A DNA stretch of 64,000 bases from an uncultured Bacteroidales bacterium (GTDB lineage: Bacteria; Bacteroidota; Bacteroidia; Bacteroidales; F082), in assembly GCA_900317055.1 (NCBI GenBank), contig ONFF01000019.1, positions 1 to 64,000 on the forward strand, given 5' to 3'. Under the pieces are notes generated by a model. That model did no database searches. It was given only the letters and a program-made list of their open reading frames with translations, and had not been told where the DNA came from. Below are positions 1 through 64,000 of this stretch, one piece after another (positions within the stretch are counted from its first letter, which is position 1; each line of letters starts with the position of its first letter). The position numbers and the translations under genes are program-made.

Positions 1-98
1 CCATATTCTTTCAGTGCCTGAAGTGCACCACAATGGGCCGCAGCCTTGGCACCGCCACCACTGAAGGCTATACCCAGCGGATATTTCTTTGTTGCCAT
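1..98 (-). CDS. Patatin-like phospholipase, N-terminal fragment cut by window edge
   Basis: The reverse strand from the ATG at 98 encodes about 32 residues before the window ends. They contain GIAFSGGGAKAAAHCGAL, which matches the glycine-rich oxyanion-hole segment (GGGxxG/A...G) at the start of bacterial patatin/RssA-like lipid acyl hydrolases. The catalytic GxSxG and the Asp lie outside the window, so activity cannot be judged. The gene follows the lipid operon in the same direction but has its own promoter-like TATATTTG. The family call rests on this one motif. Confidence 0.72.
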   Translation of the reverse strand, partial: MATKKYPLGIAFSGGGAKAAAHCGALQALKEY

Positions 99-119
99 AG
101 TCGTTGGTTTTAGATGTTG

Positions 120-127
120 CAAATATA
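120..127 (-). promoter_or_regulatory. Candidate -7 element (TATATTTG) for the patatin gene
   Basis: The reverse strand reads TATATTTGC, matching the Bacteroidota -7 consensus TAnnTTTG, 22 nt upstream of the ATG at 98. No clear -33 TTTG is seen at the usual spacing. Confidence 0.45.
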
Positions 128-172
128 ATAAGAGTTTCGAAACTTGATCAGCACCTGTTTCTTCTATCAAAA

Positions 173-793
173 TCAAATCCGCTTCACCAGTTCCTCCATC
201 AGCTCTTTCATCTTTTGTTGCAACATCTCAGTTTGTTCGTTGATGTAATCAGAGTTCATGCCATTTGTGGGAGGAGCGAGATGAAACGGAGGCGACACGA
301 TGAGGCGAGTGCGAGGCCCGAATATCTTAATCGGTCCGTCGATGTAAACCATCACAAGCGGAGCCTGCGATACAGCAGCAAGCATGGCCGCCCCTGGATG
401 GAAAGGCAGCTGCTTTCTGTGCTCGCCATGACGCCCCTCAGGGAAGATGGCCACGCTCTCCTTGTCTTGTTGTATCGTCTTTATCGACTCGTGAATCCAT
501 GACAGGTCGGCGTTCTGTCGGTCAATAGGGATGCATCGCGTGTGACGCAGAAAGAACCCGAAGCCCCGTTGCTCAAAGCGGTCTTTTGCGGCAAGGTTAT
601 GGATCTTGTCCTTAAGGAACACCGTAGTCACCACTGGCCCGTCGAGATGGCAGGTATGATTGATGATAAGTAATGAGGGATCGTCAAGTTTGTGAAGGTG
701 TTTAGGAGGCTCCACGTAATACACCTTCGGCCTCAGAAGCACCTTCACAAGAAAGGCAGTCAACCCTTCCACGATATGAGTCGTTGTTTTCAT
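173..793 (-). CDS. 1-acyl-glycerol-3-phosphate acyltransferase-like (PlsC family)
   Basis: A 206-residue acyltransferase of the PlsC/LPLAT family. The catalytic HxxxxD box is present as NHTCHLDG near residue 45, and the glycerol-phosphate-binding FPEGR motif follows at about 115. Family members transfer an acyl chain from acyl-ACP or acyl-CoA to a lipid hydroxyl at the inner membrane. The start overlaps the ACP stop (ATGA at 790-793), so the two are probably translationally coupled and the ACP may supply the acyl donor. The true acceptor cannot be read from sequence; lysophosphatidate, another lysolipid or an amino-lipid are all possible. Confidence 0.82.
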   Translation of the reverse strand: MKTTTHIVEGLTAFLVKVLLRPKVYYVEPPKHLHKLDDPSLLIINHTCHLDGPVVTTVFLKDKIHNLAAKDRFEQRGFGFFLRHTRCIPIDRQNADLSWIHESIKTIQQDKESVAIFPEGRHGEHRKQLPFHPGAAMLAAVSQAPLVMVYIDGPIKIFGPRTRLIVSPPFHLAPPTNGMNSDYINEQTEMLQQKMKELMEELVKRI

Positions 794-1029
794 GCTTTTG
801 CTTGTGTAATATAGTCAATGACATCACCCACGGTGTTGAACTTCAAAGCTCCTTCAAACTTGATTTTGAACTTGTTTTCAATGGCAAGGCTTAGAAGCAT
901 GATGGTAAGCGAATCGAGACCGATGTCGCTGATGAGTTGGGTGTCTTCATTGACCGTCGAAAGATCAAGCGATGGCTTGATGAGTTGAAGAATCTCCTTG
1001 AGATCTTCCAAAATATCCTTCCTATCCAT
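790..1029 (-). CDS. Dedicated acyl carrier protein
   Basis: A 79-residue acyl carrier protein. The phosphopantetheine attachment site is IGLDSLTIM, with the serine at about residue 40 in the canonical DSL context, and the protein is acidic and helical as expected. It lies 9 nt after the AMP-dependent ligase gene and overlaps the following PlsC-like gene by 4 nt, so it is probably a pathway-specific ACP, not the fatty-acid synthase ACP, which usually sits beside fabF. I infer that it is loaded by the neighbouring ligase and unloaded by one of the operon's acyltransferases. Confidence 0.88.
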   Translation of the reverse strand: MDRKDILEDLKEILQLIKPSLDLSTVNEDTQLISDIGLDSLTIMLLSLAIENKFKIKFEGALKFNTVGDVIDYITQAKA

Positions 1030-1038
1030 GGTATTTAA

Positions 1039-2526
1039 TCAGTTACGTGAAACTTTCATTGCGCCAGTACGTTTGAAGTCCTCTTTACGCACCGTCAACT
1101 TGCTGATGCGATGGGTTGTCGGCAGCGTCGCATTGACCTCGTCAACCAATCCCTTAAAGTATTTCTCCACCTCTTCCCAAGACGTGTTGCCAAACTCTTC
1201 CATACGAGGGAGTATTTCGATGGCGATCACCTTGCGGCCGTCCAACTCATCTTCTTTGACCAAACAGTCGCGGAGTTTGTCGCATTTGTAGAACGGCTCC
1301 TCGATGCTTTCAGGGCTTACATTCTCGCCATTGGACAGGATGATGAGGTTCTTGATACGTCCTACGATGTACATATAACCTTCGTCATCGAAGCGTACGA
1401 GGTCGCCAGTTTTAATCCAACCATCAGGTGTCAGGGTCTCAGCGGTCTTTTCAGGGTCGCCGTAATAGCCGAGGAAGACATTGTCGCCACGGAACCACAA
1501 CTCTCCATCGACCACCTTGGCCTCTTGTCCGGGATAGAGTTTTCCGACCGAAGTGGGCTTCTCCTTGACATCGATGTTGCCCGTGGTGAGGTTGGCGCCT
1601 TCCGTCATGCCATAACCGGCAAACAGGCTGATGCCCAGTTCGTCGAACTCACCGATCAATTTCGGAGGCACATTGGCGGCACCCGAGATGATGAATTTGA
1701 GGTTGCCGCCGAGGAAAGGCTTGCCGTACATCTTGACAAGACCCAGCAAGATTTCGCAGATGCCGGGGACGGCCACGAGGCAGGTCGGCTTGATCATCGG
1801 GAATTTGGAGATGGTCTCTTTGGTGTTGGCGGCGGCATACCATGCGCCACCTTCATACAATACCGACAGGGTGCCACGAATCAGGCCAAACACATGGCTG
1901 AGAGGCAACACACTCGCATAACGTTGGCAACCCAATTGATGGCCTGGGGCGTAAACGCCGTTCAGCGCACCACGCATCAGGGCTCTGTGGGGCAGGATGG
2001 CGCCTTTCGGAGCACCCGTTGTGCCACCTGTGAAGAAGATGGCGGCGGGGTCGTCCTTGTCGACAACAGCAACGGGAGCTTTCTGGTCAGCCGTATCAGT
2101 GACGGCAATCACGGTGCACTGAGCGAATTTGGCGGTCTCCATGAAATCGGCGCCGGCGGCGAGGACCTTCACGCCAAACTTCATGCAGCATCCAGCCACG
2201 GCGGGACCTGGCAACTGTGACGGCAAGTTGATGGCCACATAACCCGCAGAGGTGACGGCCAGGAACATCTCTACCGCATTAACGGTGGTGCCGTCGAGGA
2301 TGGCCACCTTGTCGCCCTTGGCAAGTCCTAAGGCGTTGAGCAAAGCACGTTTGTGTGCAATAGCCTCACACATCTGAGCGTATGTGTAAGTGTTGACGGT
2401 GTCGGAAAGAGCCGGCAGGTCTCCCCATTTACCTTCAATCCAAGTGACGAATTCTGGAATCGTCGGGATGTACTTCACCTGCGCAAGTTCATCGGCAGGC
2501 AGCATGTCTTCAAAATAGTTGTTCAT
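1039..2526 (-). CDS. AMP-dependent acyl ligase (acyl-ACP/acyl-CoA synthetase)
   Basis: A 495-residue member of the ANL adenylating superfamily. The P-loop-like motif FFTGGTTGAPKGA lies near residue 170, the A5 motif YGMTEG near 305, and the A7/A8 region GDLVRFDDEG...VGRIKN near 380-400. A C-terminal catalytic lysine is plausible in the final KRTGAMKVSRN segment. Such enzymes activate a carboxylate as acyl-AMP and pass it to CoA or an ACP. The ACP gene 9 nt downstream makes acyl-ACP synthetase the most likely role, similar to the AasR enzyme described for Caulobacter ceramide synthesis. The substrate is not known from sequence. Confidence 0.85.
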   Translation of the reverse strand: MNNYFEDMLPADELAQVKYIPTIPEFVTWIEGKWGDLPALSDTVNTYTYAQMCEAIAHKRALLNALGLAKGDKVAILDGTTVNAVEMFLAVTSAGYVAINLPSQLPGPAVAGCCMKFGVKVLAAGADFMETAKFAQCTVIAVTDTADQKAPVAVVDKDDPAAIFFTGGTTGAPKGAILPHRALMRGALNGVYAPGHQLGCQRYASVLPLSHVFGLIRGTLSVLYEGGAWYAAANTKETISKFPMIKPTCLVAVPGICEILLGLVKMYGKPFLGGNLKFIISGAANVPPKLIGEFDELGISLFAGYGMTEGANLTTGNIDVKEKPTSVGKLYPGQEAKVVDGELWFRGDNVFLGYYGDPEKTAETLTPDGWIKTGDLVRFDDEGYMYIVGRIKNLIILSNGENVSPESIEEPFYKCDKLRDCLVKEDELDGRKVIAIEILPRMEEFGNTSWEEVEKYFKGLVDEVNATLPTTHRISKLTVRKEDFKRTGAMKVSRN

Positions 2527-2569
2527 ATATGTAATTATTGGTTATTAGATTTGAAATTGAATTCTATTA

Positions 2570-3694
2570 TCAAATGTTTTTCCTGTAAACCCGTGCTCTT
2601 TTGTGAATGGTGTGATTGAAAAGGCGCCAAAGGTTCTGTACATCGGTGTTGTCTTCCAACTCCCGCGTTGATTCAATGTATTTGATGCCATTCTTTGTGA
2701 TGCCCTGAGCAAACTTGTCGAAAATCATGGCATTCACGCCCTTGTTTTGGTAGTGTTCATCTATGGCAATCAGCAACAAATCAAGAGTGTCGTTATGCTT
2801 CAAGGCTTTTAGGACATGGACAAATCCAAAAGGAAACAGTTTGCCGTTGGCTTTTTGCATAGCCTTTGAGAGCGATGGCATAGCCACCCCGAAGCCCACC
2901 ACCTTGTCATCGGCATCGAGAATGATGGAAAGGAAGTCCACGTTGACATTGCTCAGGAATTGCTTCTTCAAGTCTTCGCATTGGCCGGGAGTCAATTCCG
3001 AGAAACCATGCAGACTTGAATAGGCGGCGTTCATGCATTGGAAAATGCCGTCGACATAAAGATTGATATCGCTATGTTTGAGCAGCGGCGCCTGACGCAG
3101 GTTGTACTTTTCGGAGACCAATTTGGCCATTCGTGCATAACGCTCAGGGATGACTTCAGGCACCAAGATGCGGTATTCCACAAAATCCACCTCTTTCCGG
3201 TAACCCAGAGCCCACAAATGGTATTCGTAGTAAGGGTCGTTGTATTTGCCGTAGGCTGTAGGAAGTTGGTCGAAGCCTTCCACAAGTATTCCAGCGGCAT
3301 CAAACTCTAGAAAACCTGTCGGGCCACTGACAACATTCATCCCTTTTTCCTTGGCATACGCCTCCACGGCATGCATCAAGGCTTCAGAGACATCGCGATG
3401 GTCAATGAAGTCAATCCATCCGAAACGACAGATTTTCTCACCCACTTTTTCATTGTAACGATGATTGATGATACCGGCCACACGACCTACAACATGACCT
3501 TTTTCGTCAAAAGCCAGCCAATACTTTCCTTCGCACACTTCAAAGGCATGGTTTTTCGACGGTGTCAGCGTGTCGCGATCCATCGACTCGATTTGCGGGA
3601 CATAATACGGGTTGTTCTTGTAAAGTACATTGGGGAAATGAACGAACTTCCTCAAATCTCTTTTTGTCCTAACCTCTTTAATTGTAACCTTCAT
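2570..3694 (-). CDS. GNAT-fold acyltransferase-like protein (candidate ceramide N-acyltransferase)
   Basis: The preferred start is the ATG at 3694, giving 374 residues (MKVTIKEVRTKRDLRKFV...). This begins 1 nt after the upstream gene's stop; an upstream in-frame extension would run into that gene. The N-terminal LYKNNPYYVP and KNHAFE segments and the phrase GRVAGIIN resemble long GNAT-superfamily proteins that are common in Bacteroidota and usually annotated as hypothetical N-acetyltransferases. The bacterial ceramide synthase bCerS is, to my recollection, also assigned to the GNAT superfamily. With an adjacent ACP and acyl ligase, an N-acyl transfer role is an attractive inference, not a demonstrated one. 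Confidence 0.6.
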   Translation of the reverse strand: MKVTIKEVRTKRDLRKFVHFPNVLYKNNPYYVPQIESMDRDTLTPSKNHAFEVCEGKYWLAFDEKGHVVGRVAGIINHRYNEKVGEKICRFGWIDFIDHRDVSEALMHAVEAYAKEKGMNVVSGPTGFLEFDAAGILVEGFDQLPTAYGKYNDPYYEYHLWALGYRKEVDFVEYRILVPEVIPERYARMAKLVSEKYNLRQAPLLKHSDINLYVDGIFQCMNAAYSSLHGFSELTPGQCEDLKKQFLSNVNVDFLSIILDADDKVVGFGVAMPSLSKAMQKANGKLFPFGFVHVLKALKHNDTLDLLLIAIDEHYQNKGVNAMIFDKFAQGITKNGIKYIESTRELEDNTDVQNLWRLFNHTIHKRARVYRKNI

Positions 3695-3695
3695 A

Positions 3696-4526
3696 TCATT
3701 TACTCTTGTCAGATTCGACAATGCCATAGACCGATGAGCGAAGCATAGCAGCAAAGTCCGCCTCGGGGACACTCATCTGCTTTTCAAGGCTGATCACCTC
3801 GCCAATTCCCAACTTGACTGTCTTGCCTCTTTTGTTGAGTATTTCACGAGGCAGCCTCAATGTGCGCATTTTCCAGTTGATCAATCCGAGAAAATAAAAC
3901 CAATTGGAATTTCGGTTGAAGAACCGCACGGGAACCACGGGCACTTTCAAGTAACGGATCAATTCAGTAGCTGACTGCTGCCAATCGCGGTCACGTACAC
4001 AAAAATCCCTAAAGCTGAAGTCCGACACCGCCCCTGATGGAAAGATTCCCAACGGGTGTCCTTCGGTGATATGCTCAAGGGTTTTCCTCATACCTTCAAT
4101 ACTTTCTTGCGATATTCCCTTGGTGGACTTGGTCTTGGGTACCACATAGATGAAGTTGTCATTGAGTGTCTTCACCTTCGACAGAAACTTGTTGACCATC
4201 ACCTTATAATCCTCACGGAGATGTCCAAACAGGTCGATGAGAATTAGCCCGTCAAGTCCACCGTAAGGATGGTTGCTGATAGTGATGAAAGGACCATCGA
4301 GTACCGATTGTAAGTGTTCCATCCCCTGTACTTCGTAATTCAAGTTCAAGTCTTTCAAGAATGCATTGGCAAACTCTTGACCAGAAAGGTCTTCGTGTCG
4401 CCCATACCGTTCCGACAACTTGTCAACGCCCGTGATCCGCATCATCAGACGAGCCAATCCGTTGCCGAACTTGCCATTGAACACTGGCGAAATGCCTTCC
4501 ATATCTTCCATCGTAATTAGTGCCAT
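3696..4526 (-). CDS. PlsC-like/hemolysin-type acyltransferase
   Basis: A 276-residue protein from the ATG at 4526, which overlaps the preceding TGA; a GTG one codon earlier is an alternative start. It carries the LPLAT motifs ISNHPYGGLDG (HxxxxD-like, near residue 85) and FPSGAVSDF (near 160), with a longer N-terminus than classical PlsC. This architecture matches the acyltransferases often annotated as putative hemolysin, related to the OlsA/ornithine-lipid branch. It is the second acyltransferase of the operon, so the cluster may install at least two acyl chains. The acceptor is unknown. Confidence 0.72.
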   Translation of the reverse strand: MALITMEDMEGISPVFNGKFGNGLARLMMRITGVDKLSERYGRHEDLSGQEFANAFLKDLNLNYEVQGMEHLQSVLDGPFITISNHPYGGLDGLILIDLFGHLREDYKVMVNKFLSKVKTLNDNFIYVVPKTKSTKGISQESIEGMRKTLEHITEGHPLGIFPSGAVSDFSFRDFCVRDRDWQQSATELIRYLKVPVVPVRFFNRNSNWFYFLGLINWKMRTLRLPREILNKRGKTVKLGIGEVISLEKQMSVPEADFAAMLRSSVYGIVESDKSK

Positions 4527-4960
4527 CACTCAACCTTTCTTTTCTTGAAAATCACCAGTTCGTTCATCGTGAAATTATAAGCTCCAGAAACACAGAGTGC
4601 CAGCAAGTTGCATATCACCACATCCCATTTCGTTAGTGCCTGAATCAATAGGAGCAAGCCCATCTTGATGAGGAAACCGGCTGTACATGAGGCATTATAG
4701 GCTCCATAATGCTTGATGAACGTCTTCCCTGAATGATGCGAGATACGGTCTTTCCAAGTCAGGTAATAGGATACAAGGAAGTTTGTGAAAACCGCAAACT
4801 CAAATGAGATGATGGGCGAGATGATGACCTTGCCGACATACCTATGAAATACGAGATGTGAGAACACCCATAGGACGAGTGTGTCCACGAGTGTGCCCAA
4901 TACATTGCCTGCGACAAACTTTGGAAAGCGGTGCAATATCAATTTCTTGGCCTTATTCAT
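4526..4960 (-). CDS. GtrA-like small membrane protein
   Basis: A 144-residue, four-helix membrane protein that resembles the GtrA family. Hydrophobic stretches lie near residues 12-32, 40-62, 80-100 and 108-128 (VVICNLLALCVSGAYNFTMN), and the GtrA-like N...FxxxxxxVF ending is seen. The start at 4960 is chosen because ATGAATAA overlaps the upstream stop codon. GtrA proteins are proposed to help move undecaprenyl- or other lipid-linked sugars across the membrane. Here the context suggests a role with the neighbouring lipid-synthesis enzymes, perhaps in lipid transfer or head-group glycosylation. Confidence 0.7.
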   Translation of the reverse strand: MNKAKKLILHRFPKFVAGNVLGTLVDTLVLWVFSHLVFHRYVGKVIISPIISFEFAVFTNFLVSYYLTWKDRISHHSGKTFIKHYGAYNASCTAGFLIKMGLLLLIQALTKWDVVICNLLALCVSGAYNFTMNELVIFKKRKVE

Positions 4961-5666
4961 CCTTATGTTTCGGGTCGATTCTTGCATAATAGCGGGCATC
5001 TTGCCCTATGGTGATAATGTATATCAATACCAAGGCAAGAAGAATGACTATTCCTATCAAGTCGAGGGCATGAAGTTCAAGCGTGGAAGAGAACCAAGGC
5101 AGCTCCAACGCCCATGTTCTCAACGGTTTGGCAAACACTAAAACGGCATTGGCGATGATGCAAATCAGCCGAAATTCCGTGGGCCCCAACTTGGCGTAGG
5201 TCAGCCGGAACTCTCCTTTGAGATGCGCGTTCATCGACACGTTGAGGGTCAGCATCAGATAGATGACAAGCAGAACGCAAGACAGGTCGAAACGCATGAA
5301 AGGCGACAGACCCACACCCATGAACATAAAAGTTTCATTAATGGCGTCCATAGTGTGGTCGAGATAAAAGCCGTAAATCGGTCGCTGCTGTTTACGATAA
5401 CGAGCCAAGGTGCCGTCGAGCGAGTCACCGTACCAGTTGATGATAAACCCCAACGAGGCCAACCACAGGAAATGCACATTGTAATTCGACAAGATGTACC
5501 CTGCTGCAATGACCACGGCACCGATGAATCCGATGAAAGTCAGCATGTCGGAGTCGGCCCATTTCGGCTGCCGTTCCGCGAGCCACAATAGTGTTTTTTT
5601 CTCCACTCCGTTCAAGACCGAAGTCTGGATTCTCACCGATTGTTTTGTTGAGGTTTGCTTTTCCAT
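4953..5666 (-). CDS. CDP-alcohol phosphatidyltransferase
   Basis: A 237-residue polytopic membrane enzyme carrying the complete CDP-alcohol phosphotransferase signature: an Asp-x2-Asp-Gly-x2-Ala-Arg block (DSLDGTLAR), then Gly-x3-Asp-x3-Asp (GFYLDHTMD), around residues 80-107. The family condenses a CDP-linked lipid or alcohol with a second alcohol to make a phosphodiester head group. It is the first gene of the leftward operon, behind a good -7 element. Possible products are phosphatidylinositol-, ethanolamine- or glycerol-type lipids, or a ceramide phospho-head group. Nothing in the sequence picks between these. Confidence 0.85.
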   Translation of the reverse strand: MEKQTSTKQSVRIQTSVLNGVEKKTLLWLAERQPKWADSDMLTFIGFIGAVVIAAGYILSNYNVHFLWLASLGFIINWYGDSLDGTLARYRKQQRPIYGFYLDHTMDAINETFMFMGVGLSPFMRFDLSCVLLVIYLMLTLNVSMNAHLKGEFRLTYAKLGPTEFRLICIIANAVLVFAKPLRTWALELPWFSSTLELHALDLIGIVILLALVLIYIITIGQDARYYARIDPKHKDE

Positions 5667-5686
5667 TGTTATTCTTCTTGAGTTGG

Positions 5687-5694
5687 CAAAAGTA
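5687..5694 (-). promoter_or_regulatory. Candidate promoter of the lipid operon (TACTTTTG)
   Basis: The reverse strand has TACTTTTGC, matching TAnnTTTG, 21 nt ahead of the first operon gene. It sits in the divergent interval shared with the AraC-type regulator, so that regulator could act here. Confidence 0.5.
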
Positions 5695-5841
5695 GATGCA
5701 CCGAGGCAGAAGTGCTGTGTCTATACCACCTTTTTTATGGTTGATATATCCGATGGAAGAAATATGGAAAGCAAAAAAGGAGTTATATACCATTGTAGAA
5801 ACCAATAATAGGTTGTTTCTTTGCAGAAAAATTGACCAACC

Positions 5842-6711
5842 ATGCTGAAATCGTTCAACGACCTCATCATTTCCGACAACATGGACGAAGTCAACGTGGC
5901 TCCGGAAACCATGTCGAGTTTCTTTATCGCGTTCTATTGCGAGAAAGGTGCATTGCAGTTTTCCATTGAGGGGGAAATGTATCTTGCCAAGGAAGGTGAT
6001 TTGGTGGCATGCACGCCTCGCAATATAATCGGTTTGTATATGCGTTCTCCCGACTTGCAAGGCAAAGTGATTTGTATGGGCGAATCGCTGTACGATGAGA
6101 CTATGCCAGGTGTTTTTCACATCGACCCCAATTGGTGGAAGAAATTCCTCTACCTGAGGCAAAACCCAGTCATGCACGCTACCGAGTTCCAAAGCAAGCT
6201 TTTCTTGGCCTATTTCAACCTATTGAAAACCTATATGGAAGACAGCGACAATCCTTACCGCCAGCGCATCATCAAAATCACCTCGCAAGCGGCAGCCGTC
6301 GAGATTCTTCACGAGCTTGACAATTGGACTCATCTTGAAGGAAACCCTACCGACCATACGAAACGCGAGGCTTCACAAAAAGACCTCTTGTTCCAACGAT
6401 TCATCACCCTGCTCAGTCATCCGACAAACACCGAGCGCGAAGTCAGGGCCTACGCCGAACAACTATTGGTCACTCCGAAGTATCTCAGCGCCGTCTGCAA
6501 GGAAAAGAGCGGACGCACGGCCATGGACTGGATTACGGAAAGCACGGTCGCCCAAATCAAATACTACCTTTTGCAAACCGACCTCACCGTTAAGGAGATT
6601 GCCTTCAAGCTTGATTTCCCCGATGTCAGCTTTTTCTGCAAATACGTCAAAAAGCATCTGGGGCTGGCACCGTTGGAGTACCGGAATGGGCAATTGCTAT
6701 CCATAACATAG
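5842..6711 (+). CDS. AraC-family transcriptional regulator
   Basis: A 289-residue regulator. Residues about 1-150 form a cupin-like sensor (FSIEGEMYLAKEGDLVACTP is typical of the AraC ligand-binding fold). Residues about 185-285 hold the two helix-turn-helix units; the second contains VKEIAFKLDFPDVSFFCKYVKK followed by GLAPLEYR, matching the AraC signature. The gene diverges from the lipid operon across 175 bp, so control of that operon or of itself is a reasonable inference. The effector is unknown. Confidence 0.85.
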   Translation: MLKSFNDLIISDNMDEVNVAPETMSSFFIAFYCEKGALQFSIEGEMYLAKEGDLVACTPRNIIGLYMRSPDLQGKVICMGESLYDETMPGVFHIDPNWWKKFLYLRQNPVMHATEFQSKLFLAYFNLLKTYMEDSDNPYRQRIIKITSQAAAVEILHELDNWTHLEGNPTDHTKREASQKDLLFQRFITLLSHPTNTEREVRAYAEQLLVTPKYLSAVCKEKSGRTAMDWITESTVAQIKYYLLQTDLTVKEIAFKLDFPDVSFFCKYVKKHLGLAPLEYRNGQLLSIT

Positions 6712-6755
6712 AAAAACCCTCAACCCAAGTCTCCCCCGAATTACGGATTTTGAGA

Positions 6756-7802
6756 TTAAAAATAGACTACCGTCCCAATAGGTTGGTCAAGCAAATGGAT
6801 AGCATTGCGTTCAGCGATGTCTTGCGCGACGGAATCGGGCTCCGTCCAAACGTGTGGAGCAAGGCTGAACTTGTCGTGGTGCACGGTGAACACTTGTTTC
6901 GGGTGCAAGTCCGAGATGGCTTGTTCAAGGTCTGCGGGCATGAGATGGATGTTCGCCCAGTCCTTGTTGTATTGGCCGTTTTCCATCAAGGCCAAATCCA
7001 CCGAACCGAATCGCTTATAGATTTCCTTGAAACGACCGTCATAACCGCCGTCACCACCCACATACACCTTTCTGCTGCCCGATTCCACCATAAAGGATGC
7101 CCACAGTGTCTGATTACGCTTGAAGAGACGATTTGAGAAGTGACGCGTGGGTAAGCAGGTGATATTATCAGCCTTCTCGTACCAGTCCATTTCGGTGATG
7201 TGTTGTGGGTCGTAACCCCAATACTCCAAATATTCTGCTACGCCGAGCGGACATACCACATGCTTTACCTTGTTCTTCAAGTCGCGCAACGTGGCGTAAT
7301 CCAAATGGTCCCAATGCTCGTGCGTGACGATGAGCACATCGATTTCAGGCATGTCGTCGGGCGAATAGATATCCGTGCCTTTGAACGGATGCATCATCAC
7401 CGATACAGGAAACTCCATTTTCAGCACGGGGTCAATCAGATAGCGTTTCCCGTCCAAACAGAACAAGTACGACGAATGTCCAAACCATACGAGCCAGTCC
7501 TTGTCGGTGGTCAAGGTCTTCAAGTCGGTTTTCACGGCAGGGACAGCTTCGGCGGGTACCCTGTCCTTTTTGCTTTCCGAAAGGAATTCCCATAACGCTC
7601 CAAACATGGACTTGTCGCCAGTGAATTGCGGTGTGGGAATCTGGTTTTGGAATTGACCGTCGCGATAGTTCGGCGAAGCCTCGATGCGGGCTTTGCGCTC
7701 CTTCGACATCCGTCTGCCGAAACAGGGATGGTTCAATACAGCAATTATTGCTACCGTGATCAACAGTAGCACTGCGAGAATGATGAGCGTTTTCATTTTC
7801 AT
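6756..7802 (-). CDS. MBL-fold metal-dependent hydrolase (NAPE-PLD/UlaG-like)
   Basis: A 348-residue protein from the ATG at 7802, which lies 1 nt beyond the stop of the upstream nitroreductase. An N-terminal membrane anchor or signal (residues about 4-23) is followed by a metallo-beta-lactamase fold with the metal motif THEHWDHLD (H161, H163, D165, H166), a downstream H in PTRHFSNR, and VHHDKF near the C-terminus. The layout resembles N-acyl-phosphatidylethanolamine phospholipase D-like and UlaG-like hydrolases, so a lipid phosphodiester substrate is possible. The operon partner is a nitroreductase, which does not help define the substrate. Confidence 0.78.
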   Translation of the reverse strand: MKMKTLIILAVLLLITVAIIAVLNHPCFGRRMSKERKARIEASPNYRDGQFQNQIPTPQFTGDKSMFGALWEFLSESKKDRVPAEAVPAVKTDLKTLTTDKDWLVWFGHSSYLFCLDGKRYLIDPVLKMEFPVSVMMHPFKGTDIYSPDDMPEIDVLIVTHEHWDHLDYATLRDLKNKVKHVVCPLGVAEYLEYWGYDPQHITEMDWYEKADNITCLPTRHFSNRLFKRNQTLWASFMVESGSRKVYVGGDGGYDGRFKEIYKRFGSVDLALMENGQYNKDWANIHLMPADLEQAISDLHPKQVFTVHHDKFSLAPHVWTEPDSVAQDIAERNAIHLLDQPIGTVVYF

Positions 7803-7803
7803 C

Positions 7804-8463
7804 CTACACCCACTCAAAATTCTCCTTTCCTGCACCGAGTTCAAAATGGTATTTCACCAAACCTTTGTCAACGCCTGCAAAAGCACCTTCTTTATAAGTC
7901 AGTGCGACCTTGTTGCCTTGGCCTTTCACAAAGAAACTCAGTTTGTTGAGGGCGGTCGGTGTTAGCAGTGCCGCTTCCACGCCATTGTTGAACCATTGTG
8001 GTGCAACGCCTTCGTAGGCACTGACTTCCGATGCAGGTTTAAGTTTGTGCTGCACGCCTTGTGTGGCTCCATAACCCACAGCCACCACGCCAAGCACAGC
8101 TTTGTCGCCGACAACAGCCTTAGTGTTCTTGCGGCTGAAAGTGCCGCTGGCCCACCATGTGTTCAGCCCAAGGGTCTGGGCAAAGAGCATCAGGTCGGCA
8201 CCGGCATAGCCGAGGCGTTCGCCCAAATCTGGAGCCTCGTCGCCAGCCATGATGAAATAGTTTTTCACCCCTTTGGCGAGCAGCAGTTTCACGATGCCTT
8301 GATAGGCATTCGTGTCGTTGAGCATTAGGCGGATGTCGGTGTGATGCTTCCGGTTGTTTTCTTCAATCCTTTGGTTGAGTTGTGCCACAATGTCTTCCGG
8401 CAAAGGCTTGTCAGTGTATTTGCGCACCATGTGGCGGGCACGCATTGCTTCTTCGAGTGTCAT
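7804..8463 (-). CDS. Nitroreductase-family flavoprotein
   Basis: A 219-residue protein with the nitroreductase fold. It has an N-terminal FMN-binding segment (MRARHMVRKYTDKPLP, with the Arg-x-x-Arg/Lys-x-(Y/F) pattern), a central GADLMLFAQTLGLNTWWASGTF segment typical of the family, and VVAVGYGATQGVQHK near residue 135. Members bind FMN and reduce nitro compounds, quinones or enones with NAD(P)H. It is probably cotranscribed with the MBL-fold gene 1 nt downstream. The physiological substrate is unknown. Confidence 0.82.
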   Translation of the reverse strand: MTLEEAMRARHMVRKYTDKPLPEDIVAQLNQRIEENNRKHHTDIRLMLNDTNAYQGIVKLLLAKGVKNYFIMAGDEAPDLGERLGYAGADLMLFAQTLGLNTWWASGTFSRKNTKAVVGDKAVLGVVAVGYGATQGVQHKLKPASEVSAYEGVAPQWFNNGVEAALLTPTALNKLSFFVKGQGNKVALTYKEGAFAGVDKGLVKYHFELGAGKENFEWV

Positions 8464-8492
8464 GATAGAATATGTTTAAGATTATATTAGCG

Positions 8493-8500
8493 CAAAAATA
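8493..8500 (-). promoter_or_regulatory. Candidate promoter of nitroreductase/MBL operon (TATTTTTG)
   Basis: TATTTTTGC on the reverse strand, about 30 nt upstream of the nitroreductase ATG, fits TAnnTTTG. No clear -33 element is seen. Confidence 0.45.
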
Positions 8501-8559
8501 AGAATTATTTTTAGTGATTTGATAGAATATCATACTTTTGTGGCCCAAATCAAATCTTC

Positions 8560-8682
8560 GTTCGGATTTGTAATCCGAACACATTGAATATCAGCATTTG
8601 TAATGCGAAACGAACATCTTGTTTATTATTCTATCGGATTGCAAATCCTTATATTCCACAACAGCTGGATTGCAAATCCAGC
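8560..8682. repeat. Cluster of four REP-like palindromes
   Basis: Four short palindromes share the layout GATT-NNN-AATC (or GCATT-TGT-AATGC) within 123 bp. They lie at 8560-8580 (GTTCGGATT/AATCCGAAC), 8594-8606, 8636-8648 and 8664-8682 (GCTGGATT/AATCCAGC). The loops are TGT or GCA. The flanking interval from 8464 to 9097 has no convincing gene. Similar GGATT...AATCC palindromes in other genomes are associated with RAYT (REP-associated tyrosine) transposases, but no such gene is visible in this window. Confidence 0.7.
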
Positions 8683-9020
8683 CGAACAGGTGTTGAAGGA
8701 AATACAAAAAATCCCGCAACCCAAGCCTTCGCCCGAGTTGCGAAAATGTGTCCTTCTGTGGGTACGGTGCTTAAAAAAGCCAAGCCCCTAAATAAACTAC
8801 GCCCCGCCGAAGCGGGTACTTCGTTTGCCGTTAGGGTACTTGCTTTTTTAACCACCTCATCAACGACCCCAAGTGCAATTGTCTCTTTCTTTTGAGGGAA
8901 GAAGATTTCCTCCAAATCCTCCGAATCCTCCACAGGGGAAACGGAGGAAATAGGGGAAAACTCGACACCACCATTACGCAAACAAGCGCAAAAGAACGCA
9001 AGCAAAACCAATGTAACCTA

Positions 9021-9046
9021 TTGTAAATAAAATGGTTATATATTCG
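9021..9046 (+). promoter_or_regulatory. Possible promoter of the DUF6266-like array
   Basis: TTG at 9021 and TATATTCG at 9039 (7 of 8 to TAnnTTTG) lie upstream of the first array gene. The spacing of 15 nt is shorter than usual, so this is tentative. Confidence 0.3.
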
Positions 9047-9097
9047 CAAAAAATATTCAAACAACCTATTTATTAACCCCCTTAAAAGATTAAAGTT

Positions 9098-9769
9098 ATG
9101 GGAAAAATCAAGCAAGGAATCCTTGGCGGATTCAAAGGTAAAGTCGGGACGGTCATCGGCTCCTCGTGGAACGGCATCTCTTACATGAGAGGTCAAGCCC
9201 AAAGCGTCAGGAACCCCAAGACCCCCGCACAGATGATCCAACGCGACTTCTTCAAGGAAGTACAGGATTTGGCAGGCCAATTCACCAACGAGCAGTTGGC
9301 TTTCCTCTTCCCCAACTCCCCGAAGAACATGACCCGTCGCAATGCGCTCGCTCAACAGCTTGCCGCCGACCCCATCGTCACTGACGATGCAAAGCATGTC
9401 GACCTGGCCAACCTCAACAGCATCGGCAATGCCGCTACTGCGGACATGCCTGATGTCGCCGTTGCCGCTGCTGGCGAGAACCTGACCATCTCTTGGGATG
9501 GTGCCAGCGATTTCCGCAGCGAACACGCTGACGAGTATCCGACCATCTTCGTGGCCAACGTCACCAAGAAGAAGGTCTATCTGGTCAACTCCACCGTTGC
9601 CATCGGTGCTTCTGGTGCCCAGTCCTTCAATGTCGGTCTGGCCGCCTACGGCGAAGCCACCGATGATTTCAGCGCCTTCATGCTCGCTACGGGCTCCAAG
9701 ATTGCCCTTGTGGGCTTCGGCACGATGATCGTGACCAAGCGTCCCGCTCGTCCGAAGAAGAATGCCTAA
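9098..9769 (+). CDS. DUF6266-like protein, array copy 1
   Basis: A 223-residue protein that begins MGKIKQGILGGFKGKVGTVI, the glycine-rich start I associate with the Bacteroidota family DUF6266. There is no signal peptide or membrane segment, so it is predicted to be cytoplasmic. The body has a conserved FxxNxxNMTRRNALAQQL region near residue 75-90 and a C-terminal half rich in beta-strand-like alternation, ending VGFGTMIVTKRPARP. It is the first of four tandem paralogues and closest to copy 3. A terminator-like hairpin follows at 9794. The family's function is not known to me. C-rich third codon positions suggest strong expression. Confidence 0.8.
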   Translation: MGKIKQGILGGFKGKVGTVIGSSWNGISYMRGQAQSVRNPKTPAQMIQRDFFKEVQDLAGQFTNEQLAFLFPNSPKNMTRRNALAQQLAADPIVTDDAKHVDLANLNSIGNAATADMPDVAVAAAGENLTISWDGASDFRSEHADEYPTIFVANVTKKKVYLVNSTVAIGASGAQSFNVGLAAYGEATDDFSAFMLATGSKIALVGFGTMIVTKRPARPKKNA

Positions 9770-9793
9770 CGGCTTATCGCGGACATCCTCAAA

Positions 9794-9818
9794 AGCCGCC
9801 CTTCGGGACGGCTTTTTT
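9794..9818 (+). terminator. Intrinsic terminator or attenuator after array copy 1
   Basis: AGCCGCCC, a TTCG tetraloop and GGACGGCT form an 8-bp stem with one mismatch, followed by a run of T. It could reduce read-through into copies 2-4. Confidence 0.7.
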
Positions 9819-9923
9819 AAGAGGTTTTCGGAGCAAGGGCATGTAGGGGTCAACTCTATACCAACTCCGAGTCAGGTTCGCAAAATATAACCCGAGTAAA
9901 TCACAACACAAAAGCACAACATC

Positions 9924-10655
9924 ATGGGTAAAATCAAGCAAGGCATCTTAGGCGGTTTCAGCGGCAAGGTCGGCACGGTGGTCGGCTCCTACTGGAATGG
10001 CATCTTCTACATGAAAGGCTTGCCTCAGTCCTACAAGAAAGGACGGTCAAGCAGCCAGAAGATGCAGCAAGGCTATTTCAAGGAGCTTGTCACCCTCTCC
10101 ATGTCGCTCTCCAACGAAGATTTGGAGTTCATCTACCCAAAGAAGCCTAAGGGCATGACTCGCAGAAATCTGCTCGTCAAGCAGCTGGCTTCCTACGCGG
10201 CTGTCCTCGACAAGTCCAAGACAGTCGACCTCGACAGCCTAACCACTCTCGGCAATGCACCGATGACCGACCTTCCGGCGGTCACGGTTGCTGCCCATCG
10301 TTCCGACTTACAAATCTCTTGGGAGGCTGTGACCTACTACCGCGACCAGCACCCAGAGGACTACCCGGTCATCCTCGTGGCCAACATCACGCAGCAGCAG
10401 CTCTTTCTCATCGCCTCTCCTGTGATGATGAAGTCCTCGGGCAAACAATCCTTTGAAGTCGAGCTCAAACCTTACGGCAGAGAGCGCGACGAGTTCTCAG
10501 GATTCATGTTCGCCACTGGCCAGCGTGGTGCAAAGGTCGGATTTGGCACAATGGGTGTCGTCAATCGACCTGCCAGACCACCCAAGAAAACGAAGGATTC
10601 GGAAGTACAAAAGCAACCCGAATCGGGTTCTACTAAAACAAAGCAACAACCTTAA
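9924..10655 (+). CDS. DUF6266-like protein, array copy 2
   Basis: A 243-residue paralogue starting MGKIKQGILGGFSGKVGTVV. It keeps the shared GMTRRN box near residue 76 and the DYPVILVANITQQQLFL strand, but has a Lys/Gln-rich extension after PARPPKK at the C-terminus that the other copies lack. It lies 154 nt after copy 1, across a terminator, and 14 nt before copy 3, so copies 2-4 may form one transcript. Function unknown. Confidence 0.8.
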   Translation: MGKIKQGILGGFSGKVGTVVGSYWNGIFYMKGLPQSYKKGRSSSQKMQQGYFKELVTLSMSLSNEDLEFIYPKKPKGMTRRNLLVKQLASYAAVLDKSKTVDLDSLTTLGNAPMTDLPAVTVAAHRSDLQISWEAVTYYRDQHPEDYPVILVANITQQQLFLIASPVMMKSSGKQSFEVELKPYGRERDEFSGFMFATGQRGAKVGFGTMGVVNRPARPPKKTKDSEVQKQPESGSTKTKQQP

Positions 10656-10669
10656 AAAAGTTCAATATT

Positions 10670-11353
10670 ATGGGAAAAATTAAACAAGGAATCTTAGGCG
10701 GATTCAAAGGAAAAGTGGGAACCGTGATAGGTTCTTCGTGGAATGGCATCGCCTATATGAAAGGCCTTCCGCAATCAGTCAAAAACTCAAAGTCTGCTGC
10801 CCAAATGGTGCAGCGTGACTTCTTCAAGGAAGTACAAGGACTCGCCAGCCAACTCACTGCCGAGCAACTGAACTTCCTGTTCCCGTCATCGCCCAAAGGC
10901 ATGACGCGTCGTAACGCCATCGTCCAACAGCTTTCCGCTGACCCCATCATCGAAGCCGACAGCAAGCATGTGGACTTGGCTAACCTGGGCACCATCGGCA
11001 ATGCTCCCACTGCCGAGCTGCCTGAGGTCACCATCACCGCCGACCGTTCCAACATTACCATTTCGTGGGATGAGGAGAACGATTGGCGCGCCTCTCATGC
11101 TGACGAGTACCCCACCATCTTTGTGGCCAATGTCACGCAGAAGAAAATCTTCCTCGTGAATTCCACTGTCGCCATTGGCGCATCTGGTGAGCAGTCCTTC
11201 AGCATTGATTTCGATGCCTTCGGCGTTGGCTCCGACCAATATGCTGGTTTTATGCTCAGCACGGGCTCCAAAATCGTCCTCGTCGGTTTCGGCACATTGG
11301 CCGTGACCAAGCGTCCAGCTCGTCAGGGTCGCAACCCTCGCACAGGCCAATAA
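10670..11353 (+). CDS. DUF6266-like protein, array copy 3
   Basis: A 227-residue paralogue with the same N-terminal glycine-rich block. It stays similar to copy 1 throughout (HVDLANLGTIGNAPTAEL, HADEYPTIFVANVTQKK, NSTVAIGASGEQSF), which points to a fairly recent duplication of that type. There is no secretion signal. It is 14 nt from copy 2 and 33 nt from copy 4. Function unknown. Confidence 0.8.
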   Translation: MGKIKQGILGGFKGKVGTVIGSSWNGIAYMKGLPQSVKNSKSAAQMVQRDFFKEVQGLASQLTAEQLNFLFPSSPKGMTRRNAIVQQLSADPIIEADSKHVDLANLGTIGNAPTAELPEVTITADRSNITISWDEENDWRASHADEYPTIFVANVTQKKIFLVNSTVAIGASGEQSFSIDFDAFGVGSDQYAGFMLSTGSKIVLVGFGTLAVTKRPARQGRNPRTGQ

Positions 11354-11386
11354 ACTCAATGTCTAACCCCTAAACAATAAAGCACT

Positions 11387-12073
11387 ATGGGAAAAATCAA
11401 ACAAGGAATCCTCGGTGGTTTCAAAGGTAAGGTTGGCACCGTAATTGGTGCTTCATGGAACGGCATTTCTTACATGAAAGGCCGTCCCCAGTCGGTCAGG
11501 AACCCGCGCACTGAAGCACAAGTGCAGCAGCGCAACTTCTTCAAGGAACTGCAAGGGCTCGTCTCGCAGCTCAGCGATGAGCAGCTCATCTCGCTCTTTC
11601 CATCCGTCAACCGTGGCATGACCCGTCGCAACATGTTCACTCGCCAGCTGGCTGCCGCCGCTGCCGTTGTGGATGATGTCAAGACCGTTGACCTCTCCAC
11701 GCTGGAGGGCATCGGCAACGGTGAGCGCATCGACTCGCCGATGCTCGAATGCCTGGTCACCGACACCAACGGTGTGTTGGATATTTTCGCAGAACCTGAA
11801 GTTGCCGTGGCCATCGGCAAGCCTGCCGAAGCCAACTTCATCGCTGTGGCCTACAACATCACCCAGAAGAGGATCGGCATCTTCAACACCGAAGTCACCG
11901 ACCCAAGTATGGGTGTGGAAATCCCTGTCGGCAATTGGGGCGCGGTGGGCGATTCCGTCCGCTTCTACCTCACTTATGCCGCCAAGGGAGAGAATGTCTA
12001 TCTGCGTGGTTTCGGCTCGTTCATCATCAAGACGAGAGCCGAGAAAGTCGGTCGCAAAATCAACAAGGCCTGA
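11387..12073 (+). CDS. DUF6266-like protein, array copy 4 (divergent C-terminal half)
   Basis: A 228-residue paralogue. Residues 1-110 follow the other copies (MGKIKQGILGGFKGKVGTVI, GMTRRNMFTRQL). From about residue 120 the sequence diverges strongly (CLVTDTNGVLDIFAEPEV...), while ITQKRIGIFNTEV and VYLRGFGSFIIKTRAEK keep the same strand pattern. The pattern is a conserved N-terminus with a variable C-terminal half. It is followed by a terminator at 12102. Function unknown. Confidence 0.8.
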   Translation: MGKIKQGILGGFKGKVGTVIGASWNGISYMKGRPQSVRNPRTEAQVQQRNFFKELQGLVSQLSDEQLISLFPSVNRGMTRRNMFTRQLAAAAAVVDDVKTVDLSTLEGIGNGERIDSPMLECLVTDTNGVLDIFAEPEVAVAIGKPAEANFIAVAYNITQKRIGIFNTEVTDPSMGVEIPVGNWGAVGDSVRFYLTYAAKGENVYLRGFGSFIIKTRAEKVGRKINKA

Positions 12074-12101
12074 GTCCAACGAACAGACCACGACGGCAAT
12101 C

Positions 12102-12133
12102 AAAGGCATCCTGATGGGGTGCCTTTCTTTTTT
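12102..12133 (+). terminator. Intrinsic terminator of the DUF6266-like array
   Basis: AAAGGCATCC, a short loop and GGGTGCCTTT form a stem (with one G-U pair) followed by a T-rich run, 28 nt after the last array gene. Confidence 0.75.
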
Positions 12134-12196
12134 GTCGTAGGGCGCGAAATACGCTCTCTTGGTCGGTTGTAGTGTTATTGTTAATCCGATGTCTGC

Positions 12197-12254
12197 CAAA
12201 GGTTGCGGAGGTAAGTGGCACATCTTTTAGGAAGCTTCTTGGCCGCAACCTTTG
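12197..12254. repeat. Long hairpin element A of a covarying pair
   Basis: CAAAGGTTGCGG (12197-12208) pairs perfectly with CCGCAACCTTTG (12243-12254) across a 34-nt loop. A homologous element with a compensatory base-pair change lies at 12369-12427. Confidence 0.75.
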
Positions 12255-12368
12255 TCAGCCCTCGGCTAAATATTGGGTTGCGTTTTCTCGCTCTCGTTTC
12301 ACCATTTCGGGCGGTCATCCGCATCCCATTCCGGCAATGTTTTGGATTCGGATATGCTGCCTGCCAGC

Positions 12369-12427
12369 CAAAGGGTGCGGAGTTCGGTCAATCCCTTCTT
12401 TATCAAGCTTATAGGCCGCACCCTTTG
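12369..12427. repeat. Long hairpin element B of a covarying pair
   Basis: CAAAGGGTGCGG (12369-12380) pairs perfectly with CCGCACCCTTTG (12416-12427) across a 35-nt loop. Relative to element A, one T-A pair is replaced by G-C on both arms. Both loops contain AGCTT and end in GG before the right arm. Confidence 0.75.
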
Positions 12428-12482
12428 TCCGTCAGTCAGGCTCTCAAAAGTGCCCTTTTGGCACCTTATTGTCATTCCTCTA

Positions 12483-12512
12483 TTTGTTTATCAGAAACAA
12501 TTCGTATCTTTG
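12483..12512 (+). promoter_or_regulatory. Promoter 1 (TTTG / 18 nt / TATCTTTG)
   Basis: A textbook Bacteroidota promoter: TTTG at 12483-12486, an 18-nt spacer, then TATCTTTG at 12505-12512. A second copy of the same layout lies 65 nt downstream. Confidence 0.65.
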
Positions 12513-12547
12513 CAAATCAATTCAAAATCAATGCTTTACGCAGTCCA

Positions 12548-12577
12548 TTTGTTTATCAAATATCTGCAACATATTTG
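12548..12577 (+). promoter_or_regulatory. Promoter 2, duplicate of promoter 1 (TTTG / 18 nt / CATATTTG)
   Basis: TTTG at 12548-12551 and CATATTTG at 12570-12577 with the same 18-nt spacer. The block ATTTGTTTATCA and the trailing TTTGCAA are shared with promoter 1, showing a tandem duplication. Confidence 0.5.
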
Positions 12578-12661
12578 CAACATGTCCGCATAATAGACTG
12601 ATTATCAATATAGAACATCTTTGAGGAAGTGAAGTAAAACACTCAAGGTTTAAATTGAACA

Positions 12662-12697
12662 AAAGCGTGTGGCGCAAATGCGTCACACGCTTTTTTT
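12662..12697 (+). terminator. Strong intrinsic terminator ahead of the ECF sigma gene
   Basis: GCGTGTGGCG and its partner around GCGTCACACGC form a GC-rich stem flanked by A-run and T7. It separates the candidate small RNA from the sigma factor gene. Confidence 0.8.
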
Positions 12698-12771
12698 GTT
12701 TTAAAAAAACCTCCAAAAACCTGCAAGATTTTTCCGACTTTCGCGTCATGTAAGTGTAAGACACCCCAGAA

Positions 12772-13269
12772 ATGGACAACGAAGCCTTCAAAAAACGCAT
12801 CATCCAACTACAACCTGGTTTGCAAAAAGTGGCCGAAAGCATCCTCAACGATGCCGATAGGGCTGCCGATGCGGTGCAAGATACGGTCCTCAAAATTTGG
12901 GACAACCGTCGCCGGATGAACCGTGTCAGCAACTTGGAAGGCTATTGCGTCACTGCTGTCAAACGACATTGCATTGATTTGTTGCGCGAGCAACAGCCCT
13001 CCATTCCTATTGATGATGAAGCGCTCATGATAGCCGATACGGTGTTCGACGACAACTTTGAGGAACGCTATCGCCAAGCTCGGGCCTTGATTGACCAACT
13101 CCCCGTGAAGCAACGCGAAATCATCTTGATGAAATATGAGCAAGAAATGCCCAACGCTGAAATAGAAAAGGCACTTCAGATAAGCAGCACTAATCTTTAC
13201 ACTATCCTGTCGCGTGCCTACAAGTCCCTTCGTGAGGCGATGGACAGGGAAAAACCACAACAATCATGA
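12772..13269 (+). CDS. ECF RNA polymerase sigma factor
   Basis: A 165-residue sigma-70 family ECF factor. Region 2 (about residues 15-80) includes DRAADAVQDTVLKIWDNR, a match to the conserved core-binding/-10 recognition helix. Region 4 (about 105-155) contains LPVKQREIILMKYEQEMPNAEIEKAL and a helix-turn-helix. The stop overlaps the next start (ATGA), so it is coupled to a membrane protein that probably acts as its anti-sigma factor. It is separated from upstream genes by a terminator. Confidence 0.9.
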   Translation: MDNEAFKKRIIQLQPGLQKVAESILNDADRAADAVQDTVLKIWDNRRRMNRVSNLEGYCVTAVKRHCIDLLREQQPSIPIDDEALMIADTVFDDNFEERYRQARALIDQLPVKQREIILMKYEQEMPNAEIEKALQISSTNLYTILSRAYKSLREAMDREKPQQS

Positions 13270-15053
13270 AAGAGGATAACAACATAGATCAGGGAGTGAA
13301 GGAATTGCTTGACATCCTGACGGAGCATAGCAGGAATGAGCGGCGTCAGCAACAATTGGGTGCAATGATGGATCGCTCGGCCGCCTTGACGAGACGTCGC
13401 TACTGGCTTTGGGCCGCTGCAACAGCCGTGATGCTTTCCGTCGTGGTCGCCTTGAGCCTGAATTTCGTTAAGGACAAATCGAAAGCTATGGTGGAGATGG
13501 ATGAACCCGATACGGAAATGCCAATGGAAACCAAAGAACCGACAGTTGTGCATCCAGAAAACAACATCCTGGCTGCCGAAGAATCTGTTGCTGAAACACA
13601 TAATGTGGCTCAATCTCTTATTTGCCAAACAAAACCATCTGTCTTTGCGCAACCAATGATGGAAGAAAAACATCAACTGTTATCTGACGATACGCTTTTG
13701 GTAGAGTCAACTCAATCATCGGAAACCTTTGAAAGCGAGGACATGGTTGTATTATCTGAGCCTATTGAAAACAAATCTGAAGAAACCTTTGAAAATCAAT
13801 ACGCTGAACCTGTTTCTATTGTGCCAAACCAAGCAACCACAAACAAAAAGACTGATAGCATAGCAACAACCAATAAAAAAGTAGAAAATCCCTATCGTCC
13901 CAAAAACAAATTTACACTTCGAGTGGGCGGCGAGATAGACCCCAATAATTTGAAAAACTTTCCTTATCCTCCCATTTCACCCCATTTTGCTCTGGGTTTG
14001 ACTTTCGATTATCATTTCACAGAAAACTTCAGTATGGGCTTAGGGGCTGAGTGGTTTGGTGCAACCAAATATTATTGTAATTTGCACGCCATGCCAGTGT
14101 ATGCCGACATGAAATTGAACTTCTGGGGCAAAAAGTATTATTCTCCGTTTTTGGAGGCACGATTGGGCTATTTCATTCCACTAAATAAAGTGACACAGTA
14201 TTATCCAATGAACTATGGTGGAGCTTACATTGATTACATTTTGTCTGGCCCTTATCTGAATCTTGGTTTAGGCTGCTCTATGAAGCATTCCAACCTGAGC
14301 GTAGGCATGGTGTACTCTCATGTCATTTCACCGGGCAAACTGAAGGAATCGTTTAATGTCAATTATTTAAATCTCCCCAATTTCCTCAAAAGCGGGATAA
14401 ATGTCTACATCCGATACGATTACACTTTTTTACCCTTTTCCGATGAGGGGAAGCTTCGACTCAGACAGATCAAGAATGGTAAGTTGAACGAGTTCAATGT
14501 TGATGGATTTCAATTACAGCTGAATGCGGCAGGAGGATTTAGACCTTGGTGTTATTCGGTAGGAGCAGTTTTGGAATATAGGTTCCCTAAACGATGGAGT
14601 ATCGGTTTTGGAGCCGATTTCAGAAGTGTGAACTTCACTTCAAAGGAATGGGGCAGTGTAGGCTTCTTTGAAAACATATCGGAAGGCCAATTGCTTTCTG
14701 TGCCAGTCTATGGGAGTTTGAAAGCGCACTTTTGGGAAAACAAGAGGTTCTCTACCTTCGTGGAATTCCGTTTGGGGTATGCATTTGCATTGAACAGTCT
14801 TACTGCCACTCATTGGGAACCTGAGTTCCAAGAAACTATTTTTTATGAAAGGCGACATCAGGGCTGGTATTCCTATTGGGGAATAGGCGTAACCCACCAG
14901 AATTCAAGCCTGAGCCTTGGCATTCTCGGACAAGACGGCCGTCAGCAAGAGACTAGAGCGGGCCATACAAGTGACCTCTCTGGCTACTATATGGGAGGCT
15001 GTCCTTTCGAGCTTCGCTATTCCTATAGGATTGGCTCGTCGGCGAAGCGGTAG
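13266..15053 (+). CDS. Anti-sigma-like membrane protein fused to a duplicated beta-barrel-like domain
   Basis: A 595-residue protein. Residues 1-45 are a charged cytoplasmic segment, as in ECF anti-sigma factors, and 46-67 are one transmembrane helix (YWLWAAATAVMLSVVVALSL). Residues 70-210 are an acidic, low-complexity linker. Residues about 215-390 and 416-595 are two homologous units rich in alternating beta strands; each has a pattern like PVYADMKLNFW...EARLGYFIPLN or PVYGSLKAHFW...EFRLGYAFALN. Outer-membrane barrels normally follow a cleaved signal peptide, so an inner-membrane anchor is odd. It is coupled to the sigma gene by ATGA. It may sense envelope state and control the sigma factor. 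Confidence 0.65.
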   Translation: MKEDNNIDQGVKELLDILTEHSRNERRQQQLGAMMDRSAALTRRRYWLWAAATAVMLSVVVALSLNFVKDKSKAMVEMDEPDTEMPMETKEPTVVHPENNILAAEESVAETHNVAQSLICQTKPSVFAQPMMEEKHQLLSDDTLLVESTQSSETFESEDMVVLSEPIENKSEETFENQYAEPVSIVPNQATTNKKTDSIATTNKKVENPYRPKNKFTLRVGGEIDPNNLKNFPYPPISPHFALGLTFDYHFTENFSMGLGAEWFGATKYYCNLHAMPVYADMKLNFWGKKYYSPFLEARLGYFIPLNKVTQYYPMNYGGAYIDYILSGPYLNLGLGCSMKHSNLSVGMVYSHVISPGKLKESFNVNYLNLPNFLKSGINVYIRYDYTFLPFSDEGKLRLRQIKNGKLNEFNVDGFQLQLNAAGGFRPWCYSVGAVLEYRFPKRWSIGFGADFRSVNFTSKEWGSVGFFENISEGQLLSVPVYGSLKAHFWENKRFSTFVEFRLGYAFALNSLTATHWEPEFQETIFYERRHQGWYSYWGIGVTHQNSSLSLGILGQDGRQQETRAGHTSDLSGYYMGGCPFELRYSYRIGSSAKR

Positions 15054-15565
15054 GAATTTCAAAAGCATACCAATAAAATACGACCACAAAAGGCATATTG
15101 CAGTTTATTCCAGCATCCTGTTACGCTTATATTGTAGGAGAGAACACCATCAACAAAAACAAACAAATGTATGGGTTATAGCATTGCCGCCAAATAAGCA
15201 CGCTAAAACCCGCTTAATTGGAAATCAACGGGTAGTGAAATGATTTATAATAATATACAACGGAAAAATAAGAACGGTGTCAATACACATTCCCCTTTTA
15301 TGTGCTGGATTATTATGGGATTGAGGGGATGAAATAAACGCTTTTCAAAGCATTATCAAAAAAGGTGTAAACCAATGGGTTACACCTTTTTTGTTTGTCT
15401 CACCTTTGAACGAATAGCATGAGTAGGCATCGGATGCTTGTACCTTTTTCGGTTTTTCCCAACGCACTGGCAATGCCGCAGTCACCCCTGACCACCACTT
15501 TTGTGCATCCCAGACACATAACCAACAAAGCCACAGCAATATATGAATGTTATTGGGCCTTTATA
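15054..15565. other. 512-bp interval without a supported gene
   Basis: No convincing coding region is seen. The interval holds a bidirectional terminator-like hairpin (15358-15392) and is otherwise AT-rich. Short open frames lack family signals. Confidence 0.5.
15358..15392. terminator. Hairpin terminator, usable in both directions
   Basis: GGTGTAA (15364-15370) and TTACACC (15380-15386) flanked by A-run and T-run form a symmetric terminator between the convergent barrel gene and the orphan gene at 15566. Confidence 0.65.
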
Positions 15566-16186
15566 TCAGTTTGGGAAACACTTTCTGAACAAAGTCGCAT
15601 CTACTATTAATTCTATGTTGTCATACTGACCATCCTTATCAGGATTATTAGATAGCGAATATATGCACTTCTCATCCCATCCCTTTCCGTAGTATTTCGC
15701 ATAAACTTCACTCACTCGATAATTGCTGTCAAAATGAATCCACAACATCGGGTAAGTAAACATCGGAGAATTAAAAATGCTCTTTAGAAATGATGGTTCC
15801 TCTGTATAATTGAGAGTAGCGTGTTTTTCAATGTTCATCATATTCTCCTTATTTGCCTCGCAACAATAATTCGTATCTTGATATATGCTGTCTATACAAT
15901 GAACAATATCCGTTCCTTTTGTCATTTTAATATCAGAAACAACACGTGGATTCTTACACGACAGATCATGACAACCAAGATCACTGCTAAAGGCGTATGG
16001 TTGACCAAGCACCAAGACCACACTGTCAAGAGGCATTCCGATATGAATTTTTTCAATATCGCTGTAATGAATAGTATTCTTATTAGTATTAAAACCGCTA
16101 TGACAGCATATCATAATCAATACCAAGCATAGCATCAATGCTACAAAACAGGCAATACCGATTGCTTTTTGAAAACGCTTTTGCAT
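15566..16186 (-). CDS. AT-rich orphan protein with N-terminal membrane signal (possibly BamE/SmpA-like)
   Basis: A 206-residue protein. Residues 8-28 are hydrophobic (IACFVALMLCLVLIMICC), followed by a Cys pair that is not a clean lipobox. The segment IEKIHIGMPLDSVVLVLGQPY and the later LWIHFDSNYRVSEVYAKYY recall the IxxGMxxxxVxxxLGxP...F pattern of SmpA/BamE-like modules, but the match is weak. Several cysteines (CHDLSC, HCID, YCC) suggest an extracytoplasmic, disulphide-containing protein. Base composition is more AT-rich than the neighbours, consistent with recent acquisition. No firm function. Confidence 0.6.
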   Translation of the reverse strand: MQKRFQKAIGIACFVALMLCLVLIMICCHSGFNTNKNTIHYSDIEKIHIGMPLDSVVLVLGQPYAFSSDLGCHDLSCKNPRVVSDIKMTKGTDIVHCIDSIYQDTNYCCEANKENMMNIEKHATLNYTEEPSFLKSIFNSPMFTYPMLWIHFDSNYRVSEVYAKYYGKGWDEKCIYSLSNNPDKDGQYDNIELIVDATLFRKCFPN

Positions 16187-16586
16187 ATTCGTTTTTTTTA
16201 TGTGATTTGACTTTATGTTATTTGCAAAGGCAACGGCTTTTATGTTGTTTTATTGTTTTGAAAATCGGTTATTGTTTACAAACGCATACATAAAAACCGC
16301 AGTCCAAGCCATTGCCCAAATCGAGGAATTGTGTCGTTTTTTTTGTACAAATCCTCCTTATTCAGCCATAACCCCAAAAAAGCACCTTGTTTTGGCTGAA
16401 TAAAACGCTTTGCACCCGCATATCGCATCAGCCGCACATCAGCACCCTCGTCAAAGTAAAACCGTCCACGCCTCGGCCTTCATGATGTCCTGGTTGCCCT
16501 GCTCGTAGGCCTGAATTATGACGACTTTCAATCCAGCCAAATTTGTTGAAGATAATGATGCTACAGGTTGATGTATTCACCTGCTC
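16187..16586. other. 400-bp interval: inverted repeat and a possible gene remnant
   Basis: TTATTCAGCC (16358-16367) and GGCTGAATAA (16394-16403) form a 10-bp inverted repeat. On the reverse strand, about 16458-16577 is open and ends in ..GNQDIMKAEAWTVLL before a stop, which looks like the C-terminal tail of a lost gene, but I do not recognise it. There is no start codon with family support. Confidence 0.3.
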
Positions 16587-17303
16587 TCATGGAACTAACC
16601 ATGATAAGCACTGCCCCACAAACCAAGAAAACACCTTCAAACTATCAGCATCCGTCTTGAACATATACTCGGGATGCCATTGAACGGCACAAACGAAACG
16701 CTTGCCCACCATCTTTACGGCTTCGATGAGACCGTCGGGAGATTCGGCCATCGGCTCCAAATCCCAACCAAGGTCTTTGATGGCTTGGTGGTGCAGCGTG
16801 TTCACTTCAAGAGTGTCTTTGCCTAATAGCATACGCAGCTCGCCAGTCAACGAGACTTTGTGTGTTGGAACATCGTAAGGCTTGCCCTGCCTGTGAACGA
16901 TATCCGAAGGATGCTGCGAAGGAAGGTCCTGCCAAAGCGTACCGCCAAGAAATGCATTGATGAACTGTAGCCCACGGCAGATGCCGAGAATGGGTTTGTC
17001 GGCTTGCAAGGCCTTCGACAGCAACAGCGTTTCCAACTTGTCGCGTTCAGGGCTAGGAACAACAGTTCCTGTGGCATCCTTCATCCCATAAAGCTCTGGT
17101 GCGACATCCTGACCGCCCGTAAACAGAAAACCGTCGCAGGTTTCCACAATGCGGTCAGCGTCAGCTTCTGACATTTCAATAGGCAGGACGACAGGAACGC
17201 CTCCAGCGGCCTTGATGCCGTCCAGATAATCCGGCAGCATCCAAACGCTCTTGCGCTCCACATCCCAAAGCGGCGTGACGCCTATAATCGGTGACTTGCT
17301 CAT
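16587..17303 (-). CDS. Class I glutamine amidotransferase-like hydrolase (peptidase C26)
   Basis: A 238-residue protein of the C26/PuuD-like family. The nucleophile elbow is GICRG (C109), and the catalytic His-x-Glu is VQWHPEYM (H210, E212). The FTGGQDVAPELY segment (residues 61-72) is the oxyanion-site signature of gamma-glutamyl-gamma-aminobutyrate hydrolases. Members cleave gamma-glutamyl amides and related compounds in the cytoplasm. It is monocistronic and divergent from pyrG. The exact substrate is uncertain. Confidence 0.85.
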   Translation of the reverse strand: MSKSPIIGVTPLWDVERKSVWMLPDYLDGIKAAGGVPVVLPIEMSEADADRIVETCDGFLFTGGQDVAPELYGMKDATGTVVPSPERDKLETLLLSKALQADKPILGICRGLQFINAFLGGTLWQDLPSQHPSDIVHRQGKPYDVPTHKVSLTGELRMLLGKDTLEVNTLHHQAIKDLGWDLEPMAESPDGLIEAVKMVGKRFVCAVQWHPEYMFKTDADSLKVFSWFVGQCLSWLVP

Positions 17304-17347
17304 AACTTTTTCATCAAGGTTGCAAAGATACTTATACTTTCGCTTTT

Positions 17348-17378
17348 TTTGTCAGTAATGCCATTTTTTCTATTTTTG
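17348..17378 (+). promoter_or_regulatory. pyrG promoter (TTTG / 19 nt / TATTTTTG)
   Basis: TTTG at 17348-17351, a 19-nt spacer and TATTTTTG at 17371-17378 match the Bacteroidota consensus, 35 nt ahead of the pyrG start. Confidence 0.6.
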
Positions 17379-17412
17379 CCCCTTTATTCAACAACAAAAA
17401 CTAACTATCACT

Positions 17413-18996
17413 ATGACACGCTATATTTTTGTGACGGGAGGTGTGGTCTCCTCTCTTGGTAAAGGCATTATCTCGGCCAGCATCGGCAAACTATTACAAG
17501 CCCGTGGCTACACCATCACCATACAGAAAATCGATCCTTATATCAACATCGATCCAGGAACATTGAATCCATACGAGCATGGCGAGTGCTATGTGACCGT
17601 CGACGGCACCGAGACCGACCTTGACCTCGGCCACTACGAGCGCTTCACAGGCATTCGCACCACACAGGCCAACTCGGTGACCACGGGTAAGATCTACAAG
17701 ACTGTCATCGACAAGGAACGCCACGGCGACTACCTCGGCAAAACCATACAGGTAGTGCCTCACATCACTGACGAAATCAAACACCGCATCATGCAAAATG
17801 AAGGCAAAGTCGACTTCGTTATCCAAGAAATCGGCGGCACTATTGGTGACATCGAAGCGGCCCCCTTCCTCGAAGCCATCCGTCAGTTGAAATGGGAACT
17901 CGGCAACCGCGCCGTCAGCGTACACCTCACCTATATCCCTTACTTAAAAGCCGCCGACGAATTGAAGACGAAGCCCACACAGCACTCGGTGAAAGAACTG
18001 CAAGCCGCTGGTATCCAACCCGACGTGCTCGTGCTCCGCACCGAGAAGCATCTCTCTGACGGCATCCGCCAGAAGGTGGCCTCCTTCTGCAATGTAAACC
18101 TCGAATGCGTGGTGCAGAGCGAAGACCTGCCGAGCATCTACGACGTACCCGTCAACATGCAAAACCAAGGCCTTGACGCAGCCCTTTTGCGCAAGTTCAG
18201 CGTTCCCGTGGGCGAAACACCCAAGATGGAAGGCTGGCAACGTTTCTTGGAGTTGCAACGCACTGCCACCAAAGAGGTGCATGTGGGGCTGGTGGGCAAA
18301 TACGACCTCCAGGATGCCTACAAGAGCATTCGCGAGAGCCTGATTTTGGCGGGTATCTACAACCACGTGAAGGTGAAGATCGACTTCATCAATAGCGAGA
18401 ACATCACCAAGGAGAATGTCGCAGAGCAACTTTCCGGTGTGGCAGGCATCTTGGTATGTCCCGGCTTCGGGCAACGTGGCATCGAGGGCAAGATCGTTGC
18501 CGTGGAGTATGCACGTGTCAACAACCTACCCGCCTTTGGCGTATGCCTCGGCATGCAAATGATGGTCATCGAGTTTGCCCGTAATGTATTGGGTTACAAA
18601 GACGCCAACTCAAGTGAGATGGACACCAACACTCCGCACAATGTCATCGACATGATGGAGGAGCAAAAGACCATTACCAATTTGGGTGGCACCATGCGTT
18701 TGGGAGCCTACAGCTGCAACCTGCGTGAAGGCAGTCGCGTGGCCGAGATCTATGGCACACCGCAAATCAACGAACGCCATCGCCACAGATACGAATTCAA
18801 CAATAAATACAAAGACGAATACGAGAAAAACGGCATGATGTGCGTCGGCGTGAACCCCGAGAGCGACTTAGTGGAGATTGTCGAGATTCCCAGCCACCGT
18901 TGGTTCATTGGCACTCAGTTCCATCCCGAATACTCCAGCACCGTCTTGCATCCACATCCCCTATTCATGAGTTTCATCAAAGAAATCGCCCAATGA
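17413..18996 (+). CDS. pyrG: CTP synthase
   Basis: A 527-residue CTP synthase, close to the usual 535-550. The N-terminal synthase domain begins YIFVTGGVVSSLGKGI, contains the ATP site and ends near residue 265. The C-terminal glutaminase domain carries the nucleophile in FGVCLGMQMM and the His/Glu pair in TQFHPEYSS. It makes CTP from UTP, ATP and glutamine. The stop overlaps the start of the mechanosensitive channel gene (ATGA), so the two are coupled. Confidence 0.97.
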   Translation: MTRYIFVTGGVVSSLGKGIISASIGKLLQARGYTITIQKIDPYINIDPGTLNPYEHGECYVTVDGTETDLDLGHYERFTGIRTTQANSVTTGKIYKTVIDKERHGDYLGKTIQVVPHITDEIKHRIMQNEGKVDFVIQEIGGTIGDIEAAPFLEAIRQLKWELGNRAVSVHLTYIPYLKAADELKTKPTQHSVKELQAAGIQPDVLVLRTEKHLSDGIRQKVASFCNVNLECVVQSEDLPSIYDVPVNMQNQGLDAALLRKFSVPVGETPKMEGWQRFLELQRTATKEVHVGLVGKYDLQDAYKSIRESLILAGIYNHVKVKIDFINSENITKENVAEQLSGVAGILVCPGFGQRGIEGKIVAVEYARVNNLPAFGVCLGMQMMVIEFARNVLGYKDANSSEMDTNTPHNVIDMMEEQKTITNLGGTMRLGAYSCNLREGSRVAEIYGTPQINERHRHRYEFNNKYKDEYEKNGMMCVGVNPESDLVEIVEIPSHRWFIGTQFHPEYSSTVLHPHPLFMSFIKEIAQ

Positions 18997-21635
18997 AAAC
19001 TCCTTTCAAACAAAAACGCCTCCTCTTCCTGGCCGCCTTCTTGGCTATCGCGGTGCCGCTCTTTGCCATTTCCTACGGTCGCAACCTTAACCGAACCCTC
19101 CGTACATTGCGCAACGAGCTGAATGCCGACTACCAACAAATCGACAAGAACCGCGACCGCCTCACCGAAGACTACGAGAAACAACGCCAAAAAATGATTG
19201 ATGTGATGAAACAGTGCGACGAGCTCTCGCTGATGCTTTATTCACAGAAACAAGGCTTTACCTTCGATGTGAGCTATGCCTTGCAGAAGGTCACCCAGAA
19301 ATACAATGAGTTCAATCAAGACCGCAGGCCTTTCGACCGCATCGTCAGCAACCTCAATGTGGAGATGGAGCGCCATGCCCGCCTCATTGAGTCGCTGCGC
19401 CGTCTGCCCCCCGAACTCGACACCATCATCGGCATTCCCGACAGTCTACTCATCCATTACGACTCGCTCAACCCACTCTTCTTTAGCACAGCACATCTTG
19501 AGTTGGACGAGGAACTCAAAGCCATGGCCGACTCCCTCTCCATGATTCCTTTCGTGCTTGACGAACAGGGTGAGGACGACCGCGAACAATGCATCTTCTA
19601 TGCAGGTGAACTGCTCAAGATGTATGCCGAGACCAAAGCCGTCGTGGTAGCCGACAGCATCCACTACTACGAGACCTTCCTGCGCCTAAAAGAGACCTAC
19701 GACTACGCACACGACTATTACCAAGTGCTTCAAAACCGAATCTTCGTCGAAGGACAAACGCCTTGGTACACCATCCTGCAGCACCCAGGACGCTATTGGC
19801 ATCAGGCGGCTGATGATGCAAGCGAAAAATACGACCTCAGCGCGCTGCAATCGTTGTTCAGAAGAGGTCAGACCGAACAGTCAGCCCATGACACAGGTTG
19901 GGAATACTCACTCCAAGTCTTCATCATCGTCTTGTTTGTCATCGAATTGATAGTGATTTGGCTCGTCGTCTCGCTGCTGCTCATCCCCGCCTTCCGTTAT
20001 TTCAAGCCTCTGAAAGAGTATGTCGAAAAAGACCAGCGCCGCTTTATTTCCCTGCTGATTGCCATCGTCATCACCATCATCATCAATTCCACTATCGGTG
20101 GCGACGGCTTGCTGCATATCGCAGCAAGGCTCACCAACACCTTCCTTTGGCTGCTGGCCGCCATCCTGGTCGCCTTGTTCTTCCGTTTGAAACCCCAACA
20201 GCTGAAATACGGCTTCAGGCTATATCTGCCCACTTTCTGCATGGCCTTGGCAGTCATCGGTTTCCGTGTCGTCTTCATGCCCAATGCGCTAATGAACTTT
20301 GTCTTCCCGCCCGTTGTGATCGGTTTCTTCGTATGGCAACTCTTCGCTTGTCTGCACAATGCCAAGAAAGTGGACCGCGGCGACCGGCTTTTGGGCTGGG
20401 TTTCGCTGGTGGCCATAGGTGCGGCTTTGGGCGTGGCCATCGCTGGCTACATCTTCGCCTCGTTGCTCATTCTGGTCTGGTGGTACTTCCAACTGGCTGC
20501 CATCCATATTATCTTAGCTACCCTTTATTTAATCCTCCAGTATCGCAAAAAGCGGATGACCCACCGCATCAACGATTATCGCTCGCGCATCGACTTCGTC
20601 ACGGGTCCCGGAAAGGAAACGCTGATGTTTGGTGCCACATGGTTCTACGACCTGGTCAAGGATGTGGTGTTGCCCGTGATGGGACTGCTGTCAATTCCGT
20701 TCTGCCTCCATTTGGCCCTCGATGTGTTCGACTTCGAGGACTTGTACAACAACATCTACTACAAGAATTTCGTTCAACTCGTCAACGACAGCGGTGCCGA
20801 CACATTCAGGATGTCGTTCCACGGGATTCTGCTCATTATCAGCCTGTTCTTCGTGTTTCGCTATATCAACCGAGCCCTTCACGCCGTTTGGCAGCAGGTT
20901 CGCTACGCCATCTTCATGAAGAAGCACAACCGCAAGACCGTCCGCAACAACGAAATCAACTTGTCGCTGGGCAACAGCATCATCAGCGTTTTGACTTGGT
21001 TCACTTATATTGTCGTCATCGTCCTGACGCTGCACATCCCCACCAGCTCGCTGAGCCTCGTGGCTGGCGGTCTCTCTGCCGGTATCGGTTTTGCCCTCAA
21101 GGACACCCTCAACAACTTCATCTATGGCATCCAACTCATGTCGGGTCGTCTGCGCGTCGGTGACTGGATTGTGTGCGACGGCATTCGTGGCAAGGTCACG
21201 CACATAGGTTACCAAAGCACAGAGATTGAGACCGTCGATGGCGCCGAGATGTCGTTCCTCAACGCAACCTTGTTCGCCAAGAACTTCAGCAACCTCACGC
21301 GCAACCATGGTTATGAGTTCGTCAAGATTACGGTGGGCGTGGCCTATGGCACCGACATCCAACAGGTGCGCGAACTGTTGGGCGAGGCACTGCTCACCTT
21401 GCAAGGCAAGGATGCTTTCGGGCGCGACATTGTAGACTCGAAGAAGGGCATCAGCATCACTTTGGAGGACATGGACGACAGTGCCGTCACCATTGCGGTG
21501 AAACAGCAAGTGCTTGTGGCCGAACGCGTAGGCTATATCGACCGAGCCAAAGAGGTGATATACAACACCTTGAACGAACATGGCATCTCGATTCCCTTCC
21601 CGCAATGCGATGTGCATCTTGTCAACGAGGAATAG
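18993..21635 (+). CDS. Large MscS-type mechanosensitive channel
   Basis: An 880-residue protein starting at the ATG that overlaps the pyrG stop. It has an N-terminal signal or helix (residues 10-26), a periplasmic coiled-coil region (about 30-290), several transmembrane helices between about 300 and 700, and a C-terminal MscS domain. The pore-lining helix is SLVAGGLSAGIGFALKDTLNN, followed by the beta domain GDWIVCDGIRGKVTHIGYQSTEIETVDG. The layout resembles long MscK/MscM-type channels that release solutes on hypo-osmotic shock. Confidence 0.88.
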   Translation: MKTPFKQKRLLFLAAFLAIAVPLFAISYGRNLNRTLRTLRNELNADYQQIDKNRDRLTEDYEKQRQKMIDVMKQCDELSLMLYSQKQGFTFDVSYALQKVTQKYNEFNQDRRPFDRIVSNLNVEMERHARLIESLRRLPPELDTIIGIPDSLLIHYDSLNPLFFSTAHLELDEELKAMADSLSMIPFVLDEQGEDDREQCIFYAGELLKMYAETKAVVVADSIHYYETFLRLKETYDYAHDYYQVLQNRIFVEGQTPWYTILQHPGRYWHQAADDASEKYDLSALQSLFRRGQTEQSAHDTGWEYSLQVFIIVLFVIELIVIWLVVSLLLIPAFRYFKPLKEYVEKDQRRFISLLIAIVITIIINSTIGGDGLLHIAARLTNTFLWLLAAILVALFFRLKPQQLKYGFRLYLPTFCMALAVIGFRVVFMPNALMNFVFPPVVIGFFVWQLFACLHNAKKVDRGDRLLGWVSLVAIGAALGVAIAGYIFASLLILVWWYFQLAAIHIILATLYLILQYRKKRMTHRINDYRSRIDFVTGPGKETLMFGATWFYDLVKDVVLPVMGLLSIPFCLHLALDVFDFEDLYNNIYYKNFVQLVNDSGADTFRMSFHGILLIISLFFVFRYINRALHAVWQQVRYAIFMKKHNRKTVRNNEINLSLGNSIISVLTWFTYIVVIVLTLHIPTSSLSLVAGGLSAGIGFALKDTLNNFIYGIQLMSGRLRVGDWIVCDGIRGKVTHIGYQSTEIETVDGAEMSFLNATLFAKNFSNLTRNHGYEFVKITVGVAYGTDIQQVRELLGEALLTLQGKDAFGRDIVDSKKGISITLEDMDDSAVTIAVKQQVLVAERVGYIDRAKEVIYNTLNEHGISIPFPQCDVHLVNEE

Positions 21636-21651
21636 TTAAGCAGAAAAATTG

Positions 21652-21659
21652 TACTTTTG
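21652..21659 (+). promoter_or_regulatory. Candidate promoter (TACTTTTG) for the cyclase-like gene
   Basis: TACTTTTGC, 19 nt before the chosen ATG at 21679, matches TAnnTTTG. The position supports the downstream start over the earlier in-frame one. Confidence 0.5.
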
Positions 21660-21678
21660 CAGCCTAAAACCATTCAAA

Positions 21679-22686
21679 ATGAAAAAACACATCCTCATCA
21701 CTATAGCCTCGGCCCTTTTATTTGCCGCATGCACCGAAAAACCTAAGGTTGACCCCAACAGCAAACCAGAGCCCAAGAAGACCGTCGCCGTGCCGAGCTT
21801 CAATGCCGACTCGGCCTATCAGTTTGTGGCCCTGCAAACCAACTTCGGCCCTCGTGTGCCCGAGACCCAATCCCATGCCGCCTGCGCCGAATGGCTCACT
21901 GCCAAGTTGGGCGAATATGCCGACACGGTCGTCGTACAGGACTTCCGCACGAAACTCTTCAACGGACAAGGCATCGACGGACAAAATATCGTGGGTGTGT
22001 TCCACCCCGAAGCCAAGAAGCGCATCGTGCTCTGCGCCCACTGGGACTCGCGCCCCTATGCCGACCACGACCCCGATGAGGCTAACACCCGCACGCCTAT
22101 CGACGGTGCCAACGATGGTGCCAGTGGCGTAGGCGTACTACTCGAATGCGCTCGTCTCTTCAAGGCTCAGCCCTTGCCTGAGAAACTCGGCATCGACATC
22201 GTCTTGTTCGACCTTGAGGACTATGGACCGCATACGGAAGAGGCCGAGAAATACTACGACGACGAGGTCAACTATTGGGCTTTGGGCTCGCAGTATTGGG
22301 CTAAACACCCACATGTCTATGGCTACAAGGCCTATTACGGCATCCTTTTGGACATGGTGGGCGGCAGCGAACCCAATTTCCAGAAGGAGTATTTCTCGCA
22401 AGGCTATGCCGCTTGGGTGAGCAATAAGGTTTGGCGCAAGGCCTACGATTTAGGCTATAGGCCGTTCTTCACCAACGAGTTGGGCACCGCCATCAGCGAC
22501 GACCACATCCCCATGAACGAAGTGGCCGGCATTCCCACCATCGACATCATCGACCTGAAACCCGAAAGCAGCAACGGATGTTTCCCGGAAGTGTGGCACA
22601 CCACGAACGACAACATCGACAACATCGACAAGACCACCCTTGGAATGGTCGGCAATGTGTTGCTTCATGTGGTTTATGAAGAATAA
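21679..22686 (+). CDS. M28-family glutaminyl-peptide cyclotransferase-like lipoprotein
   Basis: A 335-residue protein from the ATG at 21679; an in-frame start 10 codons earlier would overlap the promoter. The lipobox LLFAAC puts the lipidated Cys at residue 18. The M28/glutaminyl cyclase fold is shown by LCAHWDSRPYAD, DGANDGASGVGVLLE, DLEDYG and a C-terminal WHTTNDNID segment, covering the metal ligands Asp, Glu and His. Bacteroidota type II cyclases convert N-terminal Gln to pyroglutamate on exported proteins, which suits a phylum where signal cleavage often exposes Gln. An aminopeptidase role is the alternative. Confidence 0.82.
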   Translation: MKKHILITIASALLFAACTEKPKVDPNSKPEPKKTVAVPSFNADSAYQFVALQTNFGPRVPETQSHAACAEWLTAKLGEYADTVVVQDFRTKLFNGQGIDGQNIVGVFHPEAKKRIVLCAHWDSRPYADHDPDEANTRTPIDGANDGASGVGVLLECARLFKAQPLPEKLGIDIVLFDLEDYGPHTEEAEKYYDDEVNYWALGSQYWAKHPHVYGYKAYYGILLDMVGGSEPNFQKEYFSQGYAAWVSNKVWRKAYDLGYRPFFTNELGTAISDDHIPMNEVAGIPTIDIIDLKPESSNGCFPEVWHTTNDNIDNIDKTTLGMVGNVLLHVVYEE

Positions 22687-22691
22687 GGGGA

Positions 22692-23429
22692 TTAAAGCCC
22701 TTTGATAAACTCGTTCAGTTCGCGCTTCGAGGACTCGTAAGAGAAAGCCTCGTTGAGGAGATAGTACTTGTTTTTATCCACGCAATAGGTATAGGCAAAT
22801 TTGGCAAACGACAGCTTGTTGCTCTCGAACGAGAACAGCCTGCAGATGCCAAGAATCTGGCTGGCCGTCATCGGGTTGGACGAAACCACCTGCTCGGCAA
22901 CGGTCATTTTCGAGCTGTCGAACGATTCGTCGGAAATCAGTTGGCAGGCCTCCTCATAATCCCGAGGGCTCATGGCGTATGGCGTTGGGGGCACGGGCGG
23001 CATGGGCGGCACAACCGAAGGCTCGTTTGGAGTCGTAATCAGATCCATGGTCAGCTCGGGACGGACATGGGCATCGGTGGTTTCCAAGCCAAACCATTTG
23101 CCGGAATGCACGATGGCCATTGTTGGCGATTGACGAAGGTCAACGAACTGGCCCACACAGTTTTGCATGGCATTGTCGAGTTCCACGCGGACATAATAAC
23201 TGTCTTCTTCGAGGTTTCGGACGCAGATGGAGCGGACGGATTGCTCGTTTTGTAGCACATCGTCGACATAGAGCCAGAAACGATAGCTTTGGTTACGGGG
23301 TGAGGTCACCGTCAACGAGGTGTTCCCGTGGGGATTGCCGCCGTGTTTGGGTCTTAATGAAATCCTGTTCTGAGCCGTTAGGCCGAGCGTCAATGCCATT
23401 GCCAAGGTCAGTAATACTAATCTTTTCAT
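22692..23429 (-). CDS. Secreted DUF4476-domain protein
   Basis: A 245-residue protein with a signal peptide (residues 1-19, cleavage near LTAQN). The N-terminal half has a strand-rich carboxypeptidase-like pattern. A proline-rich spacer (PPMPPVPPTP) at about 145-155 leads into a C-terminal helical domain with the DUF4476 look (DYEEACQLISDESFDSSKM...ILGICRLFSFESNKLSFAKFAY). The function of this family is unknown. It follows a T9SS cargo gene in the same direction with an 11-nt gap, so the two may be cotranscribed. Confidence 0.75.
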   Translation of the reverse strand: MKRLVLLTLAMALTLGLTAQNRISLRPKHGGNPHGNTSLTVTSPRNQSYRFWLYVDDVLQNEQSVRSICVRNLEEDSYYVRVELDNAMQNCVGQFVDLRQSPTMAIVHSGKWFGLETTDAHVRPELTMDLITTPNEPSVVPPMPPVPPTPYAMSPRDYEEACQLISDESFDSSKMTVAEQVVSSNPMTASQILGICRLFSFESNKLSFAKFAYTYCVDKNKYYLLNEAFSYESSKRELNEFIKGL

Positions 23430-23440
23430 TATTTTGATAT

Positions 23441-25984
23441 TTAATTAATAACTATTTTCTTGGTCACCAAGCTGCCACCCAGCATCTGCACGGTGTAAAC
23501 CCCAGCGGGCCAACGGCTCACGTCAATGGTGCGCTGTCCTTCTACGGTGAAAGTGGCCACAATTTGTCCCTGCATGTTAAGCACCATCACACTGACAGCA
23601 CCCTTGTCGTAGTCGGTGCGAAGGATGAACTGGCCTTTCGCAGGATTGGGATAGAGCTCAGCGGTGAAAGCCGGCTCAGCATGGGCTTCGTGGACATTCA
23701 CCAACAAGTCCTCGTCATTACTATAGGTCACAACCTTGCCCGAGACACGCAAAACCGGGTTGTCGGGCGCAGCACACTCGGTGCAAGTCACGCCATCGAC
23801 GCAGTCAGGATGGTTGGGATGGCAGAGGTCAAGGTAGGTCGGGTCAAACTGATAGAAAAGCTCGGCTTGTCCGGCAGCAAGGTATTCCGAAAGGTCGAAG
23901 TCCCAAACCATGCCGATGCTGCCAGGACACCAACCGCTGCGGGGGTAGGTCCAAGTGCCATTTTGCGGCTGACAGCCCGCCGGATTGGGCGTGCAGTTGC
24001 GCCACAAGTGCTGGTCGTATTTGCTCTGTCCGTTCACGAAGATGTGGTGTGTGGCCTCATAAAACTCAGCGGCGTTGCCAGTGTTGTAGCTGTTGTTGGC
24101 GCCGCTGCTCCAGTTGTGGCCAGTCGTCGTGATTTTCAGTTTGGCAGACTGCGCTTGTTCGCTGAAAGAATAATCCACGACGGGCACGGGCTGCTGGTTG
24201 GCATAGTCACCAAAGGCGTATGTACCAAACCAAATCTCATCGACATCGACATAAAGGTAGTCTGGCGTGCCTTTGGTGAAACTGAAAATCAGGTTGGGGT
24301 TATACCCGCTGCCGGCCCAGCTTTCCATGTAGAACTCAAGCTCGACCAAGCCCTGCAGCAAAGAGGTGTAGTCGCTCACGTCAAGGTCGTCTTCGCACTG
24401 CACACCGAAAGGCGTGATGTAGCGGAACAGCTCCACCCATTCGCCACGGTAGTTGCGCACCTTTACGCCACCCACGCGGTCGTAGCTATCGCAGTTGCCA
24501 TTCACGCAGTTGTGGTCGTAATGCGCCATGATCTCCTTGAACGCACCCACATGCGAAGGCAGTATATATTCACCTTTGGCACTGTGTACGGTCGGCGTGC
24601 AAACGAGGTCACCGTTCATCGTCACCACATCCAATTGGCTGTCAATCTGGTCGGTGATCTCAAAACTATTGCTGAAGGTCGTCGTCTTGTCGCCCGATTG
24701 CGTCACGCTGACGGTCATGTTGTATGAGCCAAAACCTGTAGGTGTCCAGAAACCGTAATAATAGCCGTTTTCAGGGTCATCGGGATAGTCGGTCTGTAAG
24801 GCAATATAGTCGCCATTAATGGAAGCATGTACATTGGTGAACTTGATGACTTCGGGATGCTCAATATAGGCCGAGACGACAATCATCACGGGATGAAGGT
24901 CGTCCATATAGACCTTGGTACCATCGTAGGGACGGCGGATTTTCACCTCAGGCTCGTAAGCGTAAGGGTCAACCACCTCAAAGCTCTTCACCACATCGGG
25001 AGCGGGCAACCAGTTGGCATCGCCAGCTTGGGTAGCCTTGAACTTGACGACACCCGTCTCACCCGTCAAGGTGAGCACATTGCCGCTGATGGTGGCAGGG
25101 CCTTCCATCATCTCGAAGCTGACGGGCAGTCCCGACGAAGCTGTGGCCACAAGGGTAATCGGGTCATTGAAAATCAACTGGTTGGGAATGTCGGCCATCT
25201 CGATGAGTTGGGTGTTGCCGTCGGGCTGCTGACGCACGAGGAGGTTGTCGAAACCGCCCGTGCCACCTTGCGAGTGGAAGAAGATACCATCCCACACTTG
25301 GTAGTCGTTCGAGTCGCCACTGCCTGGGGTGAGGTTCATGCAGACATTGGTGCAGCCAGCCATCTGTATCCATTCGCCCTCGCAGCTAGGCTTGACGAAC
25401 ACCGTCACCGCGCCTGCGCCGTTGAAGGCCGTGAAGTCGAACGACATCTTGTAGCGTGTCCAGCCGCCCTCTTCATAGTCGAAAGGAATACTGGTGCCGT
25501 CGGGCAGACAAACCTTGGCATGGCCGCTGTCGCCTTGGCTCTTGATGAAGAGATAGACGCCGCCGTCGGGGTCGGTCATGCCAGGCAGGATGTGACCATC
25601 GCCGTCGCCATCGAAGCCCACGCCGAAGAACGAGCCCCACCATGTGCGGTTCATGTCGATTTCAAGGTCCATGATGCCACCGCCTTGGAAGCTGAAGTTG
25701 AAATTATCGGAGGCCTTGCGGGTGGCGGTGCGGCCTACGCCTGAGCCACCATAAGGATACCAAATGGCGAGGCTCTCGTCGGGAGCCATGTCGGAACCGC
25801 AAACATAGCTGACATCGAAGTCCTGAGATGAGGTGGCTGTCTGATAATGCGTTACCCAGCCGTCTTGGCCGTTGAGGTTTTGCGAGCCTTCGGTGAGGCT
25901 GTTGAAGTCGTAGAGGTATTCCACTTGGGCATTTGAAATGAAAGCCAAGAGGAGAAGCATGATAAGTAAAGCTGTTCTTTTCAT
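23441..25984 (-). CDS. PNGase F-like glycoamidase with T9SS sorting domain
   Basis: An 847-residue secreted protein. The signal peptide is residues 1-19. Residues 22-255 form a jelly-roll-like binding domain, 256-340 an Ig-like segment, and about 455-750 a region that resembles peptide-N4-(N-acetyl-beta-glucosaminyl)asparagine amidase F. From memory of PNGase F, its catalytic D60, E118 and E206 correspond here to D502 (CDSYDR), E554 (YMESW) and E640 (NAAEFY), and the RSGWCPG signature is present. Residues about 772-847 are a type A T9SS sorting domain (ELYPNPAKGQFIL...GVYTVQ). It probably removes N-glycans from host or dietary glycoproteins at the cell surface. Confidence 0.85.
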   Translation of the reverse strand: MKRTALLIMLLLLAFISNAQVEYLYDFNSLTEGSQNLNGQDGWVTHYQTATSSQDFDVSYVCGSDMAPDESLAIWYPYGGSGVGRTATRKASDNFNFSFQGGGIMDLEIDMNRTWWGSFFGVGFDGDGDGHILPGMTDPDGGVYLFIKSQGDSGHAKVCLPDGTSIPFDYEEGGWTRYKMSFDFTAFNGAGAVTVFVKPSCEGEWIQMAGCTNVCMNLTPGSGDSNDYQVWDGIFFHSQGGTGGFDNLLVRQQPDGNTQLIEMADIPNQLIFNDPITLVATASSGLPVSFEMMEGPATISGNVLTLTGETGVVKFKATQAGDANWLPAPDVVKSFEVVDPYAYEPEVKIRRPYDGTKVYMDDLHPVMIVVSAYIEHPEVIKFTNVHASINGDYIALQTDYPDDPENGYYYGFWTPTGFGSYNMTVSVTQSGDKTTTFSNSFEITDQIDSQLDVVTMNGDLVCTPTVHSAKGEYILPSHVGAFKEIMAHYDHNCVNGNCDSYDRVGGVKVRNYRGEWVELFRYITPFGVQCEDDLDVSDYTSLLQGLVELEFYMESWAGSGYNPNLIFSFTKGTPDYLYVDVDEIWFGTYAFGDYANQQPVPVVDYSFSEQAQSAKLKITTTGHNWSSGANNSYNTGNAAEFYEATHHIFVNGQSKYDQHLWRNCTPNPAGCQPQNGTWTYPRSGWCPGSIGMVWDFDLSEYLAAGQAELFYQFDPTYLDLCHPNHPDCVDGVTCTECAAPDNPVLRVSGKVVTYSNDEDLLVNVHEAHAEPAFTAELYPNPAKGQFILRTDYDKGAVSVMVLNMQGQIVATFTVEGQRTIDVSRWPAGVYTVQMLGGSLVTKKIVIN

Positions 25985-26006
25985 ATTGATTGGAATTATT
26001 TGAGGA

Positions 26007-26014
26007 CAAAAATA
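26007..26014 (-). promoter_or_regulatory. Candidate promoter of the PNGase-like gene (TATTTTTG)
   Basis: TATTTTTG on the reverse strand, about 22 nt upstream of the start, fits TAnnTTTG. Confidence 0.45.
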
Positions 26015-26032
26015 GAAATAATTACAAAATAA

Positions 26033-26063
26033 TTTGCAGGAAAAGGAAAAAACACTACTTTTG
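26033..26063 (+). promoter_or_regulatory. Promoter of lipoprotein copy 1 (TTTG / 19 nt / TACTTTTG)
   Basis: TTTG at 26033-26036 and TACTTTTG at 26056-26063, separated by 19 nt. The downstream ATG at 26088 is therefore preferred over the earlier in-frame one at 26034. Confidence 0.6.
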
Positions 26064-26087
26064 CCGTATCAAATAAATTGTTTCAAC

Positions 26088-27146
26088 ATGAAAAACATAC
26101 ACTTTATCCTAATTATATCATTATTCATTGCTATTTTTGACTCATGTAGTACCGATGTTGACTTATACGCTGAATACAAAGACGTTCCCATCGTTTACGC
26201 CATGCTCAACCCGAAATCTGACACGAATTATGTCAAGATTACCCATGCTTTTTGCGGCACTAACGACGACTTCATTAATGCCAACGATGTGGCGCTGATT
26301 GCCGACTCGAGCAACTATCCTGGCAAGTTGGATGTCCGCATCGTCGAACTGAAAAAGGCCCACGGAGATCTATACGAAGCTACTGGCCGCGTTATTGTGC
26401 TTGACACCATAACCCTTCACAACAAAGAGGCGGGCACTTTCTATTCCCCCAACCAAACCTTCTATTACACCACCGAGCCTTTCAACACGGGCATGAACGG
26501 GGGCAAGTATAAATATCGTCTCATCGTGATCAAGCCTGACGGTGACTCGCTCACTGCCCAGACAGGCATGGTCGGCAACGAGGAATTCTCCATCCTGACA
26601 GGAGGTGTGGGCTTTCAGATGAATACGACGAATAATGTGAGGAAAGTCACATTCAAGGCAGACGGTTTCGCTTCTCTTTACGAAGTCTCGTTCCAGTTCA
26701 ATTACCATGAACAAAAGGCCGGTCAGGGGACAAAGAAAAAAAGCGTCAGCCGCACTTTCGGAACAAGGACCATCGATGAGTATCACAAGCTTGAAGGAAC
26801 CGACAACTGCTATTATCTGGAATACTCCGAAAACTGGCTGTTCAATGCCCTCGCCTACGCCATTGGCGGGGACACCATTGTCAACCCTAATCACCCCAAT
26901 GTAATACGCTACATCGATGACTTTGTCATCTCCATCAGTGCCGCCAGCGACGAACTTGCCGACTATTATATTGCCAACCAAGTTCAAATCAACAGCCCGT
27001 TGTCGCTCGTCACGACCTACACCAACATCGAAGGCGGCTATGGTCTTTTTTCATCACGCACCAAAATCGAAAGAGTCGCAAAGTTGTCCGCCAATACCAA
27101 AAGAGAGTTGTATGGCATGACCTCATGGGGTTTCAAGGAGCATTAA
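26088..27146 (+). CDS. Lipoprotein of unknown function, paralogue 1
   Basis: A 352-residue lipoprotein starting MKNIHFILIISLF; the lipobox ends FDSC with the Cys near residue 21. The sequence just after it, STDVDLYAEYKDVPIVYAML, is almost the same in the next gene, as are NANDVALIADSSNYPGKL and the ending YGMTSWGFKEH. The body looks strand-rich, with an Ig- or carboxypeptidase-like N-terminal part. I do not recognise the family. It is placed between a T9SS cargo and housekeeping genes, with its own promoter. Confidence 0.75.
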   Translation: MKNIHFILIISLFIAIFDSCSTDVDLYAEYKDVPIVYAMLNPKSDTNYVKITHAFCGTNDDFINANDVALIADSSNYPGKLDVRIVELKKAHGDLYEATGRVIVLDTITLHNKEAGTFYSPNQTFYYTTEPFNTGMNGGKYKYRLIVIKPDGDSLTAQTGMVGNEEFSILTGGVGFQMNTTNNVRKVTFKADGFASLYEVSFQFNYHEQKAGQGTKKKSVSRTFGTRTIDEYHKLEGTDNCYYLEYSENWLFNALAYAIGGDTIVNPNHPNVIRYIDDFVISISAASDELADYYIANQVQINSPLSLVTTYTNIEGGYGLFSSRTKIERVAKLSANTKRELYGMTSWGFKEH

Positions 27147-27180
27147 TTTACAAATTATACGGTGCTTCATGAAAATTTGC

Positions 27181-27188
27181 TACCTTTG
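27181..27188 (+). promoter_or_regulatory. Candidate promoter of lipoprotein copy 2 (TACCTTTG)
   Basis: TACCTTTGC, 28 nt ahead of the ATG at 27216, fits TAnnTTTG. The two paralogues thus appear to be transcribed separately. Confidence 0.5.
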
Positions 27189-27215
27189 CAGTTTCTAATC
27201 AAACTTCTTCGAACA

Positions 27216-28268
27216 ATGAAAAAACTGTTTTTGTCCCTTTCGCTGTTGGCAAGTCTTGTTTTCTTTAACGCTTGCACCACTGATGTGGATCTATACGCCG
27301 ACTACAAGGACATCCCTGTGATTTACGGCCTGCTTAACGCCACCCAAGACACCAACTTCGTGAGAATCAACAGGGCCTTTTCGGGCAGCAACAGCACTCA
27401 CATCAACGCCAACGAAGTGGCACTCATTGCCGACTCATGCAATTATCCTGGCAAACTGAAGGCTTATATTGTTGAATATAAACAAGGATACGGCAACACC
27501 TACCAACCCACGGGAGACACACTGAAGCTTGACACGACGACAATACATGACAAGGAACCAGGCATTTTCTATGCACCCAACCAAAAAGTGTACTATACAA
27601 CCGAGAAGGAAAAGTTTGCCAACAACAACGGAAACTCGAAATACAAGTACAAACTCTTTGTTTTCAAGGGCAACGACACCATCTCAGCCGAAACAGGCAT
27701 TGTAGGCGGTGAGAGGTTTAAAATCATCAACAGTTCCCTCCATTTCTCTTCTGACGCAAACGAAAAATCCAGTAAAATCAAATTCATAGATGCCGATAAC
27801 GCCGTCTTTTACGACATGAAGTTTGTCTTCAATTACCACGAGTCCATTAATGGAGGTCCGGTGGTCGACAAGCAGGTGTCGTATTCATGTGGAACCAAGA
27901 GCATTGATGAGTTGAGCACAGAAGACGGGTCATATTTCTTTTCTTACAGCAACAAAGTCTTATTCAACCTTCTGGAAGCAGCCATTGGAGGCGATACGGT
28001 TTACGATGTCAATCATCCCAATGTGGTGCGTTACTTCGACAGACACCCCATTCAAATTCAATTGTCAGCGGGCGCCGATGAGCTCTATAACTACATCCAG
28101 GTGAACTCTGAGTCAGGCTTCTCGCAAGCCGTGCCCGACTACACCAATGTCACAGGAGGCTACGGTGTGTTCTCTTCCAAGATTAACTTGAGGAAAGAAG
28201 TTGGAATCTCGTCGGGAGCACAAATTGACCTTTATGGCAAAACATCCTGGGGATTCGTCCAGCAATAG
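27216..28268 (+). CDS. Lipoprotein of unknown function, paralogue 2
   Basis: A 350-residue lipoprotein (MKKLFLSLSLLASLVFFNAC, Cys at residue 20), tandem paralogue of the preceding gene. Shared blocks include TTDVDLYADYKDIPVIYGLL, NANEVALIADSCNYPGKL, VYDVNHPNVVRY and a YGKTSWGFVQQ ending. Similarity is spread over the whole length, so this is a full gene duplication. No enzyme motif or known domain is recognised; a surface or periplasmic binding role is possible but unsupported. Confidence 0.75.
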   Translation: MKKLFLSLSLLASLVFFNACTTDVDLYADYKDIPVIYGLLNATQDTNFVRINRAFSGSNSTHINANEVALIADSCNYPGKLKAYIVEYKQGYGNTYQPTGDTLKLDTTTIHDKEPGIFYAPNQKVYYTTEKEKFANNNGNSKYKYKLFVFKGNDTISAETGIVGGERFKIINSSLHFSSDANEKSSKIKFIDADNAVFYDMKFVFNYHESINGGPVVDKQVSYSCGTKSIDELSTEDGSYFFSYSNKVLFNLLEAAIGGDTVYDVNHPNVVRYFDRHPIQIQLSAGADELYNYIQVNSESGFSQAVPDYTNVTGGYGVFSSKINLRKEVGISSGAQIDLYGKTSWGFVQQ

Positions 28269-28291
28269 TTTTATTCGCAAATACAAAATTT

Positions 28292-29164
28292 ATGATTCGT
28301 TCCATGACAGGTTACGGCATTGCCGAACAAACCTATAACGCGAAAAAAGTATCAGTAGAAGTCAAAACCCTCAATAGCAAGCAGTTGGACCTTCAGGTGA
28401 AGTTGCCCAACGAATTGCGCTTTGCAGAACTGGATTTCCGTAACAGAATCGGGGCCAAGCTGCAACGCGGCAAGGTGGACGTGGTCATCACCATCACCGA
28501 CACCGACTTGAGCCAGACTTACCATATCGACCAAGACATTGTAAAGGCTTACAAGGAGCAGATTGAAACCATCTCCGTTGCCTTGAATGTAGCTCCTGCG
28601 GACGACTTGGCTTCCATCCTCTTCCGCATGCCAGGCATCTTCAATATCCCTGTAGAGAATTACGACGAAGCTTTTGTCGCTAAAGTGGCCGAAACCCTTG
28701 AACAGGCTTTGGACATCGTCGACGGCTTCCGCATCCAGGAAGGCCAGACCTTGAAGAAAGACTTGTTGCATCGCGTGGAACTGATCCTTGACCTGCTTGG
28801 CCAAGTGGAACCCTACGAGAAGAGCCGCCACGAGGTCATCAAACAACGCATCACCAAGAACCTCAGTGAGTTGACCACGACTGGACAATACGACGACAAC
28901 CGCTTCGAGCAGGAACTGATCTATTATCTCGAAAAACTCGACATCACCGAGGAGAAAGTGCGTCTGCGCCAGCATTGTAACTACTTCAACGAGAGCTGCG
29001 ATGATGACCAAGCGGGCAAGAAACTCGGTTTCATCGCCCAGGAGATGGGCCGCGAAATCAACACCTTGGGCTCGAAGGCCAATGAGGTGAACATCCAGAA
29101 GATTGTCGTCAAGATGAAGGACGAGTTGGAGAAGATAAAAGAACAGGTGTGTAATATTTTGTAA
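28292..29164 (+). CDS. yicC: YicC-family endoribonuclease
   Basis: A 290-residue protein beginning MIRSMTGYG, the near-invariant start of the YicC/YloC family. The C-terminal DUF1732-like region shows GKKLGFIAQEMGREINTLGSKAN, with the conserved Glu and Arg residues. The family has been described as an RNase affecting small-RNA and stress physiology. It lies upstream of gmk, as in many bacteria, separated by a palindromic heptad-repeat element. Confidence 0.92.
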   Translation: MIRSMTGYGIAEQTYNAKKVSVEVKTLNSKQLDLQVKLPNELRFAELDFRNRIGAKLQRGKVDVVITITDTDLSQTYHIDQDIVKAYKEQIETISVALNVAPADDLASILFRMPGIFNIPVENYDEAFVAKVAETLEQALDIVDGFRIQEGQTLKKDLLHRVELILDLLGQVEPYEKSRHEVIKQRITKNLSELTTTGQYDDNRFEQELIYYLEKLDITEEKVRLRQHCNYFNESCDDDQAGKKLGFIAQEMGREINTLGSKANEVNIQKIVVKMKDELEKIKEQVCNIL

Positions 29165-29165
29165 T

Positions 29166-29268
29166 GGCCTTTGGCTTTTGGCCTCTGGCTTCTGGCAGCA
29201 AAAAAAGAAGAAAAAACCATGAACTTCGGTTGATGCTGCCAAGAGCCAGTAGCCAGTAGCCAGCAGCA
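29166..29268. repeat. Palindrome built from heptad repeats (TGGC-based)
   Basis: The left arm (29166-29200) is made of 7-bp units ending TGGC. The right arm (29234-29268) is the reverse complement of similar 7-bp units. Together they form an imperfect hairpin between yicC and gmk. Confidence 0.6.
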
Positions 29269-29280
29269 ATAAAAACAACT

Positions 29281-29850
29281 ATGAAAGGAAAACTTCTAAT
29301 CTTCAGTGCCCCATCGGGTTCGGGCAAAACGACCTTGTTGAATCATGTTATGGCCAACATCCCTGAGATGGCGTTCTCGGTTTCGGCCACCACACGCCCA
29401 CCCCGTGGCGAGGAGGTTAACGGTCGCGAGTATTATTTCCTCACCATGGAAGACTTCAAACAACGCGTCGAGAACGGCGAGTTCCTTGAGTGGGAAGAGG
29501 TCTATCCCGGCCGTTGCTACGGCACTTTGCTCTCCGTGGTCGCACAGATGCAAGAAGAGGGCAAGCACGTGGCCTTCGATGTGGACGTCTGCGGTGGCGT
29601 GAACATCAAGAACCACTACGGAGACCAAGCCCTTTCGGTCTTCATCCAAGCCCCGTCGATTGAGGCACTGCGCGAGCGACTCATCAACCGTCAGACCGAC
29701 TCGATGGAAGAGATTGAGAAGCGACTTGCCAAGGCAGCTTGGGAGATGGAGTTTGCCCAAGGCAAGTTCGACCGCACCGTCATCAACGACGACCTCGAGA
29801 CCGCCAAGCGTGAGATCCTTGAAGTGGTGCAAGCCTTCCTTGAAGCTTAA
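29281..29850 (+). CDS. gmk: Guanylate kinase
   Basis: A 189-residue guanylate kinase of normal length. The P-loop SAPSGSGKTT lies at residues 9-18. The GMP-binding region TTRPPRGEEVNGREYYF is at about 38-55. The lid/adenine-binding region RLINRQTDSMEEIEKRL is in the second half. It phosphorylates GMP to GDP. It follows yicC and precedes nadD on the same strand. Confidence 0.97.
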   Translation: MKGKLLIFSAPSGSGKTTLLNHVMANIPEMAFSVSATTRPPRGEEVNGREYYFLTMEDFKQRVENGEFLEWEEVYPGRCYGTLLSVVAQMQEEGKHVAFDVDVCGGVNIKNHYGDQALSVFIQAPSIEALRERLINRQTDSMEEIEKRLAKAAWEMEFAQGKFDRTVINDDLETAKREILEVVQAFLEA

Positions 29851-29871
29851 TAAAAAAACAAGTCTTGCAAA

Positions 29872-29919
29872 GGTCCCTGAGCCCGAGGTTGCTGAGCAAA
29901 GTCGAAGCATCGAAGGGCC
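29872..29919. repeat. Dispersed GGTCCCTGAG...CGAAGGGCC repeat, copy 1
   Basis: GGTCCCTGAGCCCGAGG ... CATCGAAGGGCC sits between gmk and nadD. A related copy is at 35367-35413. The GGTCCCTGAG/CGAAGGGCC pairing can form a partial hairpin. Confidence 0.6.
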
Positions 29920-29934
29920 GTTTCACATCGTATC

Positions 29935-30510
29935 ATGAAAAAAGTAGGCATTTACTCCGGCTCGTTCAACCCCATCCATCACGGCCATGTGATGCTGGCT
30001 AATTATCTGGTCGAGTTCTCCGACTTGGACGAACTGTGGTTTGTAGTCACGCCACAGAATCCCTTGAAGAAAAAAGAGGACTTACTTGACGACGATGAGC
30101 GTCTCAAGATGGTTCAGCTTGCCATCGGCGACGACCCGCGTATCCATGTCAGCGACATCGAGATGCACCTACCTACACCATCCTACACCATCAACACCTT
30201 GACCGCCCTCTCGGAGCAACATCCCGACAGCGAGTTCGTCTTCATCTGCGGCATGGACAGCCTGCAAAACCTCAAGAACTGGCGCGAATACCAAAAAATT
30301 CTCGACAACTACGAGCTTTTAGTCTTTCCCCGCGAGGGTTACGATGGCGGCGAGCTCATCAATTACCCTTCAGTGACGGTGTTGAAAACCCCGATTTTGG
30401 AGATTTCGTCCACCTTCATCCGCCAATGCGTCAAAGAAGGACGCGATGTCAGGCATTTCATGCCGGAGAAAGCGTTTGAGTATATGAAAGAGCATCGGTT
30501 TTACGAGTAG
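29935..30510 (+). CDS. nadD: Nicotinate-nucleotide adenylyltransferase
   Basis: A 191-residue nucleotidyltransferase. The (H/T)xGH signature is GSFNPIHHGHVMLA (residues 9-22), and the C-terminal nucleotide motif is EISSTFIRQ (around 160). It makes nicotinate adenine dinucleotide in NAD synthesis. It is separated from gmk by a dispersed repeat. Confidence 0.94.
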   Translation: MKKVGIYSGSFNPIHHGHVMLANYLVEFSDLDELWFVVTPQNPLKKKEDLLDDDERLKMVQLAIGDDPRIHVSDIEMHLPTPSYTINTLTALSEQHPDSEFVFICGMDSLQNLKNWREYQKILDNYELLVFPREGYDGGELINYPSVTVLKTPILEISSTFIRQCVKEGRDVRHFMPEKAFEYMKEHRFYE

Positions 30511-30529
30511 TTAACATAACCGACTTGTG

Positions 30530-30659
30530 AGATTCCCTAACGGGAATGGAGCAAGGTCAATAGGTGATAAGCGGCGGCTTGTTGAGCTTACGGATTGTAA
30601 ACGTCACGAGCCGCCGCGTGTAGATAAAAGAATTAGTTCCATTCCCCGAAGGGGAATCT
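30530..30659. repeat. Nested inverted repeat between convergent nadD and rsmA
   Basis: Outer arms 30530-30550 and 30638-30659 are near-perfect reverse complements, and each arm is itself a small palindrome (GATTCCC/GGGAAT and ATTCCCC/GGGGAAT). An inner stem GCGGCGGCT (30571-30579) pairs with AGCCGCCGC (30609-30617). The right arm touches the rsmA stop codon. Confidence 0.75.
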
Positions 30660-31420
30660 TAACCAATCAAATTCGTCAAGTCAATAAACTCCCGCACCGA
30701 CAGCTGCTCAGGGCGTTTGTTGAAGACTTCGTTGTCGATGATGTCGGGACGGAGAATGGGGCGCAATGAGTTACGCATGGTCTTGCGGCGTTGGTTGAAG
30801 GCCTGCTTGACGATGCTCACAAACAGCTTCTCGTCGCAGCCCAAATCGGTGACGGCGTTGCGCCGCATCTTGATGACTGCCGATTTCACCTTGGGCGGCG
30901 GGTTGAAGACATTCTCATGCACAGTGAAGAGATAGTCAATGTCGTACCAAGCCTGCATTAATACACTGAGAATGCCGTAGGTCTTGCTGCCTTCCTTGGC
31001 GGCCATGCGCTCGGCCATTTCCTTCTGCACCATACCGACCACTTCAACGACTTGTTCCTTGTATTTCAACACCTGAAAGAAAATCTGGCTGCTGATGTTG
31101 TAAGGGAAATTCCCGATGATGGCCATGTTTTGCTTCCCGAATTGGCTGAGATCGGTGCGCAGGAAGTCGCCTTCGATCAGCCGCTCGCCAAGCATGGGGA
31201 AATGCTTTTGCAGGTAAGCGATGGACTCCTTGTCGATTTCGATGACATGGAACTTGTCAAGGACGCTTTGCACCAAATATTGGGTCAAAACGCCTGTGCC
31301 CGCACCCACCTCGATGACGCTCTCCACATCGGGCGACAACTGTTCCACAATGCGCTGGGCTATGTTTTGGTCGGTCAGGAAATGCTGGCCTAGGCTTTTC
31401 TTGGGTCGTACTTCGTTCAT
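30659..31420 (-). CDS. rsmA: 16S rRNA (A1518/A1519) dimethyltransferase
   Basis: A 253-residue KsgA/RsmA methyltransferase. It has the typical PKKSLGQHFLTD start, the SAM-binding motif EVGAGTGVLTQYL, the ERLIEGDF region and the catalytic NFPYNISS (NxPY) box. It dimethylates two adenosines in 16S helix 45 during ribosome assembly. It is convergent with nadD. Confidence 0.95.
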   Translation of the reverse strand: MNEVRPKKSLGQHFLTDQNIAQRIVEQLSPDVESVIEVGAGTGVLTQYLVQSVLDKFHVIEIDKESIAYLQKHFPMLGERLIEGDFLRTDLSQFGKQNMAIIGNFPYNISSQIFFQVLKYKEQVVEVVGMVQKEMAERMAAKEGSKTYGILSVLMQAWYDIDYLFTVHENVFNPPPKVKSAVIKMRRNAVTDLGCDEKLFVSIVKQAFNQRRKTMRNSLRPILRPDIIDNEVFNKRPEQLSVREFIDLTNLIG

Positions 31421-31421
31421 T

Positions 31422-31508
31422 TTCAGTTGTTCAGTTTGTAGTTGTTCAGTTATTCAGTCGTCCAGTCACCTCTTAACTGAGTAACTGAACAACTGAACAA
31501 CTTACAAC
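31422..31508. repeat. Octad-repeat inverted element (GTTGTTCA-based)
   Basis: The interval contains several GTTNTTCAG-type units in one half and their reverse complements (CTGAACAAC) in the other, forming a hairpin between the TPR gene and rsmA. It ends inside the TPR stop region. Confidence 0.55.
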
Positions 31509-33349
31509 TTTCTGTAGTTCTTTTTCGCTTGGGCGGTATAAATGCTCGTCGGATACTCATCAATCAGCTTCTCGTAATGCTGTTTGGCCAATTCTTTGTC
31601 TTTCAATTCGTTTTGCTCGATCTGGGCAGCGTGCATCAGCGCGGCATCGGCCATGTAACTATAGGGGTATTGCTCCACGATTTGCAAAAACAGCTGCTCG
31701 GCATCGGCATATTCCTTCCGTTTCTCCATGATCTCACCCTTGCGGAACAGCGCGTGCGGCTTGCTGATTTCGTTGCCTGTGGCGATGATGTCATCCAGCA
31801 GCGTTAAAGCTTCGTCTTCCCTTTGCTGATAGATCCTATAGTCGGCGCGCGCCAATCGGTTGAGCTCTGTGCCCGTGGTGTCAGCCTCGTAGTTATCCTT
31901 GATGACCAACGAGAGCGTCATGGCATCGTTGGCGATGAGCTTGGAGGTGGCAGCTTTCAACACCTTCAATTGGCTCTCAGCCCATTCGTATTCACCGATG
32001 AAATAACGCAGTTGGGCATTTTTGAAACGAGCTTCATGTCCCAACGGCTCTTCCTTCATGCTTTTGTCGACTTGGCTATAAAGCAGCGTCGCTTCCCACA
32101 CCTCATCCTTGTAGAGATAGATGTCGGCAAGCTTCAGCTTGAGTTCGGCCTTGTCCTGCTTCCCTCCTACCGTCTCGATGGTTTGTGTAAGCAAGGCGAT
32201 GGCTTCTTCGATCTTGTCAAGTTGGTAGGTCATGATGTCGGCTTGTATCAGGGTCAACTTCGCCAAGTCGTTGGTGTTGATTTCCGTATAAGCCTCATCG
32301 ATGCGCTTCGAGAGCTTTTCGAAGGCTTTTGCATCGGTGCTATTGGCAGCCTTCAGCTTCAGGTAGTCGGCCTTGATGAGTCCCGTGAGTGCCTGGCCAT
32401 AGAACGGGCTACTCATGCCTTTGTCCAAGATGTAGGTGTAGCCTTGTTTAGCAATGTCGTATTGTTTGTTGTTCAAGCAAATGCCCGAAAGATGATTGAT
32501 TTGTGCATCTTGGTCGTGGGTCTTGCGGTCAATGCTTTGGCTTTGGGCCAAGGCGATGTCGTAGTCTTCCTGCTGCAGGGCATACCAAACGAGAAGTTGG
32601 GCGAATTCCAGATTGTCGGGCTTCTCTTGGGTTTGCTTCAACAGCGCCATACGCAACTCATCGGAGATGCTGTGGTTGACATCATAGAACATCATGGTTT
32701 GCAGGCGATTACGCACATTATTGTATTGTCCAGGATGGGTTTCCAACTCTAGGAAGTAGAATTTGAAAGCCTCCTGATAGTTGGCCGACGACTGATGGAT
32801 GTAGGCTTGGTCCAAGTAAAAAGTCTCCTTGCCGTTGAGGAGCGCATTGCCTTTCTCCAAGACGGCCAAAGCCATGTCGTTCATGCTCCGCGACTGGAAG
32901 GCATAACTCAGGTTTCGGATGGTGGGTGCGTGGTCGGGCAAGTCTTTCACAATCTCATTGTACTGCTTCTTGGCCTTGTCGTTCTTGCCTTGCATGGTAT
33001 AGACATAGACCAAATCGACCACCGCCTTATAATAGGTGGGATTCTTCTTGACGAACGACTTAAGTTCGCGCTCGGCCTTGTCGTAATCCTTCAGATGAAA
33101 CAGGCATTCGACATACTGCTGGAAATGACCTAGTTGTCCCGACTTTTCGTAGATTTTTTCGTACAAATCACGGGCCTTTTCGTAGTCTTGGTCGCGATAG
33201 TATTGGGAAGCCAATTGTTCATCGATCTGGATTTGCTCTTTTTGTTTCGCTTCCACTTTCTTTCCCTTGGGTGGCACAGTGATTTGGGCACTCATCTGAA
33301 TGATGAAGGCGAGATTCATAAGCAAAAAGAAAAACCAGTGTTTTTTCAT
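31502..33349 (-). CDS. Exported tetratricopeptide-repeat protein
   Basis: A 615-residue protein with a signal peptide (residues 1-21, ending MSAQ), followed by TPR-like helical hairpins through most of its length (for example DYEKARDLYEKIYE, DYDKAERELKSFVKK and EYADAEQLFLQIVEQ at the C-terminus). Such proteins act as scaffolds in the periplasm or outer membrane. It follows a small lipoprotein gene by 12 nt, so the two may act together. No specific partner can be named. Confidence 0.8.
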   Translation of the reverse strand: MKKHWFFFLLMNLAFIIQMSAQITVPPKGKKVEAKQKEQIQIDEQLASQYYRDQDYEKARDLYEKIYEKSGQLGHFQQYVECLFHLKDYDKAERELKSFVKKNPTYYKAVVDLVYVYTMQGKNDKAKKQYNEIVKDLPDHAPTIRNLSYAFQSRSMNDMALAVLEKGNALLNGKETFYLDQAYIHQSSANYQEAFKFYFLELETHPGQYNNVRNRLQTMMFYDVNHSISDELRMALLKQTQEKPDNLEFAQLLVWYALQQEDYDIALAQSQSIDRKTHDQDAQINHLSGICLNNKQYDIAKQGYTYILDKGMSSPFYGQALTGLIKADYLKLKAANSTDAKAFEKLSKRIDEAYTEINTNDLAKLTLIQADIMTYQLDKIEEAIALLTQTIETVGGKQDKAELKLKLADIYLYKDEVWEATLLYSQVDKSMKEEPLGHEARFKNAQLRYFIGEYEWAESQLKVLKAATSKLIANDAMTLSLVIKDNYEADTTGTELNRLARADYRIYQQREDEALTLLDDIIATGNEISKPHALFRKGEIMEKRKEYADAEQLFLQIVEQYPYSYMADAALMHAAQIEQNELKDKELAKQHYEKLIDEYPTSIYTAQAKKNYRKL

Positions 33350-33361
33350 AGGAGCGTGTAA

Positions 33362-33856
33362 TCACTTCTTTTTCTTGAAATTGTCCAAGTCCTTGCGGCA
33401 GTCACCCAAGCGGTCTTTGAAATACTCCACTTGGCTGTTCAGCTTTTCCACCTGTTGGGTCTCATCTTCGAGATAGACGGCGACCAATGAATCAGAAAGG
33501 TAATGTGTGGCGGCATCGGCTCTGAGTAAGTCGAGGCGTGCCAAGGTAGAGTCCATCTCGGCTTGCATGACGGGGCGTTCCATCTTGAATTGTTGAATGT
33601 AGGCATCCACTAGTTTTAGCTTCTCGAAAACGGCATCCAATTCCTCTTCAGGGAGGAATTGCAACGAAGAGTCACAGAAAATGAAATCCTTTTCAAGTTG
33701 CACAAAGGTGTTCGTATTCAAGTCGTTCAAAGCCCTGACATCCTTGTTGACTTGCTTTTTCAGCGCGTCGATTCTGTCGAGGTCGGTCTTGGGTTGGCAT
33801 CCGACAAGCAGCAGCAATGCCGCGAGCCAGCCAATAAAACAAAGCTTTTTATGCAT
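33362..33856 (-). CDS. Small helical lipoprotein of unknown function
   Basis: A 164-residue lipoprotein from the ATG at 33856; the upstream in-frame alternative is only a TTG. The lipobox is LLLVGC with Cys near residue 20. The rest is charged, helix-rich and probably coiled-coil (VEKLNSQVEYFKDRLGDCRKDL), ending in a Lys run. It is the first gene of a likely operon with the TPR protein. The family is not recognised. Confidence 0.7.
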   Translation of the reverse strand: MHKKLCFIGWLAALLLLVGCQPKTDLDRIDALKKQVNKDVRALNDLNTNTFVQLEKDFIFCDSSLQFLPEEELDAVFEKLKLVDAYIQQFKMERPVMQAEMDSTLARLDLLRADAATHYLSDSLVAVYLEDETQQVEKLNSQVEYFKDRLGDCRKDLDNFKKKK

Positions 33857-33886
33857 TTTACTAGTCAATCTTAGTGGTTAGGACGG

Positions 33887-33894
33887 CAAAGATA
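33887..33894 (-). promoter_or_regulatory. Candidate promoter of lipoprotein/TPR operon (TATCTTTG)
   Basis: TATCTTTGC on the reverse strand, about 31 nt upstream of the ATG at 33856, matches TAnnTTTG and supports that start. Confidence 0.5.
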
Positions 33895-33915
33895 CGCATT
33901 TTGGTGGAATCAGGC

Positions 33916-33951
33916 ATAAAAAATCCCGACCATCGAATGACAGTCGGGATT
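33916..33951 (-). terminator. Terminator of rplU-rpmA
   Basis: AATCCCGAC and GTCGGGATT form a 9-bp stem followed, on the reverse strand, by a T6 run, 21 nt after the rpmA stop. Confidence 0.8.
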
Positions 33952-33971
33952 AAACGGTATGTTATGAACAA

Positions 33972-34244
33972 TTATTCAGTGACTTGACCTTCAACGGGAA
34001 GGACGGAGACAAAGGACTTGCCTTCTTTCTTCTTTTGGAATTCGACAACGCCGTCACACAGTGCATACAGAGTGTGATCCTTGCCCATACCGACATTCTT
34101 GCCGGGATAGTGCTTCGTGCCGCGCTGACGAACGATGATGTTGCCAGCGATAGCAGCTTGTCCACCGAAAAGTTTCACTCCGAGTCGCTTACTAGCGGAC
34201 TCACGACCGTTCTCAGAACTACCAACGCCTTTTTTGTGTGCCAT
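33972..34244 (-). CDS. rpmA: 50S ribosomal protein L27
   Basis: A 90-residue L27. The start [20 protein letters not shown] and the body [20 protein letters not shown] are highly conserved. The protein starts directly at the mature MAHKKG form with no cleavable N-terminal extension. It lies 23 nt after rplU. Confidence 0.97.
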
Positions 34245-34267
34245 AGCTTTTTATGTTTTTCGGGTTT

Positions 34268-34579
34268 TTACTCAGTGATGTTTTCAATCTGGATCTTGCT
34301 CAGATACTGACGGTGACCGTTAGAAGTCTGATATCCTTTTCTTCTCTTCTTCTTGAAAACGATAATCTTGTTGCCTTTGAGGTGCTGCATCACCGTGGCT
34401 TCGACACTGGCGCCGGCTACCGTCGGGGCTCCTATTTTGGTCGAACCGTCGTTTCCAATCAATAACACTTTGTCGAAAGAAACCTTGCTTCCTTCTTCTT
34501 CATGCAGCCTGTTGACGAAGATCTGCTGTCCCTTCTCAACTTTGAACTGTTGTCCTGCGATTTCTACTATTGCGTACAT
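34268..34579 (-). CDS. rplU: 50S ribosomal protein L21
   Basis: A 103-residue L21, with MYAIVEIAGQQFKVEKGQ at the start and a KKRRKGYQTSNGHRQ C-terminal rRNA-binding segment. It forms the standard rplU-rpmA operon. Confidence 0.97.
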   Translation of the reverse strand: MYAIVEIAGQQFKVEKGQQIFVNRLHEEEGSKVSFDKVLLIGNDGSTKIGAPTVAGASVEATVMQHLKGNKIIVFKKKRRKGYQTSNGHRQYLSKIQIENITE

Positions 34580-34627
34580 TTCTCGATATCTTTTAGTTAG
34601 ATACTAACTCTCATTTTTTTCGGACTG

Positions 34628-34635
34628 CAAAAATA
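34628..34635 (-). promoter_or_regulatory. rplU promoter (TATTTTTG)
   Basis: TATTTTTGC on the reverse strand about 50 nt upstream of rplU fits TAnnTTTG and leaves a short 5' leader. Confidence 0.5.
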
Positions 34636-34747
34636 CAACTTTTTTCAATCGGAAAAGATTTTCTTTTCGTTTTTCGCATTAATTTTCTTCAAAAAGTCGC
34701 AATACCAACTGCAAGTTGTTGATAAATAATTAAATATAAAAATGTAT

Positions 34748-34774
34748 TTTGTTACATAAAAATGCGTACATTTG
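34748..34774 (+). promoter_or_regulatory. Candidate promoter of the second ECF sigma gene (TTTG / 15 nt / TACATTTG)
   Basis: TTTG at 34748-34751 and a perfect TACATTTG at 34767-34774. The spacing is short (15 nt), so the -33 assignment is weak. Confidence 0.5.
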
Positions 34775-34814
34775 CAGCCAGTTTTGCCTTTGGCATTAAT
34801 ACCATTATTAATTA

Positions 34815-35357
34815 ATGAACGAAAACGAGCTTAAGGTTCTTATCGACAAAATGAAAGGAGGCGACAGAGAGTCGTTCAACCAGATTTTCCGTCGCTATTA
34901 TTCGCCTTTAACCCGTTTTTGTGTCCGCTTTGTAGGCGACGGCGACCAAGCGGCAGAAATTGTTCAAGACCTCTTCGTTAAACTGTGGACCAGCCGCGAG
35001 AAGCTGACTTTCAACACCTCGTTTGAGTCGTACATGCTGCGCTCAGTGCGTAACTCGGCCATCACCTATATTAATAAGGAGCGCACCCATGCCGATGTCA
35101 ACGAGCGCATCTACACCGACGATTCGGATGCCAACGACCCCTCGGAGACCTTGCAGTCCAACAACTTGGAAGCCTCCTACCAAAAGGTCTTGGCCACCAT
35201 GCCCGAAAAACGCCGCGAAGTGTTCCTGGCCAGCCGTTTCGACGGACTGAAATACGCCGAAATCGCGGAAAAATTCGGATTGTCGCAAAAGACCGTCGAG
35301 GCTCACATGAGTGCCGCCATCAAGCAGCTCAGGGAAGGACTGAAAGAGTATCTTTAA
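34815..35357 (+). CDS. ECF RNA polymerase sigma factor (Bacteroidota type)
   Basis: A 180-residue ECF sigma factor. Region 2 includes AAEIVQDLFVKLWTSREKL and region 4 includes MPEKRREVFLASRFDGLKYAEIAEKFGLSQ with the helix-turn-helix. It resembles the RNA polymerase sigma-70 Bacteroides expansion family that pairs with FecR-like anti-sigma factors. A FecR gene follows after 177 nt, and the module continues into an STN-domain protein and two T9SS cargo genes. Confidence 0.92.
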   Translation: MNENELKVLIDKMKGGDRESFNQIFRRYYSPLTRFCVRFVGDGDQAAEIVQDLFVKLWTSREKLTFNTSFESYMLRSVRNSAITYINKERTHADVNERIYTDDSDANDPSETLQSNNLEASYQKVLATMPEKRREVFLASRFDGLKYAEIAEKFGLSQKTVEAHMSAAIKQLREGLKEYL

Positions 35358-35366
35358 CCCTCCTGT

Positions 35367-35413
35367 GGTCCCTAAGCCTGCGGTCCCTGAGGCCCATCGA
35401 AGGGTCGAAGGGC
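35367..35413. repeat. Dispersed GGTCCCTGAG...CGAAGGGCC repeat, copy 2
   Basis: GGTCCCTAAGCCTGC is followed by GGTCCCTGAGGCCC and ATCGAAGGGTCGAAGGGCC, a partly doubled version of the repeat at 29872-29919, lying between the sigma and FecR genes. Confidence 0.6.
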
Positions 35414-35473
35414 CACATAATTAAGGGCAGCATTAATCCTTATAATTAATTTTCAAAATTAATTCATTTTCGA

Positions 35474-35510
35474 CTAAGGGTAAAACCAAAGTTGTTAGTC
35501 ATTTAGGTGA
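35474..35510 (+). promoter_or_regulatory. Possible ECF-type autoregulated promoter ahead of fecR
   Basis: AAGGGTAAAACC (35476-35487) and GTTAGTC (35494-35500) lie 35 nt before the FecR start and do not fit the housekeeping TAnnTTTG pattern. GGGTAAA followed by a GTC-containing box is a plausible ECF sigma target; inference only. Confidence 0.3.
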
Positions 35511-35534
35511 ATCGACGAGATAAAAACGATAGAA

Positions 35535-36557
35535 ATGTACTCGGTAAACGACAAATATGAGGCATTAATCATGAGCTACTTGGACGGGCAATGCTCGGCC
35601 GAGGAAGCCCGTGAATTGCTTTTATGGGTGGCCGAGTCGGAAGAGAATCGTCTTTATTTCAATGCATTAAAGGATCAGTACGAGGTGTGGAACCTCACCG
35701 ACTTCGCCATGCCCGAGCTTGACGAGGCCGATGTGGAAGCCGCCCTTGATGCCGTCAATGCCAAGATTGATGCTATTGAGGAGACCGAGACCAAGGTGGT
35801 GCAGATGCCATGGCTCCGCCGCAACTACAAATATGTTTCCGGTGTGGCCGCCGCCTTCCTCATTGCCCTGTTCGTGGGCTTCTTGGTGCGCAATTCCTTC
35901 AATTCAACCGTGACTTACGCCTTCAACGGACAAAACGAGTCATCATTTGTCCTTCCCGACAACACTTCAGTCAACTTCAATAGCGAGAGCTCGCTCAGCT
36001 ATACCAAGCACTTTGCAGAGTCTGACCGTTCCGTCGACTTCGAAGGTGTCGCTTATTTCGATGTCACCAAAGACGAGAACCTGCCTTTCGTGCTCCATTG
36101 CAACAACATGGATGTGGAAGTGCTGGGTACCAGCTTCCTGCTGAATGCTGAAAAGAACGCCGAGCGTTACACCCTCGACCTTTACACAGGCAAGGTGAAG
36201 ATGACCGCTTTCGACAAAAAAGGCAGCATCCTGTCGGTAGTGGAAATCAACCCAGGCGAACGCGGCGTGTGGAATGCCACAGCAAACGAGCTGAAAACGA
36301 TGTCCTATTCCGAGGTGAAGGAAGATGAGTTGTTGACCGAGCATGTGCTGGTGTTCAACAACGAGAAACTGTCGAAGATTGTCGAGGCTTTGGAGTACAT
36401 CTACAAGGTTGAAATCGACCTTGGTGAATCCTGCGCCTCCAAGAAACTCACGGCTCGCTTCTCCGACGACGAATCCATCGACGAGGTGCTCGAAACCATC
36501 GCTTTGGTGTCGGAAGTGACCGTCACCAAGGAAGGCGAAGTTTATCAGATTCGATAA
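35535..36557 (+). CDS. FecR-family anti-sigma factor
   Basis: A 340-residue single-pass protein. An N-terminal cytoplasmic segment (MSYLDGQCSAEEARELLLWV, typical of FecR) binds sigma. The transmembrane helix is near residues 97-117 (YVSGVAAAFLIALFVGFLV). The periplasmic FecR domain follows (NESSFVLPDNTSVNFNSESS, a close match to the LPDGSxVxLN signature), with an STN-like C-terminal region. It should hold the adjacent sigma factor until a signal arrives. Unlike the usual case, no SusC-type receptor follows; an STN-barrel protein does. Confidence 0.9.
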   Translation: MYSVNDKYEALIMSYLDGQCSAEEARELLLWVAESEENRLYFNALKDQYEVWNLTDFAMPELDEADVEAALDAVNAKIDAIEETETKVVQMPWLRRNYKYVSGVAAAFLIALFVGFLVRNSFNSTVTYAFNGQNESSFVLPDNTSVNFNSESSLSYTKHFAESDRSVDFEGVAYFDVTKDENLPFVLHCNNMDVEVLGTSFLLNAEKNAERYTLDLYTGKVKMTAFDKKGSILSVVEINPGERGVWNATANELKTMSYSEVKEDELLTEHVLVFNNEKLSKIVEALEYIYKVEIDLGESCASKKLTARFSDDESIDEVLETIALVSEVTVTKEGEVYQIR

Positions 36558-36584
36558 TCAATCCATTTCCTAAGCTAACAAGCC

Positions 36585-36686
36585 AGCCCATAGATTCCTT
36601 GAAATCGACCAACTATGTCATTCCTAGCAAGGATATGTGCGAACGGAATCTATAGTCGGTCGATTTCGGAATGACATGGGCTTTTG
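36585..36686. terminator. Long inverted repeat, probable terminator-like element after fecR
   Basis: Outer arms AGCCCAT (36585-36591) and ATGGGCT (36676-36682, then T4) enclose a 16-nt pair: 36601-36616 (GAAATCGACCAACTAT) and 36652-36667 (ATAGTCGGTCGATTTC), with one mismatch. The short blocks GGAATCT and GGAATGAC occur swapped between the arms, allowing alternative folds. Confidence 0.6.
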
Positions 36687-36761
36687 CCATTTTTTCAATT
36701 AAATGAGAGTCCTCTCATTTTTTTGTCGTATCTTAGCGGCCTATTTTGAATTATCTTGGAA

Positions 36762-38087
36762 ATGGAATACCCTCATCTCGATATATCTCTTGACAAACAA
36801 ACAGCAAGAAAAACGGGGTTGCGATGGCTGCCGCTGTTGTTCCTGTTTTTCCTCTCTCTGGCTCTCCCCCAACGCTCCCAAGCTCAATCGTTCAACCCGC
36901 TGATTTCATTCTCGGTCAAGTCATGCACATTGGACAAAGCCCTAGAGAAGCTCTTTGCCGAGTATGAACTGAATGTGGCCTTCAGCAAGGCAGAACTGAG
37001 CAAAATCCGCATCGAGAGCTATTCCTGTTCCTATAAATCCGTCGAGGAAGTGCTGACCGACCTGCTGAAAGGCACCGACTATGGCTTCAAGAAAGTCGGC
37101 AAGCAATATGTGATCCGAAAGAACCAACAACTCGTGAACGAACCCGAAGCCACAATAACAACTCCTGTTGAACCTATTACCGAAGTCACCAAGCCTAAAC
37201 GCGACACCGTGGTCGACAAGACGGAAAAAACCATACACATCTACGACACCTTGCAAATCATCCGCACCGTGATGCGTTACGACACCATTGTGCAAGTGAA
37301 ACACGAGGTGCAGACCGACACAGTGTATCAGGTGAAATACAGAGGTCTGGAAATTCCATGGCCCAAATTCCGCAACAATGGCTGGTTCATCACGCCCTCG
37401 ATAGGCTTGGGCTCAGCGCAATTCAAGCACGAAGTCAACATGCCGAAACCCGAAGACGGCTCAGTCGACTTGACTCCAAGTCTGGTCTACGGCATCGGTC
37501 TTGACGGCGGCTACAAGCAAAACCGCCTCAGTGTAGGCCTGAACCTTGGCTACCGCTCAGTGCGTTACCGTTTCCTGCTTGAGCAGACCGTTTTCTCCGG
37601 CGACTGCTATGTGAACGACACCTTGGACACCTATTATGTGGTGCATCCCACGGGCGATACCACATACCAATACATCTTGGACTCGACCTACATCCCATTG
37701 ACCACGACCCATTACGCCTACCGCGACATCAACCGCCTGGATTATTTGACCCTCGGGCTCTTTGCTTCCTTTGACTTCATCAAGATGGAGCACTTTAGAG
37801 CCTTTGCCAAGGCGGGCGCTTCGATTGATTTTTTGGTCGATTATGCCGGTTCGCTCAATTCGACAGAGTCGCCTTTCCATACGCCCATCACCAAGGAACA
37901 AGTGGAAACGACCAAATTCTCCTATTACGGCGGGTTGGGTGTCGCTTGGAAGGTGGCCAACCGCATTGAATTCGTGCCCGAGGTCCACTACCGCGTGACC
38001 AGCGGTTCCTTGTATCGCGCCGATTTCCCCTTTGACATGCGCATGCGGCTTTGGGACTTCCGACTGGGTTTGACCTATTACTTCTAA
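36762..38087 (+). CDS. STN-domain protein with small outer-membrane beta-barrel
   Basis: A 441-residue protein from the ATG at 36762; the upstream in-frame codon is a TTG. The signal peptide is residues about 19-42 (LPLLFLFFLSLALPQRSQAQ). Residues 48-120 are an STN (secretin/TonB N-terminal) domain: TLDKALEKLFAEYELNVAFS and a KQYVIRKN end. A linker to about 200 contains repeats of TV/DT type, and 205-441 look like an 8-10-stranded barrel ending with an aromatic residue (LGLTYYF). STN domains usually signal from a TonB receptor to FecR. Here the receptor plug and large barrel are missing. Confidence 0.75.
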   Translation: MEYPHLDISLDKQTARKTGLRWLPLLFLFFLSLALPQRSQAQSFNPLISFSVKSCTLDKALEKLFAEYELNVAFSKAELSKIRIESYSCSYKSVEEVLTDLLKGTDYGFKKVGKQYVIRKNQQLVNEPEATITTPVEPITEVTKPKRDTVVDKTEKTIHIYDTLQIIRTVMRYDTIVQVKHEVQTDTVYQVKYRGLEIPWPKFRNNGWFITPSIGLGSAQFKHEVNMPKPEDGSVDLTPSLVYGIGLDGGYKQNRLSVGLNLGYRSVRYRFLLEQTVFSGDCYVNDTLDTYYVVHPTGDTTYQYILDSTYIPLTTTHYAYRDINRLDYLTLGLFASFDFIKMEHFRAFAKAGASIDFLVDYAGSLNSTESPFHTPITKEQVETTKFSYYGGLGVAWKVANRIEFVPEVHYRVTSGSLYRADFPFDMRMRLWDFRLGLTYYF

Positions 38088-38090
38088 ACG

Positions 38091-41084
38091 ATGAAACCGC
38101 TCAAGCACATAAGGCATATCTTGCTCCTGCTCCTATTGGCGCAGGGCGTGTGGGTCGAGGCACAGCATTATGTCCCGATCAACGGCGAGATTGACTCGTT
38201 GCTGGTATTGCCGAAGTTGGGCGGCGATTCGGTGTACTGGGTGAATGAGTCGCTATCCGTGCAGAACGGTGGTACCTTACGCGTGGAAAGCGGCGTGAAG
38301 ATGTATTTCGGACAATCGGCCTATCTGCGTGTCGATGGCGGCAACCTCTTGCTTGAAGGGCAACGCAACGACTCAATCTATCTGCTATGCTACGAGATTT
38401 CGCACGACTGGGCAGGCATCCAGCTGAAAAACATCACCGAAGATGACACCGTGCAGATTTCCTATGTTGAAGTTGTGGGAGCGCTCACTGCTCTGAACGC
38501 TTCGACCAGCAACCATGTGACCGTCAGCCATTGCACATTCAACAACTACTATGCGGGCAAAGGCATCGAGCTCATTGACTGCAACCAATTCCTGGTCGAC
38601 AGCTGCTTCTTCTTCCAATGTGTGTCGGGCATCGAGTTGAAGGCCCGTGCCGCCGACAGCGAAGACAACATTTTTTCGCACAACATCTTCGACCAAGGTC
38701 AGATCAATATCGAGATCTCCAATGTGGAATACGGCTTCAAGTGCAACCGTAACCACATCACTGGCAACTGCTTCCAAGGTGCTGCCACGGCCATCAGCTT
38801 CGAGAATGTGGGCGGCATTTCCGACAAGGACGCGACCAACTACATTGAAGACAACCTGATTTCATCTGACTTGCCAGAAGGCGGCTCAGGATATTCCTCG
38901 TATGGCTTAAAAGCCGCTATGGATTCTGTCGTCATCCGCAACAATGTGTTCTGGAGCAACGACGAAGCCGTCCGAATGATGCGGGTTTGCCATCTTGATT
39001 TTGAACATAACACCTTCTTCGACAATGAACTGACCATTGCCAATCTGATGACAGCAGGTTCGATGCGTTTTGTCGGCAACACCATCAGCGAGGCGAAGAA
39101 AAGAATTGTGAGCTTCCCCTCCGACAAGTCGCAGATGAACGGAAACAACTTCCTGCACTACAAGAAAGACGCGATACTCTTTGCCAATGTCGCGACTCAA
39201 GATATCGACATGCGCGGCAACTACTGGGATGCCGAAACCACAGCCGAGATTGAATCCGTTATTCTCGACGGACATGACACGCCTGCTTTGGGCACAATTG
39301 TTTATGAAAACTACCTGACCGAGTGCGACACCACAGCGCCCATTGCACCGCCGTTCAATGTGAAGAAACAGTTTGTAAACAACAAATGGTTGATTTCGTG
39401 GGACGAGAACAAGGAGCGTGACATTGACCATTATGTGCTGTTTTATGGCGATTTCAACTACTACAAATTCGCCAACCATATTGATGGCATCACCGGCAAT
39501 TCTTATCTTCTCAACCCTCAACAAGCTGAAAATGTAGCCGTTATGGCCTGCGACCGCGCCTATAATCCCGATGTGTACGCCTCGGTCGGACAAAGTGCCT
39601 ACGCTTTTGCGACTTATTATCCTTATGCTGGTCAAGACAATTTCCTTTGTGCCTCACCATCTGGATATTCCATCAACGACGCAAACATCCCTTACATCTA
39701 CAGCAATTTCATTTGGCAGACCTCAGGCTCGGGCATGTTTTCCGACTCGACAGCACTGAGCACCACCTATTTCCCCTCTGATGAGGACTACGATGCCGGC
39801 GAGGTGACACTGACTTTGCGCGTGACCAGCAATGGCGTGACCAAGACAGATGCCTTGACGCTCAGTCTCTACAAAGCTATACAAGTGTTTGCAGGCGAAG
39901 ACAGCTATAGTGGCATTAATCGCCCGTTGTCGCTCGACCAAGCTGAGGCCCAGTATTATGACACACTTCGATGGACCTCAATGGGAGATGGCCATTTTGA
40001 GGATGCGGTGGCACTACACACCCTGTATTATCCAGGTGAGAGGGACATAGAGCAGGGCTTTGTCAAGATAATACTCGAGGCTTGGTCGTTATGTGGCCAT
40101 TCATCAGATACAGTGCGTTTCGAGTTGTTTAAGGACTATGCCCTTGAAGGTCACACTTGGTCGGGTGGAATTATGCGACCTCACACTCAAGTGGTTGCCG
40201 TCGCTTTGAGCGATGACAATCCCTTTGTCTCTGGATTTTATCGAACGACTTCCGATGATGGAGGCTTCTTCAGATTCGACGCCTTGTTGCCCGACACCTA
40301 TATCCTATACGCCTTCCCCGACACTTTGGATGCTGAGGCGGGCGGCTGCTACTACCTCGGTGACCTGCAATGGAACGAGTCGAACATGATCGAAGTGGAC
40401 GGCGATGTCTACGATGTGGATATTGACTTGCCCCTTATGGAGCCTGGCTTTCATACGGGCAACGGCCTCATCAGCGGTGTGTTCGACTATCCCGATTGGA
40501 CATTCAAGGCGCGTGACTTCTATTGCCAACCTTGGTTGCAGGAAGGTAGTGAAGTCTCTTATTGCTCCGACGGTCTTTCCAATGTCGGTGTGCTGTTGCT
40601 CAACGCCAGCAAACAACGCATTTTGGGCTTTGCCTTGACTGGTCCAGACGGCCATTTCAGCTTCAACAAGCTGCCTTTTGGCACCTATTATGTGATGGCC
40701 GACTTGCCACGCTATGGCCGAGGGATGTGCGAAGAAATTACGCTCACACCTGACCAACCTTTGGTGGAAGGCTTGCATCTTTTTATCACCCAAGAAGGTA
40801 GAGTGAGCATGAAATACCAAAGCGACCTTACGCTTCCGACAGACTTGGAGGTGTATCCCAACCCTGCCGAAGAAACTGTTGTTGTGAAAGGCTTAAGCGT
40901 CAATACGACCTACAGCGTTACTGTATTGAACAGCCTAGGGATGACCGTATTGCCCGAAGCCCAAATGAGTACCGATTTGTTGGGTGAACTTCCGATTTCG
41001 GTGAACAGGCTGTCAAGCGGCATTTACTTTATCCAAGTGATAGGCAATAAGGGAACGATGATGGCCAAATTTATTAAACGATAA
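38091..41084 (+). CDS. T9SS cargo: parallel beta-helix surface protein
   Basis: A 997-residue secreted protein with a signal peptide (residues 1-25). Residues about 40-420 are right-handed beta-helix/NosD-like repeats (for example VTVSHCTFNNYYAGKGIELI and DSCFFFQCVSGIELK). The middle (about 430-800) has fibronectin/Ig-like and carboxypeptidase-regulatory-like segments. The last 80 residues are a T9SS sorting domain (LEVYPNPAEETVVVKG...SSGIYFIQV). Beta-helix proteins often bind or cleave polysaccharides, but no catalytic site was identified. It follows the STN-barrel gene by 3 nt. Confidence 0.82.
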   Translation: MKPLKHIRHILLLLLLAQGVWVEAQHYVPINGEIDSLLVLPKLGGDSVYWVNESLSVQNGGTLRVESGVKMYFGQSAYLRVDGGNLLLEGQRNDSIYLLCYEISHDWAGIQLKNITEDDTVQISYVEVVGALTALNASTSNHVTVSHCTFNNYYAGKGIELIDCNQFLVDSCFFFQCVSGIELKARAADSEDNIFSHNIFDQGQINIEISNVEYGFKCNRNHITGNCFQGAATAISFENVGGISDKDATNYIEDNLISSDLPEGGSGYSSYGLKAAMDSVVIRNNVFWSNDEAVRMMRVCHLDFEHNTFFDNELTIANLMTAGSMRFVGNTISEAKKRIVSFPSDKSQMNGNNFLHYKKDAILFANVATQDIDMRGNYWDAETTAEIESVILDGHDTPALGTIVYENYLTECDTTAPIAPPFNVKKQFVNNKWLISWDENKERDIDHYVLFYGDFNYYKFANHIDGITGNSYLLNPQQAENVAVMACDRAYNPDVYASVGQSAYAFATYYPYAGQDNFLCASPSGYSINDANIPYIYSNFIWQTSGSGMFSDSTALSTTYFPSDEDYDAGEVTLTLRVTSNGVTKTDALTLSLYKAIQVFAGEDSYSGINRPLSLDQAEAQYYDTLRWTSMGDGHFEDAVALHTLYYPGERDIEQGFVKIILEAWSLCGHSSDTVRFELFKDYALEGHTWSGGIMRPHTQVVAVALSDDNPFVSGFYRTTSDDGGFFRFDALLPDTYILYAFPDTLDAEAGGCYYLGDLQWNESNMIEVDGDVYDVDIDLPLMEPGFHTGNGLISGVFDYPDWTFKARDFYCQPWLQEGSEVSYCSDGLSNVGVLLLNASKQRILGFALTGPDGHFSFNKLPFGTYYVMADLPRYGRGMCEEITLTPDQPLVEGLHLFITQEGRVSMKYQSDLTLPTDLEVYPNPAEETVVVKGLSVNTTYSVTVLNSLGMTVLPEAQMSTDLLGELPISVNRLSSGIYFIQVIGNKGTMMAKFIKR

Positions 41085-41098
41085 GAAAGGGCAGTGAG

Positions 41099-43810
41099 AT
41101 GAAGAGATGGGCAATGGTTTTATTGGTTTTAGCCTTTTTCGCTTTAGGTCAACAGGCTTGGGCGCAAGATTCTGTCAACGGTACGGTTTACTCGCTGCGT
41201 GATCGGGGTCTACCAGTCCGATATGTGGCAGCACGCCAGTTTACCGATGATTTGGTACGCATCAGTTGGTCGATGCATGACCCGATGCTTTTTGAGGACT
41301 TTGAGACAGGCGACTTCAGCCGATTCCCTTGGAACAACAACCTAAGTGATCATCCTTGGACCATCGACACCCTCAATGCCTACGAAGGCGAGTTTTGCAT
41401 GAAGTCGACTTGCGAAGGGGTAGGAAACGGCATTTCCCAAATCGAGGTTTCCGTTTATGTGCCTTTGGAAGGACAGATGAGTTTCTATAGCAAGATTTCC
41501 TCGGAAAGTCCTTGGGACATGGGACGGTTTTACCTTGATGGAGTGAAGAAAATGGAATGTGCGGGCGAAGAAGATTGGACCGAACATCAGTTTGATATCA
41601 CCGTAGGCGAGCATGTGTTCCGCTGGGATTATGTCAAAGATGCCTCCACCGATGTGGGCGACGACTGTTTCTATGTGGACTGCATCCGCTTCTATCAGGA
41701 GGACAGCACGAAAACGACGCGTTCCTTCCAATACTTCGAACTGCTTCGAAGCCGTTTCGATGAAGAGCCCGTGATGATGGCTTCCCATCTGACCGATACG
41801 GTATTTATGGACATGAATTGGAGCAGCCTGCCGTGGGGAAAATACCGCTGGGGCGTGAGTTGCCACTACGACGGCGACAAAGATGTCTCTGACACCGTTT
41901 GGTCGGCCTATTTGGATCATAATATGACCACCAACTTTGTCCTTGATGTCACCACCAATGTGGGTTTGTCGCCAGGTGGAGCCACTGTGACGCTTTCTTC
42001 ACTCGACGGACAAGGTAATGACTATCAGGCGACTTTGGATGCCAATGGACATCTGATGTTGCCCACCGTCTACCGCGACGAATATGACTTGAGGGTTCAT
42101 CTTGATGGTTTTGTGGACTATGTTTCTGATTCAGCCCTCTCCGTTTTCGAGCCGACCCAAATCGAAGTGGAATTGATGGAAGCGACAAATGGCGTTGACA
42201 GCCTTTATGTCTCCTCCACGGGCTGGGCGATTTGGTCCTTAGAAGAAGCACAGAACCGTGATTTACAATATTTTGAAATCATGTTGAATGGAGAAGCGAT
42301 AGGTCGAACGACCAACACTTCTTTCCAACTGGATATCAGTAATTTGGCTGATGGCGACACTTGCATGGCTCAGGTGAGACCCGTTTACTTGTCTGACACC
42401 TGTGAATGGAAAACCTTCCAATGGATATATCGCCCGTGTTCCGACTACATGGGAGTTTCTGCTCTGACTTGGACTTTGCATAACGAAGGAATTCAACTGT
42501 CATGGGAATACCCTGAAGGAGATTTCTTAGGTGTCATGTTGTTCCGCGATGGCGAGTTCATTGGTTTCATAGAGGAGAGTTCCTTCGTTGACGAGACTGT
42601 AGAGTTGCATGGCGAGGTGGAGTATTGCCTGCGCTTGGTGTATGACGGCCCGACGGACGGCACCTACTTTTCCATGTCGTGCGAGGTGTGTACCTTGGCC
42701 GTTTTCCCAGCCTATTGCGACCCGCCAGTGAAATTGGACGGCACGACCTATTACGAAGATGAAAACGACCATGGTGCCTTGGTATCTTGGGGCGAGCGAC
42801 CCGAGCCTATCAACCAATGGCTCTATCATGATGATGGTGTCTTCAAGCGTTCTTTAGGTGGTAATGATGAACCACGCATCTTTTGGGCCATTCGTTTTGA
42901 GGCCGAGGATTTGGCCGAGTATGTTGGGACACATTTGAGGGAAGTGTCGCTTTACGATGTGGGCGCAGGCGCCTATCAACTTTGGGTGTATGTCGGTGGC
43001 GACACGGCACCGCGTACTTTAGTCCGCTCCCAAAACATGACCTTGACCAATGCCCAAGCCTGGCATGAGGAAACCATTAGTCCAGCTTTCGAGATTCCAG
43101 AAAACGAGCCGCTTTGGATTGTCGTCGGGCAGCAAGGCTTGGCGCGTCCGGCAGCAGCCTGTCAAGACATGGGTAACCCTAATGGACGCTGGGTGTCGTT
43201 AGATGGCGAAACCTGGACCGACATGCACACCTTCAATATGCACTACACATGGATGCTGCGAGCCTTTGTCACCAACCAAGCGGGCCGTGCCATAGAGTTG
43301 AGCAAAGACGGTTACATCCTGCAGCAATACAACCTGTATCGCTCGTTTGACAATACGGATTACCAAATGACAGCATCGATACCTGCCGTAGATGGGCAAC
43401 TTTATTATGAGTACCGCGACAACTTTGCCGATGATGACCACGAGGATGTCTATTACCGTCTGACCGCCTTCTATCTGGCCGACAATGGCGAAACCTGCGA
43501 GTCGGACTATGCCGCCTCTTTGAACGATCCCGAACAGAACTATGTCGTAATAGACCTGACTTCGACCAACGAAAACCAAGCGCTTAATTTCAAGCTCTAC
43601 CCCAACCCAACGAGCGGCCAAATCACCATTGCGTTGGAAGGGATGCAGAAGGTCGTGGTTTATAACGCTTTGGGACAGGCTTTGCTCAACAAAGAAGCCA
43701 GTAGAGATGTGTTGCAACTCGATTTGTCGGGCTTCGAGAATGGTTTGTACTGGGTTAAGGTGATGGCGCAAAAGGGAACGGCGGTTAGGTCTTTCGTTAT
43801 TTCACGATAA
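41099..43810 (+). CDS. T9SS cargo: choice-of-anchor-J/cleaved-adhesin-like surface protein
   Basis: A 903-residue secreted protein with a signal peptide (residues 1-22, ending AWAQ). Residues about 60-210 look like a cleaved-adhesin/choice-of-anchor-J jelly roll (FEDFETGDFSRFPW...HPWTID). A carboxypeptidase-like segment is near 280-370, and another jelly roll and FN3-like segments follow. The final 80 residues form a T9SS sorting domain (KLYPNPTSGQITIALEG...GLYWVKV). It is 14 nt after the beta-helix gene, so both are probably made together. Likely roles are adhesion or substrate binding; no enzyme motif was recognised. Confidence 0.8.
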   Translation: MKRWAMVLLVLAFFALGQQAWAQDSVNGTVYSLRDRGLPVRYVAARQFTDDLVRISWSMHDPMLFEDFETGDFSRFPWNNNLSDHPWTIDTLNAYEGEFCMKSTCEGVGNGISQIEVSVYVPLEGQMSFYSKISSESPWDMGRFYLDGVKKMECAGEEDWTEHQFDITVGEHVFRWDYVKDASTDVGDDCFYVDCIRFYQEDSTKTTRSFQYFELLRSRFDEEPVMMASHLTDTVFMDMNWSSLPWGKYRWGVSCHYDGDKDVSDTVWSAYLDHNMTTNFVLDVTTNVGLSPGGATVTLSSLDGQGNDYQATLDANGHLMLPTVYRDEYDLRVHLDGFVDYVSDSALSVFEPTQIEVELMEATNGVDSLYVSSTGWAIWSLEEAQNRDLQYFEIMLNGEAIGRTTNTSFQLDISNLADGDTCMAQVRPVYLSDTCEWKTFQWIYRPCSDYMGVSALTWTLHNEGIQLSWEYPEGDFLGVMLFRDGEFIGFIEESSFVDETVELHGEVEYCLRLVYDGPTDGTYFSMSCEVCTLAVFPAYCDPPVKLDGTTYYEDENDHGALVSWGERPEPINQWLYHDDGVFKRSLGGNDEPRIFWAIRFEAEDLAEYVGTHLREVSLYDVGAGAYQLWVYVGGDTAPRTLVRSQNMTLTNAQAWHEETISPAFEIPENEPLWIVVGQQGLARPAAACQDMGNPNGRWVSLDGETWTDMHTFNMHYTWMLRAFVTNQAGRAIELSKDGYILQQYNLYRSFDNTDYQMTASIPAVDGQLYYEYRDNFADDDHEDVYYRLTAFYLADNGETCESDYAASLNDPEQNYVVIDLTSTNENQALNFKLYPNPTSGQITIALEGMQKVVVYNALGQALLNKEASRDVLQLDLSGFENGLYWVKVMAQKGTAVRSFVISR

Positions 43811-43833
43811 TTAGTTTAAGAAAATTCTGAATT

Positions 43834-44526
43834 ATGATTAGAAAAAGAATAGCCCTAATAGTCGTGTTTACGATAATGGTATCAAATATGATCGTAGGCC
43901 AAAATAGTACTTTTGTTTCCAAAAGTCCATTTTTACAAGATTATGATCTTTCATTGATTCTTAACGAAGAAAAAGACAAGTATTGTTTATTGCTTGGTTA
44001 TTGGACATCAGATGATAGTTATGGTTTCATTACAATATCATACGGAAATTGTGAAACATCTCGAAGAAAAATCACCACAATAGACTATAAAAACGGTTTT
44101 CAAATGACTTTCAAAAAAAGATGCGGCGATGTTCTAGTTTTGAAAAAGGGATTTGCCCCGCTTGCGAATATGTCATTCAAATACGACGGTGAAAGCACAT
44201 TTGATATATCTGATCTTTTTGATGCTTTTTCTAATTATGACGAGGATAGAGACAATTTCCGAAGCAAAAAATACCATTCGTTTAAACAAGGGAAATACCA
44301 GTATGGTGTATATTGTATAGAATTATTCAATGATGGACATTATCAATATAAAATCCGGGATATATTGTTTTCTTCGGGTAAGTATGAAAGAGAAGGGCGT
44401 TTATTACAATTTTTCGATACAGGGTTAGATGCTGCTTTTTATGGCATTATAAAATCGGAGGGTATTGAAAGTCGGTTTTTCCCAGGTGAATTAAGAGGAA
44501 TGGCGTTTAAACTCTCCAATAATTAA
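43834..44526 (+). CDS. AT-rich orphan secreted protein
   Basis: A 230-residue protein with a signal peptide (residues 1-22, ending MIVGQN). The remainder has no family signal that I recognise; it contains repeated aromatic motifs (KYQYGVYCIELFNDGHYQYKI). It is much more AT-rich than the T9SS genes beside it, so it may have been gained separately. It follows the cargo gene by 23 nt but may not share its role. Confidence 0.55.
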   Translation: MIRKRIALIVVFTIMVSNMIVGQNSTFVSKSPFLQDYDLSLILNEEKDKYCLLLGYWTSDDSYGFITISYGNCETSRRKITTIDYKNGFQMTFKKRCGDVLVLKKGFAPLANMSFKYDGESTFDISDLFDAFSNYDEDRDNFRSKKYHSFKQGKYQYGVYCIELFNDGHYQYKIRDILFSSGKYEREGRLLQFFDTGLDAAFYGIIKSEGIESRFFPGELRGMAFKLSNN

Positions 44527-44585
44527 GGTCTTTATCATGTTTTAGCATTTGCAAAGCGATAGCATGCCAAACCAATAAAAATCCA

Positions 44586-44593
44586 TACCTTTG
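44586..44593 (+). promoter_or_regulatory. Candidate ABC-F promoter (TACCTTTG)
   Basis: TACCTTTGC, 19 nt before the ABC-F start, matches TAnnTTTG. Confidence 0.5.
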
Positions 44594-44612
44594 CCGCCTA
44601 AAACGGTAAACG

Positions 44613-46565
44613 ATGATTTCAATCCAAAACCTGAGTATGCACTTTACCGGTGAAGACCTCTTCACCGACATTTCCTTTTTGATTCGCGAGAAGGACCGCA
44701 TCGGCTTGGTGGGAAAAAACGGCGCAGGAAAAACCACCCTGCTGAAACTCATCTGCGGATTGGAACAGCCTTCAAAGGGCGATGTCATTATTCCTCAAGG
44801 CGTTACCATAGGTTATTTGCCTCAAGAAAAGAATGTCAACAGCACGAAAACCGTTTTGGATGAAGCGCTTTCAGCCTTCGATGAATACCATCAATTGGAA
44901 CGCGATGTGGAAAAGTTGCAGCAGGAATTAGCCGAACGCACCGACTACGAGAGCCCTCAATACGAGAAACTTATTGTCAAGTTGAACAATCTGAACGACC
45001 GTTTAGCTTTGCTTGGTGGCAACAGCATCGAAGGCGAGGCGGAACGGATTTTGGTCGGCTTGGGCTTTGGTCACGACGACATGATGCGCCCCATGCGCGA
45101 GTTCAGCAACGGCTGGCAGATGCGCGTGGAACTGGCCAAGATCCTGCTGAAAAAACCCAATTTGCTCCTCCTCGACGAGCCCACAAACCACCTCGACATC
45201 GAGTCCATCCAATGGCTCGAAGGCTTCCTGAAAGCCTATTACGGCGCCATCCTGATGGTCTCGCACGACCGCGCCTTCTTGGACAATATTACTATCCGCA
45301 CGGTGGAGATTTCCAACGGCAAGATTTACGACTACAAGGTGCCGTATTCCGATTATGTCGGCCTGCGTGAAGAGCGCGTCGACATGCAACGCTCGGCCTA
45401 CGAGAACCAGCAGCGCGAAATCAAGAACATCGAGGCGTTCATCGAGCGTTTTCGCTACAAGGCGACCAAGGCCAAGCAGGTGCAGAGCCGCGTGAAGATG
45501 CTTGAGAAGATGGATGAGATTGTGGTGGATGACATCGACAGCACAGCCATCCATTTCAAGTTCCCGCCTGCACCACATTCGGGCAAGGTTACACTAGAGC
45601 TGAATCATGTTGGCAAGTCTTACGGCGACCAAGTCATCCTCAAGGACATCAATCTGTTGATTCCGAGAGGTGAGAAAATAGCCTTTGTGGGACGCAACGG
45701 CGAAGGCAAGTCCACGCTTTCAAAAATCATCTGTGGCGTGCTCGACCATGAAGGCGAGGTGAAACTGGGTCACGAGGTAAAGATTGGCTATTATGCCCAA
45801 AACCAGCAGGACATGCTCGACATGAACAAGACCGTCTTCGAGACCTTGGATGATGTGGCCGTTGGCGACATGCGCTTGAAAGTGAAGGCTCTGCTCGGTT
45901 CCTTCCTTTTCCGTGGCGACGACATCGACAAGAAGGTGAAAGTGCTCTCGGGTGGTGAGAAAGCCCGCCTTTCCTTGGCCAAGATGCTGCTCTTCCCGAC
46001 CAACTTGCTAGTCCTCGACGAGCCCACCAACCACTTGGACATGCTCTCCAAAGACATCTTGAAGAACGCCTTGATCCAATATGACGGCACACTGATCATC
46101 GTCTCCCACGACCGTGACTTCCTGCAAGGTCTGACCAACAAGGTCTACGAGTTCCGCAAGCCCAACATCAAGGAATACATCGGCGACATTTACGACTTCT
46201 TGGAGCAGAAGAATCTCAGCCACTTGAAGGAGTTGGAGATTGCTGCCAAACAAACCAAAGTCCAAGAAGTCATACCACAGTCACAGAATAAGATTAACTA
46301 CGAGCGCAAGAAGCAGATTGATGCCAAGTTGCGCAAAGTCGATAAAGAGATCCAACGCCTCGAAGAAGCCATCGGCAAATTGGAAGCCGAATTGGCCGAG
46401 CAAGATGCCATCATGGCCCATCCCGACGAGCATCCTGACATCAAGATTGACAACGACTGGTATTGGGCCTATGGACAGAAAAAAGAACAACTCCAAGCCC
46501 TAATGGACGATTGGGGAGAGAAGCAGATAGAACGGGAGGAAGTTTTGGCGGAATATGAGAAATAA
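44613..46565 (+). CDS. ABC-F family ATPase (translation factor-like)
   Basis: A 650-residue duplicated ABC protein without membrane segments. NBD1 has the Walker A GLVGKNGAGKTTLLK (residues about 31-45) and NBD2 the Walker A VGRNGEGKSTL. The signature LSGGEKARLSLAKMLL and Walker B LLVLDEPTNHLD are clear in the second half, with LLLLDEPTNHLD in the first. A charged coiled coil at the C-terminus (about 560-650) resembles the Uup/EttA family, which rescues or tunes ribosomes. A diverged copy of its last ~24 codons lies 1.8 kb downstream, beyond the ATPase unit. Confidence 0.9.
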   Translation: MISIQNLSMHFTGEDLFTDISFLIREKDRIGLVGKNGAGKTTLLKLICGLEQPSKGDVIIPQGVTIGYLPQEKNVNSTKTVLDEALSAFDEYHQLERDVEKLQQELAERTDYESPQYEKLIVKLNNLNDRLALLGGNSIEGEAERILVGLGFGHDDMMRPMREFSNGWQMRVELAKILLKKPNLLLLDEPTNHLDIESIQWLEGFLKAYYGAILMVSHDRAFLDNITIRTVEISNGKIYDYKVPYSDYVGLREERVDMQRSAYENQQREIKNIEAFIERFRYKATKAKQVQSRVKMLEKMDEIVVDDIDSTAIHFKFPPAPHSGKVTLELNHVGKSYGDQVILKDINLLIPRGEKIAFVGRNGEGKSTLSKIICGVLDHEGEVKLGHEVKIGYYAQNQQDMLDMNKTVFETLDDVAVGDMRLKVKALLGSFLFRGDDIDKKVKVLSGGEKARLSLAKMLLFPTNLLVLDEPTNHLDMLSKDILKNALIQYDGTLIIVSHDRDFLQGLTNKVYEFRKPNIKEYIGDIYDFLEQKNLSHLKELEIAAKQTKVQEVIPQSQNKINYERKKQIDAKLRKVDKEIQRLEEAIGKLEAELAEQDAIMAHPDEHPDIKIDNDWYWAYGQKKEQLQALMDDWGEKQIEREEVLAEYEK

Positions 46566-46570
46566 GATGC

Positions 46571-46682
46571 GATAAAATGCTGTTAAGTGGAAATTTTTCT
46601 TACATAACTGCATTTTATCTGCAAAAAATGTTTGATATCGTGCTGCTAAGTCGATTTTTTAGGGACTTAACAGCACACTATC
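46571..46682. repeat. Left paired-hairpin end of ATPase unit 1
   Basis: Two palindromes (46571-46619 and 46634-46682) are separated by a 14-nt spacer TGCAAAAAATGTTT. The first has GATAAAATGC/GCATTTTATC outer arms; the second contains GTGCTG(C/T)TAAGTC. A matching pair lies on the other side of the ATPase gene. Confidence 0.75.
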
Positions 46683-48102
46683 GTGATTCTTTGAACAAAT
46701 CATCCATCGTCACTTCCGATTGGATGTTGTTCCAATAAGCATTATGAGCGACACCGTATGTGGTAATCATGGTAAGGTGGATGGCTTTTCGGGTTTTGGT
46801 AACTTCCTGAAACACAGATTTCCGTCTCCGAAGTTTGTCATCTTCTTCCTTGTCAATACGATAAACATCATCCGAAAACTTCATTTCACAAAGATTGATG
46901 ACACCATCGTTACGGTCAAAAAGCAAGTCGATTTGTACCCCTTCATGTTCTTTGGTGGCTTCGACATGCCATGATTGGGCATTGCTGATCACTCCAGCGA
47001 TACCTAATGCAGACTTGATTTGAGGCAAATGCCACAAACACACTCGCTCAAAAGCCAGTCCTGCCCAGACTGTATGGATTGAAGTAGACAAATTATTGGT
47101 CCAGAAATGGTTGTCGTGATGGTAGTTGTTCTCGATATAGCGGAAGTAGAACAAGGTGAAATGATCCATAAGTTGATAAATCGCCTCGCGTTTTATCTTG
47201 CCAATGACCTGATACTTTCGAATGAAATTGCATTTCTCTAACTCCTCGGTCGCCTGTATGAAAACCTTATTGTCGTCAAGTCCAGTGCTTTCGAGCAGCG
47301 CTTTTCGGGTCATGCCCGCTTTCTTGGTTGCCAAGGCAGTAACGATGGCAATGTAAGGTGCAGGTCGCTTGAACAAGGAGGCATAAAGAGCATTGAATTC
47401 ATCAGCAAGGCGTCCGTCCTCTTCAAAAAACAAACGGTCAATATTCTGTGCCAGGCTCTCACTGCGTCGCAAGAGGCTCCAATAATAGGGTATGCCGCCC
47501 AAGATCATATAGGTTTCCACAAGGTCTTTTCTTGTCATGCTGAGTTTGAGTGACTGGGCTAATTGCTCACATTCGTTGAGACAGAAAGGCTGGAGGTAAA
47601 TCTTGTCAGTCAATCGATTGTGCAATCCGCCATGGTCGCGGATGATTTTCTTGATAATCCATGAGGTGGCACTGCCGCAAACGACAAGGACGATATCTTT
47701 ACGCATATTGGCCCAACCATTCCAAAAATGCTCCAAGGCACTGATGAGCTGTGACTTTGGGGTATCCATCCACGGCAGCTCATCCAAAAAAACCACCTTT
47801 TTCTTATCGGGAGATTGTTCTAATACCATCTCAAGTAAGTGGAAGGCCTCAAACCAAGTGCGTGGCATCTTGCAGCGCTTCAATCCAGCCTTGCGCAGCG
47901 ATTCGCGAAACTCGGTCAGTTGTTCTTTTTTCGGGGCGTTGGCTACACCCGTGTGATAAAATGCGAAATGGTTCTCAAAGGTCTCTTTGATAAGGTAGGT
48001 CTTGCCCACGCGTCGCCTCCCATAAACGGCGCAGAATTGCGATTCGTCTTTCTCCAACAGTTCAAGGAGTTCTCTTCTTTCTTCGTTGCGTCCAATCAGC
48101 AT
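46678..48102 (-). CDS. AAA ATPase with PD-(D/E)XK-like (DUF234) C-terminus
   Basis: A 474-residue protein of the archaeal-type AAA ATPase family (PF01637-like). The start is the ATG at 48102 (MLIGRNEERREL); an upstream in-frame codon is a TTG. Walker A is GRRRVGKT (28-35) and Walker B is VVFLDELPWMD (near 105). A winged-helix-like middle follows. The C-terminus resembles DUF234, with a nuclease-like core: D392 (QIDLLFD), then E406-x-K408 (CEMK). The gene is convergent with ABC-F and enclosed by paired hairpins. The function of this family is unknown; defence or element maintenance are possible. Confidence 0.78.
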   Translation of the reverse strand: MLIGRNEERRELLELLEKDESQFCAVYGRRRVGKTYLIKETFENHFAFYHTGVANAPKKEQLTEFRESLRKAGLKRCKMPRTWFEAFHLLEMVLEQSPDKKKVVFLDELPWMDTPKSQLISALEHFWNGWANMRKDIVLVVCGSATSWIIKKIIRDHGGLHNRLTDKIYLQPFCLNECEQLAQSLKLSMTRKDLVETYMILGGIPYYWSLLRRSESLAQNIDRLFFEEDGRLADEFNALYASLFKRPAPYIAIVTALATKKAGMTRKALLESTGLDDNKVFIQATEELEKCNFIRKYQVIGKIKREAIYQLMDHFTLFYFRYIENNYHHDNHFWTNNLSTSIHTVWAGLAFERVCLWHLPQIKSALGIAGVISNAQSWHVEATKEHEGVQIDLLFDRNDGVINLCEMKFSDDVYRIDKEEDDKLRRRKSVFQEVTKTRKAIHLTMITTYGVAHNAYWNNIQSEVTMDDLFKESR

Positions 48103-48147
48103 GGCGTTATTTTTAGATTGATATTGCAAAGAAACGCATTTTTTTTC

Positions 48148-48258
48148 GATTATCTGCTGCTAAGTCAATATTTTTTATACTTAACAGCGATTAATCTGAA
48201 ACTTTTGTTTGATAACATGCTGTTAAGTCTATTTTTCGATGACTTAGCAGCAGATTAT
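48148..48258. repeat. Right paired-hairpin end of ATPase unit 1
   Basis: Two palindromes (48148-48196 and 48211-48258) with core TGCTG(C/T)TAAGTC are separated by a 14-nt spacer TGAAACTTTTGTTT, matching the pair at the left end. Confidence 0.75.
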
Positions 48259-48277
48259 ATACAATGAATAAAAGGGG

Positions 48278-48354
48278 AAAGGACTCAAACCCTAATGGAT
48301 GATTGGGGAGAGAAGCAGATAGAACGGGAGGAAGTAATGGCAGAGTACAATTGA
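48278..48354 (+). pseudogene. Second, diverged copy of the ABC-F C-terminal tail
   Basis: In one frame this reads LMDDWGEKQIEREEVMAEYN and then a stop, nearly the same as the end of the ABC-F protein (LMDDWGEKQIEREEVLAEYEK). The stretch 48290-48335 matches 46498-46543 with one mismatch; beyond it, several codons differ synonymously, so it is not a fresh copy. It has no start and is a gene remnant. Confidence 0.75.
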
Positions 48355-48480
48355 GTGCAAACATGCCATTTCTTTATTTGATAAAAATTGATAATCCGCA
48401 AACGGCTTTGAAAATCAACGCTTTAAAAATGTAATAATCTTATTTTCAATTATTTATGAAAAACTGTGGATTTTTTTTCC

Positions 48481-48488
48481 TACCTTTG
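48481..48488 (+). promoter_or_regulatory. Candidate promoter (TACCTTTG) for the 103-residue protein
   Basis: TACCTTTGC with a 50-nt leader before the ATG at 48539 matches TAnnTTTG. Confidence 0.5.
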
Positions 48489-48538
48489 CGTTCGATTTTG
48501 AAAACGAACAACCAACAACAGTATAAATTCAACGGATT

Positions 48539-48850
48539 ATGTACCAAATTTTTAAAGACCAACTCGAAAAGTCAAAACTCATCATTACCGGCGTAAAGAG
48601 GAACCAACGCCTCGGTCGCGACGCCGGCGTGGAAGAAAGCGTGATCCAGAAGATGGAGGAAGACTGCAAGCGTTTGGAAGCCATTTCTGCCGAAATCGAC
48701 AAGCTTCAAGAAGAGCTTCGCAAGAAGAGCGATGAAGCCCATGCCGCCCTTAACACCTTAAAAAGCAGGACACAAATCGTGAAAAAATCCATCAAATCGA
48801 AGTATGACCAAACTTGGTGGACCAAGTTCGGCATCCCTGATAGGAGATAA
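48539..48850 (+). CDS. Small coiled-coil protein of unknown function
   Basis: A 103-residue, soluble, strongly charged protein. Residues about 35-85 are a predicted coiled coil (MEEDCKRLEAISAEIDKLQE), and the C-terminus is basic and aromatic (KYDQTWWTKFGIPDRR). It has a consensus promoter and a terminator, so it is likely a real monocistronic gene. No family was recognised; a role as a structural or nucleic-acid-associated protein is possible. Confidence 0.65.
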   Translation: MYQIFKDQLEKSKLIITGVKRNQRLGRDAGVEESVIQKMEEDCKRLEAISAEIDKLQEELRKKSDEAHAALNTLKSRTQIVKKSIKSKYDQTWWTKFGIPDRR

Positions 48851-48867
48851 AACATTATTCTAGAACC

Positions 48868-50052
48868 TTATTGAGCCGCTTCTGACGAGGCGGCTTTTTT
48901 CGTGCGAATGATTACCTTCTCCTCCCCTTTCAAGGTGGTGGCGAAAAGATAAACGATGTCTCCATCCTTGATTTTCAAAATCCTTCGCAGCTCGGCCACC
49001 GAAAGCGGAAAATTGCGCACAGCGATGCTGGCCTTTTCGACACCCTGAAGCAAGGTCTGGTTCACTTTTTTATTGTATGGAGCCCAATCCACAACCTCGA
49101 AGATTCGGCCTGGAAAATCAGTAATCAACTGATTAGATGTATATAAATTACTGTTTTTGTGTAGTTTACAAACACCAAAGCGTTCCGTCAACAATTTGAA
49201 GCATCCTGCTTTCATCACAGCGGGATTGGGTTCGTAAAGGTAGTTCAAAATGCCGTCTGCAAGTCGGCTTGGGCACTGGCGTTCTTCCTCCTGCGTGAAA
49301 CGGACTTCAGGCTGGGAAGTCATCAAATTGACGCACACAAATTGAGGTTCGCCTTGGTAATCGCGTTCAATAATGAAAACCAGTTCCTTGCACTCGTTGG
49401 CGACGGCCACCACATGCACCTTTTTCACATGGTGCAATTCCTCCAAAGCCTTACTGATATCGAGCATCGGAGACAGCTTAATCATCACTTTTTGTGCCTT
49501 TTGTAGAAGCTCATCTTGTAATGTCGATACATCAGGTGTACAATCGCTGATGGAGACTGTCTTGCGACCATGCTCATCTCTTCGGGCAGGGTCAATGAAG
49601 ATGCAATCCTTGGGTTCACAGTGAGCTATATACTCTTCTGCAGTTTCATTCCAAACTTTGACATTAGCCTTCAAAACCTCAAAATTGTGCATCGCCAAGT
49701 CGCAGAGCTCTGTCTGTCGCTCCACATAGTCGGCTTGTTGGAATTGTTGTGCAATAAAACAGGTGTCGATGCCCAAACCGCCCGTCAAGTCGACAAAGGT
49801 TTGGCCTTGTAATAAACCTGCTTTGTATTGTGCACTGGCCTCCGAAGAGCATTGCTCAATGGAGAGGTGTGCTGGGAAAAGCAGGTCTTCATTCTCGCTC
49901 CACGAAGGCACTTTCTTACGAAGCAACTGCCGTGCTTCGATTTGTCGCAGAGCCAATGAAACATCAGTGCCGACGGGCGCCTTTTTCAAGGCGAGCGTCG
50001 GCACATCAGCATTCAGGTTTTCCCTGATGTATTGTCTAGTGATATCGTTCAA
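48868..50052 (-). CDS. PG1098-like SAM-dependent methyltransferase with THUMP-like domain
   Basis: A 394-residue protein. The SAM site is VDLTGGLGIDT (near residue 87). DPARRDEHGRK (near 155) resembles the DPPR-type motif of RNA methyltransferases, and the C-terminal third carries a ferredoxin-like/THUMP-like region as in the P. gingivalis PG1098 structure family. Only a TTG start (50052) fits the frame upstream of the conserved core; no ATG occurs in frame for a long stretch. The TTG lies 2 nt after the upstream pseudouridine synthase stop, suggesting coupling and an RNA-modification role. Confidence 0.78.
   Translation of the reverse strand: MNDITRQYIRENLNADVPTLALKKAPVGTDVSLALRQIEARQLLRKKVPSWSENEDLLFPAHLSIEQCSSEASAQYKAGLLQGQTFVDLTGGLGIDTCFIAQQFQQADYVERQTELCDLAMHNFEVLKANVKVWNETAEEYIAHCEPKDCIFIDPARRDEHGRKTVSISDCTPDVSTLQDELLQKAQKVMIKLSPMLDISKALEELHHVKKVHVVAVANECKELVFIIERDYQGEPQFVCVNLMTSQPEVRFTQEEERQCPSRLADGILNYLYEPNPAVMKAGCFKLLTERFGVCKLHKNSNLYTSNQLITDFPGRIFEVVDWAPYNKKVNQTLLQGVEKASIAVRNFPLSVAELRRILKIKDGDIVYLFATTLKGEEKVIIRTKKAASSEAAQ
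48874..48900 (+). terminator. Terminator of the small coiled-coil gene, inside the convergent gene's 3' end
   Basis: AGCCGC and GCGGCT form a stem followed by T6. The stem lies within the last codons of the PG1098-like gene on the other strand, so the two genes share this DNA. Confidence 0.7.
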
Positions 50053-50054
50053 GT

Positions 50055-51509
50055 TCAGATCTTCTTCAGATTGTTCACCTCAAGGTCGGTGAGGAAACGC
50101 CACTCGCCACGAGGCAGTCTGTACTTGTCGAGACCAGCGAACATCACGCGGTCGAGCTTGGTCACTTCGTAGCCGAGGTGTTCGAAAATACGGCGCACGA
50201 TGCGGTTGCGGCCCGAATGGAGTTCGATGCCAATGCTCTTCTTGCTGTCGTCGTCCTGGTCGTAAGCAATGTTGTCGGCAGCGATGGGGCCATCGTCCAA
50301 CTCAATGCCTTCAGAAATGCGAAGCATATCGTTTTTGGTCAAGGGCTTGTTCAGGATGACATGATAGAGCTTCGGGATCTCACTGCTCGGATGGGTCAGC
50401 TTCTTGGCCAAGTCACCATCGTTGGTGAACAGCAACAGTCCAGTGGTCTGTTTGTCGAGACGACCAACAGGATAAACGCGCTCCGGGCAAGCATTCTTGA
50501 CGAGTTCCATCACGGTGTCACGCTCATATGGATCGTCAGAAGTAGTGATATAGCCTTTAGGCTTGTTCAGCAGGATGTAACGAAGCTTCTCGCGATTGAG
50601 GGTCTGTCCTCCGTAAACCACCTTGTCTTCGGTCTTCACCTTATAGCCCATTGTGGTAATCACTTCACCATTCACCTCCACGCAGCCGGCCTTGATGAGG
50701 TCGTCGGCTTCGCGGCGTGAGCAGATGCCACAGTCGGCCAAATATTTGTTCAAACGGATTTCGCCAGTGGCTTTCGGACGATCGTACAGCGGGTCTTTTT
50801 CGCGGACATAGCCTTTGCGGCCACGACGCGGCTCTTCTTCATCCTCAAAACCGCGACGCGGGCGGTCGTCAAAGCGGCGATTGCCACCACGCGGTCTGTC
50901 ATCATCGAATCTACGACGAGGGTGCTCCTCATCGCCAAAACGACGCCTTGGACGGTCTTCATCAAAACGGCGACGGGGTCTATCGTCGTCATGGAAACGG
51001 CGCTCACGCGGCTTGTCGTCATCGAAGCGACGGCGCGGACGCTCGTCATCGTCGAATCTGCGGCGAGGACGGTCGTCAAAACGGCGTTCGCCACGAGGTT
51101 TGTCATCATCAAAACGGCGGCGAGGTCTGTCTTCGTCGTCAAACCTGCGACGCGGACGGTCGTCGTCGTGGAAACGGCGTTCACGCGGCTTGTCGTCATC
51201 AAAACGACGGCGTGGACGCTCATCATCGTCGAATCTACGGCGTGGGCGGTCGTCACGACGGCTTTCACCGTGTTCGTCATCGAAGCGGCGGCGAGGACGG
51301 TCACCAAACTTTCGGTCGCCGAACCTGCGGTCACCACGGTTGTCATCAAATCGGCGCTCACCTCTCGGCTTGTCGCCAAAACTTCTCTCTTCGCGTCCTT
51401 CCTCGTCACCGTCGCGGTGATAGAACTTGAAGGACCTTCTCTGCTGGAATTCTTCATCAGCAGGCTTTCTGGTGCGCGGACGCTTGCCAGATCTTTCGTT
51501 TTCAGTCAT
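50055..51509 (-). CDS. RsuA/RluB-family pseudouridine synthase with long Arg/Asp-rich N-terminal extension
   Basis: A 484-residue protein. Residues 1-245 are a low-complexity extension made of many RRRFDD(D/E)R-type repeats. Residues about 251-300 are an S4 RNA-binding domain (RLNKYLADCGICSRREADDL). From about 305 the catalytic domain follows, with the Asp at GRLDKQTTGLLLF (D352) and the RNRIVRRIFEHLGY signature. It should make one uridine in rRNA into pseudouridine. Such repeat extensions occur in Bacteroidota homologues and probably bind RNA or drive condensates; that part is inference. Confidence 0.9.
   Translation of the reverse strand: MTENERSGKRPRTRKPADEEFQQRRSFKFYHRDGDEEGREERSFGDKPRGERRFDDNRGDRRFGDRKFGDRPRRRFDDEHGESRRDDRPRRRFDDDERPRRRFDDDKPRERRFHDDDRPRRRFDDEDRPRRRFDDDKPRGERRFDDRPRRRFDDDERPRRRFDDDKPRERRFHDDDRPRRRFDEDRPRRRFGDEEHPRRRFDDDRPRGGNRRFDDRPRRGFEDEEEPRRGRKGYVREKDPLYDRPKATGEIRLNKYLADCGICSRREADDLIKAGCVEVNGEVITTMGYKVKTEDKVVYGGQTLNREKLRYILLNKPKGYITTSDDPYERDTVMELVKNACPERVYPVGRLDKQTTGLLLFTNDGDLAKKLTHPSSEIPKLYHVILNKPLTKNDMLRISEGIELDDGPIAADNIAYDQDDDSKKSIGIELHSGRNRIVRRIFEHLGYEVTKLDRVMFAGLDKYRLPRGEWRFLTDLEVNNLKKI
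50820..51420. repeat. Coding tandem repeats in the pseudouridine synthase N-terminus
   Basis: About 600 bp of imperfect, repeated units encode RRRFDDD/E-R and related blocks. The repeats make length changes between strains likely. The same DNA is open in several other frames, which are not genes. Confidence 0.75.
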
Positions 51510-51537
51510 TTATAAATATGTATTAGTGATAAAAAAT

Positions 51538-51556
51538 CCATTCCGTCGCGGAATGG
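51538..51556 (-). promoter_or_regulatory. Leader hairpin ahead of the pseudouridine synthase
   Basis: CCATTCCG and CGGAATGG form an 8-bp perfect stem with a 3-nt loop, between the TACTTTTG element and the ATG. It would lie in the 5' leader of the mRNA. Confidence 0.4.
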
Positions 51557-51560
51557 GCGG

Positions 51561-51568
51561 CAAAAGTA
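51561..51568 (-). promoter_or_regulatory. Candidate promoter of the pseudouridine synthase gene (TACTTTTG)
   Basis: TACTTTTGC on the reverse strand, about 52 nt upstream of the start, matches TAnnTTTG. Confidence 0.5.
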
Positions 51569-51670
51569 CGAATAATTTAGGAATGTGCCATTGTTTTAGG
51601 TGAATAATTTGTTTTTCTGGATATTACTTCATATTGAGAAACACTTAGAAAAACCATTGTTCCAAATCTG

Positions 51671-51703
51671 GTTCACAACTTTGTGGACCACAAGTTTGTG
51701 AAC
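51671..51703. repeat. Left palindrome of ATPase unit 2
   Basis: Nested palindrome with outer arms GTTCACAA/TTGTGAAC and inner TTGTGG-A-CCACAA. Its first 23 nt are identical to the start of the right palindrome (52917-52964). Confidence 0.8.
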
Positions 51704-51726
51704 TAATGAAAAAAGTTGTATCTTTG
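51695..51726 (+). promoter_or_regulatory. ATPase 2 promoter using the palindrome as its -33 (TTTG / 20 nt / TATCTTTG)
   Basis: TTTG at 51695-51698 is the right arm of the palindrome, and TATCTTTG at 51719-51726 is the -7, with a 20-nt spacer. The unit end would thus carry part of the gene's promoter. Confidence 0.5.
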
Positions 51727-51752
51727 CAGCGAATATTAAGGAATTCGTCATC

Positions 51753-52877
51753 ATGAAAAAAACATTTATCTATGGCGTAGCGGTTGAAGGTACCAACTTT
51801 ACAGACCGTAAAAAAGAGACAAGACGCCTCAAACAGGATTTTGAAAACGGGCAGAATGTGATACTTATCTCTCCTCGAAGAATGGGCAAGACTTCTCTTG
51901 TGAGGAAAGTTCAAACTCTAGTTGACAAAGACATCGTGACGGTTTACATGGACATCTACGACTGTCGCAACGAATATGAATTCTATAACAAATTTGCAGC
52001 CGAGCTCCTTAAACAAACCTCTGGCAAAGCCGAAGCCGTCATGAAAAACATCAAGGAATTCCTGGTCAGATTGTCACCTACCATTTCCTTCGGTCCCGAC
52101 CCCAACAACGAGTTTTCCCTATCTCTAGGTATTACATCCAAAAGCTATTCTCCAGAAGAAATCCTACAATTACCCCAACGTATGGCCGAAAAAATGGGCA
52201 AGCACATTGTAGTTTGCATTGACGAGTTCCAACAGATTGGCGAGTTCCCAGACTCACTGAAAGTACAGAAAAAAATGCGCAGCATATGGCAACTGCAAAG
52301 CAATGCTTCCTATTGCCTGTTTGGAAGCAAAAAGCATCTGCTTGCCAATCTCTTTCAAAGCAAGAAGATGCCATTTTATCAATTTGGCGACATTCTGTTT
52401 CTACAACCTATCCCTATAGAAGACTGGATTCCTTTTATCAGCCAGAAGTTCGAGGAAAAAAACATGAGCATTTCCGATGCCATCATTGAAAAAATCTGCT
52501 CTACAGTGCAAAGCCAATCCTCATATGTTCAACAACTGGCATGGAATGTCATGCTCAACACCACAAAAAAAGCGGATGAAGCCGCATTGGAAACCGCCAT
52601 TGAAGACCTGCTGAATCAAAACTCACTGCTGTTTCTGCAGCAAATCGAGAATCTGACTGCCTACCAAATGAACTTCCTGAAAGCCGTCGCAAAAGGCGTA
52701 CACACCGACTTCACCTCCAAAGAGGTGCTATCCACCTATGATTTAGGGTCAAAATCCAATATTTCAAGGATCAAGACCGTATTGACACAAAAAGAGTTGA
52801 TAGAAAAAACGCCCAACGGAATCGTGTTCTCTGACCCTGTTTTTGAGCTCTGGTTTACCAAAGAATGGTGTAAATAA
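51753..52877 (+). CDS. AAA ATPase (PF01637-like), no nuclease domain
   Basis: A 374-residue ATPase. Walker A is PRRMGKTS (41-48) and Walker B is IVVCIDEFQQ (152-161). The Arg-rich GSKKHLL sensor-like segment is near 205. The C-terminal part is a winged helix (VLSTYDLGSKSNISRIKTVLTQKEL). It shares the ATPase type of unit 1 but lacks its PD-(D/E)XK-like C-terminus. It is bounded by its own palindromes and convergent with the GSCFA gene. The biological role is unknown. Confidence 0.8.
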   Translation: MKKTFIYGVAVEGTNFTDRKKETRRLKQDFENGQNVILISPRRMGKTSLVRKVQTLVDKDIVTVYMDIYDCRNEYEFYNKFAAELLKQTSGKAEAVMKNIKEFLVRLSPTISFGPDPNNEFSLSLGITSKSYSPEEILQLPQRMAEKMGKHIVVCIDEFQQIGEFPDSLKVQKKMRSIWQLQSNASYCLFGSKKHLLANLFQSKKMPFYQFGDILFLQPIPIEDWIPFISQKFEEKNMSISDAIIEKICSTVQSQSSYVQQLAWNVMLNTTKKADEAALETAIEDLLNQNSLLFLQQIENLTAYQMNFLKAVAKGVHTDFTSKEVLSTYDLGSKSNISRIKTVLTQKELIEKTPNGIVFSDPVFELWFTKEWCK

Positions 52878-52916
52878 CAAATTGTTATTTAAGTAATTAC
52901 AAATTATATATTAAAA

Positions 52917-52964
52917 GTTCACAACTTTGTGGACCACAAATTTGTAGACCACAAATTTGTGAAC
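52917..52964. repeat. Right palindrome of ATPase unit 2
   Basis: A 48-nt palindromic element beginning GTTCACAACTTTGTGG and ending ATTTGTGAAC; it overlaps the GSCFA stop codon by one base. It may also serve as a terminator for both convergent genes. Confidence 0.8.
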
Positions 52965-53911
52965 TAAATATAATCAAGACAAATCCTCGGAAAAGACCTC
53001 TTCAATTCGCTAATTTTCTCCTCTTTCAGCATTTCAAACCTCTTGAAAGCCACACTTTCAGGAAACAGAGGCTTATGCTGCAGCATCTGCTTCAACTCGG
53101 CGGCAGCCTTCATGGCAGGCTTTTCTTTAGGGTCAATGGCAAAGTCCGTAAAGCGTTCCCAAATGTATCGAACCGTCTGCTCAGTGGGATGCACCATGTC
53201 TTCTTTGTAGAAACGATAGTCGCGCAACTCATCCAAGAGGATTTCGTAAGCGGGGAAATAATGAGCGTTATCGAATTGTTTGCAAACTTGGTCAACCGCC
53301 AAAAGCAATGCAGCCTTGCTCAGTTGGTTCTCATGCAGGCCATCCTTTAAGTGGCGCAAGGGCGACACAGTGAAAATGAATTGTTTGTTGGGATGGGCTT
53401 GCAGCATCTTAGTAAGACAAACCTCCGATTGTTCTACAGAGAGAAACTCCCTGTCAAATTGTCGGGCAGGCAGCTTATGGCAATTAGAGACCACCAGACG
53501 GGTTTCTTTATGCCTAAATACCCACGAGGTGCCCAGACTAATAACAACCCATTTGGCCTGCAAAAACCGCTCATGCGCCTCCATTAAGCCATTATTGACC
53601 GTTTCCAAAAGCTTCTGTTCGTCGGACTGCCAAAACGCCGTATTGTGGCTAAAAGTGCAGTACTGCCCCTCGCCTACCGAAATCACCTCTTTATGTGTGA
53701 ATGGACTGCCACTACCTAGTCGTTCAACCGACTGGGCAATGCTAGCGGGGTTGTAGAGCACGCCAAAGGGATTCACCAAGGCATCGAAGCCAAAGCCACG
53801 GCAAATGCCGCCCACCTCATCAGCAAAGCAGGAACCTAGGAAGAGCAGACCGTCGCCGTAGGAGATGGCCTGCTCTAAAGGTTGAATCTTTATTTCTGTC
53901 TGAAAAATCAT
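52964..53911 (-). CDS. GSCFA-domain protein (SGNH-like esterase)
   Basis: A 315-residue protein carrying the name-giving GSCFAD motif (residues 27-32), where the Ser is the expected nucleophile of the SGNH-like fold. TVSPLRHLKDG (near 180) and a C-terminal MVHPTEQTVRYIW motif, with an Asp-x-x-His-like pair (D-M-V-H), suit such hydrolases. It may deacetylate or deacylate an envelope polymer. It overlaps the trxB stop (ATGA), so the two genes are cotranscribed. Confidence 0.85.
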   Translation of the reverse strand: MIFQTEIKIQPLEQAISYGDGLLFLGSCFADEVGGICRGFGFDALVNPFGVLYNPASIAQSVERLGSGSPFTHKEVISVGEGQYCTFSHNTAFWQSDEQKLLETVNNGLMEAHERFLQAKWVVISLGTSWVFRHKETRLVVSNCHKLPARQFDREFLSVEQSEVCLTKMLQAHPNKQFIFTVSPLRHLKDGLHENQLSKAALLLAVDQVCKQFDNAHYFPAYEILLDELRDYRFYKEDMVHPTEQTVRYIWERFTDFAIDPKEKPAMKAAAELKQMLQHKPLFPESVAFKRFEMLKEEKISELKRSFPRICLDYI

Positions 53912-54849
53912 TTATGCTCCGCCAAGAACCTTTCCACCTCAATGCCCGCCATGGCACCCGTGCCGGCAGCCACGATGGCCTGACGGTAGATGCGATCCTG
54001 ACAGTCGCCACAAGCGAAAATGCCTTCCACATTGGTGGCCGTCGACTTCGGCTTGGTGATGATATAGCCTTCCTCGTCCATGTCAAGGATGCCTTTGAAA
54101 GGCTCAGTGTTAGGCGTGTGACCAATGGCCTCGAAGAAACCATCCACATAAATGGTGCGCTCCTCTTTGGTGTCACTATGATAGAGCACTGCGCCCTTCA
54201 ATTTCTTCATGAAGCCTTGTTGCTCTCCGAAAAGTTCCTTAGTCTGGTGCTTCCACAGCACTTCAATGTTGGGTGTGTTCAACACACGATGTTGCATAGC
54301 CTTGGAGGCGCGCAGCACATCACGACGGACGATGAGATAGACCTTATTACAGAGCTTGGCCAGATAAGTGGCATCTTCGCAGGCCGTGTCACCACCGCCA
54401 ACGACCGCGACATCCTTACCTTTATAGAAGAAGCCATCACAAGTAGCACAAGCCGACACACCACCACCTTTAAATTCCTCTTCGGTAGGCAGACCCAGAT
54501 AACGAGCAGCCGCACCTGTAGACACGATGATAGAATCGGCCAAAAGCTCGCCGTCATATTCCGTGGTCACTTTGAAAGGACGCTGGCTGACATCAATGCC
54601 AGTGACTTCGCCTTCGCGAATCTCAGCGCCAAAGCGCAAGGCCTGTTGACGGATGTCTTCCATCATGTCAGGGCCGTTGATACCCTTGGGATAGCCAGGA
54701 AAATTCTCGATTTCGGTGGTTTGGGTGAGCTGTCCACCAGGTTGCATGCCTTCGTAGATGACGGTTTTTACATCAGCGCGACAAGTGTAAATGGCGGCTG
54801 TGTAGCCCGCAGGACCTGAACCAATTATCAGACATTCAATATGTTCCAT
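53908..54849 (-). CDS. trxB: Thioredoxin-disulfide reductase
   Basis: A 313-residue flavoprotein. The FAD motif is GSGPAGYTAAIY (from residue 10), the redox-active pair is CATC (C134, C137), and the NADPH motif VGGGDTACEDA follows at about 151-161. It reduces thioredoxin with NADPH. It is the first gene of an operon with the GSCFA protein and has a consensus promoter. Confidence 0.96.
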   Translation of the reverse strand: MEHIECLIIGSGPAGYTAAIYTCRADVKTVIYEGMQPGGQLTQTTEIENFPGYPKGINGPDMMEDIRQQALRFGAEIREGEVTGIDVSQRPFKVTTEYDGELLADSIIVSTGAAARYLGLPTEEEFKGGGVSACATCDGFFYKGKDVAVVGGGDTACEDATYLAKLCNKVYLIVRRDVLRASKAMQHRVLNTPNIEVLWKHQTKELFGEQQGFMKKLKGAVLYHSDTKEERTIYVDGFFEAIGHTPNTEPFKGILDMDEEGYIITKPKSTATNVEGIFACGDCQDRIYRQAIVAAGTGAMAGIEVERFLAEHK

Positions 54850-54858
54850 TTTCTTAAG

Positions 54859-54886
54859 TTTAGAGTTTAGTATTTAGTGTTTAGAG
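54859..54886. repeat. Four TTTAGNN heptads in the trxB leader
   Basis: TTTAGAG, TTTAGTA, TTTAGTG and TTTAGAG lie in direct succession between the trxB start and its promoter element. Confidence 0.6.
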
Positions 54887-54896
54887 TTATACCTTG

Positions 54897-54904
54897 CAAA
54901 GGTA
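54897..54904 (-). promoter_or_regulatory. trxB promoter (TACCTTTG)
   Basis: TACCTTTGC on the reverse strand, about 48 nt upstream of trxB, matches TAnnTTTG. Confidence 0.55.
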
Positions 54905-54946
54905 ACTTTTTTTTCGGAAATTGAACATCAATTCAAAAAACATTCG

Positions 54947-54954
54947 TATCTTTG
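54947..54954 (+). promoter_or_regulatory. tRNA-Pro promoter (TATCTTTG)
   Basis: TATCTTTGC, 17 nt before the tRNA, matches TAnnTTTG. Confidence 0.6.
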
Positions 54955-54970
54955 CAGCCGCTAAGGCAAT

Positions 54971-55044
54971 CGGGGTGTGGTGCAGTTGGCTAGCATTCTT
55001 GCATGGGGTGCAAGCGGTCGCCCGTTCGAGTCGGGCCACTCCGA
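54971..55044 (+). tRNA. tRNA-Pro (anticodon GGG)
   Basis: A 74-nt cloverleaf. Acceptor CGGGGTG/CACTCCG (one G-U), D-arm GTGC...GCAT, anticodon stem CTTGC/GCAAG with loop ATGGGGT (anticodon GGG, T33 present), T-arm GCCCG-TTCGAGT-CGGGC, and discriminator A. The 3' CCA is not encoded. Confidence 0.93.
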
Positions 55045-55050
55045 CGGAAA

Positions 55051-55077
55051 GCAGCAGAATTCTCTGCTGCTTTTTTT
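55051..55077 (+). terminator. Terminator of tRNA-Pro
   Basis: GCAGCAG and CTGCTGC form a stem over a short AATTCT loop, then T7. It starts 6 nt after the tRNA. Confidence 0.8.
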
Positions 55078-55082
55078 GTGCC

Positions 55083-55177
55083 GTCATTGCGAGGCACGAA
55101 GCAATCCAGGACATATGCTTTTATTCTAGATTGCTTCGTCGTTTTCCGTTTTCACGGAATGATGCCTCGCAATGGCG
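55083..55177. repeat. REP-like dispersed palindrome (ATTGCGAGG...CCTCGCAATG)
   Basis: GTCATTGCGAGGCACGAAGC (from 55083) is partly repeated in reverse complement by GATTGCTTCGTCG (from about 55129) and GATGCCTCGCAATGG (from 55161). Repeats of this wording are widespread between genes in many bacteria, including Bacteroidota. Confidence 0.65.
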
Positions 55178-55194
55178 CGAAGCGACATCAACAA

Positions 55195-55222
55195 AAAAAG
55201 GACGTCTTCGGACGTCCTTTTT
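55195..55222. terminator. Bidirectional terminator between tRNA-Pro and gldN
   Basis: AAAAAGGACGTC-TTCG-GACGTCCTTTTT is a perfect, symmetric 12-bp hairpin, usable in both directions and placed 20 nt past the gldN stop. Confidence 0.85.
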
Positions 55223-55241
55223 CATTGTCATTAGCAAACCA

Positions 55242-56084
55242 TCAATACTCCCAGAGGCTCTGCTCGAAGTCGAACATTTCGTTCTTGATGCGCTCCGATT
55301 CGTAGAGGGCGTCAATATTGAAAGCATAGGCATTGATGTAACGGTCGTAAACGTTCTCTTCTTTGATGATATAGCTATCGAAGATACGCTTTTGCAAGAC
55401 TTCGTCGTATGTGCGACGTTGGGCCGAGTTGTTGCGGTTGAAGGCAAAAGCCTTGGCCAACACATCACGAGATTCTTCGTAAGGAATCCAGCACACCTGC
55501 GAGAGACCGCCATCATCGTCGACGACGATGGGACCCAAGGCAATGATGCGGACAAGGAACTGCGACAATTTCTTGTCGAAATACCAGTCTTCCTTGATTC
55601 TCAAACGAGTCACATTAATCATACGATCTTTGAAGACAATCTCATTCGGAACCTCTTCACCGTCCTTCCAAATGACCGGCGGATCGCCAATCTTCACATT
55701 TTCCTTTTCAAAGTCGTCGCGAGTCAAAGGCGTCACCATGTCGTCGATGTTGTTTTCCACACGGTAAGGAGTGATGTCACCGCTATTGATGCCATCATAA
55801 ATCACTGTGATGAGGTTTCTCCAATCCTCGGTCGGATTGATCGGATAGTAGAACACTTGATTGATCTTCTGACGGAAGTCGATTTCCCGAATCACCGTCT
55901 TCTTCCACATGACGTTAGACTCATCAATGATCGGAAGCGGCGAAGGAGCCTTTTCGTTCATGATTTGCTGCTGACCTGAGAGAATGCTGTTCTTCGGCGG
56001 CTTGATGTCAGTCGTCTGGGCATTCAAGCACAGACTGCCAAAGAGCGCCACAAGGGTCAACATGGAAACAAGTGTCTTTTTCAT
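55242..56084 (-). CDS. gldN: Type IX secretion/gliding component GldN (PorN)
   Basis: A 280-residue periplasmic protein from the ATG at 56084 (MKKTLVSMLTLVALFGSL signal peptide). An alternative start at 56108 overlaps the gldM stop (TAATG). The body has the GldN/PorN pattern: KTVIREIDFRQKINQVFYYP and DWRNLITVIYDGINSGDIT near the start, then IKEDWYFDKKLSQFLVRIIALGP. GldN forms a periplasmic ring with GldK at the outer membrane, part of the T9SS. Last gene of the locus. Confidence 0.93.
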   Translation of the reverse strand: MKKTLVSMLTLVALFGSLCLNAQTTDIKPPKNSILSGQQQIMNEKAPSPLPIIDESNVMWKKTVIREIDFRQKINQVFYYPINPTEDWRNLITVIYDGINSGDITPYRVENNIDDMVTPLTRDDFEKENVKIGDPPVIWKDGEEVPNEIVFKDRMINVTRLRIKEDWYFDKKLSQFLVRIIALGPIVVDDDGGLSQVCWIPYEESRDVLAKAFAFNRNNSAQRRTYDEVLQKRIFDSYIIKEENVYDRYINAYAFNIDALYESERIKNEMFDFEQSLWEY

Positions 56085-56107
56085 CTTATAAAGGTTTAAA
56101 TTGTTCA

Positions 56108-57826
56108 TTACTTGATTTCAACACCGATAGGCGTGTCGAGGGTCTTGACCTTACCGTCGTTACCTCTTACCTGGATGGCGGTGAAGACGAACATGTCACC
56201 AACATTGGATTGACTGATGGCATTCTTAATCTCATCGTTGAAAGCGCCACTACTGGCCTTAGCTTCCTTGGTGGTACCGCTCTTGGTCTTGTAACGGAAG
56301 GTGTAGCTAACCACATCATAGTGGACACCGTCGAAGTCGAAGTCCTTCATCTCAGCTTCCACACGGTTGGCGGCAAGCAAAGCACTCTTCGACACCACAC
56401 CGTTAACAACGTTACGGATGATAGCCGTAGGCTTCGGCAGGTCTTTCACACGGAACTTCATGCTACCAAGGCTGGAACCTCCAGAAGTGACATTAATGGT
56501 CACCTCGTTGGCCTCACCAGGACGCAAATTATAAGTACCGTTACCCGTTCTGCTCAATGAACCGCTGCTGGCCGTGGCATTGATTTCACCACCGACACCA
56601 CCACCGACAGCAATCGGGTTGTCGATACCACGATACACCACATTCATCTTGGTGGCCGAAACACTCACCGCAGGAGGAGCCACAGTGAAGGCACCCTCAA
56701 ACGGGAATTCTTCCATCTGGTTGGTGGTAGGATCCAACATGTCGATGACACCAGTGTATTTGTGCGAGCCAACGCCGACATTCCACTCCAACGGAATCAC
56801 GCCTTGGGCATTGCTGGTGTATTCTTTTTCGGCACCGCCATCGAGTTTGACACGAGCGGTCAGTTGTGAGTTCTTCCAAGCAGTCACCATGGCCTGAGCC
56901 CTATAGGTCTGGCCAGAGAGGAGATATCCACTTTCGGCAAACACACGGGCACCAATCTCATCGAAGGTGAAGTCTTGGGCGTGAATGTTGGTCATCAATT
57001 GAGTGATAGCATTCAACTCGGCAGTTTCAGCCTCGGAGATGATCTTGTTCAACAAGGTAACATCAGCAACCAACACCGTGTGGTGGAAGTTGTGGTATTC
57101 CCAGCTGTCTTGCACCGGGTCGGTCACACCAGGATAGTAGCCGATTTTAGCACCATAATATTCACCTTCAAGCGGAAGTCTCTTAAGTTGGGCATCCTTA
57201 TAGCCGTTTTCCTCAAGATAAGCTTTCGTTCCATAGATGCTGTCGGTAATCAAGCCGATTTCGTGGATGTGTTGAGGACCCATAGCTTTGACCACTTCAC
57301 CACGGAAACGTCTGATCTTTTCTGAAAGTTCATAAGCCTTACCGCCACTGCTGGGACCTTCGGGGTCACCCATCATATAAGCAGTAGGTTTGTTGTAGTT
57401 GTCTCTCGATTTGACCTTCGAAGTGTTGATGTCGTAAATCTTACGGCCATTGCGGACAGTGTCAGCTGATTTCAGCAGACCGTCGGCCAGAGCAGTAGTG
57501 GCATCCTTCTCCTCAATCTTCTTCACCAAGTCCCACTTGAGGGCCTCGACATAGTTGATGAGGTCTGTGGCTTCCTCTCTCAGGGCTTGAGCCTGTTCCC
57601 AATAAGGACCGACTTTTTCCTGATCAAGGCCATATTGCTCCTCGAAGGCAGCGTATTTCTGATTAATCTGATTCGAAAGGGTGATGTTAGTGGTTTGCAC
57701 ACCGCTGTTCACTGTGTCGAAGGCATCCAAGATGTCCTTCGAGACATTCATGGCTAACAAGGCAGTGTAGACCAGGTACATCATACCGATCATTTTCTGT
57801 CTTGGGGTTTCTTTTGCGCCTGACAT
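56108..57826 (-). CDS. gldM: Type IX secretion/gliding motor component GldM (PorM)
   Basis: A 572-residue protein. One N-terminal transmembrane helix (about residues 12-30, GMMYLVYTALLAMNVSKDIL) is followed by a long periplasmic region of helical and Ig-like domains (D1-D4), as in GldM/PorM. With GldL it forms the proton-powered T9SS motor and spans the periplasm to reach GldK/N. It is somewhat longer than the 510-520 residues I expect for homologues. It sits between gldL and gldN as usual. Confidence 0.95.
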   Translation of the reverse strand: MSGAKETPRQKMIGMMYLVYTALLAMNVSKDILDAFDTVNSGVQTTNITLSNQINQKYAAFEEQYGLDQEKVGPYWEQAQALREEATDLINYVEALKWDLVKKIEEKDATTALADGLLKSADTVRNGRKIYDINTSKVKSRDNYNKPTAYMMGDPEGPSSGGKAYELSEKIRRFRGEVVKAMGPQHIHEIGLITDSIYGTKAYLEENGYKDAQLKRLPLEGEYYGAKIGYYPGVTDPVQDSWEYHNFHHTVLVADVTLLNKIISEAETAELNAITQLMTNIHAQDFTFDEIGARVFAESGYLLSGQTYRAQAMVTAWKNSQLTARVKLDGGAEKEYTSNAQGVIPLEWNVGVGSHKYTGVIDMLDPTTNQMEEFPFEGAFTVAPPAVSVSATKMNVVYRGIDNPIAVGGGVGGEINATASSGSLSRTGNGTYNLRPGEANEVTINVTSGGSSLGSMKFRVKDLPKPTAIIRNVVNGVVSKSALLAANRVEAEMKDFDFDGVHYDVVSYTFRYKTKSGTTKEAKASSGAFNDEIKNAISQSNVGDMFVFTAIQVRGNDGKVKTLDTPIGVEIK

Positions 57827-57870
57827 AATTTTACTCCTTTTTTATATTAAACAATCAGGTTTGAGTAGAA

Positions 57871-58722
57871 TTATGCCTTGATGTTCATTGCTGACAACAT
57901 TCCACCATAGACATTGTTCAAAGCGGTCAAGCGCTGTGACAATTGGGTCAACTGTTGGTTGAGTTGACCGGCATTCTGTGATGAAGCGGTGAGGTTATCC
58001 ATGTACTTGTTCATAGTTTCGGTCAACTTCTTGCTGGCGGCTGAAGTCTGCTCGGCACCTTGGAGCTGGAGCTCATAGATGGAGTTGAGCGAGGTCATGC
58101 TGTTAGCCACCTTCTTGATGGTGTTGGCATCGAGGGCGCTGAAGTCGAGTTTGCCCAAAGAATCAGAAAGTTTCTGGTTGGTCTGGACATATGCGTTCGA
58201 GAAGTCGGCGATTGACTTCGTGGCGCGATCCATAGCGTTGGCATAGTTGGTGGTAGCAGCCATAGCATTGGAGATGTCGGCCATCTGACCAGCGTTCTCA
58301 GCCAGTTTGTCAATGCCTCTACCGAGTTTCTTGAATGTATCTTCGCTGACATTCATCTTTTCAAACATCTTGCTCAACATTGCTTCTTCAGCATCCGTAA
58401 CAGCAGGCTTACCGGCAGCACCACCGCCTGTTGTGGCAAATTGTGTACGCGTCTTTCCATCCCAATCCTCTTCGAGTTCAACGAAAACATTGTCCCATGC
58501 ATAGTCGACATGCTGAGGCTCGAAAGCCGACATGAAGAAAATCAATGCTTCGATACCCAGACCGAGAGCCAACATGAAGTCAGCACCAGGAATGTGGGTC
58601 AGTTTAAAATATGCACCGATCATAACCACGGAAGCACCCCAACCATAGAGGTAGCCCATAAAGGTTTTGAACTTTCTCGAAACGAGGAATTGTTGGAATT
58701 TGCTAAGTTCTTTTTTTGCCAT
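57871..58722 (-). CDS. gldL: Type IX secretion/gliding motor component GldL (PorL)
   Basis: A 283-residue inner-membrane protein. Two transmembrane helices lie at about 21-39 and 47-66. The second carries a buried Glu (E58 in LGLGIEALIF), which by position probably corresponds to the proton-path glutamate (E49 in F. johnsoniae numbering). The long cytoplasmic C-terminus is coiled-coil-rich. Transcribed with gldK and gldM. Confidence 0.94.
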   Translation of the reverse strand: MAKKELSKFQQFLVSRKFKTFMGYLYGWGASVVMIGAYFKLTHIPGADFMLALGLGIEALIFFMSAFEPQHVDYAWDNVFVELEEDWDGKTRTQFATTGGGAAGKPAVTDAEEAMLSKMFEKMNVSEDTFKKLGRGIDKLAENAGQMADISNAMAATTNYANAMDRATKSIADFSNAYVQTNQKLSDSLGKLDFSALDANTIKKVANSMTSLNSIYELQLQGAEQTSAASKKLTETMNKYMDNLTASSQNAGQLNQQLTQLSQRLTALNNVYGGMLSAMNIKA

Positions 58723-58784
58723 GACAATTGTAATTTAAAAGATTGTTATTATGTTATTTTTTTAATTTGTTGATTTCTTGATAA

Positions 58785-60194
58785 TTATCTGTACACCCTT
58801 GACATTCTCGGGTTGTCGCCCTTGTTGCGGCCTAAGTAAGGCTGGATGCAACGGAAGCCTGTGTAGCAGTTAGCAGTATCTTGGTACTGATAGTCGCGGG
58901 TAGTAACTTGCATATAGTAAGACACATCCTTCCAAGAACCGCCGCGGACGACCTTACGCTTCATGACCGGCGGGTCGTCATTCTTGGCGTTATAGGTGTA
59001 GTTCGGGTTCATGTCCCAAGTGAAATTGTAGGAATTGGGGTCGTAGGCAGTGTTGGTCCATTCGGCCACATTACCAGCCATGTCATAGAGGCCCCAGCCA
59101 TTGGGAGGATAGCAGCCCACCACGAGGGTGCGCAGACCACCGTCGGCGAGGTAGTTACCTCTTCTTGGCTTGAAGTTGGCCAGGAAGCAGCCCTTGGCAT
59201 TGCTAGCATTGGGACCACCCCACGGATAAGGATTCAGCATCTTGCCTCCACGAGCAGCCCATTCCCATTCAGCCTCGGTGGGCAAGCGGAACTCCGACAC
59301 ATCAACATCCTTCTTCGAACGCATGTAGGAGTTGAGCAACTCGGTACGCCACACACAGAAGGCACGAGCCTGCTGCCATGTGACACCCACTACTGGATAG
59401 TTGTCGTAGGCCGGATGCCAGAAATACTTCTCAGTCATCGGGTCGTTGAATGAGTAACTATAGTCGTGAATCCAGCAAAGCGTGTCAGGATACACATTAA
59501 TGACCTCAGCACGGGCATAAACCGAACGATCAGTGTAACCCTGCTTACGGTTCGACCAAGCACCCTTACGGTCGACATTAATGCCTGCATCGGCCTCTCC
59601 CAACGAATAGTCGTTCGGTGCTAATTTGCCATCGGCAAAGTCCTTCTTTGCAGCGGCCACCATGTCGAACCAGAAATAGGAATAATACAACTTCCTGGTA
59701 TCAATTTCCTTACGGCGGAAATATCTCTCATGTTCAGGGAGATACATCGGCTCAAGAGCCTCGCGCACATCCTGCTCTTTGCTGTTCCAGTCGAGTTTTT
59801 CCTTCCAGTTCAGCCTCGGCGGGTCGTACACCTCACCGGTCTTGCTTTCAGTGATGGCGAAACGATCCGGGAATTGGTCGGCAAGAATTCTTCTTGCGAT
59901 AGAGTCTCTTACCCAATATACGAATTGGCGATACTCATTATTGGTGATTTCGGTCTCGTCCATAAAAAACGCCGACACCGAAACTGTTTTGGGCTCATTG
60001 AGATAAGAACCGGTGATGTCTTCACCACCTGCACCCATCGTAAAACTGCCTTGCGGGACAAAAACCATCCCGTAAGGATCCGGTTGATTGAAGGTCTTGT
60101 TGGACTTTCGCACTCCAACCAACTCGCCTTGGTTTGAATTGCCGCAGGCTGTGAGCAGCAACGCTACGGAAAACATGAACAATAGTCTTTTCAT
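58785..60194 (-). CDS. gldK: Type IX secretion lipoprotein GldK (PorK)
   Basis: A 469-residue lipoprotein; the lipobox is LLLTAC with Cys at 17. The rest is a formylglycine-generating-enzyme/sulfatase-modifying-factor-like domain (VFVPQGSFTMGAGGEDITGS near 44, RLPTEAEWEWAARGGK near 305, GGSWKDVSYYMQ near 420), as in GldK/PorK. It forms the outer-membrane-side ring with GldN. It has its own candidate promoter and follows porP. Confidence 0.95.
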   Translation of the reverse strand: MKRLLFMFSVALLLTACGNSNQGELVGVRKSNKTFNQPDPYGMVFVPQGSFTMGAGGEDITGSYLNEPKTVSVSAFFMDETEITNNEYRQFVYWVRDSIARRILADQFPDRFAITESKTGEVYDPPRLNWKEKLDWNSKEQDVREALEPMYLPEHERYFRRKEIDTRKLYYSYFWFDMVAAAKKDFADGKLAPNDYSLGEADAGINVDRKGAWSNRKQGYTDRSVYARAEVINVYPDTLCWIHDYSYSFNDPMTEKYFWHPAYDNYPVVGVTWQQARAFCVWRTELLNSYMRSKKDVDVSEFRLPTEAEWEWAARGGKMLNPYPWGGPNASNAKGCFLANFKPRRGNYLADGGLRTLVVGCYPPNGWGLYDMAGNVAEWTNTAYDPNSYNFTWDMNPNYTYNAKNDDPPVMKRKVVRGGSWKDVSYYMQVTTRDYQYQDTANCYTGFRCIQPYLGRNKGDNPRMSRVYR

Positions 60195-60289
60195 CTTCTT
60201 GACAATGATATGATTACTATTTATTTTTCTTTATTTTTTCTATTCAATCTCGCTGACATTTCAAGACAGCGATTCTTATTAAAAACCGC

Positions 60290-60297
60290 CAAAATTA
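60290..60297 (-). promoter_or_regulatory. gldK promoter (TAATTTTG)
   Basis: TAATTTTGG on the reverse strand, about 96 nt upstream of gldK, matches TAnnTTTG. gldKLMN may thus be transcribed independently of porP. Confidence 0.45.
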
Positions 60298-60401
60298 GAA
60301 AATATTATAATCCCCTCCATTTTTTTCCAACTTTTTTCCCTCAATTCCCTCCTAAATCATCATTAATCTACTCCAAAACATCTACATCTTCATCCAAAAA
60401 A

Positions 60402-61379
60402 TTACAGATAACGCACACTGCGATAGTCGCGCGGCGTCCGGTCGAGGTCAAGCTTGAAGCAATAACTCAGACCTATTTCGTGTGAGCCTGGCAATCCCAA
60501 GCCCAAAGTATTAATATCATATGAATAAGCAATGGTCAAATCCTTAATACTGATGCCCGCCATCAAACCAACGGATTCCTGGAAACGGTAGTTCACACCC
60601 AAGGAAAACACATTATTGTAAATGACACGAGCACTGGCATTGAACTGCGTCGAGGCAATATCGCTCATCACGCTGACCGACGGGACGAACGTCAGATTAG
60701 GAAGGTCCTCAAACTGGAACGGATAGCCGGCAATCGCATAAAAGGTGCGGTCGGTGGTGAAACTGGCACTAGTCTCAGAGTTGTCATTAAGCGCCTCGCT
60801 CATCGATTCCAGCACATTGACGACCGAAAAGCCCAAGAAGAACGAATCGGGGATTTGCCAGAAAAGGCCTACATTGAAGTCGAACATCATGGCACTTTCT
60901 TCACCCAAGCCCGCCAAAATCGGGTCACCCTCTTGATTGGGGTGCAGCTGTCCAAAATCGACGGAGCGGTTAAGCAAGGTGCCCGCCACGCCGATGCCAA
61001 GAGTAGAGCCTCCAAGGTCCATGTGGTAGGAATAGCCCAACCCCACATTGACATTGTTCTCAAAGCCCAACTTGTCTTGCATGATGGAAAACTCCATGCC
61101 GCCATGCAGCTTGCGGAAAGGCATATCGCCCGACAAAAGGAAGGTCGTGGGCGCAATCTCGTTACCATCCATATCGGTGAAGCCAGCCCATTGCATGCGA
61201 TAGAGGCCCAACACATTAATGCCTTCGCTCATACCCGCAAATCCAGCATTGGCGTAAGCATAGGAATTCGCGTAATTGGTGAAGATGGGTGCCTGCTGTG
61301 CTTGGGCTCCCATGCCTGCTGAAAACAGCATCACAATGAGTATAACGATATGTGTTATTTTCGTCTTCAAATTCAACAA
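60402..61379 (-). CDS. porP: PorP/SprF-family T9SS outer-membrane protein
   Basis: A 325-residue protein with a signal peptide (about residues 1-28, ending GAQAQ) and a barrel typical of the PorP/SprF family: QQAPIFTNYANSYAYANAGFAG, GINVLGLYRMQWAGF and GLGYSYHMDLGGSTLGIG. It is upstream of gldKLMN, matching the porP-K-L-M-N order of P. gingivalis. The start codon is TTG: no in-frame ATG or GTG gives a complete signal peptide. Confidence 0.9.
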   Translation of the reverse strand: MLNLKTKITHIVILIVMLFSAGMGAQAQQAPIFTNYANSYAYANAGFAGMSEGINVLGLYRMQWAGFTDMDGNEIAPTTFLLSGDMPFRKLHGGMEFSIMQDKLGFENNVNVGLGYSYHMDLGGSTLGIGVAGTLLNRSVDFGQLHPNQEGDPILAGLGEESAMMFDFNVGLFWQIPDSFFLGFSVVNVLESMSEALNDNSETSASFTTDRTFYAIAGYPFQFEDLPNLTFVPSVSVMSDIASTQFNASARVIYNNVFSLGVNYRFQESVGLMAGISIKDLTIAYSYDINTLGLGLPGSHEIGLSYCFKLDLDRTPRDYRSVRYL

Positions 61380-61484
61380 TACTGCTGCGATTGAAACCGC
61401 GAATTTACGAAAATAGTATTTATCTAAACAAATTAATTTTCGAGCGGTTGAACTAATACTTTGTTTTTCAGTATGATATTTTTT

Positions 61485-62975
61485 TTATTTGAACAATCTG
61501 ATGATGTCATTGCCATTGGCCAAGATGACCAATCCCAACACAAGAATGAGACCCACCGTTTCGGCCACTTCCATGAACTTGTCGGAGGGTTTGCGGCGCG
61601 TGATGATTTCCACCAACAGGAAAAGGATATGGCCGCCATCCAAAGCCGGAATGGGCAAAATGTTCATCACAGCGAGGGCGATGGAGAGGAAGGCCGTCAT
61701 ACGCCAGAACAAACTCCAAATCCAAGTTTCAGGGAAAATCTTGCCAATGGAGATGAAGCCGCCTACACTTTCATAGGCCTTGGTCTTGGGACTGAAAATA
61801 AGCTTCACCTGTTTCCAATAGTCACTCAACCCACTGAAAGTCTCAGAGAAACCTGCGGGAATGGCTTGGAAGAAGGTGTATTGCTTCACTGCCATGTCAA
61901 ACGACTTGACGGTGGCTCCGATGAGAGGTTGTTCGCCCAGATGCATATCCAAAGCGATTGTGTCTCTTGCCCGAAGTGCCAACAACTTGAGATCCTGATT
62001 CCTATATTTTACAATCGTATTCTTGAAATCATGGAAATAGGGAGTGGCCTCATCATTAATGCCGATGATTTGGTCACCTTTTCTCAGCCCTGCCTTACGG
62101 GCGGGGCTCACCTCCATTTTGCCATTGACCGCAATGCTATCGGCCACGCTGTCAATCACAAAAGGCAATCGGGTTGAAATAAACTCTGCATCTTGTGTGC
62201 TAAGCAAGGTAGCCGTGGCATCTTCAGGCAGTTCGACGACGACATTTTTGCCTTCGCGTTCTACCTCAACGGTTTTTGCTTTGTCGATGATGATTTGCAA
62301 CGGTATCTTGGCAAAGTCTTCATAATACTTGCCGTCAACAGACAATATCTTGTCGCCATCACGGAAGCCCAACTCATAACCCAAGCTGTCGACCGCTATA
62401 CCGTATTTGTTGACTTCGGCTGTGGGCAGGTATGTCTTACCCTCCGAGGTCAGCAGGCCAATATAGATGATAAAGGCTAACACCACATTCATGAACACGC
62501 CTGCCACCATGATGATGAAACGCTGCCAAGCAGGTTTGCTGCGGAACTCCCACTCCTTCGGAGGCTGCTGCATCTGCGACTTGTCCATCGATTCGTCAAC
62601 CATACCGGCGATCTTGTTGTAGCCGCCCAACGGGAACCAACCGATGCCGTATTCCGTCTCGTCACTGCGACGCCAGTCGTCCTCGGGCAAGGTATTCAAG
62701 TCGATAGGCTCGTAGTTCTTTTGCTTCTTTCCGGCTGCATCCCTATATTCGGTGACGGTATATTTCTCTGGCACATTCTTCGAGAAGAACTTGAAGCGCC
62801 ACTTGCCGTTCACCTTTTTGCAACGGAAAAGCGAAAAGCCCCAGTCGAAGAAAAGATAGAACTTCTCGACACGGGTCTTAAAGGCCTTGGCAGCAAGGAA
62901 ATGCCCTAATTCGTGGACAAAGATCAAAATGGAAAGGGAAAGGAAAAACTGTAATACCTTTATTAATATAGTCAT
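61485..62975 (-). CDS. rseP: RIP metalloprotease RseP (site-2 protease)
   Basis: A 496-residue intramembrane protease. The zinc motif HELGH is at residues 21-25 in the first transmembrane helix, the second motif PALDGGH is near residue 435, and two PDZ-like regions lie between (GFRDGDKILSVDG and GLRKGDQIIGINDE). It cleaves membrane anti-sigma factors and other single-pass proteins, which could include the FecR and anti-sigma-like proteins in this window (inference). Confidence 0.95.
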   Translation of the reverse strand: MTILIKVLQFFLSLSILIFVHELGHFLAAKAFKTRVEKFYLFFDWGFSLFRCKKVNGKWRFKFFSKNVPEKYTVTEYRDAAGKKQKNYEPIDLNTLPEDDWRRSDETEYGIGWFPLGGYNKIAGMVDESMDKSQMQQPPKEWEFRSKPAWQRFIIMVAGVFMNVVLAFIIYIGLLTSEGKTYLPTAEVNKYGIAVDSLGYELGFRDGDKILSVDGKYYEDFAKIPLQIIIDKAKTVEVEREGKNVVVELPEDATATLLSTQDAEFISTRLPFVIDSVADSIAVNGKMEVSPARKAGLRKGDQIIGINDEATPYFHDFKNTIVKYRNQDLKLLALRARDTIALDMHLGEQPLIGATVKSFDMAVKQYTFFQAIPAGFSETFSGLSDYWKQVKLIFSPKTKAYESVGGFISIGKIFPETWIWSLFWRMTAFLSIALAVMNILPIPALDGGHILFLLVEIITRRKPSDKFMEVAETVGLILVLGLVILANGNDIIRLFK

Positions 62976-63008
62976 AGTAGGTTTTGTTTATCGTTGAAAA
63001 AAACGGCG

Positions 63009-63016
63009 CAAAGATA
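63009..63016 (-). promoter_or_regulatory. rseP promoter (TATCTTTG)
   Basis: TATCTTTGC on the reverse strand, about 34 nt upstream of rseP, matches TAnnTTTG. Confidence 0.5.
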
Positions 63017-63023
63017 GTGATTT

Positions 63024-63959
63024 TTAGTTTTCGTCGGGATGATTAATGGTCATATAATCAACAGGGTTGACTGCGATACCGCTATGCCATAGTTCGAAAT
63101 GCAAGTGCTCAATCTCTTCCTGGTCACCTGAGCGGCCCAAAATGGCTATGGCCTCCCCTGCCCTGACATAGTCGCCTTCTTTCTTGAGCAGCGTTGCATT
63201 ATGCTTATAGACTGAGAAATAGCTGTCGGAATGTTGAATGCCGATACAATAGCCGTTGTTGATGCTCCAAGTGGAGAAGACCACAGTGCCGTCGTATGTT
63301 GCGTTGATGATTTGGTCGCCGTCAGAAATAATGTCGACACCAAAATGTCCGTTATCGGGATTGAAGCCATTAATCACCGTGCCATTAATGGGGACAAAGA
63401 AATTCTTCACCAACGAACTCGGCTTGGTGGGCGGCAGATAGTCGGGGCCAAAGAGGTTGTATTGGTTTTGTGCCTCGTATTCAGCGCGCAACAGGCTGTC
63501 CTCCACCGATTTCTTCAGCGTAATGGTATCCGTGACGCCCTTCGGCAATGGTTCGTAAATATTCAACGATGCCAAAGTGCTATCGGCGGCAAAGTCATAG
63601 CCTTCGACGATTTTCTTCAGGTTCTCAAAGTAGACATCCTTTTTCCGCATCTCGCGACTGAGCGAATCGGCGCGAAGATTGAGTTCGTACACCTCACGGT
63701 CCAAGCTAGTGTCAGTGTAACCTGGGATGTATTCGCGCAAGGGTGTAAAAGCGATGATAAAAGTGGTAATGACAATAAGCAACAGGGCGATGCCGATAAT
63801 GACGAGGATCAGGTTGAGCAGGTTCAGCTTGAAGTTGAGTATGGGCCGGCCGCTTTCATCGTGCGACATCAGGAAGTCGTATTTCCGGTTCAGCTTCTTG
63901 AGGGAGACATTGCGGAGTTTCGGCCTCTTCGGCTTTGTATTTTGGGATGTTTCTGACAT
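63024..63959 (-). CDS. Membrane-anchored M23 (LytM-type) peptidase
   Basis: A 311-residue protein. Residues 1-45 are basic and cytoplasmic, 46-70 a transmembrane helix, about 85-120 a coiled coil, and 190-300 an M23 domain. The metal ligands are H205 and D209 (GHFGVD) and H287 in HLH (285-287), so the site is intact and activity is likely. It would cut peptidoglycan cross-links or stem peptides in the periplasm. It has its own consensus promoter. Confidence 0.92.
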   Translation of the reverse strand: MSETSQNTKPKRPKLRNVSLKKLNRKYDFLMSHDESGRPILNFKLNLLNLILVIIGIALLLIVITTFIIAFTPLREYIPGYTDTSLDREVYELNLRADSLSREMRKKDVYFENLKKIVEGYDFAADSTLASLNIYEPLPKGVTDTITLKKSVEDSLLRAEYEAQNQYNLFGPDYLPPTKPSSLVKNFFVPINGTVINGFNPDNGHFGVDIISDGDQIINATYDGTVVFSTWSINNGYCIGIQHSDSYFSVYKHNATLLKKEGDYVRAGEAIAILGRSGDQEEIEHLHFELWHSGIAVNPVDYMTINHPDEN

Positions 63960-63988
63960 TTTGCTATGTGATAGGTCATAATGACCTG

Positions 63989-63996
63989 CAAAAATA
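63989..63996 (-). promoter_or_regulatory. M23 peptidase promoter (TATTTTTG)
   Basis: TATTTTTGC on the reverse strand, about 30 nt upstream of the start, matches TAnnTTTG. A palindrome GGTCATAATGACC (63974-63986) lies just downstream, near the expected transcription start, and could be an operator. Confidence 0.45.
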
Positions 63997-64000
63997 GGAA

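What the first reader, a model, noticed from the sequence alone, without database searches (positions are those of the whole stretch)
46571..48258. AAA ATPase/nuclease-like gene bounded by paired hairpins: a candidate undescribed mobile unit
The ATPase gene at 46678-48102 sits between two copies of a double-hairpin end: 46571-46682 and 48148-48258. Each end has two palindromes of about 49 bp separated by a 14-nt spacer (TG.AA....TGTTT), with a shared core TGCTG(C/T)TAAGTC. The unit starts 5 nt after the ABC-F stop. There is no transposase. Hairpin-ended units mobilised in trans (as for IS200/IS605-type or REP/RAYT elements) are known, but I know of none built around an AAA ATPase with a DUF234-like end. 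Seen directly: the repeats and gene. Inferred: mobility.
Basis: partly seen in the sequence, partly recalled or inferred. Interest (0 to 1): 0.85.

Follow-up and report, generated by a model that had tools for sequence, protein, structure and literature searches.

The report
Palindrome-bounded ATPase genes that come and go
A family of ATPase genes, so far listed as untested anti-virus defence candidates, turns out in these bacteria often to be framed by matched palindromes of its own, to sit at different places in related genomes, and at several empty sites to have left one palindrome behind, so these genes look like a new kind of very small mobile element.

Summary
In detail: 46571-48258 is one AAA+ ATPase/PD-(D/E)XK-type gene between two matched palindrome pairs. 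It is one case of many. In the genus, 46 of 64 homologous loci I picked have matching sequence before and after the gene, palindromic on both sides in 40; ends match within a locus and differ between ATPase lineages. A second ATPase in the window (51669-52965, no nuclease domain seen) is framed likewise. Of 116 control ORFs 14 score: all 12 genes of these two unit types and 2 others. Mobility is supported: the unit is present, absent, or beside another gene in relatives; copies 95-96% identical stop matching at the palindrome edge; sites filled in one genome hold one palindrome and no ATPase in another, in three cases read as a left/right recombinant. Stem mismatches show no strand preference (G-T 66, A-C 59), which suggests DNA sites rather than RNA hairpins. 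The protein is PDC-S27, an untested defence candidate. How units enter new sites, and whether their own protein does it, is not shown.

The parts
46571..46619 (.). outer left palindrome of unit A (about 18-bp arms)
46634..46682 (.). inner left palindrome of unit A (overlaps the last codons and stop of the ATPase gene)
46678..48102 (-). unit A gene: AAA+ ATPase (PF01637) with C-terminal PD-(D/E)XK-type motif (E352, D392, E406-x-K408); PADLOC PDC-S27
48148..48196 (.). inner right palindrome of unit A
48211..48258 (.). outer right palindrome of unit A
46494..46555 (+). 3' end of the ABC-F gene, left copy of a 62-bp direct repeat that straddles unit A
   Evidence: 90% identity
48286..48347 (+). 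second copy of the ABC-F 3' end beyond unit A; not an intact gene; scar
51669..51705 (.). left palindrome of unit C (TTCACAA..TTGTGG-A-CCACAA..TTGTGAA)
51753..52877 (+). unit C gene: 374-aa AAA+ ATPase (PF01637); model ends in a winged-helix-like region, no nuclease domain seen
52916..52965 (.). right palindrome of unit C (one repeat longer); overlaps the stop codon of the neighbouring SGNH-type gene

Best explanation
The feature is a palindrome-bounded single-gene element. Shown by comparison: each such unit is one AAA+ ATPase gene plus a lineage-specific palindrome (single or double) at both ends; units are present or absent between the same neighbours, occupy different sites in related genomes, and at several sites the ATPase is missing and one palindrome remains, in the cases read made of the outer half of the left and the outer half of the right one. 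Inferred: the palindrome is the double-stranded (or cruciform) DNA site bound by the unit's own AAA+/winged-helix protein, which brings the two ends together. Recombination between the ends releases the gene and leaves one palindrome; the reverse, or an attack on an intergenic site, inserts it. In the PDC-S27-type family the fused PD-(D/E)XK domain would cut at the palindrome; in the second family, where I see no nuclease, a host nuclease or resolvase would have to. Which enzyme makes the insertion is not shown.
For: Matching flanks: 46 of 64 genus loci exceed the 99th percentile of mismatched pairs (own median 83.5, mismatched median 18), and resemblance between different loci is near background below 60% protein identity; in 40 of the 46 both matched stretches are palindromic by one automatic test. 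Control: 14 of 116 ORFs score 34 or more, 12 of them the 12 A and C genes of those stretches. Presence/absence between the same neighbours: SppA|ABC-F with 16-169 bp between in 6 genomes, SppA|C|ABC-F in G086, SppA|C|..|MFFQ|ABC-F in G068, the same plus A in G084, G069 (and G014 as far as its contig shows); ABC-F|greA-like without A in G057, G070, G037, with A in G000, G083 and G061. Second site: A between the MFFQ gene and leuS in G056. Sharp edges: C in G084 vs G086 95.95% identical up to +94; G056 vs G084 95.6% from -93. Solo palindromes: G071, G089, G065 at the SppA|X site; G088 where G089:C81 is filled (79% over 402 bp and 86.8% over 1137 bp); PDC-S27-type solos in G089 (left flank 96.6% identical to filled G060 over 815 bp), G088, G004. 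DNA rather than RNA: G-T 66 vs A-C 59. Folds resemble Orc1/Cdc6, RuvB and archaeal AAA+ ATPases; weak profile hit to TnsC (E 0.003).
Against: No excision, insertion, binding or cutting has been observed. Solo palindromes could come from ordinary homologous recombination between 45-60 bp repeats. No target-site duplication was established (inconclusive). 18 of 64 genus loci lack matched flanks; of five own-genome matches the two weak ones (25-26% identity) showed no palindromes. In the wider set only 27 of 87 loci match, 15 of the 27 with palindromes on both sides. In the second family 18 of 28 loci reach a score of 40, but among the 11 below 60% identity only 2 do, and these two do not look like unit ends. 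One class has upstream palindromes only, and homology ends at the stop codon. No free-standing solo of the window's own palindrome was seen; one A-type palindrome lies at a hybrid unit in G056. In G089 the SppA side of the solo is a 229-bp SppA piece with full SppA further on, so that site is also rearranged. All genomes are one per species and many are incomplete.
Confidence: 0.58

Rival explanations
1. Stationary candidate defence genes (PDC-S27 and kin) whose palindromes are operators or self-recognition sites for the encoded protein. They move only passively, by horizontal transfer and homologous recombination, and are lost by recombination between the flanking repeats.
For: PADLOC match PDC-S27 at E 4.3e-204; papers count it among candidate defence systems. 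One class has its palindrome only upstream, next to the promoter region, with a further half-site near the start (read). The ABC-F 3' end is duplicated around unit A, and other loci have longer repeats outside the palindromes, such as L102 132 bp, L168 71 bp, L217 118 bp, as imported fragments would leave.
Against: An operator need not recur at the far end of the gene, yet matching ends are found in 46 of 64 loci. Near-identical copies stop matching at the outer palindrome edge.
Confidence: 0.27
2. Units are mobilised in trans by a Y1 transposase (RAYT-like) or a tyrosine recombinase coded elsewhere, the palindromes being its substrates.
For: Y1 genes in 70 of 99 genomes, 6 matches in the own genome; 6 integrase-family matches in the own genome. 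A solo palindrome and a palindrome at each end of a filled site look like attB and attL/attR.
Against: G026 (93% complete) has no Y1 match but has a PDC-S27-type gene with matching ends, L115. One enzyme would have to recognise many unrelated palindromes, each tied to one ATPase lineage. Stem mismatches show no preference for one strand (indirect).
Confidence: 0.1
3. The palindromes are ordinary transcription terminators or other RNA hairpins.
For: They lie in intergenic spaces and fold as stems of about 18 bp. The terminator scan only allows loops of 3-8 nt, so it could not have found most of them.
Against: No Rfam match in 46000-53200; mismatches G-T 66, A-C 59; upstream and downstream copies match each other and differ between lineages.
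Confidence: 0.04

Closest known systems
PDC-S27 (PADLOC phage defence candidate; ATPase fused to PD-(D/E)XK)
   Same: The window protein and its two strong own-genome homologues match PDC-S27 over nearly their whole length; papers PMC12988326 and PMC13356809 (found passages seen) treat it as an untested single-gene defence candidate.
   Different: Nothing in the passages seen mentions palindromic ends, solo palindromes or mobility of the gene. The second family in the window matches PDC-S01/S27 models only weakly.
IS200/IS605 and REP/RAYT elements (features recalled)
   Same: Hairpin-like ends, intergenic positions.
   Different: No Y1 gene inside; palindromes are diverse and tied to the ATPase lineage; no strand preference in stem mismatches.
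Integron gene cassettes (features recalled)
   Same: One gene per unit and a palindromic site.
   Different: Palindromes at both ends of single units; units are scattered; integron integrases were not tested.
Solo LTR formation (analogy, recalled)
   Same: Recombination between end repeats leaves one repeat at the old site.
   Different: Ends are palindromes of about 37 to 112 bp; the unit codes an ATPase only.
Tn7-like TnsC and TnsA
   Same: AAA+ regulator (weak profile hit to VchTnsC, E 0.003) and a PD-(D/E)XK-type nuclease, here in one chain.
   Different: No TnsB-type transposase in the unit; the match covers the ATPase part only.

Membership tests
PDC-S27 | full-length match to the PADLOC model | tested here: met
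   E 4.3e-204, residues 2-470 of 474
PDC-S27 | anti-phage activity | not testable with these tools
   validation described as pending for most PDCs in PMC12988326 (passages)
IS200/IS605 or RAYT element | encodes a Y1/HUH transposase | tested here: not met
   unit A holds one long gene, and Pfam gives ATPase domains only
IS200/IS605 or RAYT element | could be moved in trans by Y1 in the same genome | tested here: inconclusive
   Y1 in 70 of 99 genomes; none found in G026, which has a unit with matching ends
IS200/IS605 or RAYT element | single-stranded hairpin as substrate | tested here: inconclusive
   no excess of G-T over A-C in stems, 66 vs 59; indirect
classical DDE insertion sequence or MITE | terminal inverted repeats with target-site duplication | tested here: inconclusive
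   ends are palindromes in direct repeat; duplication test not clean
integron cassette | attC array served by an integron integrase | not tested
   only the phage-integrase family was counted, in the own genome
Tn7-like element | TnsB transposase and Tn7 ends | tested here: not met
   one long gene per unit, ATPase domains only, in units A and C; Tn7 ends not searched

The most novel reading that the evidence does not exclude
A self-contained class of mobile DNA whose only gene is an Orc1/Cdc6- or RuvB-like AAA+/winged-helix protein that recognises its own palindrome at both ends. Cruciform extrusion and cutting (by the fused PD-(D/E)XK domain, or by a host junction resolvase in the family without a visible nuclease) free the unit and leave one palindrome.
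Probability: 0.3. Interest if true: 0.92.

Novelty: categorically new. Interest (0 to 1): 0.8.

Why it matters
PMC12988326 (passages) counts 3503 PDC-S27 genes in archaea and 4562 in bacteria as candidate defence systems, and PMC13356809 (passages) reports 2865 in rumen genomes. If many are palindrome-bounded mobile units, defence inventories are inflated, and the question of why such families expand so strongly gets a testable answer. It would also be a transposon-like element without a known transposase, with a protein-palindrome code that can be read by comparing lineages.

Tried and rejected
Terminator/RNA reading: judged unlikely; the terminator scan is no test, since it only allows loops of 3-8 nt. 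Target-site duplication: not established; shared 7-mers next to the ends were 10 of 44 against a shuffled mean of 3.6, but the compared stretches include palindrome letters. Long direct repeats outside the palindromes as regular target duplications: not supported, since lengths vary from about 36 to 224 bp and only some loci have them (32 of 152 loci offered had any repeat in that screen, several of them palindrome copies). Source of the ABC-F scar by identity to relatives: not decisive. Plasmid search: no match. The 170-aa gene that scored in the control does so through a duplicated neighbour. L083 carries a palindrome of the L033 type beside its own, but no second ATPase was found in the 3.8 kb held. 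Paper searches for mobile, hairpin- or palindrome-bounded ATPase units and for PDC-S27 and its discovery listed nothing that by title or abstract start describes palindrome ends; only listings and found passages were seen (passages of PMC1913061, PMC12988326, PMC13356809), and preprints and most subscription papers are not held.

Full report
1. What is there. Two palindromes lie on each side of one ATPase gene, with a 14-nt spacer of the same form on both sides, and the two ends are a 112-nt direct repeat of 73% identity. The strict palindrome pattern is found in 18 of 99 genomes of the genus and in none for the reversed-pattern control; the listed places coincide with unit A or contig-cut pieces of it. 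The gene product has Walker A GRRRVGKT and Walker B motifs and a C-terminal E/D/ExK set; R29-R31, G33-K34-T35, D107-E108, E352, E406 and K408 are invariant and D392 is at 0.98 in the 61 stop-free proteins aligned. AlphaFold gives mean pLDDT 88.5; Foldseek's top solved relatives are an archaeal ATPase (2qen), Apaf-1 and Orc1/Cdc6 proteins. PADLOC calls it PDC-S27.

2. It is general, with limits. The own genome has five matches at E <= 0.001: three strong ones, each with its own palindrome on both sides, and two weak ones (25-26% identity) without. I examined 64 genus loci, 60 of them chosen by me for spread from the capped list. In 46 of 64 the stretches before and after the gene match above the 99th percentile of mismatched pairs; 18 do not. 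In 40 of the 46 both matched stretches are palindromic by one automatic test. Between different loci, matching is frequent above 80% protein identity (about 78% of pairs) and rare below 60% (about 2% or less), while the two ends of one locus still agree. As a control, 116 ORFs of the window and eight related stretches gave 14 scores of 34 or more: the 12 A and C genes that those stretches hold and two copies of a gene with a duplicated neighbour. In a wider set of 80 genome loci and viral-contig loci, 27 of 87 usable loci match, 15 of the 27 with palindromes on both sides. The phenomenon is thus strongest in this genus.

3. A second family in the same window. The ATPase at 51753-52877 is framed at both ends by CCACAA-NN-TTGTGG-type palindromes. 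I see no nuclease domain; its model (pLDDT 81.3, pTM 0.61) resembles 2qen, 2fna and Orc/Cdc6 proteins. 57 of 99 genomes have a homologue at E <= 1e-40. Matching ends hold for close relatives: 18 of 28 loci score 40 or more, but only 2 of the 11 loci below 60% identity do, and those two do not look like unit ends. So for this family the rule is shown only within one clade.

4. Gain, loss and relocation. A near-full unit A (at least 1630 of 1721 bases) is in 16 of 99 genomes including the own; 15 of 16 beside ABC-F, one (G056) between the MFFQ gene and leuS. At the ABC-F locus six genomes read SppA|ABC-F with 16-169 bp between. G086 has unit C there. G068 has C, then a toxin-like island ending in the MFFQ gene. 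G084 and G069 have the same plus unit A, and G014 shows C (cut by the contig end), the MFFQ gene, A and ABC-F. G056 has a third ATPase unit there, whose ABC-F end carries one A-type palindrome. In G068 and G071 the ABC-F stop and the MFFQ start are a few bases apart with no palindrome, consistent with palindrome and gene arriving (or leaving) together. The window's arrangement ABC-F|A|scar|greA-like..rlu|C|SGNH is matched by ABC-F|greA-like..rlu..SGNH without either unit in G057 and G070 and, with other DNA between rlu and SGNH, in G037; the spacers differ by more than the units, so these are not base-exact empty sites. In G074 about 8 kb of other DNA lies between A and greA-like. Copies of C that are 95-96% identical share one flank (1.5 kb in one pair, 200 bp in the other) and stop matching on the other side at, or within a few bases of, the outer palindrome edge. 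Among 102 locus pairs of 74% or more nucleotide identity, 83 share the unit only, 8 both flanks, 11 one flank; many pairs are not independent, and at lower identity flanks may simply be unalignable.

5. Solo palindromes. A pattern search for the C palindrome hit 18 of 99 genomes. Of eight stretches read for an ATPase, seven have none and one is a contig end (one of the seven, in G080, keeps the last bases of the gene). G071, G089 and G065 have SppA|one palindrome|X where G068, G084 and G069 have SppA|palindrome-ATPase-palindrome|X; in G089 the SppA side is a 229-bp piece, with full SppA about 1.8 kb further on. G088 has one palindrome where G089:C81 is filled, with both flanks homologous. In G088 and G071 the left part of the solo equals the outer half of a filled left palindrome and the right part the outer half of a filled right one. 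For G066 no filled counterpart was sought. The PDC-S27 family shows the same: of 15 places hit in 10 of 99 genomes, three (G089, G088, G004) have no ATPase in the 3 kb held. The G089 solo has a left flank 96.6% identical over 815 bp to filled G060, a right flank matching filled G055 (79% over 936 bp) and G060 (88% over 183 bp, palindrome included), and reads as a left/right recombinant; G088 matches on both flanks at 77-82%; for G004 only the left flank matched. In G084:C42 a solo lies at the SGNH 3' end where the own genome has unit C, but the far side holds other DNA before rlu. No free-standing solo of the window's A palindrome was found.

6. Nature of the palindrome. No Rfam family matches. 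The terminator scan allows loops of 3-8 nt only and is no test. This fits a double-stranded site or a cruciform.

7. Mechanism. Shown by comparison: matched ends, presence/absence, relocation, solo palindromes. Inferred: the encoded AAA+/winged-helix protein binds the palindromes; recombination between ends frees the gene. Not known: the insertion step, and the cutting enzyme in the second family. Homologous recombination alone can explain solo formation; Y1 or tyrosine recombinases could act in trans. Duplicated pieces outside the palindromes (62 bp of ABC-F here; 71-132 bp in L168, L217, L197, L169, L102) remain unexplained and suggest that some copies entered as part of larger imported fragments.

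8. Literature. PDC-S27 appears in two papers; I saw the found passages only. They describe ATPases fused to PD-(D/E)XK domains, abundant in archaea and rumen genomes, with validation pending for most PDCs. Passages of PMC1913061 link another AAA+/PD-(D/E)XK fusion (DUF1703) to PF01637. My searches listed no description of palindrome-bounded ATPase units. Features of IS200/IS605, RAYT, integrons, solo LTRs and Tn7 used for comparison are recalled; so are the names SppA, leuS, folK, MFFQ-type, greA-like, trm, rlu and SGNH given to neighbours from reading their sequences.

Noticed in passing
L265:4046-4558 and neighbours; L143:1-4575; L142: The island between unit C and unit A (X..MFFQ gene) codes a 170-aa protein with an LHH-type nuclease-like end and small neighbours, resembling an orphan toxin/immunity island (name from reading, not from a search); a neighbouring short gene is duplicated around it.
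   Followed up: partly
L141:1577-3073 (G056): A hybrid ATPase unit: body and upstream palindromes of another lineage, but the last part of the gene and the ABC-F-side palindrome of type A, as if two units had recombined inside the gene.
   Followed up: partly
L162, L163, L172, L173, L175, L181, L186, L193: A class with upstream palindrome(s) only (often CAGCGGAAA..TTTCCGCTG) and a further half-site near the start; homology between members ends near the stop codon. L186 and L193 are two copies in one assembly, 90% identical, sharing the unit only.
   Followed up: partly
L083 (G074), 161-211 nt upstream of the gene: A palindrome of the type that bounds another unit (own-genome L033) stands beside this unit's own; no second ATPase in the stretch held, so possibly another solo.
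   Followed up: partly
L102, L168, L217, L197, L169, L085: Direct repeats of 71-224 bp of neighbouring gene ends or spacer outside the palindromes, as with the ABC-F scar in the window.
   Followed up: partly
window:51538-51556: Terminator-like palindrome (CCATTCCGCGACGGAATGG) upstream of the rlu-type gene, also in unit-free G057; ordinary.
   Followed up: no
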